Shown here one piece after another: positions 1-64,000 of a DNA stretch of 64,000 nucleotides. Source of the DNA: Nocardiopsis algeriensis (lineage in GTDB: Bacteria > Actinomycetota > Actinomycetes > Streptosporangiales > Streptosporangiaceae); the NCBI RefSeq assembly GCF_014203695.1, contig NZ_JACHJO010000002.1:335893-399892 (forward strand), given 5' to 3'. Within the stretch, counting starts at the first letter, position 1. Every line of letters begins with the position of its first letter. Under the pieces are notes generated by a model. It made no database searches. It had not been told where the DNA came from and saw nothing but the letters and a program-made list of their open reading frames with translations. The translations under genes were made by a program, and so were the position numbers.

Positions 1-135
1 ATGGCCAAGCGGCTGGAGGCGAAGCGGCTCGTGATCCCCGGTGCGGGGCACTCCCCGAACGTGGACGCCCCCGAGACCACCTCCAGCGCCTTCACCGCGT
101 TCTGGAACGAGGTGGAGTCGGTGGGACGGCGCTGA
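1..135 (+). CDS. alpha/beta-hydrolase, C-terminal end (partial)
   Basis: Only the last 44 codons are in the window; the ATG at position 1 is probably internal. The peptide contains IPGAGHSPNVDAPE followed by a short helix ending in FW, which is how alpha/beta-hydrolase-fold proteins usually end: the His of GAGHSP is the catalytic-triad histidine. This fits a hydrolase of small esters or lactones, but the nucleophile and acid lie outside the window, so activity and substrate cannot be judged. It converges on the next gene across a strong hairpin. Confidence 0.6.
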   Translation: MAKRLEAKRLVIPGAGHSPNVDAPETTSSAFTAFWNEVESVGRR

Positions 136-159
136 GAACGCCTCTCCCGGGACACGGAT

Positions 160-184
160 GTGCCCCCGGACGGGCCGGGGGCAC
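160..184. terminator. bidirectional hairpin terminator
   Basis: Perfect 10-bp stem GTGCCCCCGG / CCGGGGGCAC with a 5-nt loop, between the stop of the alpha/beta-hydrolase and the stop of the convergent MBL-fold gene. There is no U-tract, as is common for GC-rich actinobacterial terminators. Confidence 0.7.
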
Positions 185-192
185 GGGGCGGG

Positions 193-1059
193 TCAGACCC
201 ATTCGTCGAAGTTCTTGCTCTCGGCGCCGGAGGTCGTGGCGGGACCCCGGTCGGGCAGGACACGGGTCGCCGGGGGCAGGGTCAGCAGCGACTCCCCGAT
301 GGAGGCCAGCTGCGTCGTGTAGTCGATGTAGGTGTTGCCCACCATGCCGGGCTCACCCTTGCGCAGGGTGTCCCCGCTGAAGACGACGCCGAGCTGGCTG
401 ATGTAGTAGCCCACCGTGCCGGGCGAGGTGCCGGGCAGGGCGAGGATGTCGATCTGGAGATCGCCGACGGTCATGCTGCCGCCGCCCTCGACCTCGACCT
501 CGGGGCGGTACTCGGCGCCGTGCAGGCGTCGCCACAGGCGCATCTCACGCGCGTGCAGGGCGACGGGGGCCTCGGCCTCCTCGGCCACCTTCACGGCCGC
601 CTCGATGTGCGGGCTGTAGGCGTTGGTGCAGGCCACCAGGTAGATGTCGCGCTCACCGACGGCCTCGAGGACCGCCTCGGCGTCGTGGCCGGGGTCGATG
701 ACGACGACACCCTCGTCGTCGGCGTCGACGATCCAGGTGTTGCTGACGACCTCGTACTTCTCGTCGTCGAACTCGAAGACCCCCGCGGTGCGCACGCGGG
801 TGATGCCCTCGGGGTCGGGGCCGGTGACGCCGGGTTCCTCCCCCTCGTCGGCGAAGATGTCCGGGGCGGACTCCTCCCCGGTCCCGGGCTTCTCGTCCGC
901 CGCGTCCCCGGCCTCCTCGGGGGCGGACTCCTCGGCCGCGGCGGGCTCCTCCGCCGCGGTGGCCGCGGCCTCGGTCTCCTCGTCGGTCGCCGCGGGCTCC
1001 GCAGCGGAATCGGGGGCCTCCTGGCCTTCCTGCTTCTTCGACTTCCGCTTCCAGAACAC
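193..1059 (-). CDS. MBL-fold protein lacking the metal-binding residues
   Basis: 288 residues. Residues 1-75 are a basic start (MFWKRKSKK) and a long Ala/Glu-rich acidic tail-like segment; the rest follows the glyoxalase-II-like metallo-beta-lactamase fold in order (NTWIVD, VVVIDPGHDAE, LALPGTSPGTVGYY, FSGDTL, LPDRGPATT). The ligand sites are substituted: the usual THxHxDH is TNAYSPH, the GHTPG His is Thr, and the His of the final GHG motif is Arg (DRG). Only SGDT is intact. The frame is undamaged with normal codon use, so this looks like a maintained non-catalytic paralogue, perhaps binding a ligand or partner. The acidic N-terminus is unusual for the family. Substrate or partner unknown. 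Confidence 0.75.
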   Translation of the reverse strand: MFWKRKSKKQEGQEAPDSAAEPAATDEETEAAATAAEEPAAAEESAPEEAGDAADEKPGTGEESAPDIFADEGEEPGVTGPDPEGITRVRTAGVFEFDDEKYEVVSNTWIVDADDEGVVVIDPGHDAEAVLEAVGERDIYLVACTNAYSPHIEAAVKVAEEAEAPVALHAREMRLWRRLHGAEYRPEVEVEGGGSMTVGDLQIDILALPGTSPGTVGYYISQLGVVFSGDTLRKGEPGMVGNTYIDYTTQLASIGESLLTLPPATRVLPDRGPATTSGAESKNFDEWV

Positions 1060-1160
1060 GGTGTCCGACCTTTCCGCTTCGTCTGTTATGAGTGATTACG
1101 CTGTGACCATTGTCGCAGCGGTCGGTACCGTATCGAACGTCCCCGGAGGCTCGAAAGCGG

Positions 1161-2036
1161 CTATCCGAGAATCAGGGCGGCTCCCGTGGCGGGGGCCACG
1201 AGTTCCTCGAAGGCCGCGGGGTCGGTGGTCCTGCACCCCAGACGGCGGTTGGTGAGGCTGCCGTGGTCGTCGCTGGAACCGGTGACCACCACGCCCAGGT
1301 CCGCGGCGACGCCGCGCCAGTACCCGGTCTCCTCGCGGTTGTGCGCGGGGTGGTCGGCCTCGATACCGCCCAGGCCCGCCGCTGCCATGCGCTCCACGAG
1401 TTCGAGGGGGACCGCGTCGTTGAGGGCGCCCTCCGCCCGGCCCGGATGGGCGAGCGAGCACACCCCGCCCGCCGCGCGGACCAGCTCCACCGCACGGACC
1501 GGATCGAGCGCGTAGCGGGAGGCGAAGGCGGGGCCGCCGGAGCCGATCCAGCGGTCGAAGGCGTCCTGCACGTCGCGGGCCGCGCCCGCCTCCACGATCG
1601 CCCGCGCGATGTGCGGCCGGCCGATGGTGTTGGCGTCGGCGTACTCGTCGCGGCCCGCTCCCGCGATCTCCAGGACCCGCTCCCAGGTGACGGCGACGCC
1701 CAGTGCCTGGAGTTTGTCCACCATCTCCCCGGCGCGGGAGGCCCGGTCGGAGCGGATCCGGCGCAGCTCCCGCACGAGCGCGGGGTGTTCCGGGTCGAAC
1801 AGGTAGGAGACGAGGTGGACGCTCGATCCCCGGTAGGCGCAGGAGAGCTCCATTCCCGGGACGAGGGTGAAGCCCTTCGGCAGGTGCTCCGCCGCCTCTC
1901 GGACACCGCCCACCGTGTCGTGGTCGGTGAGGGCCAGGACGTCGAGACCCGCGGCGACCGCGTGTCCGATCACCTCGGCGGGGGTGTCGCTGCCGTCGGA
2001 GACGGAACTGTGGGAGTGCAGGTCGATACGAGTCAC
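1161..2036 (-). CDS. PHP-domain phosphoesterase (RNase AM / TrpH-like)
   Basis: 291 residues covering a complete PHP domain. Metal ligands are visible: DLHSHSSVSDGS at the N-terminus, LALTDHDTVGG near residue 40, GMELS, LAHPGRA, EADHPAHN and the C-terminal SSDDHG. Characterised relatives (E. coli RNase AM/YciV, Chromobacterium Cv1693) hydrolyse 3',5'-nucleoside bisphosphates or trim 5' ends of RNA with a trinuclear metal site. The insertion between metal motifs holds the helical AMP-binding-like subdomain seen in that group. It lies 18 bp after the DUF6758 gene on the same strand and is probably cotranscribed with it. Confidence 0.85.
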   Translation of the reverse strand: MTRIDLHSHSSVSDGSDTPAEVIGHAVAAGLDVLALTDHDTVGGVREAAEHLPKGFTLVPGMELSCAYRGSSVHLVSYLFDPEHPALVRELRRIRSDRASRAGEMVDKLQALGVAVTWERVLEIAGAGRDEYADANTIGRPHIARAIVEAGAARDVQDAFDRWIGSGGPAFASRYALDPVRAVELVRAAGGVCSLAHPGRAEGALNDAVPLELVERMAAAGLGGIEADHPAHNREETGYWRGVAADLGVVVTGSSDDHGSLTNRRLGCRTTDPAAFEELVAPATGAALILG

Positions 2037-2054
2037 CGGGCGATTGTACGCCGC

Positions 2055-2720
2055 CTACTCCTGCGACCTCTCGGGCGCCAGGACACGGGACAGGAAAGGG
2101 CTCGGGGCCCCGAAGGGCGGCTCCAGCGCGATACCGCCGTCGTTGATGCCGCGCAGGTCGCGCAGGGCGCTGATCTCGCACATGAGCATTCCGGTGTCGG
2201 CGGAGGCGAACACCAGCCACAGCCAGTGCGCGAGGGCCTCACCCGCGTAGGCGGCGCGGTCGCGGCCCAGGTCCAGGTTCCACAGCGCGATGTCGTGGCC
2301 GTCGAAGCGGACCTTGGCGTCGGGCGCTGCGGTGTCGAAGCCGTCCCCGGGATCGGGCCCCTCCAGGCCGGCCAGCCGCGCTCCCAGACCGATGCCGGGA
2401 TCCTCCGCGACGACCGCGATCTCGCCGACGCCCCCGAGGGGGCCGGGGCCGGAGAGCGCGACGGCGGTGGCCAGAGCGCCGCTGCGCTCGTCACCCGCCT
2501 CCGCGAAACCGGTGACCACCCATCCCGCGGGCAGGGGCCACGGAATCCACACCGGGACGTCGGCCCGGTGCAGCAGGGCCTCCAGGCCGGCCCGGCCGGG
2601 GGCCCGCACGGGCTGGAGCGGGGCGACGGGCCCGTGGGCGTCGCACTCCCACGCGCTGGACCAGAGCCCCGGAGGCTGAACCGCGCGACCGCATCGAGGA
2701 CATGAGGGATCGGTCTTCAT
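2055..2720 (-). CDS. DUF6758 family protein
   Basis: 221 residues. It opens with a putative zinc ribbon, CPRCGRAV then ECDAHG (C-x2-C ... C-x2-H), followed by a Pro/Trp-rich segment VPVWIPWPLPAGW and a domain rich in Gly with LSGPGPLGG and GIGLGARLAGL. This layout matches the actinobacterial conserved family DUF6758, found next to PHP-domain genes in related genomes; I recognise the family but no function is established. No signal peptide or clear membrane span. The ATG at 2720 begins directly before the ribbon, as in homologues. Confidence 0.7.
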   Translation of the reverse strand: MKTDPSCPRCGRAVQPPGLWSSAWECDAHGPVAPLQPVRAPGRAGLEALLHRADVPVWIPWPLPAGWVVTGFAEAGDERSGALATAVALSGPGPLGGVGEIAVVAEDPGIGLGARLAGLEGPDPGDGFDTAAPDAKVRFDGHDIALWNLDLGRDRAAYAGEALAHWLWLVFASADTGMLMCEISALRDLRGINDGGIALEPPFGAPSPFLSRVLAPERSQE

Positions 2721-2758
2721 GTCCTAGCGGTCTACCCGGTTGACCTGCGGGAAAACTC

Positions 2759-2782
2759 GGGCGGGCCCTTCCGGGCCCGCCC
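2759..2782 (-). terminator. terminator after typA
   Basis: Perfect 10-bp stem GGGCGGGCCC / GGGCCCGCCC with a TTCC loop, directly downstream of the typA stop. Read on the minus strand it is followed by GAGTTTTCCC, a short T-run, so it fits an intrinsic terminator. Confidence 0.75.
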
Positions 2783-2795
2783 CGCCGTCAGCCCG

Positions 2796-4688
<1,893 letters not shown>

Positions 4689-4819
4689 GAAGAAGTCTCG
4701 ATCTCCTGGTACTGGGAAGAACCGCAGAGTGCCACGGCCCGTGGTCATTTTATGCGGTCGCGACGGTCTCTTCCGGGAGCGCGGGCGCAGCCCTGCTCAC
4801 ACCCGCGCCGGGAAGAAAT

Positions 4820-5257
4820 TCAAGGAAGGGCTGCGGAATCGGGGACGAGGAGTGCCGCGACGGGGTCGAGGAAGGGCACGTCCGCGGGCAGCCAGGGGAG
4901 CGTGTGCAGTTCGGAGCCCGACAGCCAGCGCAGCGAGAGGTGCTCCAGGGCACGGGGCTCGCCGCCGACCAGCTCGGCGCGCAGCAGCCGCAGGACCGCC
5001 GGGCGGGTGTGCCTGCGGTCGGGCGAGGGCGGGAAGGGCGCGTCCGCGCCGATCTGGTCCAGGACGCGGATCGCGGCGCCGAGTTCTTCCCGGCATTCGC
5101 GGACCAGGGCCTCCTCGGGGGTCTCCCCCGGGTCGACCTTTCCGCCGGGGAACTCCCACAGGCCCCGCAGTGCGGCGGGCTCGGCCCGCTGCGCGCCGAG
5201 GACGCGGCCGTCGCTGACGATGGCCGCACCCACGACGATCAGGGTCTGCTGTTCCAC
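4820..5257 (-). CDS. NUDIX hydrolase, MutT-like (8-oxo-dGTP diphosphatase type)
   Basis: 145 residues from a GTG at 5257. The NUDIX box is complete: GGKVDPGETPEEALVRECREEL matches Gx5Ex7REUxEEx G. The N-terminus (TLIVVGAAIVSDGRVLGAQR) and WEFPGGK are typical of MutT/CTP-pyrophosphohydrolase-like enzymes that sanitise oxidised nucleotides such as 8-oxo-dGTP. The start is inferred: no ATG fits, and this GTG opens the beta-strand normally found at the N-terminus. It begins 11 bp after the RecD2 stop, so it is likely cotranscribed with that helicase, a DNA-maintenance pairing. Confidence 0.85.
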   Translation of the reverse strand: MEQQTLIVVGAAIVSDGRVLGAQRAEPAALRGLWEFPGGKVDPGETPEEALVRECREELGAAIRVLDQIGADAPFPPSPDRRHTRPAVLRLLRAELVGGEPRALEHLSLRWLSGSELHTLPWLPADVPFLDPVAALLVPDSAALP

Positions 5258-5268
5258 GGTGTCCCAGC

Positions 5269-7554
5269 CTAGGGCATGTCGGGCGGATACACGTCCTGGC
5301 CGGACGCGGCGACCTCTCGGGAGGTGTCCGGCGCCCCCATGGTGCGGAGCCGGTGGGCCAGGGCGGTGTGCCGGTACCCGGAGGAGGCGTTGCGGACGGC
5401 CTGGGCCAGGGCCCGGCGCGAACCGACCAGGACGACGAGCCTCTTGGCCCGGGTGATGGCGGTGTAGAGCAGATTGCGCTGGAGCATCATCCAGGCGCTG
5501 GTGGTGACCGGCACCACCACGGCCGGGTACTCGCTGCCCTGCGAGCGGTGCACGGTGATGGCGTAGGCGTGGGCGAGCTCGTCGAGCTCGGCGAAGTCGT
5601 AGGAGACCTCCTCGTCCTCGTCGGTGCGCACGCTCACCTCCTGGGCGACCGGATCGATGGCGGTGACCACACCGAGCGTGCCGTTGAAGACGCCGTTCTC
5701 GCCCTTCTCGTAGTTGTTGCGGATCTGGGTGACCTTGTCCCCGACCCGGAAGACCCTGCTGCCGAAGCGCCGTTCGGGAACACCGTCGCCGGCGGGGGTG
5801 ACGGCCGCCTGGAGCTCGGTGTTGAGGTTCGCGGCGCCGGCCGCGCCGCCCTTCATGGGTGTGAGTACCTGGACGTCGCGCCGCGGGTCGAGGCCGAACG
5901 TGCGGGGGATGCGGCGGGCGACGACGTCGACGGTCATCGCGGCGGCGTCCTCCGTCTCCTCGCAGGGGAAGAGGAAGAAGTCGCGCATCCCCTGGAACTG
6001 GGGCGGCTCGCCGCGGTTGACCCGGTGGGCGTTGGTGACCACTCCCGACTCCTGGGCCTGGCGGAACACCTGGGTGAGGCGCACGCTGGGCACGGGGGAA
6101 CCCTCGGCGAGCAGGTCGCGCAGGACCTGCCCGGCACCCACCGACGGCAGCTGGTCGACGTCGCCGACGAACACCAGGTGCGCCCCGGGCGGAACGGCCT
6201 TGACGAGCTTGTTGGCCAGGACGAGGTCGAGCATGGATGCCTCGTCCACGACCAGCAGGTCGCAGTCGAGGGGGTTGTCGCGGTCGTAGGCGGCGTCTCC
6301 TCCGGGGCGCAGTTCCAGGAGCCGGTGCACGGTGCGCGCCTCGTGGCCGGTCAGCTCGGTCATGCGCTTGGCCGCGCGCCCGGTGGGGGCGGCCAGGACG
6401 ATGTTCGCCCGCTTGGCGGCGGCCAGGGTGACGATCGAGGCGACCGTGAAGGACTTGCCGCAGCCGGGGCCGCCGGTGAGGACGCTGACCTTCTCGGTGA
6501 GGGCCTGGACCACGGCGCGGCGCTGCTCCTCGGCGAGGTCGGTGCCGGTGCGCTCGCGCAGCCAGCCCAGGGCGACCTCCCAGTCCACACCGGAGAAGGC
6601 CGACAGCCGGTCCTGGGGGCAGTTGAGGAGGGTGAGCAGTCCGGCGGCCGCGCCGATCTCCGCGCGGTGGAAGGGCAGCAGGTAGACGGACCGCACCGGC
6701 TCGCCCTCCGGCCCGGGGACCTCCTCGCGGACCACGCCCTCCTCCTCGACCAACCGGGACAGGCACTCGATGACCAGCCCCGCCTCGACGCCGAGGATCT
6801 TGACGGCGGCGGAGATGAGCTTCTCCTCGGGCAGGTAGCAGTGCCCGTCCCCGGTGGACTCCGAGAGGGTGAACTGGATCCCGGCCATGACGCGCTGAGG
6901 GCTGTCGTGGGGGATGCCGACGGCCTGGGCGATGGTGTCGGCGGTCTTGAAGCCGATGCCCCACACGTCGGTGGCCAGCCGGTAGGGCTCCTTCTGCACG
7001 ACCTCGACGGACGCGTCGCCGTACTTCTTGTAGATACGCACGGCCAGAGAGGTGCTGACGCCCACCCCCTGGAGGAAGACCATGACCTCCTTGATGGCCT
7101 TCTGCTCCTCCCAGGCGTCCGCGATGAGCCTGGTGCGCTTGGGGCCCAGGCCCGGCACCTCGATCAGCCGCTCCGGCTCGTCCTCGATGACGTCGAGCGC
7201 GTCGGTGCCGAAGTGCTCGACGATCCGCTCCGCCATCTTGGGGCCGATCCCCTTGATCAGCCCCGAGCCGAGATAGCGCCGGATGCCCTGGACGGTGGCG
7301 GGCAGGACGGTGGTGTAGTCGTCCACGTGGAACTGGCGCCCGTACTGGGGATGGGAGCCCCACCGGCCCTGCATGCGCAGGGCCTCGCCCGGCTGGACGC
7401 CCATGAGGCTGCCCACGACGGTGAGCAGGTCGCTGCCGCCGCGCCCGGTGTCCACCCGTGCGACGGTGTAGCCGGTGTCCTCGTTGGCGTAGGTGATGCG
7501 CTCCAGGACCCCCTGGACGACGGCCGGGGGACGTCTCCCGCTGTCCTCTGGCAC
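5269..7554 (-). CDS. recD2: SF1B DNA helicase, RecD2 family
   Basis: 761 residues. A RecD-like 5'-3' ATP-dependent DNA helicase acting without RecBC. Residues 1-90 form the N-terminal OB-like domain, 90-210 contain tandem helix-hairpin-helix segments (RRYLGSGLIKGIGPKMAERI; VPGLGPKRTRLIADAW), and the SF1 core follows with Walker A LTGGPGCGKSFT, Walker B LLVVDEASMLD, VGDVDQLPSVG (motif III) and TVHRSQGSEYPAV and YTAITRAK (motifs V and VI). Length is normal for RecD2. It is followed closely by the NUDIX gene and preceded after 16 bp by the YjbR gene, so three genes likely form one transcript. Confidence 0.93.
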   Translation of the reverse strand: MPEDSGRRPPAVVQGVLERITYANEDTGYTVARVDTGRGGSDLLTVVGSLMGVQPGEALRMQGRWGSHPQYGRQFHVDDYTTVLPATVQGIRRYLGSGLIKGIGPKMAERIVEHFGTDALDVIEDEPERLIEVPGLGPKRTRLIADAWEEQKAIKEVMVFLQGVGVSTSLAVRIYKKYGDASVEVVQKEPYRLATDVWGIGFKTADTIAQAVGIPHDSPQRVMAGIQFTLSESTGDGHCYLPEEKLISAAVKILGVEAGLVIECLSRLVEEEGVVREEVPGPEGEPVRSVYLLPFHRAEIGAAAGLLTLLNCPQDRLSAFSGVDWEVALGWLRERTGTDLAEEQRRAVVQALTEKVSVLTGGPGCGKSFTVASIVTLAAAKRANIVLAAPTGRAAKRMTELTGHEARTVHRLLELRPGGDAAYDRDNPLDCDLLVVDEASMLDLVLANKLVKAVPPGAHLVFVGDVDQLPSVGAGQVLRDLLAEGSPVPSVRLTQVFRQAQESGVVTNAHRVNRGEPPQFQGMRDFFLFPCEETEDAAAMTVDVVARRIPRTFGLDPRRDVQVLTPMKGGAAGAANLNTELQAAVTPAGDGVPERRFGSRVFRVGDKVTQIRNNYEKGENGVFNGTLGVVTAIDPVAQEVSVRTDEDEEVSYDFAELDELAHAYAITVHRSQGSEYPAVVVPVTTSAWMMLQRNLLYTAITRAKRLVVLVGSRRALAQAVRNASSGYRHTALAHRLRTMGAPDTSREVAASGQDVYPPDMP

Positions 7555-7570
7555 GTGGCCTCCTCCCGTC

Positions 7571-7981
7571 TCACACGGCTCCGGTGGGCTTCCCGGTGCC
7601 CGGGAGGTGGGGGATGCCGTCCCCGAGGGCAGCGAGAACCCGGTCGCGGTCGGCCTTGCGCAGGCCCCGCGCCACCAGTACGTACGAGTGTCTCAGCATC
7701 TCGAGGATCTCGTCGTCGGGGACCTCGGACAGGGACACGGTGTTCCAGTGCCTCTTGTCCATGTGGTAGCCGGGGGTGACGCCGGGGAACTCCTCGCGCA
7801 GTTCCAGGGCGAGCCCGGGGTCGCACTTGAGGTTGACCCAGGCTGCCTCCCGGTCGCCGCCCAGCAGCGCGAACATCTTCTGCCCGGCGATCTTGTGGAC
7901 CAGGTGACCGGGGCCGAAGGGCTCACTCTCCTCCGCCTCGGGGAACCACAGGGCCGCGTCGATGAACTGCTCGGGGGCCAT
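7571..7981 (-). CDS. MmcQ/YjbR family protein
   Basis: 136 residues from the ATG at 7981, which has AAGGAG 6-7 nt upstream; an ATG seven codons earlier at 8002 lacks a comparable site. The sequence shows the YjbR-like fold: PEAEESEPFGPGHLVHKIAGQKMF, WVNLKCDPGLALELREEFPGVTPGYHM and HWNTVSL. YjbR/MmcQ proteins are small double-wing DNA-binding-like proteins of unproven function. Just upstream of recD2 on the same strand. Confidence 0.85.
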   Translation of the reverse strand: MAPEQFIDAALWFPEAEESEPFGPGHLVHKIAGQKMFALLGGDREAAWVNLKCDPGLALELREEFPGVTPGYHMDKRHWNTVSLSEVPDDEILEMLRHSYVLVARGLRKADRDRVLAALGDGIPHLPGTGKPTGAV

Positions 7982-8060
7982 GGCGTCTCCTTCCGCTCCC
8001 ACCCGAGCCTGCCAGAGAGCCGCGACGTTCGAAGGCCCTTTCCGTCCGTGGGCGGACCCG

Positions 8061-9146
8061 TCAGGGCGAGGGCTGCGGTCCCGGGTCGCCGGACACGTCG
8101 AACTCGGCGACGCGCAGGGCCGTCTCCTGGGCGCGCACGAGGGAGGCGAGGGCCTCCTCCTGCTGCCGGTGGGCGGCTCCCTCCACCGCGGCCCGCTCGG
8201 CGATGGCGTCGAACTCCCGCGCCGAAGCGCGGTCCTGCCGCTCGTCCTCGGCGGCCCTCACCCGGTCGGCGTACTCCTCCAGGAGCCGGACGCGTTCCGC
8301 GATCCGCCCGAGGTCGCGGTCCAGGGCCGCGAGGGCCCGGTCGGACGCCCTGCGGCTGAGCTCCCCCGGGGTCGGCAGTCCGGCCATGCGCTCGCGCTCG
8401 CGCGTCTGCCGGAGCAGCCCCTCGGCGACGGACCACTCGGCATCGGCCAGAACGACGCGGTTGCGGACGCTGTCGAGGAGGAGGCCCTCCTCGTGGAGGG
8501 AGGAGGACAGGACCGCGTCCACCGCTCCCTGCGCCCGCCTCAGCAGGCCGCGGCAGTCCTCGTCGAGCATCTCGGGGGAGACGTGGTGGCCGGTGAGCGA
8601 CTCGGCGAGCAGCGCCTCGGCCCGTTCCCGGCGCCCGCGGCGGGCGGCAAGGCCCTGGGGGAGGACGAGGGCGAGGGCCGCGGCCGCGGCGAGGAGGAGG
8701 TTGGCGAGTACCGGCAGGTCCAGGATGACGATGCCGGCGAAGACGGCGAACATCATCCCGTAGAGGACCCGCGCGGCGGGGACGAGCGCGCCCTCGTCCG
8801 CCCCTGCGGAAACCGGGCGCTCCAGGGAGCGGCGCAGGGCCTTCGCCTCCTTCTCACCCAGGTGGGGGTCGATCACCACCCTGCCGGAGGAGGTGCCGGG
8901 GCCGAGGGCGGAGGCCAGCCGCCGCGCCCGCCCGCGGGCCTCCACGCCGCGTGGGGTGAGGACCAGGAGCCCTTCGGAGGTGCGCTCCGCCAGTCCCTGG
9001 GAGATCAGGGAGGCGTTGAGGGCGGCGTTGTCCCCCTGGGGGCACCACACGTCGGGATTGCCGGGGAAGGGCTCGGCCGAGGCCAGCGCCTCCACCGCGG
9101 CCGGCCCGAGAACGACCCTCCGGCCGCCTGAGAGAACGATCTCCAC
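8061..9146 (-). CDS. two-span membrane protein with C-terminal coiled coil, unknown function
   Basis: 361 residues, GTG start at 9146 preceded by GAAGGGGG. I do not recognise the family. Residues 1-120 are soluble, beginning with a beta-rich stretch and a winged-helix-like LISQGLAERTSEGLLVLTPRG. Two adjacent hydrophobic helices span about 128-145 and 147-164, followed by an Arg-rich stop (AARRGRRER). Residues 205-340 are charged and helical (REFDAIAERAAVEG, HRQQEEALASLVRAQE) and probably coiled. This suggests a membrane-anchored protein with both ends in the cytoplasm. It stands apart from its downstream neighbour by 79 bp and diverges from the kinase gene. Confidence 0.6.
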   Translation of the reverse strand: MEIVLSGGRRVVLGPAAVEALASAEPFPGNPDVWCPQGDNAALNASLISQGLAERTSEGLLVLTPRGVEARGRARRLASALGPGTSSGRVVIDPHLGEKEAKALRRSLERPVSAGADEGALVPAARVLYGMMFAVFAGIVILDLPVLANLLLAAAAALALVLPQGLAARRGRRERAEALLAESLTGHHVSPEMLDEDCRGLLRRAQGAVDAVLSSSLHEEGLLLDSVRNRVVLADAEWSVAEGLLRQTRERERMAGLPTPGELSRRASDRALAALDRDLGRIAERVRLLEEYADRVRAAEDERQDRASAREFDAIAERAAVEGAAHRQQEEALASLVRAQETALRVAEFDVSGDPGPQPSP

Positions 9147-9284
9147 AGCGCGCCCCCTTCGTCCGCACCGAAGAGTTTATCGCCCGGAATGCCCGACGGG
9201 ACAGGCGATTTCGGCCCTCCGGCCGCGGCGGAGCACGGATACAATCCGCGCACCGTCACGTCTCCCACCCGCTCTGGAGCCCCG

Positions 9285-10343
9285 ATGAAGGCACGAGGTG
9301 TGCGCAGGCTCGACCCCCTGGAGCCGGGGGACCCCCGCGAGATCGGCGGGCACCGCGTCCTGGGGCGGGTCGGCTCCGGCGGTATGGGCACCGTCTACGC
9401 CGCCGCCTCCCCCGGTGTGCGCGGATACCTGGCCGTCAAGGTGCTCCACGCCCGGCATGCGTCCGACCGGCGCTTCCGGGAGCGCTTCGCCCTGGAGGCG
9501 CGGCTGCTGGCGCGGGTCAACAGCCCCTCGGTGGCGCGGTTCGTGCGCGCCGACGTGGAGGCGGAGGTGCCGTGGCTGATCACCGAGTACGTGCCGGGCC
9601 CCACCCTGCGCCACCACGTGGAGCGGCACGGCCGCCTGCGCGGAGGAATGCTGCTGGGCCTGGCGGCGGGCACCGCCGAGGCGCTGCGGGCCGTGCACGG
9701 GGCGGGGGTGGTCCACCGCGACCTCAAACCGGGCAACGTGGTGCTGTCCGGCACGGGGCCCAAGCTGCTCGACTTCGGCATCGCGCATCCGGTGGAGGAT
9801 CCGGATCCGACCAAGTGGATCCGTCTGCGCCGCATGCGCCGCGCCTACCGGGACCTGCGGCTGCCGTCTCCGGAGGCGCTGCCCGACGAGCGCGTCGCCG
9901 TGCAGGTCGACAGGCTGGGCACCCCCGGGTGGATCAGCCCGGAGCAGTACCGGCACCGGCCCACCACGCAGAGGTCCGACGTGTTCCTGTGGGGCGTGAC
10001 GGTGGCGTTCGCGGCCCTGGGGCACGACCCGTTCGGGCGTGCGGGCACCAAGGAGATGGCCCGGCGGGTGCTGTTGGAGGAGCCGGACCTGGAGCACCTG
10101 CCGCCGGGTCTGGAGCGACTGGTGGCAGCCGCGACGGCCAAGGACCCCGAGGATCGGCCCGATGCCGCCGAGCTGCTGCGCGGGGTGCTGGCACTGGAGG
10201 GCGGCGGGGAGCCGGGCACGGGCACCGCGGTGGTGCGCCGCTTCCTGGAGCGCCGGTGGACGGAGACGGCGGTGCGCCCGCCCCGCCCCCCGCGCGAGGA
10301 CGCCCGCCTCTTCGGCCTCCCCCGGCCGGGGGATCCCCGGTAG
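9285..10343 (+). CDS. soluble serine/threonine protein kinase with extended activation segment
   Basis: 352 residues from the ATG at 9285, which has TGGAG at the right distance; a start at 9189 would add 32 unconserved residues. The Hanks kinase domain starts almost at once: P-loop GRVGSGGMGTVY, AVKVL lysine, HRDLKPGNVV catalytic loop, DFG, then GTPGWISPEQ and a final subdomain XI Arg (DPEDRPDA). There is no transmembrane helix or sensor, so it is cytosolic. The DFG-to-SPE segment is about 58 residues, some 25 more than usual, with a basic insert (KWIRLRRMRRAYRD) and few Ser/Thr, so ordinary activation-loop autophosphorylation is doubtful. Substrates unknown. Confidence 0.85.
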   Translation: MKARGVRRLDPLEPGDPREIGGHRVLGRVGSGGMGTVYAAASPGVRGYLAVKVLHARHASDRRFRERFALEARLLARVNSPSVARFVRADVEAEVPWLITEYVPGPTLRHHVERHGRLRGGMLLGLAAGTAEALRAVHGAGVVHRDLKPGNVVLSGTGPKLLDFGIAHPVEDPDPTKWIRLRRMRRAYRDLRLPSPEALPDERVAVQVDRLGTPGWISPEQYRHRPTTQRSDVFLWGVTVAFAALGHDPFGRAGTKEMARRVLLEEPDLEHLPPGLERLVAAATAKDPEDRPDAAELLRGVLALEGGGEPGTGTAVVRRFLERRWTETAVRPPRPPREDARLFGLPRPGDPR

Positions 10344-10391
10344 GCCGACCGGAGGCGCCGGCCGCGGGAACGGAGGGCCGGAGCAGGCGGA

Positions 10392-10424
10392 GGGCCGCCC
10401 GGGCAGGGGGTTCCCGGGCGGCCC
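10392..10424. terminator. bidirectional hairpin terminator
   Basis: Perfect 12-bp stem GGGCCGCCCGGG / CCCGGGCGGCCC with a 9-nt loop between the convergent kinase and xylB stops. Confidence 0.7.
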
Positions 10425-10450
10425 GTGCCCCTGGCGGGGCGCGGTGGGGG

Positions 10451-11905
10451 TCAGGCGCCGTGGGCGGCCGCCTCGCGGGCGGCGGCCTCGCGGTAGCGGT
10501 CGAGGACCTCGGGCGCGTGCGGTGCCGTGTACGTCCGGCTCCGCCCCGTCTCCCAGCGCGGAGGCGTCTCTTCGCCGGACAGCACCCAGGCGGCCTGCCG
10601 GGCCGCGCCGTCGGCCACGTACTCCCCCGGCTCGGGGACGTCCACGGGCACCCCCAGGACGGCCGGGGCGATTCGGCGCACGGCCTCCGAACGGGCGGCG
10701 CCGCCGACGAGGGTGATGCGCTCGACGCCGACGCCCTGGGCGCGGACGGCCTCCATGGCCTCGGCCATGAGGCAGAGCATGCCCTCGACCGCCGCGCGGG
10801 CGAGGTTCTCCCGTGTCATGGAGGACAGCGTCATACCGTGCAGGGAACCGGTGGCGTCCGGCAGATTGGGGGTCCGCTCCCCCTCCAGGTGGGGCACGTG
10901 GACCAGCCCTCCGGCCCCGGCCTCCGCCCGCAGCGCGAGCTCGCCCAGTTCGTCGAGGCCGATGCCGAGAACGCGCGCCGCGGCGTCGAGGACGCGGGCG
11001 GCGTTGAGCGTGCACGCCAGGGGGAGGTGGGCCCCCGTGGCGTCGGCGAATCCGGCGACCAGGCCGCTGGGGTCGGCGGCGGGCACCTCCGAGACGGCGG
11101 CGACCACGCCCGAGGTGCCCAGGGACAGGAAGACCTGGCCGGTGCGGAGCCCGAGGCCCAGCGCCGCCCCGGCGTTGTCGCCGCTGCCGGGACCCAGCAC
11201 CAGGTGGGAGAGCCCGGCATCCGGGTCGCCCGTCCCCGCCCGCTCCCCCGGGCCGAGCACGCGGGGCAGGACGATGCGCCGCGCCTCCGCCTCGTCCCGG
11301 CGCAGGGCCAGGGCGAGCAGGTCGTACCGGTAGGTGTCGGCGGCCGCCTGGAAGTAGCCGGTGCCCGAGGCGTCGGAGCGGTCGGTCACCAGCGTCTCCG
11401 CGCCGACCGACCCCGACAGCCGCCAGGTGAGCCAGTCGTGCGGAAGCGCGACGGCGGCGATCCGGGCCGCGTTCCCGGGTTCGTGGTCGGCCAGCCACCG
11501 GAGCTTGGCGGCGGTGAGCGAGGCGACCGGGACCGTTCCGGTCTCGGAGGCCCAGCGGCGCGCCCCCTCCTCCCGGTCGCCGTCGCCGAGGTCGGTGACC
11601 AGGTCCGCCGCGGCCCCGGCCGAGCGGGTGTCGTTCCACAGCAGGGCCGGGCGGATCACCTCGCCGCGGTCGTCGAGGCAGATCATGCCGTGCTGCTGCC
11701 CGGCGACGGAGAGGGCGGACACGTCGTCCAGTCCGCCCGCCTGTTCGACGGCCCGCCGGAGGGCGGACCACCACTCCTCGGGGTGGACCTCGGTGCCGGG
11801 CGGGTGCGCGGCGGAACCCTGCCGGACGAGCCCGCCGCTCTCCGCGTCGCGGATGACGACCTTGCACGACTGCGTCGAGGAGTCGACGCCTGCGACGAGA
11901 GCCAT
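10451..11905 (-). CDS. xylB: xylulokinase
   Basis: 484 residues, the usual length. FGGY-family sugar kinase that phosphorylates D-xylulose with ATP to xylulose 5-phosphate for the pentose phosphate pathway. N-terminal ATP-phosphate motif [13 protein letters not shown], the sugar-site segment [12 protein letters not shown] and WNDTRS, then the C-terminal half with LSLGTSGVV and [14 protein letters not shown] (adenosine site). It starts 9 bp after xylA on the same strand and is certainly cotranscribed, giving a two-step xylose route. Expression should depend on the ROK regulator opposite xylA. Confidence 0.95.
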
Positions 11906-11914
11906 GGCGCCCCC

Positions 11915-13093
11915 TCAGCCGATGAGGTGTTCGAGGGCGAGCTGCTGCAGGCGCACGAAGCCGAAGTCGCGCTTGGCCGCCTCCTCGGGGTCGAAGCCGT
12001 CGTCCGCGGCCAGGAACTGCTCCACCGTCTCGCCCTCTCCCAGGGTGGGGACCGCCAGGTCGGGCACACCGGCGTGCTCCAGCGCCTCCTGGACCCGGGG
12101 GTCGGCACGGAAGGCGCGGGCCTTCTCCGCCAGCATGATGTAGGTGGACATGCAGGCCTTCGCGGACTCCCACACGCCGTCCATGTACTCGGTGCGGGAG
12201 GGCTTGTAGTCGAAGTGGCGGGGGCCGGTGTAGCGCGGCCCGTCGGGGTAACCGGGAAAGCCGTTCTCCAGCAGGTCCACGGTGAAGAAGGCCGACATCA
12301 GGTCGCCGTGGCCGAACACCAGGTCCTGGTCGTACTTCATGCCGCGCTGGCCGTTGAGGTCGATGTGGAACAGCTTGCCGCTCCACAGCGCCTGCCCGAG
12401 GGCGTGGGTGTAGTTGAGCCCCGCCATCTGCTCGTGGCCGGTCTCGGGGTTGAGCCCGACGATGTCCCCGTGCTCCAGCTCGGCGATGAGGCCGAGGGCG
12501 TGGCCGACGGTGGGGAGGAAGATGTCGCCGCGCGGTTCGTTGGGCTTGGGCTCCAGGCCGATGCGCAGGTCGTAACCCTGGGACTTGATGTAGCCCGCGA
12601 CGGTGTCCAGGCCCTCCTTGTACCGCTCCATCGCCGCGTAGAGGTCCTTGGAGCCGTCGTACTCGCTGCCCTCGCGTCCGCCCCACATCACGAAGGTGGT
12701 GGCGCCCATCTGGGCGGCGCGGTCGACCGCGCGCAGGACCTTGCGCAGTCCGAAGCGGCGCACGGAGCGGTCGTTGGAGGTCAGGCCGCCGTCCTTGAAG
12801 ACGGGGTGCGTGAAGGTGTTGGTCGTGACCATCTCGACGACGAGCCCGGCCCGGTCGGTGGCCTCCTTGAGGCGGCCGAGGATCTTGTCCTTGGCGGCCT
12901 CGTCGGCGTCGAAGGGGAACACGTCGTTGTCGTGGAAGGTCACACCCCAGGCACCGATCTCGGCCAGGCGCTCGGTGTACTCCCAGGGCTCAAGAGCCGG
13001 TCGGGTGGCCGCGCCGAACGGGTCGGCGCCCGTCCAGCCGACCGTCCACAGGCCGAACGAGAACTTGTCCTCAGGTGTGGGCCGGCGAGTCAT
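11915..13093 (-). CDS. xylA: xylose isomerase
   Basis: 392 residues. TIM-barrel enzyme converting D-xylose to D-xylulose using two divalent metals. Family I (Streptomyces-type, short) features are clear: [29 protein letters not shown] with the catalytic His, [26 protein letters not shown] metal ligand, [10 protein letters not shown] and [16 protein letters not shown]. The start is the second of two close ATGs: AGGAAGGGG is 8 nt before 13093 but overlaps the one at 13099. xylB follows by 9 bp. A putative ROK operator and the divergent regulator lie just upstream. Confidence 0.96.
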
Positions 13094-13110
13094 CGGCATC
13101 CCCTTCCTCA

Positions 13111-13133
13111 TTTTGTTTCGCAGATGAACATAA
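13111..13133. promoter_or_regulatory. putative ROK-regulator operator between xylA and its regulator
   Basis: Imperfect inverted repeat TTTTGTTTC / TTATGTTCA (second arm read on the minus strand) centred at 13122; six of the first seven positions match. AT-rich arms with a TTxTGTT core resemble operators of XylR/NagC-type ROK proteins. On the minus strand it contains TATGTT, a plausible xylA -10 box, so a bound repressor would block xylA. Not experimentally supported. Confidence 0.5.
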
Positions 13134-13146
13134 TCCTGCGGCCCGC

Positions 13147-13159
13147 TAGAGTCAATGGC
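13147..13159 (+). promoter_or_regulatory. -10 box for leaderless ROK-regulator transcript
   Basis: TAGAGT at 13147-13152 followed by seven bases and then GTG. In actinobacteria a TANNNT box this close to the start codon usually means a leaderless mRNA. It supports GTG 13160 over the ATG at 13124, which lies inside the putative operator. Confidence 0.5.
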
Positions 13160-14374
13160 GTGCCACATGCTTTCCCGACCCCTGTCCGCGCCTCGACCGG
13201 GGCGCGGCAGTCCTCCATCCGCGAGGCCAACCTCGCCCTTGCCACCCGCACCGTGCTGGCTTCCCCCACCCCCCTGTCCCGGGCGGGTGTGGCGGCGGCG
13301 ACGGGCATGACCCGTGCGACCGCCGCACGCCTCGTGGACGAGCTCGTCGCGGGCGGAATCCTCGCGGAGCAGGAACAGGAGGCGGCCCAGGGCCGGGGGC
13401 GGCCGGCACGCCCCCTTGCGGCGGGCGGGGCCATCGCGGCGGTCGGCCTCCAGGCGGGCGTCACCTTCCTGGCCGGGCGCGTCGTCGGCCTGTCCGGGGA
13501 CGTCCTGGCCGAGCGGCGCGAGCCCGGCGACTTCCGCGACAGCGATCCCGGCCCCGTTCTGGAGCGGCTCGACGCACTCGCCGCGGACCTGGTGGCGCGG
13601 GTCCCCTCCGGTACGCGCCTGGTCGGCGCGGGTCTGGCCCTACCCGGAATCGTCTCCGCCGACACCGGGACGCTGCTGGTGGCACCCAACCTGGGCTGGT
13701 CGGACGTACGGCCCGCGGACCTCATGACCCGCACGGCACGTGCCGGTCTGTCCCTGCGTGTGGGGAACGAGGCGGACCTGGCGGCCCGGGCGGTCGCCGA
13801 GGCCTCCCCCGGGCGGCCCGGCCCCTGGCCGGACTTCGTCTACCTCTCGGGCGAGATCGGCCTGGGCGGGGCCGCGGTGCTCGACGGCTCGGTACTGGCC
13901 GGCCGCCACGGCTGGGCGGGGGAGATCGGGCACGTCTGCGTGGACCCCGACGGGCCGCCGTGCCGGTGCGGTTCCACCGGCTGCCTGGAGCAGTACGCGG
14001 GGCGCGGCGCCCTGCTCGCCGCGGCCGGGCTGCCCGTCGACCACCCCCTGACCGATCTGGCCGACCGCGCGGGCGCGGGAGACCCGGCCGCCGAGCGGGC
14101 CCTCGACCGCGCGGCACGGGCCCTGGGTATCGCGCTGGCGGGAGCGGTCAACATCCTCGACATCCCCGTGGTCCTGCTCGGGGGCCATCTGGCCGACGTC
14201 GCCGACCGCCTGCTGCCGCCGCTGCGGGAGCACCTGCGCCGGCGCGTGCTGTCCGGCCGCTGGGTGACGCCCCGGGTGGAGGCCTGCCCGGCCGGCCCCG
14301 CCCCGGGTGCGGCGGGCGCGGCGCTCCTGGAGCTCGCCGGTGTCGTGGCCGACCCGGCGCGCTGGCTCCGCTAG
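13160..14374 (+). CDS. ROK-family transcriptional regulator of xylose genes
   Basis: 404 residues from GTG 13160. Residues 15-80 form a winged helix-turn-helix ([38 protein letters not shown]), followed by a sugar-kinase-like ROK domain: [38 protein letters not shown] and the zinc motif [14 protein letters not shown]. Members such as XylR repress xylose genes and release DNA when a sugar binds. Position opposite xylAB with a palindrome between them argues for that role; xylose as inducer is inferred. Its TAG stop lies in a CTAG that bounds a small inserted element. Confidence 0.88.
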
Positions 14375-14458
14375 GCCCTGCTGTGTGGACGCTCTCACCG
14401 TGTCGGCGGAACCGATCCCCCGGCGAACGGCCGAGGTGATCCGAAGGACAAGGCCTAG
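14371..14458. mobile_element. 80-bp mini-element bounded by CTAG
   Basis: An 80-bp insert lies between two CTAG copies (14371-14374 and 14455-14458). Its ends are weakly inverted (GGCCCTGCTG / GGCCTTGTCC including the CTAG-adjacent G). Each CTAG supplies the TAG stop of a converging gene, so removing the insert would leave both genes sharing one CTAG. About 60 bp of it (from 14375) match, inverted and at roughly 85 percent identity, the right end of the element at 19594-19829. No coding capacity. Likely a deletion derivative (MITE-like) of a CTAG-targeting insertion sequence. Confidence 0.6.
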
Positions 14459-15045
14459 AGAAGCCCGTAGTGGGCGCGGCCCTCGCGGGAGAGCATGGCG
14501 GTGACCATGAAGACGGCGAAGCCCAGCGGGACGGCGAGGAGGAGGTCGCCCGCCAGCAGCATCCACAGCAGAAGGGCGCCCGCGGCGGTCTGGAAGAGCA
14601 CCACGCCCCAGAAGACGCCGACCGTCCGGGTGCGGATCCGTGTCGCGAGCACGGTGGACAGCAGCCCGTAGGCGCCGGTGACCGCCGCCATGACCGTCAT
14701 GGCGCTGCGCATCGCCTCGATGGTGAACGGGAACTCGACGCCCTGCTCCTCGGCGATCGCGGCCTGCTCCCGCAGGACCAGGGCCATCTCCTCGGGCGGC
14801 GTGCTCAGACCGAGCACGAACAGCACCGCCAGCGCGAGGCCCGACGCGCCGCCCACGAACATCAGGTTCCGCACGGTCGCGACCTTGCGGGGCAGCGGCG
14901 CGTCGGGGCTGAGAGCGGGACCGGTCCGGTGCGCCGGTCCCGGGTGCGGCGGAACGCCGTCCCGGTGCCCGTCGGAATCGTACGGGTCCTGGCCAGGGGG
15001 AAACACGAACGTCCTCCGAGGGGTCGGATCTGCTTGCCCGTCCAT
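14455..15045 (-). CDS. four-span membrane protein, unknown function
   Basis: 196 residues from ATG 15045. I do not recognise a named family. Residues 1-60 are hydrophilic and rich in Pro, Asp and Gly, then four hydrophobic segments: VRNLMFVGGASGLALAVLFV (about 70-90), an AMTVMAAVTGAYGLLSTVL stretch, GVFWGVVLFQTAAGALLLWM and LLLAVPLGFAVFMVTAML. The N-terminal tail is likely cytoplasmic. TACGAT about 30 nt upstream of the start could be its -10 box. The stop TAG lies in the CTAG bounding the mini-element. An upstream in-frame ATG (MSLRVTIRRD) would overlap that box. Confidence 0.65.
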   Translation of the reverse strand: MDGQADPTPRRTFVFPPGQDPYDSDGHRDGVPPHPGPAHRTGPALSPDAPLPRKVATVRNLMFVGGASGLALAVLFVLGLSTPPEEMALVLREQAAIAEEQGVEFPFTIEAMRSAMTVMAAVTGAYGLLSTVLATRIRTRTVGVFWGVVLFQTAAGALLLWMLLAGDLLLAVPLGFAVFMVTAMLSREGRAHYGLL

Positions 15046-15177
15046 GGTAGGGCGGCGGACCCGGCGGAGCGGATCTCGGCGAATCGTAACCCGCAGGGAC
15101 ATGACCGATCCCCCTCGGCCCTCTAGTCTTTCGATCCGAGACCCCTTCCCCCGCTTCCCCGAAGGAGCCCCCCGCAC

Positions 15178-17307
15178 ATGTTCGGACCCGCGCGCGCCTC
15201 GGCCGCGCTGATACTCGCGGGCGCCCTCACGGTCCCGCTCGCACCGGCCGCGGCGGCCGTTCCCGCGGAGCCCGCCGACGGCACCGGTTTCACCCTGACC
15301 CTGCTGCACGCCAACGACCCCGAGTCGCAGCTGCTGCACGCCGCCGACCAGGAGGACTTCGGCGGCGCCGCCCGCTTCACCACGCTGCTCCAGGAGCTGC
15401 GCGCCGCCGAGGAGGTCGGCCTGGAGGCCGGGGACGACGAGGCCGACCGGCGCGGCGTCGTCACGGTCAACTCCGGCGACATGTACCTGCCCGGTCCGGA
15501 GCTGTCCGCCTCGTTGGAGGAGGGCGCCCCGTTCCACGACGCGATCGCCGCCGGACACGCGGGCTACGACGCGATCTCCATGGGCAACCACGAGTTCGAC
15601 TTCGGTCCGGACCTGTACGCGGACTTCCTGGGGCAGCTCCCCGGCACCACGGTGCTGGCCGCCAACGTCGACGTGTCCGGCGAGCCGTCCCTGGCCGCCC
15701 TGGCGGACGAGGGTCGGATCGCGCCCAGCACCGTCGTGGACGCGGGCGGCGAGCAGATCGGCCTCGTCGGCGCCCTCTACCCGCCGCTGGCCACCATCAC
15801 CAGCCCCCGCGACGTGGTGGTCGAGGACCTGGTCGCCCCGGTACAGGCCGAGGTCGACCGCCTCACCGCCGAGGGGATCGACAAGATCGTCCTGATCTCG
15901 CACCTCCAGGGCATCACCTACGAGGAGCAGGTGGCGCGGCAGCTGACCGGGGTCGACGTGATTGTCGCCGGCGGCGGGCACGAGGTCATGGCGAACCCGG
16001 ACGACGCCCTGGTCCCCGGTGACACGGTCACCGCCCACCCCGGTACGGGCGAGCCGCTCTCCTACCCGCTGATCGCCACCAACCCCGACGGGGACGCGGT
16101 GCCGATCGTGACCGCCGGGTCCGACTACAAGTACGTGGGCCGCCTGGTCGTCAACTTCGACGCCGACGGTGATCTGGTGTCGGTCTCCGAGCGCTCCGGT
16201 GCGGTCCGGGTCTCGGGCACCGGCGCCGACGCGGTCGATCCGCACCCCGCCGTGCAGGAGCAGGTGACCGATCCGGTCGCGGACCACGTCGCCGGGCTGG
16301 CCGGGACCGAGGTCGCCCGGAGCGAGGTCGCCCTGAACGGCGTCCGCGACCCGGGGGTGCGCACCCAGGAGACCAACCTCGGCAACCTGATGGCCGACGC
16401 CCTGCTGGACACCGGTGTGCGCAGGGCGGAGGAGTACGGAGTCCCCCGGCCGCAGATCGGCATCCAGAACGGCGGCGGCATCCGCAACGACTCGGTGATC
16501 CCGGCGGGACCGCTGTCCTCCCTGGACACCTACTCGATCGCCCCCTTCGCCAACCAGGTGGCCGTCGTACCCGACCTCCCGCGATCGCAGATCAAGGAGC
16601 TGCTGGAACGGGGCGTGGCCGCGGCGCCGGCCGCCGACGGGGCGTTCATGCAGGTCGCCGGCGTGAACTTCGCCTACGACCCCGAGCGCACCGCCCAGGT
16701 GGTGGCCGAGGACGGCACGGTGACCACCCCGGGCGAGCGGGTCCGCAGCGCGATCCTGCACGACGGCACGGTGATCGTCGAGGACGGCGAGGTCGTGGAG
16801 GGTGACCCGGTCGGGGTCGCCACCAACGACTTCTCCGCCAGGGGCGGTGACAGCTACCCCTTCCGCGGCGCCGACTTCACCGTGGTGGGAACCACCTACC
16901 AGGGCGCCTTGGAGAGCTTCCTCACCGGGACCCTGGAGGGGCGGGTGACCGAGGAGTCCTACCCCGAGGGCGGTTCCGGCCGCATCGTCGTGGGCGAGCG
17001 GGCCACCGTTCCCGGCACCGGACCGTCCGAGCCGGGGCCGACCGACCCGCAGCCGACCGAGCCCGGCGGCGAACCGGCCGACCCGCAGCCGGCGGAGCCG
17101 CGACCGACCGCCCCCGGCGAGGGCCCGAGCGCCCCTTCCGGCGAGGGGCCGGGCGGCGACGGCGGGAAGCCGCTTCCCAGAACCGGTGCCGCGCTGACCG
17201 GCCTCGTCGCGGCCGCGGTCGCCGCGGTGGTGCTCGGTGGCGCCGCCCTGCTCCTGGGCCGCGGGCGCCGCGACCGGAGTGCCGGGGACGAGCCCTCCGA
17301 GGGCTGA
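15178..17307 (+). CDS. wall-anchored bifunctional metallophosphatase/5'-nucleotidase (UshA/YfkN type)
   Basis: 709 residues. Signal peptide at 1-26 (hydrophobic core, AAAA cleavage region). Residues 40-330 are a calcineurin-like metallophosphatase domain: LLHANDPESQLL, VNSGDMYLPG, ISMGNHEFDFG, ISHLQG, GGGHE. Residues 360-600 are the 5'-nucleotidase C-terminal domain with NGGGIRN and YSIAPFANQVAVV. A Pro/Glu/Gly-rich spacer leads to LPRTG at 666-670, a hydrophobic helix and a basic tail, so a sortase should attach it to peptidoglycan. It would hydrolyse extracellular nucleotides, giving phosphate and nucleosides. The first metal motif reads NDPE rather than NDxH, as in some homologues. A hairpin terminator follows. 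Confidence 0.9.
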   Translation: MFGPARASAALILAGALTVPLAPAAAAVPAEPADGTGFTLTLLHANDPESQLLHAADQEDFGGAARFTTLLQELRAAEEVGLEAGDDEADRRGVVTVNSGDMYLPGPELSASLEEGAPFHDAIAAGHAGYDAISMGNHEFDFGPDLYADFLGQLPGTTVLAANVDVSGEPSLAALADEGRIAPSTVVDAGGEQIGLVGALYPPLATITSPRDVVVEDLVAPVQAEVDRLTAEGIDKIVLISHLQGITYEEQVARQLTGVDVIVAGGGHEVMANPDDALVPGDTVTAHPGTGEPLSYPLIATNPDGDAVPIVTAGSDYKYVGRLVVNFDADGDLVSVSERSGAVRVSGTGADAVDPHPAVQEQVTDPVADHVAGLAGTEVARSEVALNGVRDPGVRTQETNLGNLMADALLDTGVRRAEEYGVPRPQIGIQNGGGIRNDSVIPAGPLSSLDTYSIAPFANQVAVVPDLPRSQIKELLERGVAAAPAADGAFMQVAGVNFAYDPERTAQVVAEDGTVTTPGERVRSAILHDGTVIVEDGEVVEGDPVGVATNDFSARGGDSYPFRGADFTVVGTTYQGALESFLTGTLEGRVTEESYPEGGSGRIVVGERATVPGTGPSEPGPTDPQPTEPGGEPADPQPAEPRPTAPGEGPSAPSGEGPGGDGGKPLPRTGAALTGLVAAAVAAVVLGGAALLLGRGRRDRSAGDEPSEG

Positions 17308-17322
17308 CCGTCCGGGTGTGAA

Positions 17323-17349
17323 GGGGCCGCCCTCCGGGGCGGCCCCTTT
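17323..17349 (+). terminator. intrinsic terminator after 5'-nucleotidase
   Basis: Ten-bp stem GGGGCCGCCC / GGGCGGCCCC with a short loop, followed by TTT. Confidence 0.75.
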
Positions 17350-17563
17350 GCGTATTCCCGACCCCTTCCCAAGGCATTCACCGGAGTCGCTTCTTCACTA
17401 TGCGCATCCCCTCTTCCTGCGAATGGCATCTCTTCGCCAAGGAAAGGCAAAGAGAGTCGCCAGACGTCCCTTTTGTGTGATTTGTCCGATATGAGGTTGA
17501 CGCATTTCCAACCAAGCTTGGGGCATCCGGCGCGCATAATAGGGAAATGCACGACCCCGGACC

Positions 17564-17576
17564 TACGATCGGCAGC
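17564..17576 (+). promoter_or_regulatory. -10 box for leaderless response-regulator transcript
   Basis: TACGAT at 17564-17569, seven bases, then ATG. The same TACGAT-N7-ATG arrangement precedes mrp at 51172. A second possible box, CATAAT, sits six bases before an in-frame ATG at 17547; the family N-terminus favours 17577. Confidence 0.5.
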
Positions 17577-18245
17577 ATGACCTGTGTTTTGCTGGCCGAA
17601 GACGACACCTCGATCTCCGAGCCACTCGCGCGCGCACTCCGCCGCGAGGGCTACACAGTGGATGTGACCGTCAACGGTGTTGAGACACTCGACCGCGCCC
17701 GTGCAGGGGACATCGACCTCCTGGTCCTGGACCTGGGCCTGCCCGAGATGGACGGGCTGGAGGTGGCACGACGCCTGCGCGCCGAAGGCCACGGAACCCC
17801 GATCCTCATCCTCACGGCCCGAGCCGACGAGGTCGACACCGTCGTGGGCCTCGACGCCGGGGCGGACGACTACGTCACCAAGCCCTTCCGCCTGGCGGAG
17901 CTGCTGGCCCGTGTCCGGGCCCTGCTGCGCAGGGGCGGCGCCGAGGTGCCCGTGGTGCACGGCGTTCGCATCGACAACGACTCCCGGCGCGCCTGGCTGG
18001 GCGACCAGGAACTCCAGCTCACCACGAAGGAGTTCGACCTCCTGCGCGTGCTCGTGCGGGACGCCGGCAAGGTGGTCACCCGCGAGCAGATCATGCGCGA
18101 GGTGTGGGACACCAACTGGTGGGGGTCCACCAAGACCCTCGACATGCACATCTCCTGGCTGCGCCGCAAGCTCGGCGACGACGCCAACCAGCCGTCGTAC
18201 ATCACGACCGTCCGGGGCGTGGGTTTCCGGTTCGAGCGGGACTGA
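17577..18245 (+). CDS. OmpR/PhoB-family response regulator
   Basis: 222 residues. Receiver domain at 3-115 with acidic pair EDD (8-10), phosphoacceptor Asp52 in VLDLGLP, Thr in LTARA and Lys in VTKPF; winged-helix DNA-binding domain at about 130-222 with LTTKEFDLLRVL, REVWDTNWWGSTKTLDMHIS and ITTVRGVGFRFE. Starts MTCVLLAEDD, as close relatives do. The cognate kinase follows after 66 bp. Close actinobacterial relatives are CutR-like regulators; the stimulus is not known from sequence. Confidence 0.92.
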   Translation: MTCVLLAEDDTSISEPLARALRREGYTVDVTVNGVETLDRARAGDIDLLVLDLGLPEMDGLEVARRLRAEGHGTPILILTARADEVDTVVGLDAGADDYVTKPFRLAELLARVRALLRRGGAEVPVVHGVRIDNDSRRAWLGDQELQLTTKEFDLLRVLVRDAGKVVTREQIMREVWDTNWWGSTKTLDMHISWLRRKLGDDANQPSYITTVRGVGFRFERD

Positions 18246-18311
18246 CGAGCCCGTGGGTCCGGCCCGCCCCGTGCCGGTCGCCCACTGCCCGGCCGGACGG
18301 GTGAGGTGACC

Positions 18312-19598
18312 ATGCGCAGGCGGATGCTCTTCTCCACCCTGGCGGTGACCGCCATCGCCGTCCTGCTGCTCGGGCTGCCCCTCGCCGTCCTCACGTACAA
18401 GACGGTGCACGACGAGAGCAACCGTCAGCTGAAAGGGCAGGCGGAGCTGATCGGTGCCGAGAGCGACACCATGCTGGAGGCCTACGGCGAGATCGACCTC
18501 ACCGAGTTCGAGCGGGAGCACCCCGGCCGCTTCGTCAGGATCACCCCTGCGGGGGACTCGGAACCGGTGACCGCGGGCGACCCGGCGCTCGACCCCGGGA
18601 CCGCCGACGCGTCGACCCTGCTGCGGGCCACCACGACCACAGGCCGGGGCACCGTGGTCGAGATCTGGATGGGTACCGAGGAGATCCAGGAGAGCATCGC
18701 CCGCGGCTGGATGGGCATCGCCTCCCTGGTCCTGCTGGCCGTCGGTGTCGCGGTCGGCCTGTCGATGTTCCAGGCCAGGCGCCTCACCCTGCCGCTGATG
18801 GACCTCGCGACCACCGCCGAACGCCTGGGGTCGGGCGTCGCGTCACCGTGGGGGCACCGCTACGGGATCGCCGAGGCCGACCGGGTCGCCGAGGTCCTGG
18901 ACCGCAGCGCCCTGCGCATCGCCAACCTGATCGCCACCGAGCGCCACTTCGCCACCGACGCCTCGCACCAGCTGCGCACGCCTCTCACCGCGCTGACGAT
19001 GCGCCTGGAGGAGATCATCGCGGAGGCCGAGGACCCCGACGTGGTCCGCGAGGAGGGAGCGGCCGCCCTGGCCCAGACCGAGCGCCTCGTCGAGACCGTC
19101 GAGAGCCTGCTCGGGCGGGCGCGCAAGAGCCAGAACGCCAAGGTGGAGAAGGCCGAGATCGATCCGGTCCTCGACCACGTCCAGAGCGAGTGGGCGCCCG
19201 TGCTCCAGCAGGAGAAGCGCACGCTCGTGGTCACCGGAGATCCCGGCCTGACCGCGCTGACGGTCCCCGCCGACCTCAGGCAGATCCTGGCCACCCTGGT
19301 GGAGAACGCCTACAAGCACGGCGCGGGCACGGTGACGATCCGCCGCCTCGACACCGGGGGCTCGGTACGTGTCGAGGTGAGCGACGAGGGCGAGGGCGTC
19401 CCCGAACACCTGTCGGGGCGCATCTTCGAACGCGAGGTGAGCGGAAGCGGCGGCACCGGCCTGGGGCTGGCACTGGCCCGGCACATCGCCGAGGCCGCGG
19501 GAGCCCGGATCGAGCTGGTGCAGGCCAGGCCGACCACCTTCGCGCTCTTCCTGCCCGCCGGAGCCGGCGGGCTGTCGAAGACGGCGGGGCCGGTCTAG
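18312..19598 (+). CDS. sensor histidine kinase
   Basis: 428 residues; ATG 18312 has GAGGTG upstream, a GTG two codons earlier is an alternative. N-terminal transmembrane helix at about 8-28 and a second at about 135-155 bracket a roughly 105-residue extracellular sensor. A HAMP-like linker leads to the H-box FATDASHQLRTPLTAL with His at about 219, N-box ENAYKHG, and G-boxes DEGEGVP and GGTGLGLAL. Partner of the upstream response regulator. Its stop TAG lies in the left TCTAGG copy that flanks the IS remnant. Confidence 0.92.
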   Translation: MRRRMLFSTLAVTAIAVLLLGLPLAVLTYKTVHDESNRQLKGQAELIGAESDTMLEAYGEIDLTEFEREHPGRFVRITPAGDSEPVTAGDPALDPGTADASTLLRATTTTGRGTVVEIWMGTEEIQESIARGWMGIASLVLLAVGVAVGLSMFQARRLTLPLMDLATTAERLGSGVASPWGHRYGIAEADRVAEVLDRSALRIANLIATERHFATDASHQLRTPLTALTMRLEEIIAEAEDPDVVREEGAAALAQTERLVETVESLLGRARKSQNAKVEKAEIDPVLDHVQSEWAPVLQQEKRTLVVTGDPGLTALTVPADLRQILATLVENAYKHGAGTVTIRRLDTGGSVRVEVSDEGEGVPEHLSGRIFEREVSGSGGTGLGLALARHIAEAAGARIELVQARPTTFALFLPAGAGGLSKTAGPV

Positions 19599-19829
19599 GT
19601 GTAATGACCACAGAGGTGAGGAACAGCCCGGCAGTGGCTTGACAACAAGAGAGGGCCTCCGACATAGGTGTGGATTGCTTGGATCAACACCTGAAGAAGG
19701 TCAGGAGGCCCTCGATGGCCCACGCTACCCACGCCAACGCCCGCCTCGCAAGGGAATACCTGGCCGACCGTTCGCCGGAGGATCGGCTCCGCCGACACGG
19801 CGAGAGCGTTCACACAACACGGTTCTAGG
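19594..19829 (+). mobile_element. IS481-like remnant with TCTAGG target duplication
   Basis: A 224-bp insert is flanked by identical hexamers TCTAGG (19594-19599, 19824-19829). Bordetella IS481 duplicates six bases at NCTAGN, and the insert contains a short reading frame starting MAHATHANARL, like the start of IS481-group transposases. A hairpin GAGGGCCTCC / GGAGGCCCTC (19651-19660, 19704-19713) with an inner AGGTGT / ACACCT stem precedes that ATG. The right 60 bp match the mini-element at 14371. Both flanking genes keep a TAG stop from the duplicated CTAG. The central and catalytic parts are missing, so it cannot move on its own. Confidence 0.65.
19715..19828 (+). pseudogene. transposase N-terminal fragment
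   Basis: 37 codons from ATG to a TAG that belongs to the right-hand CTAG. Only the first 15 or so residues (MAHATHANARLAREY) resemble an IS481-type transposase start; the rest runs into the right-end repeat. No helix-turn-helix or DDE region remains. Confidence 0.55.
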
Positions 19830-22026
19830 GCGCGGCGGACACGGGTGCGGGCGCCTTGCCCCGGACCACGAGGTCGGTCCACAGCGAGCGCACCCGCCCC
19901 AGCCCGTAGGCCTTGGTCACCTCTTCCCTGGCCCTCTCGGCCTCCGCGGCGAAGTGGCCCCCGCTCACAACGGCGTGGACGGACTCGGCCGCCGCCACCG
20001 CGTCGGCATGGATCCAGTGCGGGTCGTAGATGGTGTCGGCACCCGGCCACGGCAGCAGCACGGGCACCCCGCCGGAGGCGGCGCACTCGGCCGGTGCCAG
20101 GTGGAAGGACTCGTCGTCGCTGGTGGAGAGCACGAACCCCACCCGGCGCAGCCAGGTCGCCACGTCGGGGCCGAAGGGGTCGAACACCACCCCCGCGGCC
20201 AGCGGCTCCTCACGCTGGATCCGCCGGTAGACCCGCTCGAAGTAGGCGCGTTCCTCGGGGCGGTTCCAGATCCACCAGTAGTCCCACGGCTGCTTGGTCT
20301 TGACCGACAGCGTGTAGCGGGGGTCCATGCGCCGCAGCTCGGTCAGCACGTCCAGGCCCCGGTCCAGGCGCTTGCGCGAGGGGGCGATCCCGATCATCCC
20401 CAGCGAGTACTCGGCACCCGGCAGCTTGGGCCGGTCCAGCTGCTCGTCGTCGACCCAGTTGGGCACGACGACGACCTTGTCACCGGGCCAGCCGGTGATC
20501 TCCCGGGTCAGGTCGGCGTAGTGGGGGCTGACGCACACCACCGCGTCGACCTTGTCGATGTCGAGCTTGCGCGGCCACTCCGCGTACAGCTCGAACCGGT
20601 GCAGCCGGACGATCAGCCGCTGGCCGGGGCGCTTCCACTTGGCGTAGAACAGCGCGTTGGGCCCGCACCACTCGCAGATGACCACGTCGGCCCACGCGGC
20701 CAGCTCCCGGGAGCGGTACTGGTCGTGGGTGCTCAGGCCCTCCCACTCGTCCATGCGCACCTCCAGGCCGGGCAGGGAGTCCAGGTACTCGGCCAGGCGG
20801 GTGAAGAACTTCATGTCGTGCCCCGCCACGACGACCTTGAGCGGGCGGCCGGGATCGGCGCCGGCCGGTGCCGGGGGCAGTGCCTCGGCGAGGTAGCCGC
20901 GCAGGCGCTCCGCCGCGCGCTCCAGGGTGTGGTCCGCGGCGGCGGCGCGGCAGCGCTCGGCCGCGTCGGCGTAGACGGCCCGGTCCGCGTAGGCCCGGGC
21001 GACCACCTCGGCGACCGACGCCAGGTCGGTCCCGGCGAAGAGCGGGTAGTCGGCACCGAGCAGGTTCTCGTGCATGGGGGTGCGGTTGAGGACCACGGGC
21101 AGGCCAAGCGCACCCAGCTCCAGCACCTTGGTGGACAGCTCCAGGCTGGAGTCCATGGACGGGTCGCGCCACGACAGTCCGAAGTCGCACTCGGCGGACC
21201 GGCGGAGCGCGTCGGCGCGCGACATGCCGCCAAGCCAGTCCACGTTCGGGGTGTCCTCCAGCGCCCTGCGCATGCGCTTGGACCAGTCGGCGGGCTCGGA
21301 GTGGATCTTGTCGCCGATCATGACGACCTCGGCGTCCACACCCAGGCGTTCGAGCTCGGCGGGCAGCCCGGCCATCTCCAGGGTGTTCCAGCGGGGGGCG
21401 AACTTACCGGTGTAGGCCAGGCGTGTCCGGGCGTGCACCTCCCCGGCGGCGCGCAGCCCCTCGGGGACCACGACAACGGGGGGGAAGAGCACCGACCGAC
21501 CGCAGGCGGCGGGCACCGACGACTCCAGGAAGGCCCTCAGCTCCTCGGTCTGGCAGAGCAGGAACCGGGAGGCCAGGGCGATCTCGGTGAGCTCGGCGAC
21601 GGAGCTGGCGGTGAGCTCGCCGACGCTGTGGGGAAAGTCGGTCAGGTAGGTCCACAGCCGTCCGGACAGCGACTCCTCCTGCGCGACGAGCCCGGCCAGA
21701 CGGCGGCCGCGCACGACCACCAGGTCGAAGGGCCTGCGCTCGTGCCGGGCGGCGATCAGCGCGGCGGCCTGCTCGGGGGTGAGCCCGCGCGGACCCAGGT
21801 CGGACAGGAGCTTGTCCTCGTAGGGGCGGAGCAGGCGGATCCCCGGGGTCCCGGCCAGGGGCGCGGTGAGCCGGTCTGTGCGCACGGGCGCCTTCAGGAG
21901 GAGGGTGACCTCGCATCCGGCGGCGGCCAGGGCCTGTGCCATCGACTGCGCCCAGATCGCGGAACCGTCGATGATGTTGAGGTCCACGTCCCCGTACAGG
22001 AGTGCGCGCGGAGGAGGTGTGCTCAC
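19825..22026 (-). CDS. tandem-domain glycosyltransferase (two GT-B/GT4 modules)
   Basis: 733 residues from GTG 22026 with GAAGGGAAG upstream. Two glycosyltransferase modules are fused. Module one (about 1-385) has ALLYGDVDLNIIDGSAIWAQ, LAYTGKFAPRWN and a GT4 nucleotide-site region STKVLELGALGLPVVLNRTP. Module two (about 390-733) starts LKVVVAGHDMKFFTRLAEYL, has a glycan-site region VVPNWVDDEQLD, SLGMIGIAPSRKRLDRGLDV and a donor site STSDDESFHLAPAECAASGG. The donor glutamates are present in both. It would add two sugars in succession or polymerise. Last gene of a minus-strand run with wecB. Its stop overlaps the CTAG next to the IS remnant. Confidence 0.8.
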   Translation of the reverse strand: MSTPPPRALLYGDVDLNIIDGSAIWAQSMAQALAAAGCEVTLLLKAPVRTDRLTAPLAGTPGIRLLRPYEDKLLSDLGPRGLTPEQAAALIAARHERRPFDLVVVRGRRLAGLVAQEESLSGRLWTYLTDFPHSVGELTASSVAELTEIALASRFLLCQTEELRAFLESSVPAACGRSVLFPPVVVVPEGLRAAGEVHARTRLAYTGKFAPRWNTLEMAGLPAELERLGVDAEVVMIGDKIHSEPADWSKRMRRALEDTPNVDWLGGMSRADALRRSAECDFGLSWRDPSMDSSLELSTKVLELGALGLPVVLNRTPMHENLLGADYPLFAGTDLASVAEVVARAYADRAVYADAAERCRAAAADHTLERAAERLRGYLAEALPPAPAGADPGRPLKVVVAGHDMKFFTRLAEYLDSLPGLEVRMDEWEGLSTHDQYRSRELAAWADVVICEWCGPNALFYAKWKRPGQRLIVRLHRFELYAEWPRKLDIDKVDAVVCVSPHYADLTREITGWPGDKVVVVPNWVDDEQLDRPKLPGAEYSLGMIGIAPSRKRLDRGLDVLTELRRMDPRYTLSVKTKQPWDYWWIWNRPEERAYFERVYRRIQREEPLAAGVVFDPFGPDVATWLRRVGFVLSTSDDESFHLAPAECAASGGVPVLLPWPGADTIYDPHWIHADAVAAAESVHAVVSGGHFAAEAERAREEVTKAYGLGRVRSLWTDLVVRGKAPAPVSAAP

Positions 22027-22084
22027 GTTCTTCCCTTCAGATGCTTGCGGGTGGCCCGTGCGGGGCGGCCGGTGCTGCCCGAGG

Positions 22085-23845
22085 TCAACCGACGGCACCG
22101 GTCGAGGCATCGGCGGCGCCCCGGGCGGAGTCCTCGGCGCCGGAGCCGGTACCGGGGCCGTGGTCCGGCCCCAGGGCCAGGAGTCGGGTGCCCCTGCGGT
22201 TCCACTCCGCGGGGTCCCAGCCCCGCCGCAGCAGTGCTGTGCGGGCCAGCTCGGGGACGACCGAACTGACGAAAACGTACTGCGCCCCGGTCGGGCGGTC
22301 GAAGAAGCCGCGGCTTCCCGGAGCGGCGGCCTGTTCGCCGGGTGCGCCGTCGGAGGCGCCGACGGCGTCGGCGTCGGAGCACTCGGCCGCGCACACCAGG
22401 TCGGCCAGGCGTCCCGGGCCGAGGGGCCCCGTCCACAGGTGGGCCCAGGGCGAGGTGGCGCGTTCGGCCAGCACGGCCCAGCGGTCGGGGCCGAGGCCTC
22501 CCACGCGCACGGCACCGCGGTCGGTGCCCCGGGTGAGCTCCTCGGGGGTGTCGGGGGCGCTGAAGCGGGCCGTGCGCACGGTGACCCCCTCGGCCCGCAG
22601 CCTCTGGAGTCCGGGCAGGCGCGCGGCGGTGTCGGGGACGACGACCTCGGCCGGGCGCAGCAGGGAGGACAGCAGGGACTCGGCGAGCTCGTCGGCCTCG
22701 GCCTCTCCGGCGGGGTCGGCCAGGACCGCCACGGCCCGGCCCCGCAGCGGCAGTTCCGGCCCGGGGGTGCCGGGCGGGAACTCCAGGCCGTCGAGGATCC
22801 CGGCGAGGCGGACCGGGGTGGCCTCCTCCAGGAAGATCTGACGGAGCATGCTCCGCTGTTCGGCGGGGGCGGGGCCGGCCGCGCGCAGGCGCGGCACGGT
22901 GACGGCCAGCCCCTCGGTGTCGGCCACCTCGGCCGGGCCGTGGGTGACGACGCGGGTACCGCAGGCCAGGGCGCGCCGGCGCAGGGGCGCGCTGCGCGGC
23001 CCGGTGGCCGGCACGACCGCGACGTTGGCGGCGCGCAGGGCCTCGGCCAGGTGGGCGGCGTCGGCGTCGACGGCCCCGGCCCCGAGCTCGGTGAGGATGC
23101 CGGGGACGGGCGTCTCGGGGGTGTCGCGGACGAAGACGGCCTCGGGGCCCTCCGCCAGCTCGGCCGCGACCGGGTTGAACAGGTGCAGGGGCACCCCGGC
23201 GTCCCCCTGGTGGATGCGGTCGAAGCCGAGTTCGCGCAGCGCGGGCGGCGCCACCGCGTCGTCGAGCAGGACGGCGGGGACACCGCGGGCCGCGGCCGAC
23301 TCCAGGACCCAGCGCAGGGCCCGGGTGCGGTCGGCCGCGGCGGGGTCGCCGACGTGGGCCCACAGGGAGCCGGGGGACGCCGCGGACGCCGACACCAGGA
23401 CGAGGTCGACGTCCGATCCGTCCATGACGATCTGGGCGTCGTGCGGACGCAGGGGTACGGCGCGGATGTAGGGGTCGACGGCGGCCTGGACCGCCGGGCC
23501 GAGGACGGTGGCGGCGACCAGGAGGTCGGCACCGCCGCCGGCGAGCCCGGAGAGCAGCCGGGACTCCTGGCGCTCGGCCTCGAAGGAGCGGACCGGTTCG
23601 GTGGTGCGGCGGCGCTCGGTGTGGTTCGTGTCGCCGCTGCGCCGCCAGAGCCGGTAGAGGTCTCGTGGGAGCCTGACCAGGGAGCGCCCGCGCTTCTTGG
23701 CCGCGCTGGTGAGCGCACGGCCCACCTGGAGCGAGGTGGAGTCCTCCAGGGCGGCGAGCCGGGCCCGCGCCTCCTGGAGCTGGGCCTCGCGCTCGGCCAG
23801 GGCCTGCCTGAGCTGTTCGGTCTGGCTCTGTTCACGCCGTTTCAC
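22085..23845 (-). CDS. coiled-coil glycosyltransferase-associated protein, unknown function
   Basis: 586 residues, GTG start. Residues 1-40 are a coiled coil (EQLRQALAEREAQLQEARAR) followed by SLQVGRALTSAAKKRGRSLV and LPRDLYRLWRR, a segment often found at the start of actinobacterial surface glycosyltransferases. The remainder is Ala/Val-rich alternating alpha/beta sequence (VDLVLVSASAA, GVPAVLLDDAV, VAVVPATGP) that looks like degenerate GT-B Rossmann units, but I see no convincing donor-site motif. It lies between wecB and the tandem glycosyltransferase and is probably cotranscribed. Could be an inactive scaffold or a divergent enzyme. Confidence 0.6.
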   Translation of the reverse strand: MKRREQSQTEQLRQALAEREAQLQEARARLAALEDSTSLQVGRALTSAAKKRGRSLVRLPRDLYRLWRRSGDTNHTERRRTTEPVRSFEAERQESRLLSGLAGGGADLLVAATVLGPAVQAAVDPYIRAVPLRPHDAQIVMDGSDVDLVLVSASAASPGSLWAHVGDPAAADRTRALRWVLESAAARGVPAVLLDDAVAPPALRELGFDRIHQGDAGVPLHLFNPVAAELAEGPEAVFVRDTPETPVPGILTELGAGAVDADAAHLAEALRAANVAVVPATGPRSAPLRRRALACGTRVVTHGPAEVADTEGLAVTVPRLRAAGPAPAEQRSMLRQIFLEEATPVRLAGILDGLEFPPGTPGPELPLRGRAVAVLADPAGEAEADELAESLLSSLLRPAEVVVPDTAARLPGLQRLRAEGVTVRTARFSAPDTPEELTRGTDRGAVRVGGLGPDRWAVLAERATSPWAHLWTGPLGPGRLADLVCAAECSDADAVGASDGAPGEQAAAPGSRGFFDRPTGAQYVFVSSVVPELARTALLRRGWDPAEWNRRGTRLLALGPDHGPGTGSGAEDSARGAADASTGAVG

Positions 23846-23921
23846 GGTCTGCCACCTCGTGTTCTGGTCGGACGGGCAGGAAGTGCCGGGGCGGAGCGGT
23901 GGACGGGGCGGGCCACGGGGT

Positions 23922-25043
23922 TCACCCCGACCACCGGGTGAGGACCGCGGCGATGCGCTCCCCGGAACGGCCGTCCCACAGCGGCGGCGTGCTGTCGACG
24001 GCCGTGGCGTCCCGGCGTCCGTCCAGCGCCTTGGCGACGGCCTGGGGCAGGTCGGCCTCGGTGACGAGCTGGTTGGTGCCGTGGGTGAGGGTGACGGGCC
24101 GCTCGGTGTTGGGCCGCAGGGTCAGGCAGGGGACGCCGAGAACGGTGGTCTCCTCCTGCACACCGCCGGAGTCGGTGACGACGGCCGCGGCGCCCCGCGT
24201 GAGGGCGACGAAGTCGAGGTAGCCGAGCGGTTCGAGCAGGCGCACGCGCGGGTGGCCGCCGAGCCCTGCGCGGTCGAAGGCGGCCCTGCCCCGCGGGTGT
24301 ACCGGCATGACCACGTCCGCGAGGTCGGCGATCTCGTGCAGTCGTGCGACCAGGCGGGCGACGGTGTCGGGGTCGTCCACGTTCGCGGGCCGGTGCAGGG
24401 TCGCGGCGACGTAGCGCTCGGGCAGGCCGAGGCGGGCGCGCAGGGCGTCGGCGTCGAACCGGTCGAGGTTGGCCAGGAGCGTGTCGATCATGGGGTTGCC
24501 GACCAGGTGCACCCGGTCGGGGGCGATGCCCTCGTTCGCGAGGTGGCCGACGGCCTCCGGGCTGGTGGCGAAGCACAGGTCGCTGAGCTGGTCGGTGACC
24601 CGGCGGTTGATCTCCTCCGGCATGGTGTTGTCGAAGGACCGCAGGCCGGCCTCCACGTGGGCGACCGGGATGCCGAGTTTGGCGGCGACCAGGGCGGCGG
24701 CCACCGTCGAGTTCACGTCGCCGTAGACGACGACCGCGCCGGGCGCGCGTTCGGTGAACTCCTTCTCCAGTCCGACCATGAGGGCGGCGGTCTGGGCGGC
24801 GTGCGAACCCGAGCCCACGCCGAGGTCGACGTCGGGCTCGGGCAGGCCGAGGTCGCGGAAGAAGACCGCCGACATCCGGTCGTCGTAGTGCTGCCCGGTG
24901 TGGACGACCGCCTGATGGGCGCCGCGCCCGCGCAGTGCGGAGACGACGGGCGCGGCCTTGACGAAGTTGGGTCGGGCACCGACGACGTGCACGATCGCGG
25001 TGTCCCGGCTCCCAGGGGGTGCGCTCGCTGCCACGGCTCTCAC
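23922..25043 (-). CDS. wecB: UDP-N-acetylglucosamine 2-epimerase (non-hydrolysing)
   Basis: 373 residues, GTG start with GAAGGA just upstream. Converts UDP-GlcNAc to UDP-ManNAc in the cytoplasm. Signature segments: VVGARPNFVKAAPVV, HTGQHYDDRMS, VYGDVNSTVAAALVAAKL, HVEAGLRSFDNTMPEEINRR, HRPANVDDP, VTDSGGVQEETTVLGVPCLTLR and RPVTLTHGTNQLV. Heads the minus-strand run wecB / coiled-coil protein / tandem glycosyltransferase and is divergent from the GT4 gene that precedes wecC. The product feeds the UDP-ManNAc dehydrogenase encoded at 27099. Confidence 0.94.
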   Translation of the reverse strand: MRAVAASAPPGSRDTAIVHVVGARPNFVKAAPVVSALRGRGAHQAVVHTGQHYDDRMSAVFFRDLGLPEPDVDLGVGSGSHAAQTAALMVGLEKEFTERAPGAVVVYGDVNSTVAAALVAAKLGIPVAHVEAGLRSFDNTMPEEINRRVTDQLSDLCFATSPEAVGHLANEGIAPDRVHLVGNPMIDTLLANLDRFDADALRARLGLPERYVAATLHRPANVDDPDTVARLVARLHEIADLADVVMPVHPRGRAAFDRAGLGGHPRVRLLEPLGYLDFVALTRGAAAVVTDSGGVQEETTVLGVPCLTLRPNTERPVTLTHGTNQLVTEADLPQAVAKALDGRRDATAVDSTPPLWDGRSGERIAAVLTRWSG

Positions 25044-25187
25044 GTTTCCTTCTGCTCGAAATACTGTTCCCGCCCCGGCCGGCGGGACTGCTGCGGCCCC
25101 GGCCGGGGAGCGGTGTTTCCCGGTCGTCCCGTCCGTGTCGCCGTGGCGTCACCCTCCGGCCACGTCTCCGTGGTTGGGTGGCTGACC

Positions 25188-26993
25188 GTGCATGACACCC
25201 AGACTTCCTCAGTCGTCCGTCCCCGTACCCGCTGGGTGCGGGCTGCGACGTTCACCGTGTCGCTGGCCTGGCGGCACCTGCGTTCCGACCCGGCCCGCCT
25301 TCCGCTGCTGGGCCTTCGGCTGATGCCGGGCCCCGTGCGGCGGACCGCGCGCGGGCTGGCTGCCCGGGCGGGCGGAGCGGCCCTCGCCTACTCCCTGTGG
25401 GACCAGGGTCGGCGCGAGGACGCGCGCGGTGCGGTGCTCTCCGCGGCCCGCTCGGCCTCTCCCCGCGGGTTGGGCCGCCTCGTGGCCGCCTGCCTCGCGG
25501 CAGGAGACGCGGAGACCGCCCGCGATCTGGTCGAGCTCCTTCCCCGGGGTCCGGTTCGGGAGGCCGCCGAGCGCCGGGCGGACCTGGCCGCGGGGCGGAT
25601 CGTCCCCGCGTCCTCGGCCGGACCGCCCGACCACCACGGGATCACGTTAACCCGCCGTGCCCGAACACGGCCCGACGACACGGTGAACGCTCGGCGACCG
25701 GAGGCATCCACCGATGAACCACCGCATACGGCGACGGACCGGGCAGCCCCCGGCAAGGGGCTGCGGGTGCTCCACCTGGTCACCAACGCGCTCCCCCACA
25801 CCAATGCCGGCTACACCCAGCGCACCCATCGCATCGCGACCGCCCAGCGTGCGGCGGGGACGGACGTCCACGTGGTCACACGGGTCGGCTATCCGCTGAC
25901 CAAGGGGGTGGCCGATCCCCGCACCCTGGTGCGCCTGGACGGGGTCGCCTACCACCGGCTCCTCCCGTGGACGGCCCCGAGCGGTCCCGAGGCGGAGCTC
26001 GCCGCGGGGCTGGAGATGGCGTCGCGCCTGGTGGAGGCGCTGCGCCCGGACGTGCTGCACGCGGCGAGCAACCACCGCAACGGCCGCCTGGCCCTGGAGC
26101 TGGGACGCCGCTTCGGCCTGCCGGTGGTGTACGAGGCACGGGGTTTCCTGGAGGAGTCGTGGTTGTCGCGGGACCCGTCCCGGAGCCCGGACGACGCCTT
26201 CTACCGCGCCGAGCGCGCAGCCGAGACCGAGTGCATGCTCTCCGCGGACCTGGTGGTGACCCTGGGGGAGGCGATGCGCGCAGACATCGAGGCCCGGGGG
26301 GTGGCGCCCCAGCGGCTCCTGGTGGTGCCCAACGCCGTGGACGAGTCGTTCCTGGAGCCTCTGCCCGCGGGCTCGGCGGTGCGCTCGCGCCTGGGCATCG
26401 GCTCCGACGAGTTCGTGGCGGGCACGACGACGAGCTGCTTCGGCTACGAGGGACTGGACTCGCTGCTCGACGCGGTGGCGCTCATGCGCGAACGCGGGGA
26501 GCGCGCGCACGCGCTGATCGTCGGTGACGGCCCCGAGCTGCCCGCGCTGAGGTCGCGGGCGCGCGGCCTGGGACTGGACGGGATCGCCCATTTCACCGGA
26601 CGGGTCCCCGCCTCGGAGGTGCGGGAGCACCACGCCGCCATGGACGTGTTCACGGTGCCGCGGCGCGACGACAGGGTCTGCCGGCTGGTGACTCCTCTGA
26701 AGCCTGTCGAGGCGATGGCCGGCGGACTTCCTGTTGTCGCCAGTGATCTTCCTGCTCTTCGGGAGATTGTGGAACCAGGAGTGACAGGAGAGTTAATTCC
26801 TCCGGGCAAATCAGCACTTCTAGCCGATGTCCTGACAAAACTCGCTTACAGTCGTGAAATGCGAGAATCCTACGGTCTCGCGGGCCGTGGACGTGTCGGC
26901 GCGGAACGCACTTGGACCGAGGCCTCGTACCGCTATGACCAGGCGTACCGGAGTCTTGTTCGGCAAGTGTCCGAACCAGGCCAAATCCCGTGA
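25188..26993 (+). CDS. GT4 glycosyltransferase with N-terminal helical extension
   Basis: 601 residues from GTG 25188 (start uncertain; other GTGs lie just upstream). Residues 1-150 are Arg/Ala-rich helices with a repeat-like ARDLVELL region, followed by a disordered linker. The GT4 enzyme begins near 190: LRVLHLVTNALPHTNAGYTQRTHRI, VYEARGFLEESW, VVPNAVDESFLEPL, ALIVGDGPELPALR and donor site RDDRVCRLVTPLKPVEAMAGG. Two TTA leucine codons (25647, 26793) are present, rare in such genomes and bldA-dependent in Streptomyces. From about 26690 to the stop the GC content drops clearly and codon use shifts, suggesting recombination. Confidence 0.82.
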   Translation: MHDTQTSSVVRPRTRWVRAATFTVSLAWRHLRSDPARLPLLGLRLMPGPVRRTARGLAARAGGAALAYSLWDQGRREDARGAVLSAARSASPRGLGRLVAACLAAGDAETARDLVELLPRGPVREAAERRADLAAGRIVPASSAGPPDHHGITLTRRARTRPDDTVNARRPEASTDEPPHTATDRAAPGKGLRVLHLVTNALPHTNAGYTQRTHRIATAQRAAGTDVHVVTRVGYPLTKGVADPRTLVRLDGVAYHRLLPWTAPSGPEAELAAGLEMASRLVEALRPDVLHAASNHRNGRLALELGRRFGLPVVYEARGFLEESWLSRDPSRSPDDAFYRAERAAETECMLSADLVVTLGEAMRADIEARGVAPQRLLVVPNAVDESFLEPLPAGSAVRSRLGIGSDEFVAGTTTSCFGYEGLDSLLDAVALMRERGERAHALIVGDGPELPALRSRARGLGLDGIAHFTGRVPASEVREHHAAMDVFTVPRRDDRVCRLVTPLKPVEAMAGGLPVVASDLPALREIVEPGVTGELIPPGKSALLADVLTKLAYSREMRESYGLAGRGRVGAERTWTEASYRYDQAYRSLVRQVSEPGQIP

Positions 26994-27098
26994 ACGAGGG
27001 CTCCTGATGTTTACACTCGACATCCGGCAGTGTGACGTTCTGGCGGTTCCCGATATATCTGCGCCCGTTCACGAAACGAATGCGAGTGTGACAACGAA

Positions 27099-28463
27099 GT
27101 GGATGCCGCAGTCTCCAACCCAGCCCACGCACCCGAGCAGTCCGCCGCAGCGGTCAGCGACCTCGTCGTCATCGGTCTCGGCTACGTCGGCCTGCCTCTG
27201 GCGGCCGAAGCCGTGTCGGCCGGCCTCAAGGTCACCGGCTTCGACGTGAGCGAGCACGTCGTCGCCGGACTCAACGACGGCGTCTCGCACATCGACGACC
27301 TCTCCGACGAGGACGTCGCGACCATGCTGGACAAGGGGTTCAGCGCCACGGCAGATCCGCTCTGCATGTCCACCGCGCGCACCATCGTCATCTGTGTTCC
27401 GACCCCGCTCTCCTCCGAGGGCGGACCGGACCTGGGCGCGGTGACCGCCGCCGCCGGGACGATCTCGCGGAACCTGACCCCGGGCACCCTGGTCGTCCTG
27501 GAGTCCACCACCTACCCGGGCACCACCGAAGAGGTGGTCCGCCCGATCCTGGAGGAATCGGGCCTGGTCGCGGGCGCCGACTTCCACCTGGCCTTCTCCC
27601 CCGAGCGCATCGACCCGGGCAACCCGACCTTCGGCGTCGCCAACACCCCGAAGGTCGTGGGCGGCCTCACGGAGGAGTGCGGGGCGGCCGCGGCGGAGTT
27701 CTACAGCCGCTTCATCGGCACCGTGGTCAGGGCCCGGGGCACGCGCGAGGCCGAGATGGCCAAGCTCCTGGAGAACACCTACCGGCACGTCAACATCGCG
27801 CTGGTGAACGAGATGGCCGTCTTCTGCCAGGAACTCGGCGTCGACCTGTGGGACTCCATCGCGGCGGCGGCCACCAAGCCGTTCGGCTTCCAGGCCTTCT
27901 ACCCGGGCCCCGGCGTGGGCGGGCACTGCATCCCGATCGACCCCAACTACCTGTCGTACAAGGTCAAGACCCTGGGCTACCCGTTCCGGTTCGTCGAGCT
28001 GGCGCAGGAGATCAACAACCGGATGCCCGCCTACGTCATCCAGCGCGCCCAGGAGCTGCTGAACGAGTCGGGCCTGGCCCTGTCGCGCTCCAAGGTGCTG
28101 CTGCTGGGCGTGACCTACAAGGCCGACATCGCCGACCAGCGCGAGTCGCCCGCACGCCCGGTCGCGCGCAAGCTTCTCGCCAAGGGGGCCCAGATCACCT
28201 ACCACGACCCGCACGTGGAGTCGTGGCAGGTCGAGGGCGCGGACGTGCCGCGCTCGGAGATCCTGGAGCAGGCCCTGGCCGAGGCCGACCTGACCATCCT
28301 GCTCACCGACCACAGCGAGTACCGGCCCAAGCTGCTGGAGCGGTACGCGCGCCTGCTGCTGGACACCCGCGGCGTGCTGCGCCGCCCCGAGCCCGACGAG
28401 ACCCCGGACGTCTCCGGCCGGCTGCGCCGGAGCATCGGACGCGAAGGGGTCCAGGTTCTCTGA
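27099..28463 (+). CDS. wecC: UDP-N-acetyl-D-mannosamine dehydrogenase-type nucleotide-sugar dehydrogenase
   Basis: 454 residues from GTG 27099. NAD-dependent four-electron oxidation of a UDP-sugar to its uronate. Rossmann motif LVVIGLGYVGLPLAAEA, PTPL, ESTTYPGTTEEV, SPERIDPGN, ENTYRHVNIALVNE and catalytic Cys in GVGGHCIPIDPNYL. The GGHCIPxDP form is characteristic of the WecC/UDP-ManNAc group rather than UDP-glucose dehydrogenases (see the gene at 43689). With wecB it would give UDP-ManNAcA, a teichuronic-type building block. The upstream 105 bp are AT-richer, with GATATATC at 27051-27058 as a possible -10 region. Confidence 0.9.
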   Translation: MDAAVSNPAHAPEQSAAAVSDLVVIGLGYVGLPLAAEAVSAGLKVTGFDVSEHVVAGLNDGVSHIDDLSDEDVATMLDKGFSATADPLCMSTARTIVICVPTPLSSEGGPDLGAVTAAAGTISRNLTPGTLVVLESTTYPGTTEEVVRPILEESGLVAGADFHLAFSPERIDPGNPTFGVANTPKVVGGLTEECGAAAAEFYSRFIGTVVRARGTREAEMAKLLENTYRHVNIALVNEMAVFCQELGVDLWDSIAAAATKPFGFQAFYPGPGVGGHCIPIDPNYLSYKVKTLGYPFRFVELAQEINNRMPAYVIQRAQELLNESGLALSRSKVLLLGVTYKADIADQRESPARPVARKLLAKGAQITYHDPHVESWQVEGADVPRSEILEQALAEADLTILLTDHSEYRPKLLERYARLLLDTRGVLRRPEPDETPDVSGRLRRSIGREGVQVL

Positions 28464-28477
28464 GGAACCGGTTTCCG

Positions 28478-28507
28478 GGGGCGCACCGCCGGTCGGCGGT
28501 GTGCCCC
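28478..28507 (+). terminator. terminator after wecC-type gene
   Basis: Thirteen-bp stem GGGCGCACCGCC-type / GGCGGTGTGCCC with one G.T pair and a 4-nt loop, followed by a short pyrimidine run. Confidence 0.7.
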
Positions 28508-28682
28508 TCTGCGTTCACCCGCGCCTCGTGGAAGGTTCACCGCATCCCCTTCCTCCGTCCACCGGGCTTTCCGCCTTCTGTTTCCGCTGATGAATACCGT
28601 GTCGTAGTGCCGGTGCCGCCGAGCCAGAGGCGGATCATCTCCATGGAGACGAAACATCCGGTGACCCAGGTAGGTGATGTTG

Positions 28683-29864
28683 ATGCACGCGCTCGTGGCC
28701 ACCGTCGTCCACCATCCGGAGGACGCGCGGATCCTGCACCGGCAGGTCCGCGCCCTCCTGGATGCGGGGCACACCGTGACCTATATGGCCCCGTTCCGCG
28801 AATGCGGGGTCACACCGTGGCGGTCGCTGCACTCGATCGACGTGCCCCGCGCCGCCGGCCGGGAGCGGCTGCGGGCCCTGCGTGCCGCACGTGCGGCACT
28901 CACCGAACACGCGCCCCGGGCGGACCTGCTGCTCTTCCACGATCCCGAGCTGCTGCTGGCGCTGCCCTCGCGGCGCCCGGTGACGGTGTGGGACGTCCAC
29001 GAGGACACCGCCGCAGCGCTGCTCACCAAACCGTGGGTCCCCCGACCGCTGCGGCGGCCGCTCGGCACGGTGGTGCGCTCCTTCGAGCGGCGCGCCGAAC
29101 GCCGGATGCGGCTGCTGCTGGCCGAAGAGGGCTACCGGTCCCGGTTCCGCCGCCCGCACCCGGTGGTGCCCAACACCACCGACGTCCCGGCGGTCCCGGC
29201 GCGCGTGCCGGGCGGTGACCGGGCGGTCTACCTCGGCCACGTGTCCGTGGCCCGGGGCGCCCGCGAGATGGTGGGGCTGGGCCGGATCCTGCGCCGGCAC
29301 GGGGTGCGGCTGGAGATCATCGGCGGCGCCGACCCCGACGTGCGTCCGCTCTTGCGCGAGGCCCAGCAGGAGGGCGCGCTGACCTGGTACGGCTTCGTGC
29401 CCAACGACCGGGCCCTGCGGATGTGCGCGGGGGCGGCGGCGGGGCTGAGCCTGCTGCACGACACGCCCAACTACCGCCACTCGATGCCCACCAAGATCGT
29501 GGAGTACATGGCGCACGGCATCCCGGTGGTCAGCTCGCCGAGCCCGGTCGCCCAGGCCCTGGTGGCGGAGCGCCCCGAGGGCCCGGCAGGTCTGGTGGTG
29601 CCCTTCGGCGACGTGCGGGCAGCGGCCGACGCGGTGCTGCGCCTGAGCGGGGACGAGGAGCTGCGCACCCGGATGGGGAGCACCGGGCACGCGATCGCCC
29701 AGGCGTCCTTCCACTGGCCGGTCCAGGCCCGGCTGTTCGTCAAGCAGCTGGAGGAATGGGTGGCGGAGTCGTCCGGTGCGGTCGTCCGCCCGCCCCGGCC
29801 CGTCCGCGTGCCCCGGCCCAGGAGCAGCCGGCGCGCCCTGGAACGTGAGGGCGACCACATTTAA
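28683..29864 (+). CDS. GT4-like glycosyltransferase
   Basis: 393 residues from ATG 28683, with AGGTAGGTG upstream; in-frame GTG/ATG at 28674/28677 overlap that site. GT-B fold: N-terminal HALVATVVHHPEDARILHRQ, VWDVHEDTAAALL, a hinge region VVPNTTDVPAVP, VYLGHVSVARGAREMVGLG and donor site SMPTKIVEYMAHGIPVVSSP. Ends in a basic Pro/Arg tail. Transfers a sugar to a lipid-linked or growing glycan; donor unknown. A terminator separates it from wecC, so it has its own promoter or depends on readthrough. Confidence 0.85.
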   Translation: MHALVATVVHHPEDARILHRQVRALLDAGHTVTYMAPFRECGVTPWRSLHSIDVPRAAGRERLRALRAARAALTEHAPRADLLLFHDPELLLALPSRRPVTVWDVHEDTAAALLTKPWVPRPLRRPLGTVVRSFERRAERRMRLLLAEEGYRSRFRRPHPVVPNTTDVPAVPARVPGGDRAVYLGHVSVARGAREMVGLGRILRRHGVRLEIIGGADPDVRPLLREAQQEGALTWYGFVPNDRALRMCAGAAAGLSLLHDTPNYRHSMPTKIVEYMAHGIPVVSSPSPVAQALVAERPEGPAGLVVPFGDVRAAADAVLRLSGDEELRTRMGSTGHAIAQASFHWPVQARLFVKQLEEWVAESSGAVVRPPRPVRVPRPRSSRRALEREGDHI

Positions 29865-29961
29865 CCTCTTCAGGAAATAGCTTCCTGGTCAACCTTTGTT
29901 GTCGCACATGACACGCCGAGCCCCGCGTGTCCGCAGACACCGAAACACACGAGGTTGACAC

Positions 29962-30567
29962 ATGAGTGAGACGCTGGTCCTCGACAAGGCCGCCCAGGAC
30001 CTGCTGTTCCGCAGCGCCCGCACCGCCAACACCTTCACCGACGAGCCGGTGACCGACCAGCAGGTGCGCGACATCGTCGACCTGGTCAAGTACGGCCCGA
30101 CCGCGATGAACAACCAGCCGCTGCGCGTGACCGTCGTCCGCTCCCCCGAGGCCCGCGAGCGCCTGGTCGGGCACATGGCGGGCAGCAACGCCCCCAAGAC
30201 CTCGACCGCGCCGCTCTCGCTGATCCTGTCCGTGGACACCGACTTCCACGAGCACTTCCCGACGACCTTCCCGATCGCGCCGGACGCCCGTGAGAACTTC
30301 GCCGGGATGCCCCTGGAGGCCCGCGAGAGCATGGCCGTCCAGAACGGCTTCCTCCAGATCGCCTACCTGATCATGGGCGTGCGCGCCGCCGGCCTGGCGG
30401 CCGGACCGATGACCGGCTTCGACGCCGACGGTGTGCGCCGCGAGTTCTTCGGCGAGGACTCCCCGCTGCGCCCGGTCGTCGTCATGAACATCGGCAAGCC
30501 GGGCCCTGACGCCTGGTTCGACCGCCTCCCCCGCCTCGACCACGAGGTCGTCGTCAACGAGATCTGA
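29962..30567 (+). CDS. nitroreductase-family malonic semialdehyde reductase-like protein
   Basis: 201 residues. FMN-dependent nitroreductase fold resembling RutE/HadB-type 3-hydroxypropionate dehydrogenases: ARTANTFTDEPVTDQQV, YGPTAMNNQPLRVTVV, MAVQNGFLQIAYLIMGVRAAGLAAGPMTGFD and PVVVMNIGKPG. Length matches RutE (196). The other pyrimidine-degradation genes are absent, so the physiological substrate is open; it could be a general quinone or nitro reductase. The 97 bp upstream are AT-richer and contain CAGGAA-ATAGC-TTCCTG, a small inverted repeat. Confidence 0.85.
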   Translation: MSETLVLDKAAQDLLFRSARTANTFTDEPVTDQQVRDIVDLVKYGPTAMNNQPLRVTVVRSPEARERLVGHMAGSNAPKTSTAPLSLILSVDTDFHEHFPTTFPIAPDARENFAGMPLEARESMAVQNGFLQIAYLIMGVRAAGLAAGPMTGFDADGVRREFFGEDSPLRPVVVMNIGKPGPDAWFDRLPRLDHEVVVNEI

Positions 30568-30576
30568 CCCCGTGCA

Positions 30577-30610
30577 CGAGGGCCGGGCACCGTGCGGTGC
30601 CCGGCCCTCG
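30577..30610. terminator. bidirectional hairpin terminator, 16-bp perfect stem
   Basis: CGAGGGCCGGGCACCG at 30577-30592 pairs perfectly with 30595-30610, leaving only TG between, between two convergent stops. Confidence 0.8.
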
Positions 30611-30622
30611 TCGTGCGCGGGG

Positions 30623-31585
30623 TCAGATGACCGGGGGGCGTCCGGCGCGGGTCATGCGCCAGGCGGTGGACCAGCGGATCGGGGTGCGCCGACCCGCGTC
30701 CTCGCGCCAGCCCTCGCGGAAGCCCGCGAACCAGGCCTTGAGCGCGTCCGGCCTGCGCTCGCGCAGCACGGTCAGGACGATCCAGGTGCCCAGGTAGGCG
30801 AAGGCCAGCGGCCAGGGCAGGTTGCGGCGGGCCAGCCAGACCCGGTTGCGGGCGTTGAGGCGGTAGAAGTTCTCGTGGCGGGTGGGCGCGACGGCCGGGT
30901 GGTACATGACCGCCTCGGCGTCGTACTCGATGGTGTAGCCGGCGTTCATGATCTGCCAGGCGAGGTCGGTCTCCTCGTGGGCGTAGAAGAACTCGCCGGG
31001 CAGGCCGCCGCCCTCCTCGAAGGCGGTGCGGCGGATCGCGCAGGCACCGCCCAGGAAGGTGGTGACCACGCTGGAGCGGCGGGGGTCGCCCACCCGCAGC
31101 CGCGGTACGTGGCGGCGCTGGTCGGGGCCGCCGTCGGGGTCGGCGATCCGGAAGGACAGGGCACCCAGGCGCGGCTCGGCGGCGAAGCGGTCGCGCACGT
31201 GCCGGGCCAGGTCGGTGGAGCGGTACCACCCGTCGTCGTCCAGGAAGAGGATGATGTCGCCGGTGGTCGCCCTCACCCCGTGGTTGCGCCCCTCGGGGAT
31301 GCCCACGTTCTCCGGCAGCCGCACCGTGACCACGCCCTCGGGCAGCTCGGGCAGGTCGGCGCCGTTCCCGACCACGACCACCTCGACGTCGGCGCCCTCC
31401 TGCTCGAACACGCTGGTGATGGCGCGGCGCAGCTCGGCCGGGCGGTTGCCCATGGTGAGCAGGACGCAGGAGAGGGTGGGTTTACCGGACACCTGGGGAC
31501 GGCTCCGTTCGGCTCTGGGCCCCCTGGAGGTCTCCGCCACGGACTCACCGGGGCCCGGCTGGGGCGGAATCACGGGTGTGGTCAT
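30623..31585 (-). CDS. GT2 family glycosyltransferase
   Basis: 320 residues. GT-A fold: LSCVLLTMGNRPAELRRAI, nucleotide-binding VVVVGNGADLP, LPENVGIPEGRNHGVRATTG, metal DxD in ILFLDDDGWY, acceptor-site GGACAIRRTAFEEGGG and HEETDLAWQIMNAGY (the ED-type catalytic acid). The C-terminus (LPWPLAFAYLGTWIVLTVL) has one hydrophobic helix, suggesting peripheral membrane association. Belongs to rhamnosyl/galactofuranosyl-like bacterial GT2s; sugar unknown. Separated from the CDP-alcohol gene by 155 bp with two hairpins. Confidence 0.88.
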   Translation of the reverse strand: MTTPVIPPQPGPGESVAETSRGPRAERSRPQVSGKPTLSCVLLTMGNRPAELRRAITSVFEQEGADVEVVVVGNGADLPELPEGVVTVRLPENVGIPEGRNHGVRATTGDIILFLDDDGWYRSTDLARHVRDRFAAEPRLGALSFRIADPDGGPDQRRHVPRLRVGDPRRSSVVTTFLGGACAIRRTAFEEGGGLPGEFFYAHEETDLAWQIMNAGYTIEYDAEAVMYHPAVAPTRHENFYRLNARNRVWLARRNLPWPLAFAYLGTWIVLTVLRERRPDALKAWFAGFREGWREDAGRRTPIRWSTAWRMTRAGRPPVI

Positions 31586-31684
31586 GTTCGGGACCGTATC
31601 AGTGGACAGCGGACCGCCGGCAGGTTGACTCGAACCGACAGTCGCAGAAACAGATCAACGACAGAATAAGAGGGAAACGCAGGA

Positions 31685-31735
31685 GCCGCGGCCGGAAGGA
31701 CCGCCGCGGCCCCACATGTGACGGGAACGTCACTT
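31685..31735 (-). terminator. hairpins downstream of the CDP-alcohol phosphotransferase gene
   Basis: Two small stems follow that gene's stop on the minus strand: GTGACG / CGTCAC around 31720-31735 and GCCGCGGC / GCCGCGGC at 31685-31710. Confidence 0.5.
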
Positions 31736-31740
31736 CTGCG

Positions 31741-32511
31741 TCATTGGAGCCTGCGCGAGGAGACCACGCTGACGAAGTGGGCGAAGCTCATCAGCACGCC
31801 CACCGCGGCGCAGACGGCCACCAGGACCCGTGTGGCCGTGAGGTCGCCGAGGAAGGCGTCCACGACCGCGGCCACCACGATGATCAGGGAGAGCTCCACG
31901 GCCTGGATGATCCGGTGGACCTTCAGGGCGGAGGCCGCCCGGCGGGCCAGGCTCAGGCCCGAGGAGCGGGGGCGCATCGCCTCGTCGGTGACCGTCTCGG
32001 ACAGTCCCGCCTTGGCGCGGGCCACCACCACGTTGTCGGTCTCCGCCTTGATGAGTGCGACGCCGATGGCCGCGGCCATGCCGAGGACGACCCAGTTCCC
32101 GGCCTCCCACTCGCCCTGCGCTCGCACGCCCAGGCCGATCAGGAGGGCGATCTCGGACACGTAGTGCCCGATCCGGTCGAGGTAGATGCCCGCGACACTG
32201 GTCCGCCCGGTGTAACGGGCGACCTCGCCGTCCGAGCAGTCCAGGAGGAGGTAGATCTGGACGAGGACCGCGGCGGCGACCGCCGACCACAGCCCGCCGA
32301 AGGCGACGACGACACCCGCCAGCACCCCGAACACCATCATCAGGTAGGTGATCGGGTTCGGTGGGACGCCGAGCCGGACGAACAGCGTGCTCAGGTACGG
32401 CGAGATGTCCCTCATGTAGAGGCGGCCCGCCCAGTGCTCCTCGTTCGTGCGCTCCTTGATCCCGGCGGGCTGCCCGCCCGCCCGGACCTCAGCGACCGAA
32501 GGCTTCGACAT
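31741..32511 (-). CDS. CDP-alcohol phosphotransferase with altered last motif residue
   Basis: 256 residues from ATG 32511 (a GTG at 32523 is possible). Integral membrane enzyme moving a phosphoalcohol from a CDP donor to an acceptor alcohol. Five or six hydrophobic helices follow a 45-residue soluble start. The motif DGx2ARx8Gx3Dx3D appears as DGEVAR...GIYLDRIGH: the last Asp, the presumed base, is His. Overlaps the upstream dehydrogenase gene by 23 bp, in one transcription unit with it and a nucleotidyltransferase. The donor is probably the CDP-alcohol made by those two; a glycerol-1-phosphate product is an inference. Confidence 0.85.
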   Translation of the reverse strand: MSKPSVAEVRAGGQPAGIKERTNEEHWAGRLYMRDISPYLSTLFVRLGVPPNPITYLMMVFGVLAGVVVAFGGLWSAVAAAVLVQIYLLLDCSDGEVARYTGRTSVAGIYLDRIGHYVSEIALLIGLGVRAQGEWEAGNWVVLGMAAAIGVALIKAETDNVVVARAKAGLSETVTDEAMRPRSSGLSLARRAASALKVHRIIQAVELSLIIVVAAVVDAFLGDLTATRVLVAVCAAVGVLMSFAHFVSVVSSRRLQ

Positions 32512-33556
32512 AGTCGGCCACACTCCGCTCGATCTCGTCCTCGGAGAGCCGGAGGTGCTCCAGGATCGTGAACCGGCCCGGCCGGGTGTCGGGGGCGCGG
32601 ACCACCGCGCGGGCGAAGGCCTCCTCGTCGAGTCCGACGTCCGAGGGCACGACCGGCAGCTGGTGGCGGAGGAGGCAGTCGCGGATCTCGTTCATCCGCG
32701 CCTCCGGCCAGCCCAGGTGCCGCACCCGCAGGAAGGAGGCGAACAGCGTCCCCAGCCCCGCGAGCTCGCCGTGGTTGCTGACCCCCGGGTACAGCTGGGT
32801 GACGGCGTGCAGGATCTCGTGGCACGCGCCGCTGGCGGGGCGGCTGGAGCCGGCCACCGACATGGCCATGCCCGAGAGGACCAGCCCCTCGGCCAGGACC
32901 GTGAGGAAGGCGTCGGACTCGATCGAGTCCGGCCGGTGCAGGACCGCCTCGGCGGCGACCCGGGCGAAGGTGACGGCCATGCCGTCGACCGGCTCGCCGT
33001 TGACCCGGCCCGCCAGCTCCCAGTCCTCGATGGCGGAGATGTTGCTGATCACGTCGCCGACCCCTGAGCGCACCAGTTGCGGAGGGGCGGCCTGGACGTA
33101 GTCGACGTCGATGACCACGGCGATGGGCATGGTGACCCCGATGGACGGCTTGCCGCCCTCGTGCTCCAGGGAGCTGACGGGGGAGGCGATGCCGTCGTGG
33201 GCCAGGTTGGTGGCGACCGCCACCATGGGGATGCCCGCCATGGTGGCGGCGAACTTGGTGACGTCGATGGTCTTGCCGCCGCCGATGCCGGCGACCGCCT
33301 CGTAGGCGCCCGAGCGGAGCTTCCTGCCCAGCTCGTTGGCGGCGTCGACGGTGCCTTCCTCGACCCGGAAGACCTCGCACTGGGGCAGGTCCAGGTCCGC
33401 GGCGATCTGCTCTCCCTGCCCCGGTCCGACGGCGACCGCGATCCGGCCCTCGGTGGCGATGCGCCGGTCGGCGAGCACGTCCCCGAGAGAGGAGACGGCG
33501 CCGCGGCGCACGTCGATCGCCACCGGGGAGGGCAGCATTCGAGCTAGTAGCGGCAC
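32489..33556 (-). CDS. sn-glycerol-1-phosphate dehydrogenase-like (iron-containing ADH superfamily)
   Basis: 355 residues, overlapping the nucleotidyltransferase gene by 13 bp. NAD-binding GIGGGKTIDVTKFAA, then AVATNLAHDGIASPVSSLE, metal ligands Asp in SGVGDVISN, His in GACHEILHAV and His in SNHGELAGLG. These segments match archaeal EgsA and Bacillus AraM, which reduce DHAP to sn-glycerol 1-phosphate, more than glycerol or alcohol dehydrogenases. If so, this bacterium makes the archaeal stereoisomer for a surface polymer or lipid. Related actinobacterial genes are often labelled only iron-containing alcohol dehydrogenase, so exact substrate is not settled. Confidence 0.8.
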   Translation of the reverse strand: MPLLARMLPSPVAIDVRRGAVSSLGDVLADRRIATEGRIAVAVGPGQGEQIAADLDLPQCEVFRVEEGTVDAANELGRKLRSGAYEAVAGIGGGKTIDVTKFAATMAGIPMVAVATNLAHDGIASPVSSLEHEGGKPSIGVTMPIAVVIDVDYVQAAPPQLVRSGVGDVISNISAIEDWELAGRVNGEPVDGMAVTFARVAAEAVLHRPDSIESDAFLTVLAEGLVLSGMAMSVAGSSRPASGACHEILHAVTQLYPGVSNHGELAGLGTLFASFLRVRHLGWPEARMNEIRDCLLRHQLPVVPSDVGLDEEAFARAVVRAPDTRPGRFTILEHLRLSEDEIERSVADYVEAFGR

Positions 33557-34275
33557 GCGATCTCCCTGGCCTTGGCGAGGTCGTCGTGGTTGTCGACCTC
33601 CACCCAGTCGACCTTGCCGATGGGGGCGACGGAGATCTTCTCCCCGCGGTTGACGAGCTCCTGGTAGCCGTCCTCGTAGTACAGCTGGGGGTCGCGCTCC
33701 CAGGTGGCCTTGAGGGCGTCGGCGAGGCGGGCGTCGAGGGAGCCCTCGATGAGGGTCGCGCCGATGTACTCACCGGCGGCCGTCGCGGGGTCCATGAGCT
33801 TGGTGATGGTGCGCAGGTGGCCCTCCTCGTCGAGGGTCACCTTCATCTCCTCGTCGGCAAGGCTTTTCACGTCGTCCACCGCGAGGAGGAGTTCCGGACC
33901 CCGTGCGGCGAGTAGCGTCTTCTCGACACCGACCGGGTGCACGGTGTCGCCGTTGACCAGCAGGACGCCCTCGGAGAAGTACTCGCGCGCGGTCCACAGG
34001 GAGTAGGCGTTGTTCCACTCCTCGGCCTTGTCGTTGTAGCTGAGGGTGAGCCTGACCCCGTGGCGCTCCTCCAGCGCCTCCTTGCGGGCCTCCACCGCCT
34101 CCGCGCGGTATCCGACCACGACGACGACGTCGGTCAGGCCGACGGCGGCCAGGTTGCGCAGCGAGATGTCCATGATGGTCGTCTCACCGTCGACGGGCAC
34201 CAGGGCCTTGGGCAGCGTGTCGGTGTAGGGGCGCAGGCGTCGACCCGCGCCTGCGGCGAGAACCATTCCGAGCAT
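33544..34275 (-). CDS. sugar/alcohol-phosphate nucleotidyltransferase (LicC-like)
   Basis: 243 residues. GT-A nucleotidyltransferase fold: MLGMVLAAGAGRRLRPYTDTLPKALVPVDG is the pyrophosphorylase signature, followed by VVVVGYRAEAV, NAYSLWTAREYF, LLVNGDTVHP (metal Asp) and the C-terminal VDWVEVDNHDDLAKAREI typical of phosphocholine-cytidylyltransferase-like enzymes (LicC). First gene of the unit that continues with the glycerol-1-phosphate-dehydrogenase-like and CDP-alcohol phosphotransferase genes, so CTP plus the alcohol phosphate made by its neighbour is the most economical reaction. Confidence 0.87.
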   Translation of the reverse strand: MLGMVLAAGAGRRLRPYTDTLPKALVPVDGETTIMDISLRNLAAVGLTDVVVVVGYRAEAVEARKEALEERHGVRLTLSYNDKAEEWNNAYSLWTAREYFSEGVLLVNGDTVHPVGVEKTLLAARGPELLLAVDDVKSLADEEMKVTLDEEGHLRTITKLMDPATAAGEYIGATLIEGSLDARLADALKATWERDPQLYYEDGYQELVNRGEKISVAPIGKVDWVEVDNHDDLAKAREIACRY

Positions 34276-34749
34276 GCGGGCGTGTTCCTCCTTATTCGGG
34301 GAGGGTCTCTACGCCTCCCCGCTCGTTCCGGCGACAGGCTCGCCGCCGTTGCGGTGTTCGGTCCGGGATGCCCCGGCACTGAGCACCACTGCCGGGGACT
34401 GCGGTCCTGCCGGGTGTGCGCCCGTCCTCTCGGGGGCTGCGGACGACCGGGCTCACGGCGCCGGCGGCAGGACGTGCCGTCCTGTCGCTGCGGCGGGTGA
34501 CCGCTGTCAAGCGTACGGAGAACAGGGGACGGGTGCGTCGGAGGCCGCTTCCGTGGCCACCGGGTCTTCCTGCTCGTTCGGGGGGCGGCACGGTCGGCAC
34601 GAGTCTGTCGGGGCAGCCGCCGCAGGACGTCTCGGGACCAGTCCAGACAGTACCAGGGCGGCAACCGGTGCGAACAGGGTAATGCCTGGCAGCCCTCCCC
34701 CGCCCCGCGGCGGGACGGGGGAGGGCCGCCGGACCGCCCGCGGCGGCGG
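34276..34749. other. 474-bp intergenic region between two minus-strand units
   Basis: No reading frame here has convincing codon bias or family resemblance. The stretch next to 34276 should hold the promoter of the nucleotidyltransferase unit, with CTCCTTATTC just upstream of its start (AAGGAG on the minus strand, a ribosome-binding site). The far end holds the hairpin at 34693-34725. Confidence 0.5.
34693..34725 (-). terminator. terminator after DUF5941-like gene
   Basis: CCCTCCCCCG / CGGGGGAGGG, a 10-bp perfect stem around a GC-rich loop, 25 bp beyond the minus-strand stop. Confidence 0.65.
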
Positions 34750-35304
34750 TCAGCGGCGGCTCCCCGCCGGGTGGACGAGCACGGCGGTGACGGCGAGGAC
34801 GCATCCGGTGATGACCGCGGCGAAGGCCGCCCTGGGGTCCCACAGCGTGGCGGCGACCGCGATCACGAGGAACCGGACCGGTTGGGGGAAGGCCAGAACG
34901 CGGAGGGCGCCCTCCCGGTCCCGGCTCGAGAGGAGCGAGTCGCGCAGGGCCAGCGCCACCAGCGCCCCTGCCGCCCATCCCCACGAACCGGGGACCCCGG
35001 CCAGGGCCCCTCCCACGGCCAGGCCGAGGTAGACGACGTACTCCCGCAGCTGGGACAGCATCGCCACGAGCCACGGGGCGGGGACCCCGCGCCGGTGGGA
35101 GCGCATGCGCGCCCGGGCCACGTCGCAGAACAGGACCGCCCCGAGGAGGGCGGACCCGGCCAGGGCCCCGACCGGATCGGTCCGGGTGAAGCAGAGCGCG
35201 GCGCCGGCCGCCACCACGACGCCGAGGCGGGCCGCCCCCTCGGGAGTGGCGCGTCTGCGTTCCAGGGTCCGCGCGGTCGACCGCGCGGCGCCGGTGTCGG
35301 CCAT
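34750..35304 (-). CDS. DUF5941-like multi-span membrane protein
   Basis: 184 residues with about five hydrophobic segments (LGVVVAAGAALCF, GALAGSALLGAVLFCDVA, LREYVVYLGLAVGGALAGV, WGWAAGALVALALRDSL, FLVIAVAATLW, AVITGCVLAVTAVLV). The central PAPWLVAMLSQLREYVVYLGL resembles the C-terminal membrane part of larger actinobacterial DUF5941 proteins encoded in the same kind of glycopolymer cluster; here it appears without the N-terminal nucleotidyltransferase-like part. Function unknown. Separated by 83 bp from the exporter ATPase gene and on the same strand. Confidence 0.55.
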   Translation of the reverse strand: MADTGAARSTARTLERRRATPEGAARLGVVVAAGAALCFTRTDPVGALAGSALLGAVLFCDVARARMRSHRRGVPAPWLVAMLSQLREYVVYLGLAVGGALAGVPGSWGWAAGALVALALRDSLLSSRDREGALRVLAFPQPVRFLVIAVAATLWDPRAAFAAVITGCVLAVTAVLVHPAGSRR

Positions 35305-35387
35305 GGGCGTGCCCTCTCAGGTTCCGGTGAGAGTCACCGTTTCCCACGGAGTGTGGTCGTTCAACCACTGACACGCCCCGGCCGGGG

Positions 35388-36251
35388 TCAGGCCGCCTGG
35401 CCGCCGTCCTTGCCCCCGGTCCCGTCCTTCTTGGCCTTCTTGGCCGCCTCGGCCTTCTTGCGCTTGGCGATCTCGGCCTTGGTGTCCTCGTTGTAGGCGG
35501 CCAGGGCCGCCTCGATGTCGGTGTCCAGGGCCAGGCCGCCGTCCCTGATGTAGAGGCCCCGGTCGCAGAACCTGCGCAGGTCGCCCTCGTTGTGGGAGAC
35601 CAGCACCATCGTCCGCTGGTTGGCCAGCATCCGCTCGATGGCCTCGTAGCACTTGCGCTTGAACGCCTTGTCACCCACCGCGAGCACCTCGTCGACCAGC
35701 ATGATCGGATGCTCCAGCTGGGAGATCAGGGCGAAGCCCAGGCGCACCTTCATACCGCTGGAGTAGTGCCGCACCGGGGTGTCGATGAACTTCGGCTGGA
35801 TCTCGGCGAACTCGATGATCTCGTCGAAGCGCTCGTCGATCTGCTTCTCGGTCATGCCGTGCAGGGAGCCGACCAGGTACACGTTCTCCCGGCCGGTGAG
35901 GTTGTCGTTGAACCCCGCCCGCAGCTCCAGCAGAGGAGCCACCTTGCCCCGCACCTGCACCTCGCCCTCGTCGGGGAGGAGGACGCCGGCGATCAGCTTG
36001 AGGAGGGTCGACTTCCCGGTGCCGTTCTTGCCGACGATGCCGACGCACTCGCCCCGGGCGATCTCGAAGGACACGTCGCGCAGCGGCCAGAACTCGTCGC
36101 CCGCGGCGTTGGGGTCGCGCTTGGTCCCGTGGATGAACATCTCGCGCAGGCTGCGCTTGCGACGGCGGTTCACCGCGAACTTGACACCGAGCCCCTTGGC
36201 CTCGATGACCGGCCCGCTCCCGAGCTCGGCGCCGTAGTCGGTCTGCGCCAT
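35388..36251 (-). CDS. ABC exporter ATPase (Wzt/TagH family)
   Basis: 287 residues, ATG 36251 with GAAGGAG upstream. Powers export of a lipid-linked polysaccharide or teichoic acid. Walker A GIVGKNGTGKSTLL, Q-loop region, signature HYSSGMKVRLGFAL, Walker B PIMLVDEVLAVGD, switch His in LVSHNEGD. The MFIHGTKRD insert before the core is typical of the polymer-export subfamily. It lacks a Wzt carbohydrate-binding domain, ending instead in a Lys/Ala-rich tail (KRKKAEAAKKAKKDG), so substrate recognition would follow the TagH-like or no-tail model. Start overlaps the permease stop as TGATG, indicating translational coupling. Confidence 0.92.
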   Translation of the reverse strand: MAQTDYGAELGSGPVIEAKGLGVKFAVNRRRKRSLREMFIHGTKRDPNAAGDEFWPLRDVSFEIARGECVGIVGKNGTGKSTLLKLIAGVLLPDEGEVQVRGKVAPLLELRAGFNDNLTGRENVYLVGSLHGMTEKQIDERFDEIIEFAEIQPKFIDTPVRHYSSGMKVRLGFALISQLEHPIMLVDEVLAVGDKAFKRKCYEAIERMLANQRTMVLVSHNEGDLRRFCDRGLYIRDGGLALDTDIEAALAAYNEDTKAEIAKRKKAEAAKKAKKDGTGGKDGGQAA

Positions 36252-37087
36252 CACAACTCCTTCAAAACGGACATCTCCAGACGGCGGAACGTCCAGTATC
36301 CGATGACGAGCACCAGAAGCGAACCCACCACCGCGGAGGTCAACGCGATCGGGCCGGGTGTCAGCTCCTCGAAACCGGAGAACCACACGGCCCGGTGCAT
36401 CTCGAAGATACCGAGCAGGGGGTTGATCTGGTAGGCGGTCTTGAGCCACTCGGGCACCTGGTCGGAGTCGAGCACCATGAGCGCCGGGTAGAGGATCGCC
36501 GATCCGTAGAACAGGATCCGGGAGGCGATGCGCACCAGGCGCTCCACGTCGCGCACCAGGACGTTGATCGAGGACAGCAGCAGGGTCAGGCCGAGGCCGA
36601 TCACGAACTGCAGCACCACGGCCAGCGGCAGCCAGAGCAGCACGCCCTCCCACGACGGGCGGCCGCCGAGGAAGAACACGAAGAGCAGCAGCACCGGCCA
36701 CGTGAGCAGGTACTCGACGAACTTCGTGCCCACCGTGGCGATCGGGAAGATCTCCCGGGGCACCTTCATCGTGGTGATCAGCTTGGAGTGCGTGATCATC
36801 GCGCGCGGCGCCTCGTTGAGGATCGCGCCGAAGGTCGTCCACGGCAGGATCCCGGCCACCAGGAAGAGGAGGAAGCCGCCCTGCGCCATCGCCTCGGCCG
36901 GCATGTCCCGGTCCGCGTTCAGGACGACCCCGAAGACGAAGAAGTAGACCAATGTCAGAGCCAGCGGCTCCAACATCGTCCACGCGTAGCCGAGTATGGA
37001 CTGCTGGTACTTGACCTTCAGGTCGCGCCGGACCAGGAGGCCGACGACCTTCCGGTGCTCCCAGACGGCCAGCGCCCTTGACGCCAC
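36251..37087 (-). CDS. ABC-2 type polymer exporter permease (Wzm/TagG family)
   Basis: 278 residues from GTG 37087, with GGAGG five bases upstream. Six membrane helices: KYQQSILGYAWTMLEPLALT (membrane re-entrant start), GFLLFLVAGILPW, EYLLTWPVLLLFVFFLGG, PLAVVLQFVIGLGLTLLLSS, ILFYGSAILYPALMVL and ALTSAVVGSLLVLVIGYW. The SILGYAWTMLEPL and YQINPLLGIFEMHRAVW segments are family hallmarks. Forms the channel with the ATPase encoded downstream. Confidence 0.92.
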   Translation of the reverse strand: MASRALAVWEHRKVVGLLVRRDLKVKYQQSILGYAWTMLEPLALTLVYFFVFGVVLNADRDMPAEAMAQGGFLLFLVAGILPWTTFGAILNEAPRAMITHSKLITTMKVPREIFPIATVGTKFVEYLLTWPVLLLFVFFLGGRPSWEGVLLWLPLAVVLQFVIGLGLTLLLSSINVLVRDVERLVRIASRILFYGSAILYPALMVLDSDQVPEWLKTAYQINPLLGIFEMHRAVWFSGFEELTPGPIALTSAVVGSLLVLVIGYWTFRRLEMSVLKEL

Positions 37088-37577
37088 CGCCACCTCCAAG
37101 AATTGAGATTCTCGTCCGGTCCACGACGTGCCGGACAGGCGTGATTCGTACTCGCCTGCGCGCACGGACCGGCACACGCGGTCCGCCCCGTGCCCGGTCC
37201 CTGTACGACGGGGGGTGTGTCCGGGGACCCGGGGGATGTCATGGACCGCGCCCGGCTCCACGACCGAATCAGGGGAGATCTGTACCGGGCACGCCAAACA
37301 GGCGTCCATAGGTTACCGCTGTGACGGCCGGAGTGCGCCCACCGAGCTGCCGCACATCCGTATCCCGAATGTGACCTCCCGAACCCTGCCGGGCATCCGC
37401 TAGCCTCACGGCGGGGAAACCCGGGTCCGGGACGTGGGCATTGTCACGCGGTGCGCAGGGTCTGTCGCAGAAGAGTGAGTTCGCGCCCGGTTCGTTGCCC
37501 GCGGGGGTCTCCTGTATCGATTTCCCTTCGATTGGGAGGGTGGCCGTGAGAGCTGTGGAAGAGCAAGAGGTGAGGGC
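37088..37577. other. 490-bp divergent promoter region
   Basis: Separates the exporter genes (minus) from the IspD/TarI gene (plus). No coding frame is convincing. TAGCCT at 37402-37407 is a possible plus-strand -10 box. Confidence 0.45.
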
Positions 37578-38324
37578 ATGGGCCCGCGCGTGATCGCGGC
37601 GGTTCTGGCCGGAGGGGTCGGTGCCCGGATGGGCGCCTCCTTCCCCAAGCAGTTGCTGCCCCTGGAGGGCAGGCCGATCATCGAGCACACCGTCGCCGCG
37701 TTCGAGGCGTGCCCGGACGTGGACGAGGTCGTCGTCCTGATGGTGGCCGAGCACGTGGGCCGGGTCGAGGACATCGTCGCCGAGGCCGGGTTCACCAAGG
37801 TCAGCCGGGTGCTCCCCGGCGGGGCCACCCGCACCGACACCTCCTGCGCCGCGCTCGCCGCGATGGAGGGCGCCGCGGACACCGACATCGCCCTGCTCCA
37901 CGACGCCGCCCGCCCGCTGGTGCGGCCCGCGACGATCAGCGCGTGCGTGTCGGCGCTGGCGGAGGCCAACGCGGTGGGGGTGGCGGTGCCCAGCTCCGAC
38001 ACCGTGGTTCGGGTCGCGCCGGGGCGCGGCGGCGAGGCGATCGCCGAGGTTCCGCCGCGCTCGCAGCTGCGCCGGATGCAGACGCCCCAGGGCTTTCGGC
38101 TGGGGACCGTGCGCCGGGCCTACGAACTGGCGACGGCCGACCCGGACCTGGTCGCCACCGACGACTGCGGCGTCGTCCTGCGCTACCTGCCGGAGGAGGA
38201 GGTCCGGATCGTGCCGGGTGAGGAGACGAACATCAAGGTGACGAACCCGGGAGACGTGGAACTCGCCGAGACGCTGCTGCGCCGGCTGCGGAACGCGTCC
38301 GTTCCGGACGGGGGTCGGGCATGA
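37578..38324 (+). CDS. IspD/TarI-family cytidylyltransferase
   Basis: 248 residues, GAGGTGAGGGC upstream of the ATG. CTP-dependent cytidylyltransferase: AAVLAGGVGARMGASFPKQLLPL, GGATRTDTSCAAL, LLHDAARPLVRP, VAVPSSDTVVRV, RMQTPQGFR, VATDDCGVVLRY and ETNIKVTNPGDVELAE cover the family. IspD makes CDP-methylerythritol for isoprenoids; TarI makes CDP-ribitol for teichoic acid. No ispF is adjacent, and the surroundings are an exporter and a glycerophosphodiesterase, so a TarI-like role is favoured. Sequence alone cannot exclude it being the housekeeping ispD. Confidence 0.85.
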   Translation: MGPRVIAAVLAGGVGARMGASFPKQLLPLEGRPIIEHTVAAFEACPDVDEVVVLMVAEHVGRVEDIVAEAGFTKVSRVLPGGATRTDTSCAALAAMEGAADTDIALLHDAARPLVRPATISACVSALAEANAVGVAVPSSDTVVRVAPGRGGEAIAEVPPRSQLRRMQTPQGFRLGTVRRAYELATADPDLVATDDCGVVLRYLPEEEVRIVPGEETNIKVTNPGDVELAETLLRRLRNASVPDGGRA

Positions 38325-39094
38325 GCAGGGTCTTCTCCGCCACCGAGGTGATCGGGCACCGGGGCGCGGGCCGGGGCGTGGTGGACGGCGCCCGGGAGAA
38401 CACCCCCGCGTCCTTCGCCGCCGCGGTGGCGTCCGGCGCGGACTGGGTCGAGATCGACGTGCGCCGCACCGCCGACGACGAGCTGGTGCTGTACCACAAC
38501 GCCGCCCTGGACGACGGGCGCATGATCGTGGACCTCTCCGCCGAGGAGTGCCGCGCCGCCGGTCTGGCCGGCCTGGCGGAGGGGCTGGCGGCGATTCCGG
38601 CCGGAACGGGCCTCGACGTCGACGTGAAGACGGTGATGGAGGACGCGGTCGACGCCCCCTCGCGGCGGACCGTCTCCCTGCTGATGCCCCACCTCCGCCG
38701 CGAGGCGGCGCGGCGCCGGGTGTTCGTCTGCTCGTTCGACCCGGGGGTCCTGACGGCGGTCCGCGACGGCGCCCCGGAGGTGCCGACCGCGTGGATGCCC
38801 TTCGTCCGCAACCCCCTGGACCAGGCGGTGGCGGGGGCCGTCGGCCTCGGCTGCCCCGTGGTCGCGGTGGACGTGCGCTCCTTCGGCCTGACCGGGGACG
38901 GCTCCCTGCCCGGCCGCCGCCCGGTGGCGTACACCGTGGACCTGGCGCACCGGGCAGGCCTGGAGATGGCCGTGTGGTGCCCCGACCCGGCCGAGGCCGC
39001 CCTCCTAGCCGAGACCGGTGTGGACGCGGTCGTGGTCGACGACGTCCCCGGCACGGTCGCCGCCCTCGAAAGCAGCCCCACCCTCCAACCGTGA
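38321..39094 (+). CDS. glycerophosphodiester phosphodiesterase
   Basis: 257 residues; ATGA overlap with the cytidylyltransferase stop implies coupling. GDPD TIM barrel: VIGHRGAG with ARENTPASF, WVEIDVRRTADDELVLYHN (metal Glu-x-Asp, catalytic His), GLDVDVK, VCSFDPGVL, YTVDLAHR and TGVDAVVVDDVPG. Cytoplasmic, without a signal peptide. Cleaves glycerophosphodiesters to glycerol 3-phosphate and an alcohol. Next to a cytidylyltransferase it might recycle or edit teichoic-type building blocks; that is inference. Confidence 0.88.
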   Translation: MSRVFSATEVIGHRGAGRGVVDGARENTPASFAAAVASGADWVEIDVRRTADDELVLYHNAALDDGRMIVDLSAEECRAAGLAGLAEGLAAIPAGTGLDVDVKTVMEDAVDAPSRRTVSLLMPHLRREAARRRVFVCSFDPGVLTAVRDGAPEVPTAWMPFVRNPLDQAVAGAVGLGCPVVAVDVRSFGLTGDGSLPGRRPVAYTVDLAHRAGLEMAVWCPDPAEAALLAETGVDAVVVDDVPGTVAALESSPTLQP

Positions 39095-39139
39095 GGCCGC
39101 CCCCGAAGCACAGCCCCCAGCAGACCCACCCGAGCCCTC

Positions 39140-39597
39140 AAGGCGCCCGAACAAGGGAGCTGCGGCCGCAGGCCGTCCGTCGAGGGTGGTGGCGGGCGAC
39201 GGGCGGGCTGAAGCGAAGCGGAAGCCCAAAGCAAGCACAGGGGCGCCGGCGGGGTTCTGCAGGAGCGGAGCGAAGCGCCGGTCACCCGCAAGCACACCCG
39301 CGCCCCAGGGGGTGTGCCGTGAGGGCGCCGGCGGGGTTCTGCAGGAGCGGAGCGAACATCCGAGGAACGAGGATGTGAGCGCAGCGACGAAGAACCCCGC
39401 CCCAAAGGCGCCCGAGCAGGGGCCGAAGCGAAGCGGAGGCCCCAAAGCAAGCACAGTGAGCGCAGCGACGAAGAACCGCGCCCGAAAGGCGCCCGAACAA
39501 GGGGGCTGCGGCCGAAGGCCGTCCGTTGAGGGTGGTGGCGGGCGACGGGCGGGACGAAGCGAAGCGGAGGCCCCAGGCAAACACAGCGGAGGCCCCA
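39140..39597. repeat. mosaic of direct repeats rich in AGCGnAGCG
   Basis: The 510-bp gap between convergent genes is built from repeated blocks. A roughly 100-bp block at 39140-39240 recurs at about 39485-39585 with some 90 percent identity. A 34-bp block starting GGGCGCCGGCGGGG occurs at 39241-39274 and 39323-39356, identical. A 22-bp block starting GTGAGCGCAGCG occurs at 39375-39396 and 39456-39477. GCGAAGCGGA recurs several times. Open frames across it are Pro/Arg/Ala-rich and look spurious. Confidence 0.85.
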
Positions 39598-39604
39598 AAA
39601 TAAA

Positions 39605-40606
39605 CTAGGCCCTGGCGGCCTGGGCGGTACGGGAGTCCGAGCCGAGGCCGGGCGGGCTGGTGATGAAGCCCGCGCCCCATGACATGTGCATGATCGCCAG
39701 GGCCACCGGGATCAGCGGCAGGCTCGCGGCGGGCAGGCCTCGGCCCAGCGGCACCGAGGCGAGCACGATCAGGGCGGCGTAGGCGGCGGGCACGAGCCAC
39801 AGCGGCCAGAGGAGGAAGCCCCCGAGCAGCCCGGCGACCACTCCGGCCAGGGCGATCGGCGGGGCGAGGTAGCGCAGGTTGATGGTGCCCTTGTGCTGGC
39901 GTGCGACCACCCGCCGCCAGCGACCGTAGTGGAAGTACTGCTTGGCGAGCAGGCGGACGTTGCGGCGGGGGCGGTAGGACACGCGCATGCGCGGCTGGAA
40001 CCACACCGTTCCACCGGTCTGGCGGATGCGGTGGTTCATCTCCCAGTCCTGGGCCCGCAGGAAGGCCTCGTCGTAGCCGCCCACGCGCTCCAGCGCGGAG
40101 CGCCGGAAGACACCGAGGTAGACGGTGTCGGCGGGGCCGCCCTCGCCGCCGGTGTGGAAGCGGGCGTTGCCCACGCCGATCTTGGAGGTCATCGCGGCCG
40201 CGACGGCCTTCTCCCACGGGGTGGTGCCCTCGGCCGCCATGATGCCGCCGACGTTGTCGGCCCCGGTCTCGCGCAGGGTCTCCACCGCCACACGCAGGTA
40301 GTCGGACGGCATCATCGCGTGCCCGTCGATGCGGGCCACGATGTCGTGCGAGGAGGCCCCGATGGCGGCGTTGAGCCCTGCCGGGGTCTTGCCCGTGGGG
40401 TTGTCCACCACCTTGACCCTGGGGTCGGCGGCGGCCAGCGCGTCGGCGACCTCGCGGGTGCGGTCCGTCGAGGGCCCCACACCGAGCACGACCTCCAGGT
40501 CGCCGGGGTAGTCCTGGGCGAGGACGTGTTCCACCGCCGCGGCGAGGTGGCGCTCTTCGTTGAGTACGGGCATGACGACGGAGACTGGCGGCCAGGACAC
40601 GGGCAC
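39605..40606 (-). CDS. GT2 family glycosyltransferase with C-terminal membrane helices
   Basis: 333 residues, GTG start; a second GTG two codons later is better spaced from GGGAA. GT-A domain: VSVVMPVLNEERHLAAAVEHV, GVGPSTDRTREV, VDNPTGKTPAGLNAAIG, DxD-equivalent ARIDGHAM, GGIMAAEGTTPWEKAVA, RAQDWEMNHRIRQTGG (catalytic ED). Residues 240-310 hold two or three hydrophobic helices, as in ExoA/succinoglycan-type enzymes, suggesting membrane-bound transfer to a lipid-linked glycan. Confidence 0.87.
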   Translation of the reverse strand: MPVSWPPVSVVMPVLNEERHLAAAVEHVLAQDYPGDLEVVLGVGPSTDRTREVADALAAADPRVKVVDNPTGKTPAGLNAAIGASSHDIVARIDGHAMMPSDYLRVAVETLRETGADNVGGIMAAEGTTPWEKAVAAAMTSKIGVGNARFHTGGEGGPADTVYLGVFRRSALERVGGYDEAFLRAQDWEMNHRIRQTGGTVWFQPRMRVSYRPRRNVRLLAKQYFHYGRWRRVVARQHKGTINLRYLAPPIALAGVVAGLLGGFLLWPLWLVPAAYAALIVLASVPLGRGLPAASLPLIPVALAIMHMSWGAGFITSPPGLGSDSRTAQAARA

Positions 40607-40711
40607 TTCCCAAGATCAAGACGTGTCGGAACGACGGGGTACGCGGCCACAGCCGTACGGGGCGCATCGGCGTGCGACGGCGGGGTGTACGCGCGTCAAC
40701 GGTACTGCACC

Positions 40712-40746
40712 CCCGGGCCCGGCCGAACGGGTCGGCCGGGCCCGGG
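40712..40746 (-). terminator. hairpin terminator after TM2 gene
   Basis: Perfect 15-bp stem CCCGGGCCCGGCCGA / TCGGCCGGGCCCGGG with a 5-nt loop, just past the TM2-protein stop on the minus strand. Confidence 0.75.
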
Positions 40747-40764
40747 TGGAAGGGCCTGTCGGTC

Positions 40765-41004
40765 TCAGGCGGTGCGTCGGATCGGACGGCCCTGGGCGTC
40801 CTTGAAGTTGCCGACGATGACCATGATCAAGTCGATCAGGGTCCAGATGCCGAGGGCACCGCAGGTCAGCAACATGAGGACGCCGGTGCCGATCTTGCCG
40901 ACGTAGAAGCGGTGGACGCCGAAGCCTCCGACGAGGAAGGTGAGCAGGAGGGTGACGAGCCAGTCCTTGTCGGAGACCGGTTCCGTGGGGTAGTGCGCAG
41001 CCAT
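40765..41004 (-). CDS. TM2-domain membrane protein
   Basis: 79 residues from ATG 41004 with GGAG nine bases upstream. Complete TM2 domain: KDWLVTLLLTFLVGGFGVHRFYVGKIGTGVLMLLTCG then GIWTLIDLIMVIVGNFKD, two helices joined by a tight turn, with the GVHRFYVGK hallmark. Role unknown for most bacterial TM2 proteins. Transcribed away from the LCP gene, with 308 bp between. Confidence 0.88.
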   Translation of the reverse strand: MAAHYPTEPVSDKDWLVTLLLTFLVGGFGVHRFYVGKIGTGVLMLLTCGALGIWTLIDLIMVIVGNFKDAQGRPIRRTA

Positions 41005-41312
41005 GCGTGCAGCTCCGTGGAAGGGGACCGGGGAACGAAACACGAATTCCGTCTCCGTGTCCGGGGGAAGACAGGGGGTCGAGGAGAAATCCTCGCGTTC
41101 CCTGAAAGCCGTACGGCATCCTGTCGCCGCACGGCGGGAAATGAAATTACCAGAGTCCGGCCAGATGGACGCATCCGGGGAAAGCACATCTCCGGATACA
41201 CCGGAAGGCCGAAAAGAAAGACAACACGCCGAGGTCCGACATCCTGCTCCCTTCGTGGGATCAGGTGACAACCTAGGGGTAAAGACACCGTGACCGGGGT
41301 GGGACGGGGACG
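41005..41312. other. 308-bp divergent intergenic region
   Basis: Separates the TM2 gene (minus) and the LCP gene (plus); lower GC than average, with AAGAAAGACAACACG. No gene seen. TAGGGGT near 41274 may be part of the LCP promoter. Confidence 0.4.
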
Positions 41313-42785
41313 ATGAACGACGACAGCGGAGGACCGCAGCGACCTGGTGCGGACGCGTTCCGGCGCGAGCGCTCCCAGCCCCTGCCCCCCGAGGGGCGCC
41401 GGTCGCCGAGATCGGGTCGGATCACCGTGCCGAGCCGGGCCGTGCGGCGGCGCCGCACGGGTGTGGTGCTGATGGCGGCCCTGTCCGTCCTGGTCCTGCT
41501 GGCGTCGGGCACCTCGTGGGCGTTCACCGGCTGGATGTCGGGGGCACTGAACCGGTTCGACGTGTTCGGCGGCCTGACCGAGGGGGACCGCCCCGAGGCG
41601 ACCGGCGGTCTGACCTTCCTGGTGATCGGCTCCGACAGCCGGGAGGACGAGAGCGGTGAACTCGGCGGCGGCGCCTCCGAGGGCCGCCGTTCCGACACCA
41701 TGATGCTGGTGCGGCTCAACCACGAACGCGACCGCGTCACCGTCGTCGGCATTCCGCGCGACCTGTGGGTGGAGATCCCGGGCGAAGGCAGCAACAAGAT
41801 CAATGCCGCCTACTCCTTCGGGGGCCCGCAGCTGGCCGTGCGGACCGTGGAATCCGTCACGGACGTGCGGATCGATCATTACGTGGAGGTGGACTTCGCC
41901 GGATTCGTGGACGTGGTCGACGCCCTGGGCGGAATCCGGGTCTGCCTGCCCGAACCCATCCACGACCCCAAGGCGAAGCTGGACATGGCGGCGGGCACCC
42001 ACGAGGTGGACGGGACCGGCGCCCTGGCCTTCGCCCGCACCCGGGCCACGACACACGGCGACCTGGACCGCATCGACCGCCAGCAGCAGGTCCTGGCCGC
42101 GATGCTGGACCGGGCCCTCGACACCGAGACCCTGTCCGACCCCGCCAAGTTGACCGCGTTCCTGGAGAGCGCGCTGTCGTCGGTGACCGTGGACGACGGC
42201 CTGGACACCTCCGCCCTCAACGACCTCGCCTACCAGATGCGCGACCTGGACCTGTCCGCCGTCGCCTTCACGAAGGTCCCCATCGCCGACATGGACTACC
42301 GGACGCCGCACGGGGACGTGGCCCTGCTGTGGGACGAGCCCGCGGCCCGGGAGCTGTTCGCCGCGGTCCGCGCGGACCGGCCCGTCACCGAACCGGAGGA
42401 GGACTCCCCCGAGGTGCGCCCCCAGGACCTGAGCGTGCGGGTGTTCAACGCCACCGCGACCTCCGGTCTGGGCGCGCAGCTGGACGCGGCACTGGAGGAG
42501 GCCGGTTTCGGGGTGGCCGCCCCCGCGACCAACTGGGACGGCAGCGGCGTCGACATCACCCAGGTCAGGTACGGTCCCGAGGACGCGGAGGCGGCCGAGT
42601 ACCTGTCCTCGCTCGTCCCCGGCTCCGAGGCCGTCGAGGACGCCACCCTGGCCGGTGAGCTGCAGATCGTGATCGGTGCCAACTACACGACGTTCGACTC
42701 TCCCGGGTCCGGGACCGCGGCGCCGGAGGGGGAGTCCTCCGGCGCTCCGGAGACCTCGACCGCCCGGGACAACATCTGCGGGTGA
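41313..42785 (+). CDS. LytR-CpsA-Psr family glycopolymer ligase
   Basis: 490 residues. Transfers lipid-linked glycopolymers to peptidoglycan outside the membrane. Basic cytoplasmic start, transmembrane helix at about 49-70, LCP domain at about 100-270 (LTFLVIGSDSRED, RRSDTMMLVRLNHERDRVTVVGIPRDLWVEI, INAAYSFGG, VDFAGFVDVVDALGGI, ALAFARTRATTHGDLDRIDRQQQ with pyrophosphate-binding Arg residues) and a LytR_C domain at about 375-460 (LSVRVFNATATSGLGAQLD). Ser/Gly-rich tail ends in a lone Cys (DNICG). Likely attaches the polymer made by the surrounding genes. Confidence 0.92.
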   Translation: MNDDSGGPQRPGADAFRRERSQPLPPEGRRSPRSGRITVPSRAVRRRRTGVVLMAALSVLVLLASGTSWAFTGWMSGALNRFDVFGGLTEGDRPEATGGLTFLVIGSDSREDESGELGGGASEGRRSDTMMLVRLNHERDRVTVVGIPRDLWVEIPGEGSNKINAAYSFGGPQLAVRTVESVTDVRIDHYVEVDFAGFVDVVDALGGIRVCLPEPIHDPKAKLDMAAGTHEVDGTGALAFARTRATTHGDLDRIDRQQQVLAAMLDRALDTETLSDPAKLTAFLESALSSVTVDDGLDTSALNDLAYQMRDLDLSAVAFTKVPIADMDYRTPHGDVALLWDEPAARELFAAVRADRPVTEPEEDSPEVRPQDLSVRVFNATATSGLGAQLDAALEEAGFGVAAPATNWDGSGVDITQVRYGPEDAEAAEYLSSLVPGSEAVEDATLAGELQIVIGANYTTFDSPGSGTAAPEGESSGAPETSTARDNICG

Positions 42786-42810
42786 GATCCCCGCGAAGGA
42801 GGGTGCTTCC

Positions 42811-43437
42811 GTGCTCCGCCATCTGGCAGGCCTGCTCGCAGGTGTCGCCCTGGCCCCTGTGCTGTGGATTGCCGTCGCCTGGGCCTCGGGGTCCCTGCCC
42901 CGGCTCGTCGAGGGCGAGGTGTCCTTCGCCTCCGTGGCATCGGCCGCGGTGCTGTGCCTGGCGGGCTTCGCCGCCGCCTATGTGGCGGCGGCGAGGATCT
43001 CTCCCCTGGCCGCCGGGGCGTCGGGGGCGCTGCTCACCGCCCTGGCCCTGTGGCCGGCGGTGCACCCCGCGTCGATGGGGAGTGCGCTGTCCTGGCTCAA
43101 CGACGAGAGCTCCCTGTACCCGGGCGGCCCCGGCACGGGTACGGCGCTGCTGCTGGGCGCACTGCTGCTGTTCTCCGCGGCGGTCCCGTCCCGCTGGCGG
43201 ACGGCTGTCCCCGCCGCCCCCGCGGCGGCCCCCGAGGTCTTCGGCGTCCCCGAGGACACGGAGCCCCCGGCACCGGTGCCCGACACCGTTCCGCAACCGC
43301 CGGAGGTCCCGCCGACCGTGGTCGTGGACCCTTCCTCCGCGGGCGATCCGAACAAGACCACCACTCCCTTCGTGCGCGACGAGAGCGGTACTGTGTGGGC
43401 GCCGCTGAACCCGGACGCGGGAGGGGAGACACGCTGA
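42811..43437 (+). CDS. four-span membrane protein with proline-rich tail, unknown function
   Basis: 208 residues from GTG 42811, with AAGGAGG eight bases upstream and 25 bp after the LCP stop, so probably cotranscribed. Hydrophobic segments: LAGLLAGVALAPVLWIAVAW, VASAAVLCLAGFAAAYVAA, AAGASGALLTALALWPAV and GTGTALLLGALLLFSAAV, then a Pro/Glu-rich soluble tail (about 130-208). No family recognised. The pairing with LCP suggests an accessory role in wall-polymer attachment, without direct evidence. Confidence 0.65.
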   Translation: MLRHLAGLLAGVALAPVLWIAVAWASGSLPRLVEGEVSFASVASAAVLCLAGFAAAYVAAARISPLAAGASGALLTALALWPAVHPASMGSALSWLNDESSLYPGGPGTGTALLLGALLLFSAAVPSRWRTAVPAAPAAAPEVFGVPEDTEPPAPVPDTVPQPPEVPPTVVVDPSSAGDPNKTTTPFVRDESGTVWAPLNPDAGGETR

Positions 43438-43688
43438 GCCCCTCCGGTACGGAGTGTGCCCGGACGCGGCGGTAACCTGAGCGCCTGACTGTTCATGTCG
43501 TGTTCGGTCGTGCGCCACAAGGCGGCGCGTAAGGTGATGCTCCGCACCACCGGGTGCTTCTCTGGTGGCCAAAGCATGTCCGATTTCTGCCCTCAAGCGG
43601 CGTGGTGACCGGCTCCGGCGGGCATCATCAGCAGCACGAGGGCGGATGGAAGCGGGGAAGGACACAACCAGTGGTCGAAGCGGACCGT

Positions 43689-45002
43689 ATGCGCGTCTCC
43701 GTCATCGGTACGGGGTACCTGGGCGCCACCACCGCGGCCTGTCTGGCCGAGATGGGCTTCGAGGTGCTCGGGCTCGACGTCGACAAGGCCAAGATCGACA
43801 CGCTCCGCGCCGGCAGCGTGCCCTTCTACGAGCCCGGTCTCGACGAGCTCCTCGAACGGAACCTCCAGGCGGGCCGCCTCGGTTTCACGACCTCCTTCGC
43901 CGAGGCCGCCGCCTTCGCCGACCTGCACCTCATCTGTGTGGGCACGCCCCAGCAGGAGGGGTCCGGCGCCGCCGACCTGCGCTACGTCAACTCCGCGGTG
44001 GACCAGCTGGCCCCGCATCTGACCCGGCCGTCCGTGGTCGTGGGGCGCTCCACCGTCCCGGTGGGCACCGCCGCCACGCTGGCCGCGCGCCTGGCCGCGC
44101 TGGCACCTGTCGGCGAGGAGGCCGAACTGGGGTGGAGCCCGGAGTTCCTCCGTGAGGGCTTCGGGGTGGAGGACACCCTGCACCCGAACCGGATCGTCCT
44201 GGGCACCGACTCCCCGCGGGTCGAGAAGGCCGTGCGCTCCCTGTGGCAGCAGCAGATCGACGAGGGTGTCCCCTTCCTCCTCACCGACCTGCAGACGGCC
44301 GAGCTGGTCAAGGTGGCGGCCAACGCCTTCCTGGCCACCAAGATCTCCTTCATCAACGCGATGGCGGAGGTGTCGGAGGTCGCCGGCGCCGACGTCATCC
44401 AGCTGGCCGAGGCGCTCTCCTACGACGACCGGATCGGCGGCAAGTTCCTGGGTCCGGGTCTGGGCTTCGGCGGCGGCTGCCTGCCCAAGGACATCCGCGC
44501 GTTCATGGCCCGTGCGGACGAGCTGGGCGTGGAGCCCGCGCTGTCGTTCCTGCGCGAGGTGGACGCGATCAACCAGCGCCGCCGCGCACGCACCATCGAC
44601 ATCGCCCGCCAGCTGATCGGCGGCAACTTCGCGGGCAGCACGGTCGCCGTGCTGGGCGCGGCGTTCAAACCCAACTCCGACGACATCCGGGACTCGCCCG
44701 CGCTGGACGTGGCGGCCACGATCGCCTCGCTGGGCGCCCGCGTGACGGTGTACGACCCGCAGGCCCTGGAGCGGGCCCGGCAGGAGCACCCGGAGCTGAA
44801 CTACGCGGACTCCATGCTCGCGGCCGCGGCCGGCGCCGACGTGGTCCTGCTGCTCACCGAGTGGCAGGAGTTCCGCGAGGCCAACCCGGAGGCCCTGGGC
44901 GAGGTCGTGGCGGACAAGCGGATCGTGGACGGGCGCAACGCGCTCGACCCGACCTTCTGGCGCTCGGCCGGCTGGACCTACCGGGCGCTGGGCCGGCAGT
45001 AG
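43689..45002 (+). CDS. ugd: UDP-glucose 6-dehydrogenase
   Basis: 437 residues from ATG 43689. NAD-dependent oxidation of UDP-glucose to UDP-glucuronate: VSVIGTGYLGATTAACLAEMG, VGTPQQEG, VGRSTVPVGTA, SPEFLREGFGVEDT, LVKVAANAFLATKISFINAMAE and catalytic Cys in GFGGGCLPKDIRA. The GFGGxCLPKD form marks the UDP-glucose group, unlike the GGHCIP enzyme at 27099. The 251 bp upstream contain TAACCT in GCGGTAACCTGAG, a possible -10 box, and no gene that I can see. Confidence 0.92.
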   Translation: MRVSVIGTGYLGATTAACLAEMGFEVLGLDVDKAKIDTLRAGSVPFYEPGLDELLERNLQAGRLGFTTSFAEAAAFADLHLICVGTPQQEGSGAADLRYVNSAVDQLAPHLTRPSVVVGRSTVPVGTAATLAARLAALAPVGEEAELGWSPEFLREGFGVEDTLHPNRIVLGTDSPRVEKAVRSLWQQQIDEGVPFLLTDLQTAELVKVAANAFLATKISFINAMAEVSEVAGADVIQLAEALSYDDRIGGKFLGPGLGFGGGCLPKDIRAFMARADELGVEPALSFLREVDAINQRRRARTIDIARQLIGGNFAGSTVAVLGAAFKPNSDDIRDSPALDVAATIASLGARVTVYDPQALERARQEHPELNYADSMLAAAAGADVVLLLTEWQEFREANPEALGEVVADKRIVDGRNALDPTFWRSAGWTYRALGRQ

Positions 45003-45016
45003 TCCCCTCTTCCGTG

Positions 45017-45043
45017 CCCCGGCACCGCAGTGCGGTGCCGGGG
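45017..45043. terminator. bidirectional hairpin terminator
   Basis: CCCCGGCACCGCA and TGCGGTGCCGGGG, 13-bp perfect palindrome arms around a single G, between the convergent ugd and MFS stops. Confidence 0.8.
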
Positions 45044-45051
45044 CCGTTCCG

Positions 45052-46560
45052 TCACTCGGAGGCCTCGGGGCGCAGCCCCCGCAGGGCCACCGCGGCCAGG
45101 AGGGCGACCACCGCCAGCACCGCCGCCCCGGTGAGGGCCGCGGTGGTGAGTCCGTCCGTGTAGGCGGTGAAGGCCGCTTCCAGCAGAGCGGCCGGGTCGG
45201 CCGCCCGCGGAGCCTCGGACAGGGCGCCCGCGACCGTCTCGGCCGCCGCCCCGTCCACCTGCGGCAGTGCCTCCCGCACCCCCGTGCGGTAGGCCGCGGC
45301 CGCGACCGTGCCCAGAACGGCGATGCCCAGCGCGGCACCGAACTCGCTGCTGGTCTCGGCGACCCCGGCCGCCGATCCGGCCCGCTCGGGCGGCGCCGCT
45401 GCCAGGACCAGCGTGTTGGCGAGGGTCGCCACGATGCCGATGCCGAAGGTCAGCAGGGTGTAGCCGCCGATGATCAGCGTGAGCGGGTCGTGCGGCTCCA
45501 CCGTGCCCACCACCGCGAACCCGCCCGCGCCCACGAGCAGGCCCGCGGCCATGAGGAGCCCCGGGCGCACACGCGCGGAGAGCGTTCCGGCCAGGACCGC
45601 CCCCAGCACGGTGCCGGCCATGGTCGGCAGGGACCACAGTGCGGCCTGGAGCGGGCCGAGGCCGTGCACGGTCTGCAGGAAGGTCAGGGTCAGCAGGCCC
45701 AGCCCGGCGGTGGCGAAGGCCACCGCGGTGTTGCCGCCGACGGCCGCCGTGAACGCGGGCCGGCTGAAGAGCGTGATGTCCATCAGCGGGTGCGCGGCGC
45801 GGCGCTGCCGGAGGACGAAGAGCGCCAGCAGGAGGACACCTCCCGCGAGGGCGGCCAGGCCCCAGACGTCGGCGCCGTGCTCGGTGAAGCGCTTGAGCGC
45901 GTAGACCAGGCCGAGGACGCCGACGAGCGAGGCGGCCGCACCGGGCAGGTCGAATCCGGCGGCGCCGCTGCCCCGCGACTCGGGGACCAGGAACGGGGCC
46001 GCGGCCACCAGCAGGGCCATGAAGGGCAGGTTGACCAGGAAGACCGAGCCCCACGGGAAGAACTCCAGGAGTGCTCCGCCGAGGATCGGCCCGGCGACGG
46101 CACCGCCGGTGAAGGCCGTGGTCCAGGCGGCGACCGCGGTGCTGCGTCGGCGAGGGTCGGTGAACATGTCCCGGATGAGGGAGAGCGTGGAGGGGGCCAG
46201 CGTCGCTCCCGCCACCCCGAGCAGAGCGCGCCCGGCGATGAACAGTTCGGCGGTGGGGGCGAGGGACAGCAGTGCGGAGGCCGCTCCGAAGAGCAGGGCG
46301 CCGCCGAGGAGCAGCTTGCGGCGCCCGATGCGGTCGCCGAGCGCGCCCATGGTGACGAGGAGTCCGGCCAGGACGAAGCCGTAGATGTCCATCATCCAGA
46401 GCCATTGGGCGGAGGTGGGGGCGAGCGCCTCGGTGATGGCGGGCGCGGCGACGAAGAGGACCGAGAGGTCCATGGACACCAGGAGTGCGGGAATCAGCAG
46501 GAGGGCCAGTCCGACCCAGGTGCGGGCGGTGGCCCGGCTTTCGGAGGTCGCGGTCGACAT
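45052..46560 (-). CDS. MFS multidrug efflux transporter, DHA2 (14-helix) type
   Basis: 502 residues with about 14 hydrophobic helices. Motif A MGALGDRIGRRKLLLGG between helices 2 and 3, and the antiporter motif C region GVAGATLAPSTLSLIRDMF. Resembles QacA/SmvA/LfrA-type drug:H+ antiporters that expel cationic or hydrophobic compounds. Divergent from a TetR gene, with TACGTACGT palindromes in the 69 bp between, so TetR control is very likely. Confidence 0.92.
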   Translation of the reverse strand: MSTATSESRATARTWVGLALLLIPALLVSMDLSVLFVAAPAITEALAPTSAQWLWMMDIYGFVLAGLLVTMGALGDRIGRRKLLLGGALLFGAASALLSLAPTAELFIAGRALLGVAGATLAPSTLSLIRDMFTDPRRRSTAVAAWTTAFTGGAVAGPILGGALLEFFPWGSVFLVNLPFMALLVAAAPFLVPESRGSGAAGFDLPGAAASLVGVLGLVYALKRFTEHGADVWGLAALAGGVLLLALFVLRQRRAAHPLMDITLFSRPAFTAAVGGNTAVAFATAGLGLLTLTFLQTVHGLGPLQAALWSLPTMAGTVLGAVLAGTLSARVRPGLLMAAGLLVGAGGFAVVGTVEPHDPLTLIIGGYTLLTFGIGIVATLANTLVLAAAPPERAGSAAGVAETSSEFGAALGIAVLGTVAAAAYRTGVREALPQVDGAAAETVAGALSEAPRAADPAALLEAAFTAYTDGLTTAALTGAAVLAVVALLAAVALRGLRPEASE

Positions 46561-46569
46561 GCCTTGATC

Positions 46570-46611
46570 GTACGTACGTCAAAATCTCGCGTCAATATGT
46601 ACGTACGTACA
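46570..46611. promoter_or_regulatory. paired TetR operators between pump and regulator
   Basis: Two copies of a TACGTACG-based palindrome: TCGTACGTACGT-type at 46569-46580 and the perfect 14-mer TGTACGTACGTACA at 46598-46611, 28 bp apart. They cover both divergent promoters. TAGGGT at 46618-46623, six bases before the TetR ATG, is a possible -10 box. Confidence 0.7.
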
Positions 46612-46629
46612 AAATGCTAGGGTGGAGCC

Positions 46630-47202
46630 ATGAGCCAACGCGAGGACCTCCTGGCCGGCGCCCGCAAGTGCCTGGTCGAGAAGGGCTACCACAAGACCAC
46701 CGCGCGCGACATCGTCGCCGCCTCGGGCGCGCACCTGGCCTCCATCGGCTACCACTTCGGGTCCAAGGACAACCTCATGAACGCCGCCGTGCTGGAGGCG
46801 ACCGGCGAGTGGGGCGACGTCTTCGAGAGGGCCGTGGTGGCCTCGCGCGCCGAGGCGCCCTCCAAGCGGCTGCGGGCCCTGCTCTCCTCGCTCTTCGAGA
46901 CGCTCCCCGAGCAGCGTGACCTGCTGGTGGCCAGTGTCCAGGCCTACACCCAGGCCCAGTTCGACGCGACGGTCCGCGAGGCCCTGGCCGCGGGCATCGC
47001 CGAGGGGCGGCGGGAACTGGCCGCGCTCGTCCTCGACGTGCCCTCCGACGAGGTCGACAACGCGACGGCCGCGGGCACGGGATCGCTCCTGTACAACCTC
47101 ATCACCGGATACGTCATCCAGTACCTCGTCGATCCCGGTGCTCTCCCGACCGTCGACCAGGCGATGGAGGGGCTGCACTCCCTCCTGCGGTCGGACGGCT
47201 GA
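46630..47202 (+). CDS. TetR/AcrR family repressor of the adjacent pump
   Basis: 190 residues. Helix-turn-helix at about 5-50: LLAGARKCLVEKGYHKTTARDIVAASGAHLASIGYHFGSKDNLM. The C-terminal ligand-binding half is helical (FETLPEQRDLLVASVQAYTQAQF). GGAG precedes the ATG. Gene arrangement and shared palindromes indicate repression of the MFS pump gene, relieved by a pump substrate. Confidence 0.92.
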   Translation: MSQREDLLAGARKCLVEKGYHKTTARDIVAASGAHLASIGYHFGSKDNLMNAAVLEATGEWGDVFERAVVASRAEAPSKRLRALLSSLFETLPEQRDLLVASVQAYTQAQFDATVREALAAGIAEGRRELAALVLDVPSDEVDNATAAGTGSLLYNLITGYVIQYLVDPGALPTVDQAMEGLHSLLRSDG

Positions 47203-47212
47203 GAGCACGGAA

Positions 47213-47250
47213 CGGCCCCGGAGGCCCGCCGCGGGGCGGGTCCGGGGCCG
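47213..47250. terminator. bidirectional hairpin terminator
   Basis: CGGCCCCGGA / TCCGGGGCCG outer stem with an inner CCCGCC / GGCGGG stem, between the convergent TetR and purE stops. Confidence 0.75.
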
Positions 47251-47265
47251 AGAGCACCGGTCGGC

Positions 47266-47802
47266 CTACCTGCCGAAGCCCGTGGGGCGGTCGCCCGAGG
47301 CGGCCTCACGGCGCAGGCGCTCGCCCTTGGCGTGGGCCTGCTTCCTCAGGTCCTCCTGGAAGGCGGCCATGCGGTCGGCCAGCTCGGGGTCGTGCGCGGC
47401 CAGCATCCGCACCGCCAGCAGGCCCGCGTTGCGGGCCGCGCCCACCGCGACCGTCGCCACCGGGACACCGGCGGGCATCTGCACGATGGACAGGAGCGAG
47501 TCCATGCCGTCCAGGTACTTGAGCGGTACCGGAACGCCGATGACCGGGAGCGTGGTCACCGAGGCGAGCATGCCCGGCAGGTGGGCGGCGCCGCCCGCGC
47601 CGGCGATGACCGCCTTCAGGCCCCGCCCGGCGGCCTCGGCACCGTAGGAGATCATCTCGTGCGGCATCCGGTGCGCGGACACCACATCGGCCTCGAAGGG
47701 AACGTCGAACTCGCGCAGCGCCTCGGCCGCCTCGCGCATCACCGGCCAGTCGGAGTCCGATCCCATCACGATGCCCACGGCCGGGGCCTGGCTGTTGCTC
47801 AC
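47266..47802 (-). CDS. purE: N5-carboxyaminoimidazole ribonucleotide mutase
   Basis: 178 residues. Class I PurE, moving CO2 from N5 to C4 of the aminoimidazole ring in purine synthesis. [85 protein letters not shown] and [14 protein letters not shown] are all present. Its start overlaps the purK stop by four bases. Confidence 0.96.
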
Positions 47803-48956
47803 TGGTCGTCTCCTCGCAGGTGGTCGGCGGCGGCGCGGGCGCGCCGCAGCAGGTCGCGGTGGTCCTCACCCGTCACCGTGACGTGTCCGATCTTGCGGCC
47901 GGGGCGCACCTCCTTGCCGTAGAAGTGCACCTTGACCTCGGGGTCCTGGGCCATGACGTGCAGGTAGCGGCGGTAGACCTCGGGGTCCTCGCCGCCCAGC
48001 AGGTTGGCCATGACGGTGAAGGGCGCGTTGGTGCGCGGCGAGCCCAGGGGCAGGTTCAGCACCGCGCGCAGGTGCTGCTCGAACTGGGAGGTGCGGGCGC
48101 CTTCGATGGTCCAGTGACCGGAGTTGTGCGGGCGCATGGCCAGCTCGTTGACGACCACGCCGTCCTCGGTCTCGAACAGCTCCACGGCCAGCATCCCGGT
48201 GACGTCCAGTGCCCGGGCGATCTCGATGGCCAGCTGCTGGGCACGAAGCGCCTTGTCCTCGGACAGCCCGGGTGCGGGGGCGATCACCTCGTGGCAGACG
48301 CCGCCCCGCTGGACGGTCTCCACCACCGGGTAGACGGCGACCTGCCCGTGCGGGGAGCGCGCCACCTGGACCGCGAGCTCCCGGCGGAAGGCCACCTTCT
48401 CCTCCACCAGGAGGGGAACGCCCTCGGCAGCGGCGCGTTCGACGACCGCGCGGGCCTCGGACCCGTCCCCGACGACCCACACGCCCTTGCCGTCGTAACC
48501 GCCGCGGGAGGCCTTGATGACGACCGGCCAACCGGTCTCCCGTGCGAACTCCTCGACGTGTCCCGGCTCGGAGACGGCCCGCCAGCGCGGAGCGGGCGCG
48601 TCCAGTTCCGCCAGGCGGGTGCGCATGCTCAGCTTGTCCTGGGCGAAGCGCAGAGGGGCGCGGCCCGGGCGCAGGAGGCCCCCCGCCTCCTCCACCGCGC
48701 GCAGGACGTCCTCGGGCACGTGCTCGTGGTCGAAGGTGACCACGTCCTGGGCCTTGGTGAAGGCCAGGACGTCCTCGAGCCCGCGGTCGTCGCCCAGGGT
48801 GACACTGCCGCAGACCAGTGCGGCGCTGTCGGCCGGGTCGGCGGCCAGCACCGAGAAGTCCACCCCGAGGGCGATGGCGGCCTGGTGGGTCATCCGGGAG
48901 AGCTGCCCGCCTCCCACCATTCCCACGCGGGGGACAGTGCGGTTACGCTCGCTCAC
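47799..48956 (-). CDS. purK: N5-carboxyaminoimidazole ribonucleotide synthase
   Basis: 385 residues, GTG start with GAGGAA upstream. ATP-grasp enzyme forming N5-CAIR from AIR, ATP and bicarbonate: [112 protein letters not shown]. First gene of purK-purE. Confidence 0.96.
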
Positions 48957-49275
48957 AGTTCCTCAACTCACATGCTCGACAACCGCGGTGAGGGGCGGCT
49001 CCCGCACACCACGGGCGACCGGAGCGGCCCGGAGCCGGCGGCCGGGGCCTCGCCTCCGGTCAGAGTCTAGGGTGTGTCCGGTGGACGCCGCCCGTCACGA
49101 GCGGTGTGCCGGTGCGTTTCTCCCGGGGCGGGAGGGGACGTGGCGGTTCCCCGGCGGCCGGCCCGGACGCGCTGGGGAACGTGCCGGGGCGCCGCACCTC
49201 GGGGCGGCCGTCCGCCGGACACGCCCTGGTGACCGGTTCTCCGGCGCCGCCCCCCGCACCGACTGGAGGCAGAAC
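48957..49275. other. 319-bp divergent intergenic region
   Basis: Lies between purK (minus) and the GtrA gene (plus). Frames reading through it lack family resemblance. No clear promoter or riboswitch signature found. Confidence 0.4.
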
Positions 49276-49767
49276 ATGCGCGCGTTCCTCTCCCGGCACC
49301 CACGGGCGGCCGGGCTCGCCGCGGAGGTGGGCAGGTTCGGCTCCGTCGGCGCCCTCGCCTACGTCGTGCAGATCGCCTCGACCAACCTGCTGTGGGGCGT
49401 GGTCGGCATGGGCCCGCTGGCAGGCCAGGTGCTGGGCACGCTGCTGTCGATCGCGGTGGCCTTCACGGGCAACCGGTTCTGGACGTTCCGGGACCGGGCC
49501 CGGACCGGCTACGGGCGCGAGACGCTGCTGTTCCTGGCGATGAACGGCGTGGGGATGCTCATCCAGCTGGCGTGCCAGGGGTTCTCGGTGTACGTGCTGG
49601 GCCTGGACGGCCCCCTGGCCCAGAACATCGCGGGCAACGTGGTGGGTGTGGGGCTGGGTACGCTGTTCCGCTTCTTCTCCTACCGCACCTGGGTGTTTCC
49701 CCGGTCCCGGCCCCCGGGGACGCCGTCGGACGGGGCCGCCGAGGGCGCCGGGACCCACACTCCTTGA
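49276..49767 (+). CDS. GtrA-family membrane protein
   Basis: 163 residues; TGGAGGC five bases before the ATG. Four helices: VGRFGSVGALAYVVQIASTNLLW, GQVLGTLLSIAVAFTGNRFWTF, ETLLFLAMNGVGMLIQLACQGFSVYVL and IAGNVVGVGLGTLFRFFSYRTWVF. The NRFWTF and RFFSYRTWVF segments are hallmarks. GtrA proteins are thought to help flip or present lipid-linked sugars for surface glycosylation. Ends 5 bp before the convergent CPBP gene's stop. Confidence 0.9.
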   Translation: MRAFLSRHPRAAGLAAEVGRFGSVGALAYVVQIASTNLLWGVVGMGPLAGQVLGTLLSIAVAFTGNRFWTFRDRARTGYGRETLLFLAMNGVGMLIQLACQGFSVYVLGLDGPLAQNIAGNVVGVGLGTLFRFFSYRTWVFPRSRPPGTPSDGAAEGAGTHTP

Positions 49768-49772
49768 GCACC

Positions 49773-50960
49773 TCAGGAGCGGGCGCTGACGCGGCGCACG
49801 TTCCGGCGCCGGGCAGCCCACAGCACCGCGATCGCGTACAGGGCGGTCTGGGCGAAGGTCAGGAGGAGGACCAGAGGCGTGCCCGAGCCGAGCGGCAGGC
49901 CCGCGCCGACGACGGCGCCGGTGCCGATCTCCGCGGTCCTGCCCTCGAAGGCGCAGAGCGTGAACTGGATCAGGCCGGCGACCATGTGCAGGCCGATGGC
50001 GGCCTCCAGCCCCCCGGTGTACCAGGTGAGCCAGGACATTGCCAGGCCGAACACCGCCAGCGAGGCGGTGGTCCACAGGTCCCCGGGGTGGGTGGCCGCG
50101 TAGACCGCGGCGAACAGGACACCGCTGGCCGTGACGGCCGTGAAGGGCGACCGCAGGACACGGGCGGCCGCGCCGTCGCCGCCGGGTTCCCCCGGCCGCG
50201 GGCCGAGCGCCCCGACCATCTGCATGAACAGGCCGCGCGTGGTGATCTCCTCGGCCGCCGTCTGGAACGGCACCAGCAGGAGGACGACCGCCATGACCGC
50301 GGCGAAGACCACCTTTCCCCCGGCGTCCTCGTTGGGCACCAGTTCGGGCCGGAGCAGTTCGGCCAGCAGCAGGAAGGCCGCCGCGCACACGGCCGCGGGA
50401 GGAATCGCCAGGGCGGTGCACAGACCCAGCCAGCGCCATCGCACACGCCCCTCGACCGACAGCAGCGTCCCGGTCCGGCGCCACTGCACCACGCGCACGA
50501 GGAACAGCACGATGGGGGCCAGCAGCGCCACGCTGAGCAGGCCGAAGGCGAGCTGGCCGATCTCGCTGAGGGGTGAGTCCGAGATCAGGCTGTTGCCGCC
50601 CAGCACGGAGACCAGCGTGGTGGCGAGGGCGATGCCGACCCCCAGGAAGAACAGCAGGACGGCGAACGCCAGCAGGGTCAGGGGCAGGGTCCACCAGCGG
50701 TAGTGCCGGGTGCGACCGAGCCTGTGATAGAACTCACCCCCGGGAATCTCCGCGGGGGTGAACTGGCTGGTCCGCACGGGCCTCGGCGGCGGCCAGGCCC
50801 ACACGCCCCGATCGGCCTCCGAACGCCCGCCTGGGGACGCCTCGCTCCCCCCTCCCGGCGGGTCCGCCCACGTCTGCTCCTGAGCATGCTCCGTCCGTCC
50901 CTCCGGCCCCTTCGGGGCGGAGGGCCAGGAGGAACCAGGCGGTCGCGACGCATTTCCCAT
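49773..50960 (-). CDS. CPBP (CAAX/Abi) family intramembrane metalloprotease
   Basis: 395 residues. Residues 1-85 are disordered, Pro/Gly/Ser-rich and cytoplasmic; eight hydrophobic segments follow. The protease motifs are EEITTRGLFMQ (double Glu and Arg), SGVLFAAVYAATH (second motif His) and GLEAAIGLHMVAGL (third motif His). In the third motif the residue usually Asn (HxxxN) is Gly/Leu, as in many bacterial members. Substrate unknown. GTRHYRWW just before the first helix is typical of actinobacterial relatives. Confidence 0.88.
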   Translation of the reverse strand: MGNASRPPGSSWPSAPKGPEGRTEHAQEQTWADPPGGGSEASPGGRSEADRGVWAWPPPRPVRTSQFTPAEIPGGEFYHRLGRTRHYRWWTLPLTLLAFAVLLFFLGVGIALATTLVSVLGGNSLISDSPLSEIGQLAFGLLSVALLAPIVLFLVRVVQWRRTGTLLSVEGRVRWRWLGLCTALAIPPAAVCAAAFLLLAELLRPELVPNEDAGGKVVFAAVMAVVLLLVPFQTAAEEITTRGLFMQMVGALGPRPGEPGGDGAAARVLRSPFTAVTASGVLFAAVYAATHPGDLWTTASLAVFGLAMSWLTWYTGGLEAAIGLHMVAGLIQFTLCAFEGRTAEIGTGAVVGAGLPLGSGTPLVLLLTFAQTALYAIAVLWAARRRNVRRVSARS

Positions 50961-51171
50961 CGTGGGCCGAGACTACTATCCGGCCATGTATCGCCGACGT
51001 TAAGGCCGCGTCTCCATCAGGTGGTTACCCTCCGGAACGGTCCTTTGCTCCACTTTTCCACCCTTGTATCCCTTGACGGGAGCCGGTGACCGGAATAGGG
51101 AGGCGCCCTTCCCGGTTGGAACAGGTGGGCCGGTGAGAGACACCACTGGCCAGGTTCTGTCCCCGCTGACC

Positions 51172-51184
51172 TACGATTGGCTAC
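51172..51184 (+). promoter_or_regulatory. -10 box for leaderless mrp transcript
   Basis: TACGAT at 51172-51177, seven bases, then the mrp ATG. A second candidate promoter lies further up: TTGACG near 51072 and TAGGGA 17 bases later, which would give a leadered transcript. Confidence 0.5.
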
Positions 51185-52324
51185 ATGTCCTCCACACCAA
51201 CCACCGAGCAGGTGCAGAAAGCCCTGTCGACGGTGCACGACCCGGAGATCCGCCGTCCCATCACCGACCTCGGAATGGTCAAGAGCGTCGACATCGCCGA
51301 CGACGGTTCCGTCCGAGTCGGCATCTACCTCACGGTGGCGGGCTGTCCGATGCGCGGGCGCATCGAGAAGGACGTGACCGAGGCGGTGACCAAGGTCGCC
51401 GGGGTCACCTCCGCCAGCGTCGAACTCGACGTGATGAGCGATGAGCAGCGCAAGGAGCTCCAGACCAAGCTGCGGGGCGGCCAGGCGGAGAAGGAGATCC
51501 CCTTCGCCAAGCCCAACTCCCTCACCAAGGTCTTCGCCGTCGCCTCCGGCAAGGGCGGCGTCGGCAAGTCGTCCGTCACCGTGAACCTGGCCGCGGCCCT
51601 GGCCGCCCAGGGCCACAAGGTCGGTGTCGTCGACGCCGACATCTACGGGCACTCGGTGCCCCGCATGCTGGGGGCCTCGGACTTCCCGACCAAGGTCGAG
51701 GACATGATCCTCCCGCCGACCGCGCACGACATCAAGGTCATCTCGGTCGGCATGTTCACCCAGGGGAACCAGCCGGTGGTCTGGCGCGGTCCGATGCTGC
51801 ACCGGGCTCTCCAGCAGTTCCTGTCGGACGTGTACTGGGGAGACCTGGATGTCCTCCTGATGGACCTGCCCCCGGGCACCGGTGACATCGCCATCTCCGT
51901 CGCCCAGCTCCTGCCGGGCGCCGAGCTGATCGTGGTGACCACCCCGCAGCAGGCCGCCGCCGAGGTCGCCGAGCGCGCGGGCGCCATCACCGCCCAGACC
52001 CACCAGCGCGTGGCGGGCGTCATCGAGAACATGTCGTACTACACGCCTCCGGGCAGCGACGAGAAGGTGCACCTGTTCGGCGAGGGCGGTGGCCAGACGG
52101 TCGCCGACGCCCTCACCAAGACGCTGGGCGCCCAGATCCCGCTGCTGGGCCAGGTTCCGCTGGACACCCGCCTGCGCGAGGGCGGGGACGAGGGCAAGCC
52201 CCTGGTCCTGACCGACCCCGAGGCGGAGGCCTCCAAGGTGATCTCCTCGATCGCCGAGAACCTGGTGGGCCGCCCGCGCGGGCTCGCGGGGATGCAGCTG
52301 GGCATCTCCCCCACCAAACGCTAG
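51185..52324 (+). CDS. mrp: Mrp/NBP35 family iron-sulfur carrier ATPase
   Basis: 379 residues. Residues 1-90 are a MIP18/DUF59 domain (STVHDPEIRRPITDLGMVKSV, VAGCPMRGRIE); residues 110-370 are the P-loop ATPase with deviant Walker A SGKGGVGKSS, DADIYGHSVPRMLG, LLMDLPPGTGDIAIS and VTTPQQAAAEVAERAG. Mrp/ApbC binds and passes Fe-S clusters as a dimer. The usual CPxC after ENMS is missing: the sequence reads ENMSYYTPPGSDEKVHLFGEGGG. Mycobacterial Mrp has a similar gap. Convergent with htrA across a terminator. Confidence 0.93.
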   Translation: MSSTPTTEQVQKALSTVHDPEIRRPITDLGMVKSVDIADDGSVRVGIYLTVAGCPMRGRIEKDVTEAVTKVAGVTSASVELDVMSDEQRKELQTKLRGGQAEKEIPFAKPNSLTKVFAVASGKGGVGKSSVTVNLAAALAAQGHKVGVVDADIYGHSVPRMLGASDFPTKVEDMILPPTAHDIKVISVGMFTQGNQPVVWRGPMLHRALQQFLSDVYWGDLDVLLMDLPPGTGDIAISVAQLLPGAELIVVTTPQQAAAEVAERAGAITAQTHQRVAGVIENMSYYTPPGSDEKVHLFGEGGGQTVADALTKTLGAQIPLLGQVPLDTRLREGGDEGKPLVLTDPEAEASKVISSIAENLVGRPRGLAGMQLGISPTKR

Positions 52325-52340
52325 GCACCCCGTACGGAAC

Positions 52341-52367
52341 GCGGCCCCGGCATCTCGCCGGGGCCGC
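52341..52367. terminator. bidirectional hairpin terminator
   Basis: GCGGCCCCGGC / GCCGGGGCCGC, 11-bp perfect stem with a 5-nt loop, between convergent mrp and htrA. Confidence 0.8.
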
Positions 52368-52390
52368 TTCGTATGTGCCGCTCCCGTGCG

Positions 52391-53836
52391 TCAGTCGCTC
52401 GTGGAGCCGAGGACGATACTGGTCTCCCGGGGCTCGCCGTCGCGCTCGTAGCGAAGGCCGACCTCGTCGCCCGGCATGCGGTCGCGCAGCATCGCGAGAA
52501 ACTCCTGGCCCGAGTGCACCCGGTTGCCGGCGAAGGAGACGATGACGTCTCCCGAGCGCAGGCCCGCCTCGTCGGCGGGGCCGCCCGGCTCGACGGCACC
52601 CGTTCCCTCGGCCACGACCGCGCCCGCGATGGGGCTGTCGAGGTCGATGTCGGCGCCGATGTCGGCATAGGTGGTCTCACCGTTCTCGATGAGCCGGCGG
52701 ACCACGCGTTCGGCCTCGACCGAGGGGATGGCGAAACCGAGGCCGATGTTGCCCGCGGCCTCTCCCATGTAGCCCATGGTGACGATCATCGAGTTGACCC
52801 CGATGACCCTTCCCTGCGTGTCCACGAGAGGGCCGCCGGAGTTGCCGGGGTTGATCGCCGCGTCGGTCTGGAGCGCGTAGAAGCGGCTGGCGTCGGGGCC
52901 CTCGCCCGAGGTCACCGGCCGGTTGACCGCGCTGATGATGCCCTGGGTGACGGTCCCCGTGTAGCCGAGCGGGGCGCCGATGGCGATCACCTCGTCACCG
53001 ACGACGACCTGTTCGGAGTCGCCGAACTGCAGGGGTTCGACCTCGACCGGTTCGTCGAGCGACAGGACCGCGAGGTCGGAGCTGGGGTCCGCACCCACGA
53101 CCTCGGCGGTGGAGAGGTTGCCGTCGCTGTACTCGACGAGGATGCCGTCGGCCTCCAGCTCGCTGGAGACGTGGTCGTTGGTGACGACGTAGTTCCCGTC
53201 GATGACGAACCCCGACCCGCTGGTGAGGACCGTGCGGCCCGCGCTGCTGATGGAGACCACGCTGGGACCGACCCGCTGGGCCACGCCCGCGATGGTGTCG
53301 GGGTCGCGCGGAGGTGCCTCGGGAGGAGGTTCGTTGTTGGCCGGGCCCTCCTGCTCGGGCACGACCTCCTGCCGGGCCGGGCCGGTGGCGAGTACGCCCA
53401 CGGCCCCGCCCGCGACGCCCGCGACGAGGGCCGCGGCGAGCATGCAGGCGAGCGCCGCCCACAGGGGGATCCTCCGCCCGCCCGGCCGGGCCGGGGCCGG
53501 CTGTCCGATCGGAGGAGGAGGCCCGTCCGGCGGGGCGCCGCCGAAGCGGCCGGCGTTCTGCTCGCGGGGCGGCCCCGGGGGCCGCGGCTCGCCCCCCGGA
53601 TGCGGAGCGGTCAGGGCCGGACCCTGGGGCCCCTGACGCGGCGGGCCCTGCGCGGCGCGGCCCTGGGTCGGTCCGGGGGCAAGGGGCGAGCCGCCGGGGG
53701 CGGTGCCCGGAGGCCTGTGCTGTTCGGCGGAGGCGGGGCCGGTCGGCTGCGGTGCCCCACCGGATCCGGGGGGTGGACCTCCGGTCGGCGGGATCGGCCG
53801 CTCGGGTCCGCCGGGGCCGCCGTGTTCCTCACTCAA
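52391..53836 (-). CDS. htrA: membrane-anchored HtrA/DegP-like serine protease with PDZ domain
   Basis: 481 residues. Residues 1-120 are a Pro/Gly-rich cytoplasmic tail, 124-150 a transmembrane helix, 180-370 the trypsin-like domain with His in TNDHV, Asp in SSDLAVLSL and Ser in NPGNSGGPL, and 380-475 a PDZ domain (GTGAVEPGGPADEAGLRSGD). Degrades damaged extracytoplasmic proteins. Last gene of the sigE / anti-sigma / RseB-like run, a normal regulon arrangement; tatB, which often follows it in mycobacteria and streptomycetes, is not here. Confidence 0.93.
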   Translation of the reverse strand: MSEEHGGPGGPERPIPPTGGPPPGSGGAPQPTGPASAEQHRPPGTAPGGSPLAPGPTQGRAAQGPPRQGPQGPALTAPHPGGEPRPPGPPREQNAGRFGGAPPDGPPPPIGQPAPARPGGRRIPLWAALACMLAAALVAGVAGGAVGVLATGPARQEVVPEQEGPANNEPPPEAPPRDPDTIAGVAQRVGPSVVSISSAGRTVLTSGSGFVIDGNYVVTNDHVSSELEADGILVEYSDGNLSTAEVVGADPSSDLAVLSLDEPVEVEPLQFGDSEQVVVGDEVIAIGAPLGYTGTVTQGIISAVNRPVTSGEGPDASRFYALQTDAAINPGNSGGPLVDTQGRVIGVNSMIVTMGYMGEAAGNIGLGFAIPSVEAERVVRRLIENGETTYADIGADIDLDSPIAGAVVAEGTGAVEPGGPADEAGLRSGDVIVSFAGNRVHSGQEFLAMLRDRMPGDEVGLRYERDGEPRETSIVLGSTSD

Positions 53837-53888
53837 GACCTGCTCCGTATGTCGCTGTGGCGTGTCGGCCGGGCCCGGTCCCGCCGGC

Positions 53889-54944
53889 CTACAGGAAGCC
53901 GAGCCGGGCCATGCCCCGCCGCACCCGGGACCAGAACCCGGAGTCCTCCGGGCCGGGGAGGGCCGTCACCGCGGACGAGGCCAGACCCGCGGGGGCGTCC
54001 GCCAGCACCGTGAAGACGAATCCGTCCGCCTGCCACACGCTGTGGTACCGGCCCGTGTCGCCACCGGGGATCGTGTCGTGCTGTGGTGTGACGCCGCTTC
54101 CCCCCGTCCCGGTTCCGAGGTATCCGTTCCGGAGCACAGCGGGGCTTCCCGTGTCCAGTCTCCCACGCTGGATGAAAACGGACACCTGGGAGAGCCCGTC
54201 GGAGTAGACCGCGTGGATGACGCGCTGGTCCCCGTAACTGGTGCTGCGGGCGTCGACCAGGCACAGGTTCCAGGCGAGGCGTTCGGGAAGGACCCATCCC
54301 TGTTCGCGCAGCTCCTCCCGTTCCCCGCCGGTGAGGACGTCACCCCAGGGCTCGTCCCCGGAGGCGTGGTCGGGCCAGTGCTCGTCGCCCATCTCCAGGC
54401 CGGTCGTGCGAAAGCCCAGGACGCGCTCGCCCCGCTCGCCGTACACGGAGCTGCCGAGCAGTACGCCGGTGCCGGCGTCCACCCAGAACCGGCCCGCGGC
54501 CGTGCCGTCGGCGCGCAGGGCCTCCACCAGGTGGGCGTTCCGCCCGCCCAGCTCGTCCCTGCCCGCGTCGCGGACGGCGTAGACGTCCTCCAAGGTGCTC
54601 AGCAGGCTGTCGTCGAGCGCCTGGAGAGAGGAGTCGCGGACGACCAGGGCGTCCTCCGCGCCTTCGAGGGGCAGGAGGGCGATGCCGTCACCGGGGCGGT
54701 TGACCACACGCACCAGGAGGTCGCTCTCCCCGTCCTCCCCGGTCACCTCGCGGACGGCGCTGTAGGCGACCTCGTCCGCCGCCTCCGCGGCGCGGCGCAG
54801 CACGGGCATCCCGTCGTCGGGGCCCTCGGCGGGTACGTCCCCGGCGTCGGGAGAGACCGCTCCCGCCAGAAGGAGGACGCACAGCAGTGCCAGGGCCTGG
54901 AGAGGAGCCGGCGCGGTACGCGCGGAGGGGTTCCCCGCCCTCAC
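53889..54944 (-). CDS. exported MucB/RseB-like regulatory protein
   Basis: 351 residues, GTG start overlapping the anti-sigma stop (GTGA). Residues 1-40 form a signal sequence or anchor (LQALALLCVLLLAGAVSPDAG). The N-terminal domain resembles MucB/RseB N-terminal, LolA-like folds (VAYSAVREVTGEDG, FWVDAGTGVLLGSSVYGERGERVLGFRTTGLEMG) and the C-terminal domain matches the second RseB domain (WQADGFVFTVLADAPAG). RseB binds RseA and senses envelope damage. Adjacent, coupled position supports that role here. Confidence 0.82.
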   Translation of the reverse strand: MRAGNPSARTAPAPLQALALLCVLLLAGAVSPDAGDVPAEGPDDGMPVLRRAAEAADEVAYSAVREVTGEDGESDLLVRVVNRPGDGIALLPLEGAEDALVVRDSSLQALDDSLLSTLEDVYAVRDAGRDELGGRNAHLVEALRADGTAAGRFWVDAGTGVLLGSSVYGERGERVLGFRTTGLEMGDEHWPDHASGDEPWGDVLTGGEREELREQGWVLPERLAWNLCLVDARSTSYGDQRVIHAVYSDGLSQVSVFIQRGRLDTGSPAVLRNGYLGTGTGGSGVTPQHDTIPGGDTGRYHSVWQADGFVFTVLADAPAGLASSAVTALPGPEDSGFWSRVRRGMARLGFL

Positions 54945-55597
54945 CGCTCAGCCGGTGCGGGACCGGCCTCGTCCGCACCGCCGACCTCGTCCGCACCGGT
55001 CCCGGCCACCGTGAAGTGGCGGCTGGTGACGGCGTGCTCGAGGGCGAAGTCGGCCAGGCGCGGTTCCACCACGGGGGCCTCCTCGGTGCTGCCCCCGGCC
55101 ACGAAGGCGCTGCCGAGCAGCGCGGTGGCCACGGCGATCCCCGCGACGGCGTAGCGGCCGCCCGGGAAACCGGGGAAGAGGTGGGGGAACCGGTCCGTGC
55201 GGCGCCGGGAGGACCGCCCCGGGGCGGAGGTCCGCCCGCCGGCGTCCGGTGCCGGATCCACCGCCGGCACCTCGCCGGGAAAGCCTCCGAGCGGGCGTGA
55301 GGAACCCAGGGGCGCGCTGGAGCCGAAGCTCCCGGGCGGTGGCCCCGGAGGGCCTCCGAAGGGCCCTCCGCCGACGCCGGGGTCCCGGGAGAGGCCGGCC
55401 AGCCTGCCCATGAAGTCGTGGTCGGGTTCGGGCTCGCACAGGCCGTGGAGCCGTCTCTTGAGACGGCGCAGCATGTCCGCCTCGAACCGGCAGCTCTCGC
55501 ACTTGGCGAGGTGGATGAGGGCGGTCTCGTGCTCGTCGGGCCCGAGTTCTCCGTCGACCAGCGCGGAGAGCCGTTCCCCCAGGTGGTCCCTACTCAC
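54941..55597 (-). CDS. zinc-finger anti-sigma factor for SigE
   Basis: 218 residues from GTG 55597, overlapping the sigE stop by four bases. Residues 4-60 are a ZAS (zf-HC2) domain: [22 protein letters not shown] then [11 protein letters not shown] with the Hx3Cx2C zinc motif. A Pro/Gly-rich stretch follows, then one membrane helix ([20 protein letters not shown], about 150-172) and an extracellular tail. It would hold SigE at the membrane until envelope stress. Confidence 0.88.
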
Positions 55598-56193
55598 TCC
55601 GCCTCCCCGTTGGTCGCGTTCGCGCCGTCCTTCTGCCGCTGGGCCGCAGCCAGGCTCCGCCTGTGTTCCAGGGCCCGGCGCAGCTGGGCGCGGCCCCGGT
55701 GGATGCGGCTGCGGACGGTGCCGAGCTTGACGCCGAGCGTTGCGGCGATCTCCTCGTAGGAGAGCCCCTCGATGTCGCAGAGGACCACGGGGGCGCGGAA
55801 CTCGGCGGGCAGGGCGTCCAGGGCGGCCTGGATGTCGGCGTCGAAGTGCCGGTCGTCGTAGCGCTGGGCGGGCGAGGGTTCGCGGCCCTCCAGGCGCTCG
55901 TCGGCGTTCTCGGCCAGGCCCTCGAAGCGGATCCGGGCCTTGCGCCGGGCCGTGTCGAGGAAGAGGTTGGTGGTGATGCGGTGCAGCCAGCCCTCGAAGG
56001 TACCGGGGGTGTAGTTGGCCAGGGAGCGGAACACCCGGATGAAGACCTCCTGGGTGAGGTCCTCGGCGTCGTGCCTGTTGCCGGTGAGCCGGTAGGCGAG
56101 CCGGTACACCCGAGGGGAGTGGGTGCGGACGACCTCGTCCCAGCTCGGCGGTTCCCATGCCTCGAATTCGACGGCTGAGCCGGATTCTGGCAC
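55594..56193 (-). CDS. sigE: ECF RNA polymerase sigma factor, SigE type
   Basis: 199 residues, GTG start with AAGGGAG upstream. Region 2 at about 25-95 ([47 protein letters not shown]), region 4 at about 125-185 ([48 protein letters not shown]). Closest in style to actinobacterial SigE, which controls envelope-stress genes including htrA. Overlaps the anti-sigma gene, so the two are made in step. Confidence 0.93.
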
Positions 56194-56378
56194 CGCTTCT
56201 CCCTTCCTTCCGTCGATGCGCCGACCAGTCCCGGGGGGAGTACTGCTTCGTGGCGATCAACGTACGTTCATCCGGGTTCAACGCCGCAGGGCGCCCGTTA
56301 AGTTCCGTTTCCCCGCTCGGAGTTGGTACCGGATCGCGTTAGGCTTCTGGCGGGGCAGCGACCATCCTTCCACGTTGG

Positions 56379-57101
56379 GTGACCATCTGCTGGTCAGCCC
56401 GGCCCCGAACGCGTCGACAGCAGCGGGAGGCCGTCATCGCCGGCACTGGAGAGACAGCGGCCCGACCCACCTGGGCCGGGGCGGAGCAGAGCAGGTTCGA
56501 GCAGGAGGCCCTCGCCGACGGCCCCCTCGCCGATGCCTACGACGCGGGCAACCGGTCCACGGCACCGCCGGTGGCGCCGGCCGCGGGTGCGGCGCTGCGC
56601 TTCCTCGCGGCCTCGACCGGGGCGCGCTCCGTGGTGGAGATCGGCACGGGGTGCGGCGCCTCGGGACTGTGGCTGCTGCGCGGCATGGCCCGTGACGGGA
56701 TCCTCACGACGGTCGACGCCGACGCCGCCCACGTGGACCGGGCGCGCTCGGTGTTCACCCGCGCGGGCTTCGGGGTCGGCCGTGCCCGGCTGATCTGCGG
56801 GACGGCCCAGGAGGTGCTCCCCCGGTTGGCCGACGGCGGTTACGACATGGTGTTCGTCGACGCCGATCCGGTGTCCTACCCCGACTTCCTCGCCGAGGCG
56901 ATGCGGCTGCTGCGCCCGGGGGGCATGGTGGTCCTGCACGGCATCCTGGCCGGCCCCGCCGGTCCGGACGGACCCCTGCGCGTGCCCGATCCCGCCGAGG
57001 CGGCGGTGCACGGCACGGTCCGCGCGGTGCGCGAGCAGGAGGACCTGGTCCCTCTCCTGCTCCCCCTCGGCGAGGGGCTCCTGGCCGCCATCCGCCCCTG
57101 A
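56379..57101 (+). CDS. SAM-dependent O-methyltransferase
   Basis: 240 residues from GTG 56379 (start uncertain; no ATG fits). Class I methyltransferase of the caffeoyl-CoA/catechol type: motif I VVEIGTGCGASGLWLL, acidic motif TVDADAAHVDRAR, GTAQEVLPRL, YDMVFVDADPVSYPDFLAEAMRLLRPGG. This gene commonly lies divergent from sigE in actinobacteria. Substrate unknown. TAGGCT near 56339 may be its -10 box. Confidence 0.88.
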   Translation: MTICWSARPRTRRQQREAVIAGTGETAARPTWAGAEQSRFEQEALADGPLADAYDAGNRSTAPPVAPAAGAALRFLAASTGARSVVEIGTGCGASGLWLLRGMARDGILTTVDADAAHVDRARSVFTRAGFGVGRARLICGTAQEVLPRLADGGYDMVFVDADPVSYPDFLAEAMRLLRPGGMVVLHGILAGPAGPDGPLRVPDPAEAAVHGTVRAVREQEDLVPLLLPLGEGLLAAIRP

Positions 57102-57112
57102 GACGCCCTCCC

Positions 57113-57142
57113 GGGGCGGCGGACCCCTGTGACCGCCGCCCC
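57113..57142. terminator. bidirectional hairpin terminator
   Basis: GGGGCGGCGG / CCGCCGCCCC, 10-bp perfect stem with a 10-nt loop, between the convergent methyltransferase and pepA stops. Confidence 0.75.
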
Positions 57143-57153
57143 GCGGTCCGGCC

Positions 57154-58659
57154 CTACAGCCCCGAGAGCCAGCGCAGGAGGGTCCGGGTGGCGAAGGCGG
57201 TCCCGCCCTTGCTCAGGATCCCGTCCTCACGCGTCGAGCGGCCGGGGCCCGCGATGTCGAGGTGGGCCCACGGCAGGCCGCCGGTGAACTCGCGCAGGAA
57301 GAGCGCGGCGTCCGTGGCGCCCGCCGGCCCGAACTCCCCGCGGGTACCGATGTTGGCCAGGTCCGCGACCCTGGACCGGAGGGTCTCGGTGTAGGCCTCG
57401 ACCAGGGGCATCCGCCACAGCGGCTCCCCCGCCTCCTCGGAGGCCGCCAGGATCTGGGACGCGAGGTCGTCGTCGGTGCTGAAGAGCGCGCCGGTGCCGC
57501 TGCCCAGCGCCACCCTGGCGGCGCCGGTGAGGGTGGCGACGTCCACCAGGAGGTCGGGCTCCAGCCGGTCGACGGCATAGCCCAGGGCGTCGGCGAGGAC
57601 CAGCCGCCCCTCGGCGTCGGTGTTGAGCACCTCGACGGTGGTGCCCGAGTAGGTGGTGAGGACGTCCCCGACCCGGGTGGCGTCACCGGAGAAGGCGTTC
57701 TCGGCCAGGGCGAGCAGGCCGGTCACGCGCACGGGGGCGGACACGGCCGACAGGGCGGACAGCACGGCGAGGACGATCGCCGCTCCGCTCATGTCGGTCT
57801 TCATCAGCGCCATGTTGTCGGTGGGCTTGAGCGAGAGGCCGCCGGTGTCGAACGTGATGCCCTTGCCGACGAGCACGACGTGCCGGTCGGCGTTCTCGGG
57901 GACATACGAGAGCTGAACCAGGCGCGGAGGCCTCGGAGAGCCCTGGCCGACGCCGAGGATCGCGCCGAAGCCGCCCTCCTCCAGCTCCTTCTCGTCCCAG
58001 ACCCGCACCTCCAGGCCGCCGCGTGCGGCCGCCTCGCGGGCGCGCTCCGCCATCCAGGCGGGGTCCTTCTCCTGGGAGGGCGTGTTGATGAGGTCGCGGG
58101 CCAGAGCGGCGGCAGCGGCCAGGTCGCCGCCCCGGCGCAGGGCCGCCTCCGACCCCTGCGCCCCGACCGCCTCGACCACGGGGGCCGGGCGCTGGTCGGC
58201 GGGCCTTTCCTGGCTCTTCATGTCGAAGGTGTAGGAGGCGAGCAGCACGCCCTCGGCGAAGGCCGTGGCGGCGGCGTCGCCGGCGCCGGTCCAGGCGAAG
58301 GCGACGCGCTCCCGGCCGCGTGCAGACCGGGCCAGTGTCGCCCCGGCCTTCCGGAGGTCGTCGGGCGAGCCCGAACCGACCCCCAGAAGTGCCAGTCTGG
58401 CCAGGCCCTGCTCCCGTGCCACCGGGAACTGGGCCCACTCCCCGGCCTTGCCGGTGAGCGAGTAGTGCGTGAACAGGTCTGCGAGCGGCGCCGGGAGGAG
58501 CCGTCCGAGTCCGCCCTCGCCCACCCCCTCGACCGCTGACGGTCCGCCGTCCCCCGTGGTGACGGGGAGGACCAGAAGGTCCGCGGAGGAGTCGGTGAGG
58601 GTTCCGGTGACGGGGTGGATCTCCGTGGCGAATGGCACAGGCCGCTCACAATCGTTCAC
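57154..58659 (-). CDS. pepA: leucyl aminopeptidase (M17)
   Basis: 501 residues, GTG start. Two-zinc aminopeptidase: GKGITFDTGGLSLKP, MKTDMSGAAIVL, VLNTDAEGRLVLADAL signature, DVATLTGAARVALG, and DLANIGTRGEFGPAG. The N-terminal macro-like domain covers residues 15-170. Active as a cytoplasmic hexamer in peptide turnover. Length and all ligand motifs are normal. Confidence 0.95.
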   Translation of the reverse strand: MNDCERPVPFATEIHPVTGTLTDSSADLLVLPVTTGDGGPSAVEGVGEGGLGRLLPAPLADLFTHYSLTGKAGEWAQFPVAREQGLARLALLGVGSGSPDDLRKAGATLARSARGRERVAFAWTGAGDAAATAFAEGVLLASYTFDMKSQERPADQRPAPVVEAVGAQGSEAALRRGGDLAAAAALARDLINTPSQEKDPAWMAERAREAAARGGLEVRVWDEKELEEGGFGAILGVGQGSPRPPRLVQLSYVPENADRHVVLVGKGITFDTGGLSLKPTDNMALMKTDMSGAAIVLAVLSALSAVSAPVRVTGLLALAENAFSGDATRVGDVLTTYSGTTVEVLNTDAEGRLVLADALGYAVDRLEPDLLVDVATLTGAARVALGSGTGALFSTDDDLASQILAASEEAGEPLWRMPLVEAYTETLRSRVADLANIGTRGEFGPAGATDAALFLREFTGGLPWAHLDIAGPGRSTREDGILSKGGTAFATRTLLRWLSGL

Positions 58660-58731
58660 TCGTTGTCGAGACTTCTGCCTCGGGGGGTGTCAGGGCCCTG
58701 CGGCCCAGGTGGGGAAGGTAGTTCTCCGGCC

Positions 58732-58899
58732 CTAGCCGATGACACCCTGAAGCGCGTCCCGGAGCTCGGCGGCCTCGCTCGGTGTCAGTTCGACGACCAG
58801 GCGGCCACCTCCCTCCAGCGGAACACGCATGATGATGCCGCGACCCTCCTTGGTGACCTCCAAAGGCCCGTCGCTGGTCCTCGGCTTCATCGCCGCCAT
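58732..58899 (-). CDS. DUF3117 family protein
   Basis: 55 residues: starts MAAMKPRTSDGPLEVTKEGR, continues with IIMRVPLEGGGRLVVELT and ends LRDALQGVIG. This is the highly conserved short actinobacterial family DUF3117, whose function is unknown. AAAGGGG precedes the ATG at 58899. It sits 72 bp upstream of pepA on the same strand. Confidence 0.93.
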   Translation of the reverse strand: MAAMKPRTSDGPLEVTKEGRGIIMRVPLEGGGRLVVELTPSEAAELRDALQGVIG

Positions 58900-59166
58900 G
58901 CCATTCCCCTTTCTCGTTTTCCTCGCGGTGGCCGGGCCACAGCACCGGCGCCGATCCGAGTGCCGTCTCGGCTCCGGAGCCGTGGGCCGGTTCCGTGTGA
59001 CTCGCGTCCGTGTGACTTAAGGGACGGGAATCGCTCTTCGACCATTATCTCGGAGGTTCGCCCCCGTGTGTGCGCCAGGCAACAGCCACAGGGACCGCAC
59101 ACACGCACCAACGAGGAATCGTCAATCCCTGATGATATATCGGGACTGGCCGAAACCCCGTGGAGA
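58900..59166. other. intergenic region upstream of DUF3117
   Basis: About 270 bp without a convincing gene; presumably holds the DUF3117 promoter. The 59030-59145 part is AT-richer, with TCAATCCCTGATGATATAT. Confidence 0.4.
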
Positions 59167-59188
59167 GCCGGGGCCGCGCGGCCCCGGC
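59167..59188 (-). terminator. perfect 22-nt palindrome terminator
   Basis: GCCGGGGCCGC joined directly to GCGGCCCCGGC, four bases beyond the minus-strand stop at 59193. Confidence 0.7.
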
Positions 59189-59192
59189 CTCC

Positions 59193-59795
59193 TCAGAGCA
59201 GGGGCCCGGTGGAGACCATCCGGGTCCCCTCGCGCGTGACCGAGGACCACTCCGCCTCGAGGCCCTTGCCCTCGGAGGCGGGCCACACCGTCAGTTCCGA
59301 CTCGTCGACGCAGCGCTCCTCGGGATCCGCCGTCTCGGTGTAGGTGTAGACGCGCCGGTCGTTGTCCGCGGCGGTCAGCGCGAGCGTGCCGGAGCAGTTG
59401 AAGGTCGTCCACGCGGTGCTGCCGCGCTCGGCGCCCTCCTCGATCCGTACCTCCGCGTGCCAGTCGGCGACGTGGTTGCCCTCGGTGTCGGTCTGGACCA
59501 TCTCACCGGACCAGGACCCGACGAAAACCTCTGCCCCGACGGTGACCGCCGGGGCCTCCTCCTCGCTGTCACCGGACAGTGCCCACACCGCGGCGGCACC
59601 TCCGGCGACCAGTAGCACGGCCAGCCCGGCCGCGATCCCCGCGCCGATCTGACGGCGGCGCCTGGCATTGGTGCGAACCGTCCTGGGCGGCGGCCACAGG
59701 GACAGCTGCCGCACGGGAACGATGGGGGTCGTCCCGGTCCCGGGCCGATCATCCCCGCCGTCGGTTCCCGACTCGAGTTCGGCTGCTGCTTCCAT
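59193..59795 (-). CDS. single-span membrane protein with extracellular domain, unknown function
   Basis: 200 residues from ATG 59795 (AAGG nine bases upstream; an ATG at 59804 has the site directly abutting it). Cytoplasmic Pro/Thr-rich start with RTNARRRRQIGAG, a helix at about 50-72 (IAAGLAVLLVAGGAAAVWAL), then an outside domain: VFVGSWSGEMVQTDTEGNHVADWHAEV, TTFNCSGTLALTAADNDRRVYTYTETADPEERC. Two cysteines may form a disulfide. Similar domains occur fused to actinobacterial Ser/Thr kinases, but no kinase is here. Function unknown. Confidence 0.65.
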   Translation of the reverse strand: MEAAAELESGTDGGDDRPGTGTTPIVPVRQLSLWPPPRTVRTNARRRRQIGAGIAAGLAVLLVAGGAAAVWALSGDSEEEAPAVTVGAEVFVGSWSGEMVQTDTEGNHVADWHAEVRIEEGAERGSTAWTTFNCSGTLALTAADNDRRVYTYTETADPEERCVDESELTVWPASEGKGLEAEWSSVTREGTRMVSTGPLL

Positions 59796-59941
59796 CCTCG
59801 TCATCCTTACAGGGCTGCACCCGTCCCAGGGGGCGGAACGGGGGGTACGAAAGTACAGCGACCGAGAATAGAACACATAATCGCCACAGATCCGGCAAAA
59901 AAGTGCACCCTGGATGTGATGCACGACATAGGAGCGCCGAA

Positions 59942-60415
59942 TCAGCTCCTCGTGTCGCCGTCGCCGCCTTCCGCGGTCACGGGAGCCTCCTCCGCCCCGG
60001 ACGTCTCGGGGGCGTAGGCGTCGTCGGGCAGCGGGGGCGCGGGAACCGCCTCGTCGGGGTCGCCGGGCAGGTCGGAGCCCGGAACGGGACCGCTGCCCCG
60101 GGGCACGTAGGAGGGGTCGAGGCGGGAGAGGCGCCACTCCAGGTCCTCGATCCGGGACTCCCGGTCCCGCAGCGTGGCGGTCAGTCGGAACAGCAGCTCG
60201 TCCACGGCGCGCACGTGGTAGCCCCACATCGCCAGGGGGAGGACGAGCCGACCCAGTTCCACCGCCTTCACCGGGCGGTCGTCGGGCAGTTCCAGCGGGG
60301 GGTAGTCGGCCTCGTACCGGGCGAGCCGGCCGCCCTTGCCGAGCACGACGTACACGACGCCGACGAGCACGGCCAGGGCAGCCAGCGCGACCAGGATCAT
60401 GATGAGTTCGGGCAC
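59942..60415 (-). CDS. DivIVA-domain membrane protein
   Basis: 157 residues. N-terminal helix at 3-24 (LIMILVALAALAVLVGVVYVVL), then RPVKAVELGRLVLPLAMWGYHVRAVDELLFRLTATLRDRE, which is the DivIVA-domain pattern (short beta turn plus coiled coil), and an acidic Pro-rich tail. Membrane-tethered relatives lie next to the LOG-family gene in many actinobacteria and may take part in polar or septal organisation. Confidence 0.78.
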   Translation of the reverse strand: MPELIMILVALAALAVLVGVVYVVLGKGGRLARYEADYPPLELPDDRPVKAVELGRLVLPLAMWGYHVRAVDELLFRLTATLRDRESRIEDLEWRLSRLDPSYVPRGSGPVPGSDLPGDPDEAVPAPPLPDDAYAPETSGAEEAPVTAEGGDGDTRS

Positions 60416-60469
60416 GGGACCGATCGTGCCACAATCCGGACGCCTTGCGGGAGCGGTCCCGCCGGCCTC

Positions 60470-61261
60470 CTACTGCTCGGGTCCGGCGCCCTCGCCGCTC
60501 CCGTTCTCCCGATGTGCGATGTCGAGGTGCGCCTTCTTGATGATCTCGACGACCTCGTCGGGGTCGTCGGTCATCCGGAGCAGGTCCATGTCACCGGGCT
60601 TGATCAGCCCGTTCTCCAGCAGGCTCTCCCGGGCCCACTTCTCCAGACCGCCCCAGAACTCCGTGCCGACGAGCACGACGGGGAACCGGGTGACCTTGTC
60701 GGTCTGTACGAGCGTGGCCGCCTCGAACAGCTCGTCCAGGGTCCCGAAACCGCCCGGGAGCACCACGAAGGCCTGCGAGTACTTCACGAACATCAGCTTG
60801 CGGACGAAGAAGTAGCGGAAGGTCACCCCCATGTCGATGTAGGGGTTGAGGTTCTGTTCGAAGGGGAGCTCGATGCCGAGCCCGACGGACAGGCCTCCCG
60901 CCTCCTGCGCGCCCTTGTTGGCGGCCTCCATCATGCCGGGGCCGCCACCGGTGACCGTCGCGTACCCGGCCTCCGCGATCTTGCGGCCGACCTGGACCCC
61001 CAGCTCGTAGTAGGGGGTTCCCGGCTGGATCCGGGCCGATCCGAAGACGCTGACCGCGGAGGGCATCTCGGACAGCAGACCGAACCCCTCGACGACCTCC
61101 GACTGGATGCGCAGCACCCGCCAGGGATCGGTGTGCACCCAGTCGGACGGCCCGCGCCGGTCCAGCAGCCTCTGGTCCGTGGTGGTGCGGGGGATGGAGT
61201 CGCCCCGGTAGGTGAGGGGACCGGCCGACCTCGTCTGCTTGTGCTTGGCTTCTTCCGTCAT
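60470..61261 (-). CDS. LOG-family (TIGR00730) nucleotide phosphoribohydrolase
   Basis: 263 residues. Rossmann-like LOG fold: AVSVFGSARIQPGTPYYELG, YATVTGGGPGMMEAANKGA, SVGLGIELPFEQNLNPYID and catalytic PGGFGTLDELFEA. LOG enzymes remove ribose 5-phosphate from cytokinin-like or other nucleoside monophosphates. The residues for catalysis (R, GGxGT, E) are intact. Starts 54 bp before the DivIVA-domain gene. Confidence 0.9.
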   Translation of the reverse strand: MTEEAKHKQTRSAGPLTYRGDSIPRTTTDQRLLDRRGPSDWVHTDPWRVLRIQSEVVEGFGLLSEMPSAVSVFGSARIQPGTPYYELGVQVGRKIAEAGYATVTGGGPGMMEAANKGAQEAGGLSVGLGIELPFEQNLNPYIDMGVTFRYFFVRKLMFVKYSQAFVVLPGGFGTLDELFEAATLVQTDKVTRFPVVLVGTEFWGGLEKWARESLLENGLIKPGDMDLLRMTDDPDEVVEIIKKAHLDIAHRENGSGEGAGPEQ

Positions 61262-61327
61262 GCAGTAAAGCTATCCACGCAGGTGCGACCCACACCTGAA
61301 TCCCATGTGGCACACCGGTGACAGAAA

Positions 61328-61358
61328 GCTCCCCTCGGGCCCCTGCCCCGAGGGGAGC
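61328..61358. other. orphan 12-bp hairpin in a divergent region
   Basis: GCTCCCCTCGGG / CCCGAGGGGAGC with a 7-nt loop, upstream of both neighbours. Terminator-like in form but not downstream of any gene. The rest of the 61262-61634 gap is AT-richer (61405-61490) and holds no convincing gene; TATGCT at 61535-61540 may be a -10 box for the plus-strand pair. Confidence 0.6.
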
Positions 61359-61634
61359 GGCGGGGGCTGTCCCGGGTTCCCGGCCCCCGATCGGCGGGAA
61401 ACCGAGCCCAAAATGCCCGAATAGATAATTGATGCCAGATAAGTCGAAAAAGTCTTTCCACCGCCGTGACCTGCGCGGACACCAATTTTTCGAAGTTCCC
61501 CGCCTTTACCTCACCCCGACCCCCACCCATCCTCTATGCTGCTTTCCAAACAAATGAACACGTGACCCCGCGACGCCATCCAGCGCCCGGGGTCGTGGCC
61601 AGCAACACACCTCTTTAAGAACAGGATTGCCGGC

Positions 61635-62228
61635 GTGCACCAGTTTAGTGCTGCGCTTGTGAGCCGTACCCTCGGTACGCTCCTGGCGCTGATCCTCCCG
61701 TCCCGCGGCCGCCACTGCGGTTCCGGTCTCCTCTCCCGTCGCCGCAGGTCGACGCGGGTCCGCCGCTATGTGGCCGCCCCCGCCCCGGCGGCCGCTCCGC
61801 GACACACCCCCGAGCCTCCCCGGCCCCGGCCCCGTCCGGCCGAGCCCCGTCGGCTGCTGAGCGCCGACGACGTGGCGCTGGTGCGGCCCTACTACGAGGC
61901 CCACGAAAAGCACGTGGCCCGCATGCGCGCTGCCTTCGCCGCTGACACCCAGCCGAAGCAGGCGCCCCAGCCGTCTCGACTCCCGCAAAAGCCCCAGGCG
62001 CCCCAGCTGCCCGAGCCGCGCATCCCCGAGGGCGACCTGCTCGCCGGCGAAACCATCCCCCTCCCCGAGCCTGTATCTCTGCCGCTGTCGGTGCCTGGCC
62101 CTGCGCCCGTACCTGCGCGGGGCCGTCACCACCGCCTGGACGAGGCCGAGCTGGACCGTGAACTGGCCCGGCTCACCCGCATGTGGCACACCCAGCGGCA
62201 GAACCTCCAGATGGGGGTGCCCGCATGA
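61635..62228 (+). CDS. Arg/Pro-rich protein coupled to a HATPase gene, unknown function
   Basis: 197 residues, GTG start (uncertain). A short hydrophobic stretch (LGTLLALILPSRGRHC) is followed by a basic segment (SRRRRSTRVRRYVAA), a Pro-rich region (about 50-75), a helical block LLSADDVALVRPYYEAHEKHVARMRAAF, another Pro-rich linker and a C-terminal helix DEAELDRELARLTRMWHTQRQ. I recognise it only as one of the small proteins encoded ahead of anti-sigma-like ATPases in actinomycetes. The stop overlaps the next start (ATGA), so the two are coupled. Confidence 0.6.
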   Translation: MHQFSAALVSRTLGTLLALILPSRGRHCGSGLLSRRRRSTRVRRYVAAPAPAAAPRHTPEPPRPRPRPAEPRRLLSADDVALVRPYYEAHEKHVARMRAAFAADTQPKQAPQPSRLPQKPQAPQLPEPRIPEGDLLAGETIPLPEPVSLPLSVPGPAPVPARGRHHRLDEAELDRELARLTRMWHTQRQNLQMGVPA

Positions 62229-62707
62229 GCGTGCAGCGCGCCTTCTGGGAACACCGCACCTACCCCGGTGACCTGTCCCAGCTCAAGCAGGTCCGGAAAG
62301 ACCTGGCCACCGACCTGACCGGCTTCCCCGACGAAGCCGTCCAGACTCTGGTGCTGTGTGCCAGTGAGCTGTTCGCCAACGCCTGCAAGTACACCGCCTC
62401 CGGCCAGAAAGACGGCCAGGTTCTCCGCACCCTGTGCCTGCGTCGCGGACGCCTGCTGCGCCTGGGCTTCACCGACGACGGAGGCAGCGGCCGCATCCCG
62501 CAGATCCCGACCGAGCGCACCGCCACCGAGTGGGACGAGGCCGAGGGCCAGCGAGGCCTCCTCATGGTCCAGGCACTCTCCGTCGCCTGGGGATATGACC
62601 GCACCTGCCCCTGGACCGACACCGGAACCCACACCTGGGCCCTGGTCCCCCTCACCGACGGCACCACACCCCCACCGCACCTGAAGCCCTACATCTTCAC
62701 CCGCTGA
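62225..62707 (+). CDS. ATP-binding protein, SpoIIAB/RsbW-like (HATPase_c_2)
   Basis: 160 residues from ATG 62225. GHKL fold: VRKDLATDLTGFPDEAVQTLVLCASELFANACKYTASG (N-box), LRLGFTDDGGSGRIP (G1 box with DDGG), EAEGQRGLLMVQALSVAWGYD (G2-like) and HTWALVPL. No sensor or phosphoacceptor histidine, so it belongs with anti-sigma or orphan serine-kinase-like regulators common in streptomycetes and relatives. The partner sigma or anti-anti-sigma protein is not adjacent. Confidence 0.88.
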   Translation: MSVQRAFWEHRTYPGDLSQLKQVRKDLATDLTGFPDEAVQTLVLCASELFANACKYTASGQKDGQVLRTLCLRRGRLLRLGFTDDGGSGRIPQIPTERTATEWDEAEGQRGLLMVQALSVAWGYDRTCPWTDTGTHTWALVPLTDGTTPPPHLKPYIFTR

Positions 62708-62714
62708 CACAGCC

Positions 62715-62767
62715 GGGACTCCTCAACCTCTCCCAACGGTGGGGACTCCTTGACCTCTCCCAACGGT
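62715..62767. repeat. two-copy 27-bp tandem repeat
   Basis: GGGACTCCTnnACCTCTCCC followed by AACGGTG occurs at 62715 and 62742 with two mismatches, just after the HATPase stop; each copy contains CCCAACGGTGGG, a small hairpin. Confidence 0.75.
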
Positions 62768-62850
62768 GGGGGCTTCTCGGAAGACCGAGGAGCCCCCTCC
62801 TCCACACCCAGAAAAACCCGCACTCCCTTTTCTCGGCTGCGCCCTATCCC

Positions 62851-62935
62851 CCGTGATCTTGTACCCAGCACCAACCTCACCCCCTTTTCTACTTCCCAGT
62901 ACCCAGCGAAAGTGTCCGCAAGTACAAGATCACGG
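62851..62935. repeat. palindromic element, copy 1
   Basis: Arms CCGTGATCTTGTAC (62851-62864) and GTACAAGATCACGG (62922-62935), 14 bp perfect. The loop ends with CAGCGAAAGTGTCCGCA, shared with copy 2. Most divergent of the three copies at its outer ends. Confidence 0.85.
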
Positions 62936-63085
62936 CAAGAAAGCCTCTGACCAGAGGGAAAGACCGAATTCCGGCCAAGGCAAGGAAGGCCCCGAACCGA
63001 AGCAGTCAGGAGCGGACCTGAGACCCTTGAGGCCCCTGGGGTCTCGACCCGACTGGGAAGTCGGCGCTTTCTCTCTTGGCTGTGT

Positions 63086-63187
63086 CTTATTTCCCGTGAT
63101 CTTGTACCTAGCGTCAACCTCACCCCACCCTGCCACCCTCCCTCATACAGCGAAAGTGACCGCAGGTACAAGATCACGGGAAATAAG
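63086..63187. repeat. palindromic element, copy 2 (24-bp perfect arms)
   Basis: The outermost arms at 63086-63109 and 63164-63187 are perfect inverted repeats of 24 bp, with a 54-nt loop. The core is CCCGTGATCTTGTACC / GGTACAAGATCACGGG. Sequence just inside each arm (TAGCGTCAACCT; CAGCGAAAGTGACCGC) is also conserved among copies. Confidence 0.88.
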
Positions 63188-63320
63188 GAGGCTGGCCAGA
63201 GTGGTGAGGCTGATTTCCGGCTGGGATGAGAGAAGGGACCAAATCGAGTCGACCAGGAGGCGGACCGAAGGCCTTGGCTCGACCAGAAAACCCGCGCCCC
63301 CTTTCTCAGCTACACCCTAT

Positions 63321-63413
63321 TTCCCGTGATCTTGTACCTAGCGCCAACTTCGTCCTGTCTTGTTGGTGTCCCGGTATTCAGTGAAAGTGACCGTGGATAC
63401 AAGATCACGGGAA
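63321..63413. repeat. palindromic element, copy 3
   Basis: Arms TTCCCGTGATCTTGTA (63321-63336) and TACAAGATCACGGGAA (63398-63413), 16 bp perfect. Left-arm starts of copies 1, 2 and 3 are about 242 and 230 bp apart. Confidence 0.85.
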
Positions 63414-63464
63414 GAAAGGGCGTTGGCCGGGGTGGGGCGACCGGAGGCCTTCGGCCACGCTCCG

Positions 63465-63546
63465 CCTGTGTCCGTACCCGCACCTGTGTCCGTACCCGTT
63501 CCCGCGCTCGCACCTGTGCCTGTTCCCGCGCTCGCACCTGTGCCTG
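63465..63546. repeat. minisatellite of 18-bp and 24-bp units
   Basis: CCTGTGTCCGTACCCG recurs with an 18-bp period (63465, 63483), then a 24-bp unit starting TTCCCGCGCTCGCACC repeats exactly at 63499-63522 and 63523-63546. All periods are multiples of three, giving a Val-Pro-Ala/Ser reading frame, but no start or ribosome-binding site supports a gene. Confidence 0.8.
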
Positions 63547-63647
63547 TTCCCACTCGGGCCACCGCGGAGGCGAGACCAGGGTCGAGGAGGTCGGGCGACA
63601 GGGCGGTCACGTACCCGAGGTCGGCTGTCGGCACCGCAGGGCCGGTA

Positions 63648-63653
63648 TAGTTA
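63648..63653 (+). promoter_or_regulatory. -10 box of map
   Basis: TATAGT in GCCGGTATAGTTATTGGG, 24 bp before the map ATG. No obvious -35 hexamer, which is common in actinobacteria. Confidence 0.55.
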
Positions 63654-63677
63654 TTGGGTTCATGAGAAAGGCGCCGC

Positions 63678-64000
63678 ATGATCGAGATCCTGAACTCCAC
63701 CGAACTGGCCCGCGCGAGGGAGACGGGCGCCCTGGTCGCTGACATCCTGCAGACGCTGAAACGGCGCAGCACCGTCGGCACGAACCTCTTGGACATCGAC
63801 CGGTGGACCGAGGCGATGATCGCCGAGGCCGGTGCGGTGTCCTGCTACGTCGACTACGCGCCGTCCTTCGGCCGCGGCCCGTTCGGCCACTACATCTGCA
63901 CGGGTGTCAACGACGCCGTACTCCACGGGCGGCCGTACGACTACACGCTCGCCGACGGCGACCTGCTGACACTCGACCTCGCCGTCTCCAGGGACGGGGT
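63678..64000 (+). CDS. map: type I methionine aminopeptidase, N-terminal part (cut by window end)
   Basis: First 107 residues. Removes initiator methionine. MIEILNSTELARARETGALVADILQTLK, GTNLLDIDRWTEAMIAEAGAV, DYAPSFGRGPFGHYICTGVNDAVLHGRP and DGDLLTLDLAVSRDG carry the pita-bread fold with the first metal Asp; the remaining ligands lie outside. GAAAGG precedes the ATG. Located right after the repeat-rich stretch. Actinomycetes usually have more than one map gene, so this may be a paralogue. Confidence 0.9.
   Translation, partial: MIEILNSTELARARETGALVADILQTLKRRSTVGTNLLDIDRWTEAMIAEAGAVSCYVDYAPSFGRGPFGHYICTGVNDAVLHGRPYDYTLADGDLLTLDLAVSRDG

Follow-up and report, generated by a model that had tools for sequence, protein, structure and literature searches.

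Three palindromic units in the genome of Nocardiopsis algeriensis are probably the hairpin cores of MITE-type mobile elements, which would be small, non-coding and non-autonomous, moved by a transposase acting in trans, and multiplied further by copying of a gene cassette. The units lie in the window (the whole 64-kb stretch of DNA that was analysed), where a sequence-only reading first picked them out and named a MITE-like element among its possible explanations. That explanation is supported by the dispersed copies, by sites that differ by insertion between species, and by a 5-bp target duplication that is clean at one site. The family is dispersed, has a characteristic core length and tails, forms arrays, is copied together with a gene cassette, and differs by insertion between species at a few sites. 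It works most like a MITE; because the ends of the window copies are undefined and no enzyme was found, neither the definition of a MITE nor that of a REP suits it completely.

The element would be some 130–240 bp long, with outer tails enclosing the palindromic core. A transposase acting in trans, probably by cut-and-paste, would insert it at short target sequences (for example CTAAG, CTGA and CTAG), apparently with a preference for places at or just after stop codons, and insertion would duplicate about 4–5 bp of the target, as one clean site illustrates. In N. algeriensis, the element may have settled behind a HATPase gene pair, duplicated head-to-tail to give up to three units, and then spread, gene pair and units together as a single cassette, to seven places. 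Any effect on the host is expected to be modest at most, as a 3' hairpin on upstream transcripts. The family provides a genus-wide set of small mobile repeats whose insertion habit, hairpin core and tails are separable, and its tandem arrays, copied with a gene pair, show how a repeat can join a gene cassette.

The array in the window and its cassette

The perfect arms described for the three units are borne out by direct reading and by a repeat search (Table 1), and the conserved inner segments are present on reading. The units also lie where they were said to lie, between the HATPase pair and map: they are 3' of a gene pair whose second member is a HATPase_c_2 gene (PF13581), and 5' of an M24 peptidase gene (PF00557; ‘map’). 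The palindromes are the centres of larger direct repeats, which form an 82-nt and a 60-nt family with spacings of 243, 230 and 244, 231. Compared with 200 dinucleotide shuffles, all three units fold markedly better (z −6.6, −7.5 and −6.1 for units 1, 2 and 3), and they are the sole matches in the window, at E ≤ 1, to a covariance model of the family. No Rfam model reaches its gathering score in the window.

Table 1. Features of the palindrome array and its gene cassette (window coordinates).
Feature	Position	Strand	Details
Cassette gene 1, 197 aa	61635..62228	+	No Pfam or NCBIfam family
HATPase_c_2 (anti-sigma-like) gene, cassette gene 2	62183..62707	+	PF13581, E 4.4e-11; start codon uncertain
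13-bp G+C-rich hairpin	62768..62797	+	Between HATPase gene and array; read by eye
Leader, ~45 nt	62805..62850	+	Resembles leaders of the family's first units in this genome; flank comparison; boundary approximate
Palindromic unit 1	62851..62935	+	85 nt; arms 62851-62864 and 62922-62935, 14 bp perfect; model match 33-34 bits
Spacer, units 1-2	62936..63085	+	Resembles spacers in arrays at other loci
Palindromic unit 2	63086..63187	+	102 nt; arms 63086-63109 and 63164-63187, 24 bp perfect
Unit 2 core	63094-63179	+	Covariance-model match 46-49 bits
Spacer, units 2-3	63188..63320	+	Repeat search and flank comparison
Palindromic unit 3	63321..63413	+	93 nt; arms 63321-63336 and 63398-63413, 16 bp perfect
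Unit 3 core	63324-63410	+	Covariance-model match 36-37 bits
Tail of last unit	63414..63470	+	Type-B right flank; boundary approximate
Units per cassette locus			L009 2, L010 3, L012 1, L013 3, L014 (window) 3, L018 3, L019 3

Across the family, the core takes forms that differ by lineage: type A (GATCTTGTACTTATAGC), type B (GATCTTGTACCTGTGGTCA), type C (GATCTTGCTCCCAGCG; present in G011, G019 and N. algeriensis) and a Nocardiopsaceae form (GATCTTGTAGCTGTCGACAC). These four forms are of equal length and have matched arms. The type-B right flank that makes up the tail of the window array also occurs beside single copies elsewhere in the genome. Short imperfect tandem repeats resembling CCTGTGTCCGTACCC occupy window positions 63464-63551, 3' of the last unit, and similar tracts, by reading, come after some other type-B tails.

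Seven loci in N. algeriensis consist of the gene pair followed by units, and together these hold 18 of the 32 units extracted from the genome. Over the pair and the array, the six other cassettes are 76–82% identical in DNA sequence to the one in the window, so the cassette has been copied, or kept alike, as a whole. A sequence like the G+C-rich hairpin precedes the array at all six, on reading of their flanks. Of the 40 genus genomes, 28 (N. algeriensis among them) have a match to cassette gene 1, with 34–61% identity in the relatives. The genes that surround the window cassette are far apart in the relatives that have both on one contig (G001, G005, G010 and G020), and consequently no empty site can be defined for this locus. 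At four of the seven cassettes, a type-C hairpin lies downstream of the type-B array (L013:1574-1636, L019:4041-4102, L009:2940-3002 and L018:3407-3470); there it is located at the end of another reading frame that is shared too, has a length of about 307 aa in L019 and belongs to no Pfam family.

Copies, extent and insertion sites of the element

The sequence-only reading had proposed that an arm search of the genome and of databases would reveal whether the units belong to a wider family, and many copies were found, in this genome and in others. The 14-base arm CCCGTGATCTTGTA has 35 exact matches in the 4.81-Mb N. algeriensis genome (0 for the reversed control), to which one-mismatch and BLAST searches add more. 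Units of one type number 32; these come from 31 fetched loci with 39 arm pairs, seven of which were dropped as overlapping artefacts (two) or as shorter or other palindromes (five: L017, L020 twice, L034 and L038). The covariance model adds a few more diverged units, for example at L022. A longer palindrome at L017:2268-2352 carries GATCTTG motifs twice per arm and is type-B-like outside and type-C-like inside.

In the Genome Taxonomy Database (GTDB) collection, 44 stretches match a pattern of two 11-base arms with 33–63 bases between them, and 41 of these are exactly 59 nt long over the arms. The carriers are named Nocardiopsis species, a Glycomyces fuscus record, a Nocardiopsaceae bacterium and Microbispora rosea. 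The record, Glycomyces fuscus TRM 49117, shares the coordinates of G004, which is placed in Nocardiopsis, and its name looks wrong. By the strict pattern, 10 of the 40 genus genomes hold copies (47, 35, 26, 12, 9, 8, 6, 5, 2 and 1; control 0), counts that are too low, since the model detects diverged copies in stretches of G005, whose strict score is 0. The zero reflects divergence of the G005 arms and does not mean absence. The core measures 63 nt in most copies of the other genomes, and 77–106 nt in most copies of N. algeriensis.

The palindrome is only part of what is conserved. Among the N. algeriensis copies, conservation fades ~35–45 nt to the left of the arm, and pairs of copies are alike on the right to ~+190 from the arm start; these limits give an element of ~230 nt, near the array period. 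That period is 217–246 nt (286 in L015) and so is about the length of the element. L011 and L025 have two units each, at 246 and 230 nt, which by reading are inverted. The palindrome is internal in the copies of N. alborubida and its kin, whose left and right tails, by reading, are conserved; the inverted outer ends read in the N. alborubida copies are of more than one kind. Target duplications are therefore not to be sought at the ends of the palindromic units, where the sequence-only reading had suggested looking for them. Outer ends vary between copies and species, and those of the window copies are not set by any empty site.

Almost all distinct 55-nt cores (55 of 56, nearly all type A) lie outside called genes, the calls being made by a GC-frame heuristic that, at laxer settings, puts 2 of 44 elements within a called gene. 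Gene ends within 400 bp of the cores are mainly 3' ends (61 of 89; p 0.0006), and where both neighbours are called, convergent pairs number 17, in-line pairs 19 and divergent pairs 2. In nine cases, exactly 52 bp separate the stop codon from the core. Two reading frames adjacent to elements, at L052 477-1592 (G016) and L030 3023-3433 (G000), have similar C-terminal ends; the former lies between two copies of the element and encodes a protein that matches no Pfam or NCBIfam family.

Insertion is evident at a few sites. At L080, the sequence CTAAG occurs once in G005 and on both sides of the insert in N. alborubida, the difference being 201 bases; the insertion there is clean, and its target duplication is 5 bp long. 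At L116, the element is absent from eight relatives (G005, G024, G019, G017, G002, G027, G011 and G066), in which 43–76 bases separate the aligned flanks versus 180 with the element; the site is probably empty in G014 too, and G001 and G004 carry other, longer sequence there. Imperfect duplications flank the element at L116 (CTGAG/CTGGG) and at L134 (CTAG/CTTG, versus TTAG). Clean duplication is thus confined to one of the 18 sites compared and imperfect duplication to two, with 16 of the sites taken from N. alborubida and two from G. fuscus, all matched to G005, a close relative, and one of them (L112) perhaps to a paralogue.

By reading, the type-A core is missing from G005 at all 18 sites, and insertion is not the whole story. 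Core loss happens too, for at three sites (L082, L131 and L234) G005 keeps the tail without the core. A diverged hairpin occupies the place of the type-A core in G005 at L235, and at several sites the relative has unrelated sequence. At L083, the right tail is shared by G019, and the core beside it there is of type C. Loss and replacement of the core thus occur alongside the insertions seen at a few sites. Nor is every insertion recent, since L114 and L128 are one site, filled in two species. Where N. alborubida has an element, G004 (L140) and G019 (L157 and L159) have a different small repeat, with GGGAGTGTTC near one end and ACACGRCCTA near the other.

Pairing of the arms and its explanations

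From the perfect arms of copies that differ from one another, the sequence-only reading had concluded that pairing is selected or that one arm converts the other. Among the 32 N. algeriensis copies this inference fails: over 33 arm positions mean pairing is 0.746, versus 0.751 with shuffled partners, and 901 of 1000 shuffles are as high, so there is no covariation. Between lineages, and only there, the idea finds support. In 20 representatives, 83.8% of cells are paired versus 72.1% when shuffled (34–43% in slid controls), a percentage inflated by the choice of representatives, which was ours and for some rested on their being palindromic; related rows are also counted repeatedly. Both sides have changed in 19 of 28 pairs (13 of 500 shuffles as high), and the covariation score is 0.394 versus 0.205 (0 of 500 as high). 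Pair types are no more numerous than in shuffles (44 versus 42.7; 202 of 500 as high). An earlier set of 15 representatives gives the same picture. The outer arms do not vary among the 41 copies that have the 59-nt form (37 of them type A); there, positions 15, 19, 21 and 24 pair above shuffles (5, 1, 1 and 0 of 1000 as high), and positions 25-26 below (0.27 versus 0.47 and 0.39 versus 0.55).

These patterns can be read in several ways. It is quite possible, if short of an even chance, that the hairpin has no function of its own, and that the paired changes arise when replication switches template and copies one arm onto the other. Template switching is a documented mechanism (PMC8794818, PMC8604942) that can produce paired changes without selection (PMC8794818, in part), and by it the inside of the hairpin should become inverted as well. 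Core halves of both types are indeed found on either side of the tails. GGT-type halves tend to be joined to the other type (8, 11, 15 and 3 among 37 copies, with core-half orientation assigned by us from the tail; Fisher p 0.017). The mismatches at the inner positions 25-26, which most copies retain unrepaired, count against this account. The paired changes between lineages are explained equally well by template switching and by selection. The account covers pairing only and is compatible with a mobile element. If, instead, the units were a structured RNA or an mRNA 3' element, selected for its hairpin and spread with genes rather than by transposition, then the kept core length, the matched changes between lineages, the four well-paired positions and the excess of adjoining gene 3' ends would all follow. 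We think this unlikely: the N. algeriensis copies do not covary, positions 25-26 pair poorly, pair types are not in excess, the covariance model scores both strands about equally, and the insertion differences point to mobility.

A putative operator or binding site for a nucleoid protein would account for the five pairs, out of 28, that are invariant across the 20 representatives; the outer arm contains four of these (columns 5, 7, 8 and 11). Between lineages, however, little of the core sequence stays the same, two genomes each have one copy in which even GATC has become GGTC in both arms, and by the strict pattern the distribution is patchy; we regard such a site as very improbable. A variant of the mobile-element reading, which we consider rather unlikely, is that the machinery recognizes the hairpin and not the outer ends. 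The element would then move as a folded strand through an enzyme other than a Y1 transposase, drift in the specificity of that enzyme would produce the core dialects of the lineages, and the mismatch at 25-26 would mark strand or orientation. With the matched-arm dialects, it could be cleanly tested which of three causes maintains the hairpins in repeats: selection, the mobilizing enzyme, or template switching alone.

Known repeats and candidate enzymes

A literature search (open-licence papers, top-ranked matches only) found no description of such repeats in Nocardiopsis. Bacterial MITEs such as RUP and Correia/NEMIS, as described in parts of PMC2229807 and PMC10969869, are likewise short, non-coding, dispersed and intergenic, and the inverted outer ends read in the N. 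alborubida copies and the short target duplication at one site would be MITE-like as well. Unlike MITEs, the Nocardiopsis element has no parent insertion sequence that a search with the core arms could find, is best conserved internally rather than at its termini, and has a GC content of 0.52–0.58, whereas MITEs are typically A+T-rich (same sources, in part). YPAL/RU-2 of Yersinia is similar in being 168 bp long with internal inverted repeats, in not being A+T-rich, and in generating target duplications, although its duplications range from 3 to 26 bp and the likeness is one of description, not sequence (PMC2229807, in part). The BrickBuilt MITE of Porphyromonas gingivalis also comprises a leader, tandem units and a tail, and is always intergenic; its tandem unit is 23 nt, compared with the 217–246-nt unit, complete with hairpin, of Nocardiopsis (PMC4596501, in part).

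REPs and REPINs, the standard comparison for dispersed, intergenic, hairpin-forming repeats, are defined as palindromes of 20–40 bp with one end tagged by GTAG or CGTC and are associated with RAYT transposases (PMC3733652, in part). The Nocardiopsis family resembles them in its palindromy, high copy number, intergenic position and very stable fold. Its arms read CCGTGATC..., however, without either tag, and its units are larger (63–106 nt). Matches to Y1_Tnp (PF01797) occur in 13 of the 40 genus genomes and in three of the ten carriers (G001, as fragments, G002 and G067). The other seven carriers have none (G000, G029, G004, G017, G024, G016 and G027); they include N. algeriensis itself and the three richest carriers, with G029 and G004 holding the most copies. 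Target duplication is not expected of folded-strand transposition by Y1 enzymes, and one clean duplication was seen. We rejected a Y1 (RAYT) transposase as the mover; an element of the REP/REPIN kind, moved by such an enzyme as a folded single strand, is contradicted for the main carriers and seems very improbable.

Other sources of movement for the preferred, MITE-type element were sought with equal lack of success. The search with core arms found no transposase with matching ends and no mobilizing enzyme. In five genomes, no gene lies between facing exact arms, though a search of this kind misses parents with another inner sequence; a 1.6-kb candidate for an autonomous element flanked by facing arms, in N. 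halotolerans, proved to be two separate elements. Among 20 fetched stretches with lone or widely spaced arms, 19 contain arm pairs 47–49 bases apart, and one (L123) contains a lone arm. Phages and plasmids gave short matches only (E ≥ 2; 32 phage and 9 plasmid records), viral contigs gave no match to the pattern, and such an origin was set aside. Decayed, C-terminal remnants of ISAs1-like transposases lie directly upstream of three type-B units, on the same strand (L037, L015 and L016; E 2.6e-5, 0.002 and 0.03), and beside no other units. The lone ISAs1 gene above the family cut-off has no family arm nearby (≤1 mismatch), which led us to reject an ISAs1-type parent. Duplications of 4–5 bp are ill-suited to the ISAs1 family; remnants and units perhaps lie side by side as both gather in the same places. 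IS701 may have a ‘YTAR’ target. Its duplications are of 4 bp according to the available part of PMC2266710, in which the word ‘YTAR’ has 0 occurrences. As a guess, an enzyme of the IS701 sort would suit both the length of the duplications and the CTAR-like targets of the Nocardiopsis element.
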